Part shown: piece after piece, positions 1-6,811 of the stretch
Position numbering within the stretch: position 1 is the first letter of the stretch
Layout: each line of letters opens with the position of its first letter
From: a bacterium
GTDB lineage: Bacteria; T1Sed10-126
Length of the DNA stretch: 6,811 nucleotides
Direction of reading: 5' to 3'
NCBI GenBank assembly: GCA_003557545.1
Contig: PWOD01000177.1
Span: 1-6,811 of the forward strand
The notes under the pieces: model-generated
Told to the model about the DNA's origin: nothing
The model's database searches: none
The model's input: the letters and a program-made list of their open reading frames with translations, nothing else
Translations under genes and position numbers: made by a program

Positions 1-2
1 AT

Positions 3-536
3 ACTCATATTAATTTTAACGAAGGTTTCACAATCAAACACCTGCCTAGTAAAATTATTAAATCTAACTTAGAGGTGTACCAGTACCAAAGTGATTTAGA
101 TCCTATATCAGGTTCTTCAGCTGCGGATGAGATAATAAGAATTTCAGGAAAGGATGAAATAGGTAGAACATTTAAAAGAGATATAACCATTAGCTGGGAG
201 GCGTTTGATAAACCAGTAATTGAGATACTAGAAACTGATGCACCTAGATTAGAGGAAGGAGATGCGCTAGCTTCTCCTACAATTTTTTCTTGGAATATAT
301 TAAATATACATAATGTCGAACCTCACACTTTTGAAATAATTAAAAAAGGAGAAACTGATCAAGTGTGGTATGCAGCACAAACAGACAGCCATCACGAATC
401 TAGTTCTTCTTCGCAGGAAATAAGTCATGACCCTATTGTTCACAACGAGCCGTACACAGAAGTTTTTCAGTTAAGGGTGATAGACAAGAAAGGAGACGTA
501 GTTACAAAACTTGTAAGCATTGAATGGAAAGAGCTA
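3..536 (+). repeat. Ig-like modules of gene 1 (one partial, one complete)
   Basis: Protein-level repeat. The first module (3-206) is cut by the window edge and ends ITISWEAF; the second (207-536) has the EGD...SPTIFSWNI...NV core and ends VSIEWKE. The pattern (F-x-I start, FSW early strand, FxI/FxLxVxD late strand, I-x-W end) fits an Ig-like beta-sandwich, inferred from pattern only. Confidence 0.6.
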
Positions 537-1943
537 AACTTAGTTACTAACTTAGTCACATTAAATGCAGTTCCTTCCGACGCAGGCCAGGTAAGCGGGG
601 GAGGTCATTACGAACAAAACTCAGAGGTAAATATACAGGCTTCTTCTGAAGAGTTATCGCAATTCGATAAGTGGGAAGTTATTAGCGGGGGAGCAGAAAT
701 AAATGATGTAGATAGCACCCACACTTATTTTATAATGCCTGCAAATGCAGTCGAAATACATGCGCTGTTTATCCCACCAATAACCGTAACAACAAATGTT
801 TTCCCTCAAAACAAAGGTAGAATAAAAGCAGCTTGGCAGGCTTTGGGAGGGGGATCTTTCTATAATAATGGACAGGCGCCAGCTCTCTATCCTATTCTTT
901 TCACTCCTGAAATACTAGACTCTCTCTTTCTTCTTGATAAAGTAGATGTGTATTATGACGGAGTTTACCATAGTGAGTTTGATTTATCAGAATACCAAGA
1001 GAACACATCGTGGGGAAGTCCTAGTGAAAACAATCAAGACATTCATTATGATTTATTTATGATATCCCCTGGCGTAGTTACTTTATCAGAATCTGCTATT
1101 GGAGTAGGTATTTTAGAAGGAGGAGGTCTATTTAAAGAAGACAATATAGTAAATATATCAGTTAGTGACATAGACCCTTTATATGAATTTATAGAGTGGC
1201 AAGTAATAAGTGGCGGAGTAACTTTAGATAACCCCAATTCTCAAGAAACATTTTTTACAATGCCAGGAAATGATGTTGAAGTTAAAGCAATATATAAAGA
1301 TCCTTATACGCTAACTGTGCAAAGAAGTCATTCACAAGGCACAATTACTATCAATGGTTCTACAGGAACTAATAATCAAGTTAAAGGTGGGCAAACAGCC
1401 AATGTAGCTATATCAAATTTAGGAAGTTACTCATTCGATGATTGGGAAGAAGTATCAGGGTTATCAGGACAGATACATGGATTAACTACCACAACTATTA
1501 GTTTTACCATGCCTGAAAATAATGTTACTATTAAAGCCAATTTATCGCCTCCTCCCCCTCAATATTTGTACTGCGGAGCAGAAGCTTCCAATCAGTTTAC
1601 TCAAGGTCCTCCTGCATTTGAGCCAGTTGAGGACTATAGTTTTATTGATCTGGATAACGAAGAAAAATATACTGCTTTTGAAGGTAGTGAAAATACAAAT
1701 CATCCTTCAGAAACAATTCCCAATGATTATTTTACAGTTGATTGTAGTCCCGGACCTTCTTATGTTATAGTAGCTTTTCCTAAGAATTGGTTTTCAGGAA
1801 CGGTAGCTGTACAGGCTCCTGGGTCAAATTTCACTGTAGACTTAGTAGAAGTGGAGGAAAGGGATCACAATGGATTGACATATAGGATATTAAGAACTGG
1901 TTCAAATTTTAGTACTGAAGAATATATTGCAAAATTAGTATAA
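3..1943 (+). CDS. Modular Ig-like / B-repeat phage-type structural protein (5' partial)
   Basis: Unrecognised by name; probable virion surface or tail-fibre protein. The frame is open from the first base of the window (codons from position 3) to TAA at 1941-1943, giving 646 visible residues. A GTG at 75 lies inside a conserved module and is not the start. The visible residues align end to end with residues 309-954 of the next gene, so roughly 308 N-terminal residues are probably missing upstream. Order: tail end of an Ig-like module (3-206), a full Ig-like module (207-536), four B-repeat-like modules (555-1547, the second very divergent), a PPPP bridge (1548-1559), and a C-terminal module (1560-1940). 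A Ser-rich patch (HHESSSSSQE, near 390-420) interrupts the second Ig-like module. No membrane segment, LPXTG motif or other cell-anchor sequence is visible. Its stop overlaps the next start by one base. A bacterial surface adhesin is the main alternative. Confidence 0.9.
   Translation, partial: THINFNEGFTIKHLPSKIIKSNLEVYQYQSDLDPISGSSAADEIIRISGKDEIGRTFKRDITISWEAFDKPVIEILETDAPRLEEGDALASPTIFSWNILNIHNVEPHTFEIIKKGETDQVWYAAQTDSHHESSSSSQEISHDPIVHNEPYTEVFQLRVIDKKGDVVTKLVSIEWKELNLVTNLVTLNAVPSDAGQVSGGGHYEQNSEVNIQASSEELSQFDKWEVISGGAEINDVDSTHTYFIMPANAVEIHALFIPPITVTTNVFPQNKGRIKAAWQALGGGSFYNNGQAPALYPILFTPEILDSLFLLDKVDVYYDGVYHSEFDLSEYQENTSWGSPSENNQDIHYDLFMISPGVVTLSESAIGVGILEGGGLFKEDNIVNISVSDIDPLYEFIEWQVISGGVTLDNPNSQETFFTMPGNDVEVKAIYKDPYTLTVQRSHSQGTITINGSTGTNNQVKGGQTANVAISNLGSYSFDDWEEVSGLSGQIHGLTTTTISFTMPENNVTIKANLSPPPPQYLYCGAEASNQFTQGPPAFEPVEDYSFIDLDNEEKYTAFEGSENTNHPSETIPNDYFTVDCSPGPSYVIVAFPKNWFSGTVAVQAPGSNFTVDLVEVEERDHNGLTYRILRTGSNFSTEEYIAKLV
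555..1547 (+). repeat. Four B-repeat-like modules of gene 1
   Basis: Units at about 555-779, 780-1073 (very divergent, with extra sequence and no MP motif), 1074-1304 and 1305-1547. Good copies follow the divergent InlB B-repeat pattern: GGG-x-[YF]...V-x-I, then F-x-x-W-x-V-[IS]-SGG, then TFF-x-MP-x-N-x-V-x-[IV]-x-A. This family occurs in bacterial surface proteins and phage structural proteins. Confidence 0.75.
1560..1940 (+). other. Shared C-terminal module of gene 1
   Basis: Begins QYLYCGAEASNQF after the proline bridge, contains TNHP, YVIVAFPKNWF and ERDHNGLTYRILRT, and ends at the stop. Matches gene 2 at 9 of 13 positions in the opening motif and 11 of 14 in the ERxHNG motif. No known fold was recognised with confidence. 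Confidence 0.6.
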
Positions 1944-1945
1944 TG
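1941..1945 (+). promoter_or_regulatory. TAATG stop/start overlap between genes 1 and 2
   Basis: TAA and ATG share one base. No Shine-Dalgarno-like purine run is seen in the 12 bases before the ATG (AAAATTAGTATA), so the start may depend on termination-reinitiation by ribosomes finishing gene 1. Confidence 0.6.
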
Positions 1946-2422
1946 GGCTCATATAGCACTAACAAATATATCGTAGTAGATGGTCCTATTAGACCTAGGG
2001 AAGTTAATTCTACTTACTCAGTAGTTATGGATACCCACATTAAAGGTGGGTATCATGTTTACAAAACTATAGAGGAGAGGGATGGGATTTTATTTGATTT
2101 GCAGCAAAATTCTCTAATACCTGAATCACAAATCCTTAAAAAAGGGATGATATGTTACATCATTTCAATTAACAAAAGTTATAGGTTAATAACTGAACCT
2201 TCTGAATGGGATTTAGAAAGATTTGATGAAAACTGGCAAGCTTATCCTATCCCTGATGATTGGGAAGAACTCCACTCAGGTAGTGTTCACAATGTTTTTT
2301 ATACCAATGATCAAGAAGTTCCTTATAATGTAGGTGGGATTAAAGCTGGGGAGACTTTTAATGAAGTCCCATTATCAGATCCAGAACAATTGGATATGTG
2401 GACTAAACTTCTGTATCCTTAT
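1943..2422 (+). other. Shared N-terminal module and linker of gene 2
   Basis: Residues 1-160. Conserved points shared with the next two genes are the GP-x-R start, GGYHVY, an E-x-RD-x-I stretch and KKGMICYI-x-x-x-K-x-YRL. The GGIKAGETFNEVPL linker and KLLYP follow. Because it is the part common to three proteins with different middles, it is a candidate docking module to a common partner on the virion (inference). Confidence 0.65.
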
Positions 2423-4807
2423 CTTTCACCCAATTTTTCATCATTTTCAATTCAAGAAATATCAGGAAACAGTTTAGGTTGGGAAAATCCTATACCTCAA
2501 GTAATTAATTTTGAGTGGTCAACAGTTAATTCAGAAAGCATACAACCTGGATCTTTAGTTATTAAAGACCAAGAAACTAATTCTATTCTTGCAGAAAATA
2601 TAAATGATGAAGAACCAAGAATTAAGTTAGTAGATTTAGGGGCTCCTATCGAAATGCCTTATTGGGAAGCTACTTATAGATTTAGATTAGAAGGAGAAAC
2701 AACTCAAGGGGAACCTATTCATAGAGATCTTGTAATAAGGTGGAACGATTACCCAACTCTCCCAAAAATCACTAAATTCACAATGGATGGGGAAAGTTCA
2801 TATGAATTAGATGAATCAGAATCTACCCCAAGCAACCCACTTTTTGAATGGGAAGTTGATAATGAAGATTATATAGATTTTAATGAGAGTTTTGAAATAA
2901 AAGTACTACCTAATCAAATTGTGGCCAGTGGATTAGAAGGTTATTCATACTCGAGCAACTTAAGTCCGATATCAGGAGTAGAGGGAGATACGAAAACAAT
3001 CAGAATAAGAGGCTGGGATGTCACAGACAGAGTGTTTTATAGGGATATAAAAATAACTTGGGAGAAATATTTAACTCCTGAAATAAATACATTTTCTATA
3101 GAGGATGAAAATACTAATTTAATAGAAGGAGACACATTTAATTCACCAACCGTATTTTCATGGAATATAAGTAATATTCAAAACGTAACTCCAGGCAGTC
3201 TTAAAATAACAAGAAAAAATGAATTAGAAATATGGTTTGAAGATACTAACGAAGAACATATTGACAGTGGAATTTCTCAAGTAGAAATTACGCATGACCC
3301 TATAACTCATAACGAAGTAACTAGTGAAGTTTTTGAGATATCAATTCAAGATACACAAGGAAATACATATACCAAAATAGTAGGTATACAATGGAACGAA
3401 GCTGCAACAGTATTCTATCAAGTATTTCTTAATTCAACTCCTGAAGGGTTTGCAAGTTTTGAAGGAGACGGTTCTTATGAAGAAGGTGATGAAGTTGCTA
3501 TTAATGTATTTCCTAACGATAAGGTAAATTTTCTTAATTGGGATGTCCAAAGTGGAGGAATAAGTTTCACTGATCCAGAAAACGAGCAACAAACATTTGT
3601 AATGCCAGCGACAAATGTAGGAATAAATGCGATAGTTCAGCCACCTAGTGAAGTAGACACAGTTTGGCCTACTCCTACCCATCAGAATCATTCGCATATT
3701 GTTATAGAATCAGAAGGAGAAACTAATACTAATACTGCAGAAGAAGTAAGAGTGAGTTCGCAAGTTAATTGTCAAGTATTCGTGACGGATGATAAATACA
3801 TATTCATAGACGTAAAAAGAATCGTAGCAGGAACTGTTGAAGACACTTATAGTTCTAAATCGTTCAATTTCATTATGCCTAATAATAATGTGTCTCTTCA
3901 ACTTAATTTGCAATCCCCAAACCAATTTTCAATTGTTGTAAGTCCTCCATCAGCTGGTGGAGTAGCTTCATTTGGAGGGCAAGGCACATATAAAGAAGGT
4001 GATAATGTTAGTTTTTATTTAGATCACATCTTTGATGCTCAATACACTTTTGATTACTGGGAAGTAACCGATGATGAAAGTGGTACAGTGGTAATACCTA
4101 ATATAGAAGAACCTTTAGGCAATGAATTTTCTATGCCTAATAATAAAGTAGAGATAACTGCTCATTTTAGAGTACCGCATGATGTTCAAATAAATACTAA
4201 TCATTTGCCTCCAGGGTCTGATTTCAGTGGAGCAGGAACATATGCTGAAGATCAATTAGTAACTTTAGGTGTAGTTTCTTTGCCTAGTGGCTACACTTTT
4301 GATTATTGGGAGGTTGAAGAAGATGCTAGTAATACAGTAGTAATAGATAATCCTAACTCAGAAACTGCATCATTTGATATGCCACATAATAATGTAATTA
4401 TTAAACCTCATTTAACTGATCCACCACCTGAATACCTATATTATGGAGCAGAGGTTGCTAACCAGTTTTTTAGCGGATGGCCTCCGTCTCCTGTAGAGAC
4501 CTTTGATTTTATAGATTTAAGTGACGGGGCAGTCTTTGATACCGCAGAAGGGGATTCAGGTACAAATCATCCCAAAGAAGTTTTTCCAGACGGGATTTTT
4601 ACAATAGAGGATATCTTAGAAGCATCTTTTATTTTAATTGCATACCCTCTTAGTTGGTTCTTAGGAACACCTAAATACCAGTACCCAGATACCCCTCCGG
4701 CGTTAGATTTTATTTTTGTAGAAGAAAGAGAGCATAATGGGGTTACTTATAGAATTTATAGAACAGCATCAGATGTCACAGGGACACACTCATTACAAAT
4801 AGTATGA
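1943..4807 (+). CDS. Modular Ig-like / B-repeat phage-type structural protein (complete, 954 aa)
   Basis: Complete member of the family; role inferred as a virion fibre or decoration protein. The ATG at 1943 is supported because the N-terminus (YIVVDGPIRPRE) matches the starts of the two following genes (YGIVGGPLRAN, YTIIGAPLRPG). Order by residue: N-terminal module 1-110 with GGYHVY (35-40) and KKGMICYI (66-73); linker 127-163 with GGIKAGETFNEVPL and MWTKLLYP; three Ig-like modules about 165-270, 272-375 and 377-486, ending IRW, ITW and IQW; four B-repeat-like modules about 490-568, 571-657 (divergent), 661-745 and 746-826; PPP at 827-829; C-terminal module 830-954. The N-terminus has no hydrophobic signal core and no transmembrane segment is visible, which argues against Sec export and for assembly into a particle. 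The TGA overlaps the next ATG. The C-terminal two thirds are collinear with the preceding gene, suggesting duplication. No catalytic motif was seen. Confidence 0.93.
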   Translation: MGSYSTNKYIVVDGPIRPREVNSTYSVVMDTHIKGGYHVYKTIEERDGILFDLQQNSLIPESQILKKGMICYIISINKSYRLITEPSEWDLERFDENWQAYPIPDDWEELHSGSVHNVFYTNDQEVPYNVGGIKAGETFNEVPLSDPEQLDMWTKLLYPYLSPNFSSFSIQEISGNSLGWENPIPQVINFEWSTVNSESIQPGSLVIKDQETNSILAENINDEEPRIKLVDLGAPIEMPYWEATYRFRLEGETTQGEPIHRDLVIRWNDYPTLPKITKFTMDGESSYELDESESTPSNPLFEWEVDNEDYIDFNESFEIKVLPNQIVASGLEGYSYSSNLSPISGVEGDTKTIRIRGWDVTDRVFYRDIKITWEKYLTPEINTFSIEDENTNLIEGDTFNSPTVFSWNISNIQNVTPGSLKITRKNELEIWFEDTNEEHIDSGISQVEITHDPITHNEVTSEVFEISIQDTQGNTYTKIVGIQWNEAATVFYQVFLNSTPEGFASFEGDGSYEEGDEVAINVFPNDKVNFLNWDVQSGGISFTDPENEQQTFVMPATNVGINAIVQPPSEVDTVWPTPTHQNHSHIVIESEGETNTNTAEEVRVSSQVNCQVFVTDDKYIFIDVKRIVAGTVEDTYSSKSFNFIMPNNNVSLQLNLQSPNQFSIVVSPPSAGGVASFGGQGTYKEGDNVSFYLDHIFDAQYTFDYWEVTDDESGTVVIPNIEEPLGNEFSMPNNKVEITAHFRVPHDVQINTNHLPPGSDFSGAGTYAEDQLVTLGVVSLPSGYTFDYWEVEEDASNTVVIDNPNSETASFDMPHNNVIIKPHLTDPPPEYLYYGAEVANQFFSGWPPSPVETFDFIDLSDGAVFDTAEGDSGTNHPKEVFPDGIFTIEDILEASFILIAYPLSWFLGTPKYQYPDTPPALDFIFVEEREHNGVTYRIYRTASDVTGTHSLQIV
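2030..2054 (+). repeat. Perfect 9-bp inverted repeat inside gene 2
   Basis: GATACCCAC (2030-2038) and GTGGGTATC (2046-2054) pair perfectly around a 7-base loop, about 90 bases after the gene 2 start. There is no following T-run, so it is not a standard terminator. Gene 3 keeps only a weak 5-bp version at the equivalent place, so it may be incidental to coding. Confidence 0.4.
2435..3400 (+). repeat. Three tandem Ig-like modules of gene 2
   Basis: Three consecutive units of about 105-110 residues (2435-2752, 2756-3067, 3071-3400). Each opens with a F-x-I/F-T strand, has an early F[ES]W, and closes with I-x-W (IRWNDY, ITWEKY, IQWNE). The third is the closest match to the complete unit in gene 1. 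Confidence 0.65.
3410..4420 (+). repeat. Four B-repeat-like modules of gene 2
   Basis: Units at about 3410-3646, 3653-3913 (divergent, but ending FNFIMPNNNVSLQL), 3923-4177 and 4178-4420. Clear hallmarks include GSYEEGDEVAINV, GTYKEGDNVSFYL, YTFDYWEV (twice) and the closing [FS]-x-MP-x-N-x-V-x-I. Confidence 0.8.
4427..4804 (+). other. Shared C-terminal module of gene 2
   Basis: Runs from EYLYYGAEVANQF through TNHP, FILIAYPLSWF and EREHNGVTYRIYRT to the stop. It is placed at the same end as in genes 1 and 3, as expected for a tip or cap (inference). Confidence 0.6.
4804..4807 (+). promoter_or_regulatory. ATGA stop/start overlap between genes 2 and 3
   Basis: ATG and TGA overlap by four bases in all. 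The upstream bases (CATTACAAATAGT) hold no Shine-Dalgarno-like motif, consistent with translational coupling. Confidence 0.6.
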
Positions 4808-5253
4808 CGTACGACTCATCTTTATATGGAATTGTAGGAGGACCTTTAAGGGCTAATGCCATTTTCTCTGTTGTTAGAGATAAGGATATTAGAGGTGGTT
4901 ATCATATTTATGATAATGAAAGTGCTAGGCTAAATATTCCCTTTAATATTATGCAAGAATCAACGAGACCTGATTCACAGGTTCTCAAAAAGGGGTTGTT
5001 GTGTTTTATTTTAGAAACGAATAAAACTTATAGATTTGTTTCCGATCCTTCAGACTGGCCCGCCGAAAGGTTTGATGAATATTTTGTAGGTTATCCGATA
5101 GAAGATGATTGGCAAGAAGTTTCAGTAGGGGATATAGAAGAAATGTATTACACCAATCTCACTCCTGTTCCTCAAGATTTAGGGGGAGTAAATCATGGGG
5201 AGAGCTTCAATGAAGTTCCTCTTCAGAAAATGTGGGATAAACTTCTATATCCA
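4804..5253 (+). other. Shared N-terminal module and linker of gene 3
   Basis: Residues 1-150. Closely matches the gene 2 module, including the EPSEW/DPSDW...ERFDE...DDW stretch and the GG-x-x-x-GE-x-FNEVPL linker, but the linker is shorter before MWDKLLYP (no SDPEQLD insert). Confidence 0.65.
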
Positions 5254-6420
5254 GAGCTTGAAGTTAAGTTTGATAGATTCAGAATTAATGGTACATCTAT
5301 ACTAACTTTACACGAAGGGCAAACTTCTTCTTCGTCTTATACATTCTCTTGGCAAGTTAATAATGGGCATCTATTAGATCCAGAACATGATATAACTATA
5401 AGAGATGATCAGACTGAAGAAATCATTTATGTAGGTTCTAGTGAAGCAACAGGAAGTGAAACTATAACAGGATTACCTGAGATTGAGGGAGAAGAGGGAG
5501 ATAATTACTTCTTTACAATATCTGGAATGGATATTTATGGTAATCCTTTGAATAGAGCTTGTAGAATAAGATGGATAGCTCCATTACCTCCAGATACTTA
5601 TCCTGTAACTCTGGGAACAATACCAAGTGGGGTAACTGCTAGTTTTTCTGGACAGGGTAATTACGAAGCAGGGGACAAAGTCACTATCAACATTTTTGAT
5701 ATTGATCCTAAATATAGTTTCTTAAATTGGTATGTGGTGTCAGGAGGAGTAGATTTAGCTACACCGCATGAACCTAATTGTACGTTTTATATAGGAGAAT
5801 TGCCTGTGGAAATTAGAGCAGTTCTTAAAGAACCTCATCAAGTGTTTTTAGGAACTAGTGTTATTGGAGGAGGATCTGTAAGCTCTAGCTTTAGTTTCAG
5901 TAGTGGATCAGTTTTTGCACACGAAGAGACAGTAGATATTGAACTTACTAGCTTAGCTAGTGGTTATACCTTTAGTCACTGGACTGTAGAACACGGTGGA
6001 GCTGAATTGGATGATACTGAGAGTAATCCTACATTCTTTGAAATGCCTGACAATGATGTAAGTATAATAGCTCATGTCAATCCTCCACCTACAATAAATA
6101 TGTATTATGGAGCAGCTAGTTCTAAGGATGAAAATCTTGATTTAGATGAATTACAAAGTACTGGGACTACTCAGCAAAATATCTCACATCCTAACCAAGT
6201 AGTTTCAAGTTTTGTAGGGTCTTTTGATAGCGAGTATATAGTAATAGCACACCCTGAAGATTGGTACACTGGAGATTATCTTCAAGTAACTTATCAATTA
6301 GGTGGGCAGCCTTTTGGGTTAAGTTTTGAAGGAACTCAAGTATATGAGGGAATTGTGTATAGAGTCTATTTTAGTGGTCTAAGACAGAACAGAATTAATA
6401 CTGATGTCTATATAATATGA
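4804..6420 (+). CDS. Short paralogue of the modular Ig-like / B-repeat phage-type structural protein (complete, 538 aa)
   Basis: Third tandem member, with the same plan as its upstream neighbour but a shorter stalk. The start ATG at 4804 lies in an ATGA overlap and places IVGGPLRAN at the expected N-terminal position. Order by residue: N-terminal module 1-108 with GGYHIY (31-36) and LKKGLLCFIL (61-70); linker 127-150 with GGVNHGESFNEVPL and MWDKLLYP; a single Ig-like module about 155-258, with FSW (181-183) and a final IRW; two B-repeat-like modules, about 267-343 and 346-427; PPP 427-429; C-terminal module 431-538 with MYYGA and YIVIAHPEDWY. In the first B-repeat the usual MP before the last strand is altered to IGELP. 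No signal peptide, anchor or enzyme motif is seen. The role is inferred to match its neighbours: a virion fibre or decoration protein, possibly giving a shorter spike built from the same end modules. Confidence 0.93.
   Translation: MTYDSSLYGIVGGPLRANAIFSVVRDKDIRGGYHIYDNESARLNIPFNIMQESTRPDSQVLKKGLLCFILETNKTYRFVSDPSDWPAERFDEYFVGYPIEDDWQEVSVGDIEEMYYTNLTPVPQDLGGVNHGESFNEVPLQKMWDKLLYPELEVKFDRFRINGTSILTLHEGQTSSSSYTFSWQVNNGHLLDPEHDITIRDDQTEEIIYVGSSEATGSETITGLPEIEGEEGDNYFFTISGMDIYGNPLNRACRIRWIAPLPPDTYPVTLGTIPSGVTASFSGQGNYEAGDKVTINIFDIDPKYSFLNWYVVSGGVDLATPHEPNCTFYIGELPVEIRAVLKEPHQVFLGTSVIGGGSVSSSFSFSSGSVFAHEETVDIELTSLASGYTFSHWTVEHGGAELDDTESNPTFFEMPDNDVSIIAHVNPPPTINMYYGAASSKDENLDLDELQSTGTTQQNISHPNQVVSSFVGSFDSEYIVIAHPEDWYTGDYLQVTYQLGGQPFGLSFEGTQVYEGIVYRVYFSGLRQNRINTDVYII
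5266..5577 (+). repeat. Single Ig-like module of gene 3
   Basis: One unit with the same landmarks: FRING start, EGQ then FSWQVNNG, a FFTISGMDIYGNPLNR late strand, and CRIRW end. The two further units present in gene 2 are absent here. Confidence 0.65.
5602..6084 (+). repeat. Two B-repeat-like modules of gene 3
   Basis: Units at about 5602-5832 and 5839-6084. Hallmarks are GNYEAGDKVTINI, YSFLNWYVVSGG, GYTFSHWTVEHGG and TFFEMPDNDVSIIAH. The first unit has IGELP where MP is usual. Confidence 0.8.
6094..6417 (+). other. Shared C-terminal module of gene 3
   Basis: Shorter, more diverged copy: NMYYGA, SHP, YIVIAHPEDWY, then YEGIVYRVYFSG. The order of landmarks is preserved although overall identity with genes 1 and 2 looks low. 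Confidence 0.55.
6417..6420 (+). promoter_or_regulatory. ATGA stop/start overlap between genes 3 and 4
   Basis: Same arrangement as the previous junction. The upstream bases (GATGTCTATATAAT) are AT-rich with no Shine-Dalgarno-like motif. Confidence 0.6.
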
Positions 6421-6704
6421 CAAATTATAGTGGTAATTATACAATAATAGGGGCTCCTCTGCGTCCTGGAAGTAAGTCAGATGCTTATGCTATGGCTTCT
6501 GCTAACTATCTTAGAGGAGGATACCACGTTGTAGATACTCTAGAAGATCGAGATAATATCCCTCCATTTGACGAAGAAATGGAGTCTGATCTTCCAGAAT
6601 CAAATAGAAGAAGAGAAGGGATGCTCTGCTATGTTATAAGTGAGCAAAAGACTTATAGATTAGTAGGAGGAGTTTCAAATGATGATTGGAAAGAAGTATC
6701 TGTA
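6417..6704 (+). other. Shared N-terminal module of gene 4
   Basis: Residues 1-96. The same GGYHV, RDNIP and REGMLCYV...KTYRLV landmarks appear in the same order, without the ERFDE insertion and without the following linker seen in genes 2 and 3. Confidence 0.65.
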
Positions 6705-6811
6705 TCGCCTTCAGATCAAGAGTATTTATCTATAACTATAGAAAATAAAATAGAAACCACTATAAATCATGGGTTCAATAGAAAACCAACAGTTCAGGTT
6801 GTTAATGAGTC
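6417..6811 (+). CDS. Phage-type structural protein with the shared N-terminal module (3' partial)
   Basis: Fourth tandem member, running off the window after 131 full codons. ATG 6417 overlaps the previous TGA (ATGA) and gives the family N-terminus (YTIIGAPLRPG). The shared module continues with RGGYHVVDTLEDRDNIP (33-49) and RRREGMLCYVISEQKTYRL (64-82), a clean match to the RxGMxCYVxxxxKxYRL signature that recurs near the N-termini of phage tail and fibre proteins. It then departs from its neighbours: it lacks about 16 residues that they carry between YR[LF] and DDW, and the GGIxxGExFNEVPL linker is absent. Instead, residues 103-130 read YLSITIENKIETTIN followed by HGFNRKPTVQVVN, resembling a 'HN-GR-P-V-x-V' beta-strand motif of some phage tail proteins. 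The rest of the protein is unknown. A different structural role that uses the same attachment end is plausible. Confidence 0.88.
   Translation, partial: MTNYSGNYTIIGAPLRPGSKSDAYAMASANYLRGGYHVVDTLEDRDNIPPFDEEMESDLPESNRRREGMLCYVISEQKTYRLVGGVSNDDWKEVSVSPSDQEYLSITIENKIETTINHGFNRKPTVQVVNE

Follow-up and report, generated by a model that had tools for sequence, protein, structure and literature searches.

In Ackermannviridae phages such as CBA120 and S117, the adsorption proteins are encoded together in tailspike clusters (TSP1-4), whose members have conserved N-terminal domains and are variable in the rest of their sequence (PMC8825819, PMC11414711). A protein with the N-terminal module N1 described below is present in the jumbo phages PaBG, Lu11, NCTB, and Erwinia Alexandra, and in PaBG and NCTB it lies beside the sheath and long-fibre genes. 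The phages LR756502 (642 kb) and LR745206 (635 kb), which have been placed side by side among the largest megaphages (PMC9723777), carry modular gene blocks in which N1 and its companion module N2 recur.

The locus compared here is the window, i.e., the whole stretch of 6,811 nucleotides that was analysed, which is the entire contig C128 of a 2.15-Mb bacterial assembly of 239 contigs. The window is probably a mis-binned fragment of a large tailed phage, with one operon that encodes four or more paralogous tail-fibre or adsorption proteins of common base and graded lengths. Judged by its sequence, this region appears most similar to huge or jumbo phages. Its array would most likely work like the multi-tailspike clusters of the Ackermannviridae, without belonging to that family: the likeness is one of organisation, and the window array, unlike those clusters, shares its C-terminal tips. 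Furthermore, no tailspike family, and hence no catalytic beta-helix tailspike domain, was found in Pfam and PHROGs scans of the four proteins. The PaBG/Lu11/NCTB/Erwinia Alexandra group has one or two short N1 proteins (about 230-330 amino acids), whereas the window contains a tandem of long ones. The usual carriers of the InlB B-repeat (Flg_new_2, PF18998) are bacterial surface proteins; genes 1-3 of the window contain 2-4 copies, but these are located between phage-type modules. A search of one library of papers found none that links InlB B-repeats with phage tails.

Gene layout and paralogy

Four co-oriented open reading frames (ORFs) occupy the window from end to end on the forward strand. 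Gene 1 (positions 3-1943; 646 amino acids), whose 5' end is open at the contig edge, encodes a partial Ig-like repeat, a further Ig-like repeat, three B-repeats, and a C-module. Gene 2 (1943-4807; 954 amino acids) encodes N1 and N2, three Ig-like repeats, four B-repeats (the second of them weak), and a C-module, and gene 3 (4804-6420; 538 amino acids) encodes N1 and N2, one Ig-like repeat, two B-repeats, and a C-module. Gene 4 (6417-6809; 131 amino acids), whose 3' end is open at the other contig edge, encodes an N1 module and gave the best phage-family matches. Read directly from the sequence, the junction of genes 1 and 2 is TAATG at 1941-1945, with a 1-nt overlap, and those of genes 2 and 3 and of genes 3 and 4 are ATGA at 4804-4807 and 6417-6420, each with a 4-nt overlap. 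There was no obvious Shine-Dalgarno sequence upstream of the three starts (genes 2-4), and promoter- and terminator-like sites in the window were no more frequent than in shuffled sequences. The stop/start overlaps at starts with no recognisable Shine-Dalgarno sequence suggest translational coupling, and the proteins of the array would therefore be made together.

All-against-all BLASTP showed that the paralogy is real and that the end modules are shared far above chance. Gene 1 matched gene 2 with 36% identity over 656 amino acids (E~1e-104), residues 2-637 of the former pairing with residues 310-946 of the latter; because this alignment is collinear, gene 1 is a complete paralogue that is truncated where the contig ends. 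The N-terminal 298 amino acids of genes 2 and 3 were 36% identical (E~1e-52), genes 2 and 4 were 42% identical over 84 amino acids (E~1e-20), and genes 3 and 4 matched with E~1e-18. The C-modules of genes 2 and 3 were 44% and 27% identical to that of gene 1, respectively, within longer alignments with E-values of 1e-21 to 1e-104. The sequence-only reading had described a tandem array of at least four paralogous genes with stop/start overlaps, in which the N-terminus recurs in genes 2-4 and the C-terminal module in genes 1-3, and both statements were borne out, the first by the ORFs, the overlaps of 1, 4, and 4 bases, and BLASTP, and the second by BLASTP. Its proposal that the array serves as a reservoir for recombination found no support at the DNA level. 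The longest stretch of DNA that recurs exactly in the window measures 15 nt, a length that simulated sequences also reach (mean 12.8, maximum 15) and that thus gives no sign of recent recombination.

Modular composition of the proteins

The N-module of approximately 160 amino acids consists of two parts. N1, at about residues 1-99, carries the motif GGYH and the stretch GM.CY...K.YRL; N2, at about residues 101-163, carries YTN..VP, FNEVPL, and MW.KLLYP. The whole module is encoded at 1943-2449 in gene 2, where N1 and N2 occupy about these residues, and at 4804-5280 in gene 3. The positions of the Ig-like repeats and B-repeats were obtained with profiles made of the window's own repeats. Ig-like repeats were located at residues 164-269, 275-375, and 380-486 of gene 2, at residues 155-259 of gene 3, and at residues 3-66 (cut) and 73-177 of gene 1; the term "Ig-like" for these repeats of approximately 105 amino acids is a label from their sequence pattern, as no Pfam family matched there. 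B-repeats were located at 3410-4423 in gene 2 (residues 491-568, 593-659 [weak], 662-745, and 747-827), at 5593-6087 in gene 3 (residues 265-344 and 345-428), and at 540-779 (residues 182-259) and 1071-1553 (residues 358-434 and 435-517) in gene 1, in which a stretch of approximately 97 amino acids between the first and second B-repeats lies outside the named modules. The Pfam scan identified these repeats as Flg_new_2 (PF18998), a divergent InlB B-repeat, with scores of 90.7, 88.9, and 50.6 bits in genes 1-3, all above the curated cut-off of 23.6.

The C-module, of 112-131 amino acids, ends genes 1-3 (1551-1940, 4421-4804, and 6082-6417, respectively). That of gene 1 is beta-rich in a low-confidence structural model (pLDDT 56), with which the top viral structural matches were nearly all phage proteins, some of them named tail fibre, although the matches were weak; a fold search of the PDB yielded only common beta-sandwiches (best Z 4.9) and was uninformative. 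No match to the C-module was found in phage records by tblastn. The model of the N-module (pLDDT 44) was too poor for a fold search.

The complete paralogues, genes 3 and 2, differ in length (538 vs 954 amino acids) and contain one vs three Ig-like repeats and two vs four B-repeats. As the repeat numbers vary between common end modules, the paralogues differ mainly in the length of the stalk. The earlier suggestion of a common base with different stalks or tips therefore holds best for the stalk; a common base fits the data as a reading of the N-module, and different tips are not supported as stated because one C-module family is shared by genes 1-3. The N-module at the start of each protein would most likely anchor it to the tail or baseplate, the Ig-like repeats and InlB-type B-repeats, in varying number, would form a stalk acting as a spacer, and the common beta-rich C-module would most likely contact the host surface or a partner fibre. 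We infer the roles of anchor and contact from the positions of the modules and from the occurrence of the N-module in tail regions, and the proteins would be carried on the virion and displayed at graded lengths.

Phage homologues of the N-module

The sequence-only reading had proposed PHROGs profile searches of each protein as a check on its phage assignment, and these connected the N-module of gene 4 with phage families: phrog_23630 (E 3e-7), phrog_24134, "virion structural protein" (2.8e-5), and phrog_25379, "tail protein" (1.3e-4). Genes 1-3 had no significant PHROG match of their own; genes 2 and 3 are related to these families via the module that they have in common with gene 4 (E 1e-17 to 1e-20). 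None of the four genes had a whole-length match with a named function. With the E-value limit of tblastn set loosely, 85 phage records matched the N-module of gene 4, including Lu11 (3e-6), the Bacteroides phages DAC/SJC03 (1e-5), Cellulophaga phi12:1 ("phage tail protein," 8e-4), Erwinia and Dickeya jumbo phages, Cellulophaga siphophages, and, weakly, PaBG and gp369 of Bacillus phage G ("tail protein," 0.3). In annotated records, several homologues lie near tail or structural genes: they are neighboured by a tail sheath gene in NCTB, by sheath and "tail fiber/intimin-like" genes in PaBG, and by tape measure and structural genes in the Cellulophaga phages. In PaBG, gp215, which directly precedes the N-module homologue, has been identified in virions as a long tail fibre (PMC7412058). 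Searches for close relatives, for genes 2 and 3 in IMG/VR and for the N-module in IMG/VR and the GTDB genome contigs, found none.

N1 and N2 recur in the gene blocks of LR756502 and LR745206 and in 19 IMG/VR contigs that were found by way of these two megaphages. As in the window, the homologous modules are carried by adjacent, co-oriented, modular structural genes; N1 and N2 are mostly on neighbouring genes and head a block of long modular structural genes. The window differs in that N1 and N2 are fused, the fusion is repeated gene after gene, and B-repeats are present in the stalk. No match to the C-module was found in four records or the 19 IMG/VR loci with a profile built from three rows, whose reach is limited, and neither the Ig-like repeat nor the B-repeats were found in the megaphage records or IMG/VR loci with profiles of three to eight rows, which may miss remote forms. 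In the megaphage-type contigs (L262-L280, L016, and L017), the conserved head pair comprises a protein of approximately 340 amino acids with N2, followed by one of 430-1457 amino acids with N1. The LR756502 block ends in two adjacent paralogues (L017:36535-39713) with 57% identity over 540 amino acids. The window's form of the array, with fused N-halves and B-repeats in the stalk, was not found elsewhere, whereas gene sets of such a type are already known in phages, and the array, though divergent, is an ordinary example of the known class of multi-fibre modular gene arrays.

The main rival to the fibre reading is that the proteins are structural components of the virion that do not bind receptors, i.e., capsid decoration or whisker proteins by which the particle adheres to mucus or to surfaces. 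Capsid decorations commonly contain Ig-like domains, the N-module match phrog_24134 is filed under head and packaging, and other genes of the megaphage blocks match the "head decoration" family phrog_2647. However, the homologues in PaBG, NCTB, and the Cellulophaga phages adjoin sheath, tail-fibre, or tape-measure genes, and a capsid role is unlikely. Regarding the earlier description of the proteins as phage-type surface proteins, the phage families matched by the N-module of gene 4, the neighbours of its homologues, and the megaphage blocks support a phage origin and a fibre-like structural role; the exact role is one that we infer.

Origin of the contig

The composition of the window is foreign to the bin. 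Of the 239 contigs, 140 were opened, some short ones reading as N, and the 97 opened contigs of >5 kb served as the reference. The GC content of the window is 0.357, whereas that of the bin contigs averages 0.463 (s.d. 0.032), and its tetranucleotide profile correlates with the rest of the bin with r = 0.33 (mean of the contigs 0.79, s.d. 0.12), only two of the 97 contigs being as low or lower. Because both profiles are unlike the bin, C128 is probably a mis-binned phage contig. Among the best 80 relatives retained from the genome collection, none shares more than 65% identity with the RecA of the bin, and the host therefore appears to be a bacterium that has been poorly sampled. Of the opened contigs, C111 (C111:1-8057; GC 0.371, tetranucleotide r 0.53) resembles the window most; it encodes a phage-type replication module consisting of a DnaB-like helicase, a primase, and a DNA polymerase. 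The polymerase has distant matches in >1000 phage records, and its N-terminal part resembles, by eye, uracil-DNA glycosylase. In another contig, C163 (C163:1-5670; GC 0.374), which is atypical in composition (r 0.15 to the bin), one open frame of at least 1889 amino acids takes up the whole length; its first 497 amino acids gave no PHROG match.

Were the window part of a prophage or of a tailocin-type element within the genome of the bin, rather than of a free phage, its binning with this genome would be explained, and a recent prophage would be compatible with its composition. This alternative is nevertheless quite improbable, as no contractile tail sheath family was found in the bin, the composition differs strongly from it, the closest homologous blocks belong to large phages, and a second phage-like contig of similar GC content, with replication genes (C111), is present in the bin.

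Flg_new_2 matches occur at at least 150 places in the bin, in ORFs of up to 4459 amino acids (e.g., on contigs C214, C133, C104, C81, and C228); at E<1e-9, there were 16 in the bin (one within the window) vs 0-3 in 40 other genomes. The hypothesis that the window's B-repeats were borrowed from the host is not supported because they are not specially similar to those of the bin. Although this abundance of B-repeats favours surface adhesins of the host bacterium, that explanation is largely refuted and has very little probability left, since the N-modules match phages and none of the 97 other prokaryote genomes searched, the window's composition is foreign and its B-repeats are not specially close to those of the bin, and the three visible starts (MGSYSTNKY, MTYDSSLYG, and MTNYSGNYT) show by eye no signal-peptide pattern, in agreement with the sequence-only reading, which had noted the lack of export signals.

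Within the reading of the window as a large-phage fragment with a multi-fibre operon, it is conceivable, if rather doubtful, that a huge phage displays length-graded fibres with one base and one tip, in which B-repeats act as interchangeable stalk segments and the paralogues differ in reach and not in receptor specificity. If the reading is right, the bin that is used as one bacterial genome includes phage contigs, and the window would represent a further, divergent lineage of large phages that carry a multi-fibre operon. Its fibre stalks would then exemplify the use, in a phage, of B-repeats that are otherwise frequent on the surfaces of bacteria.
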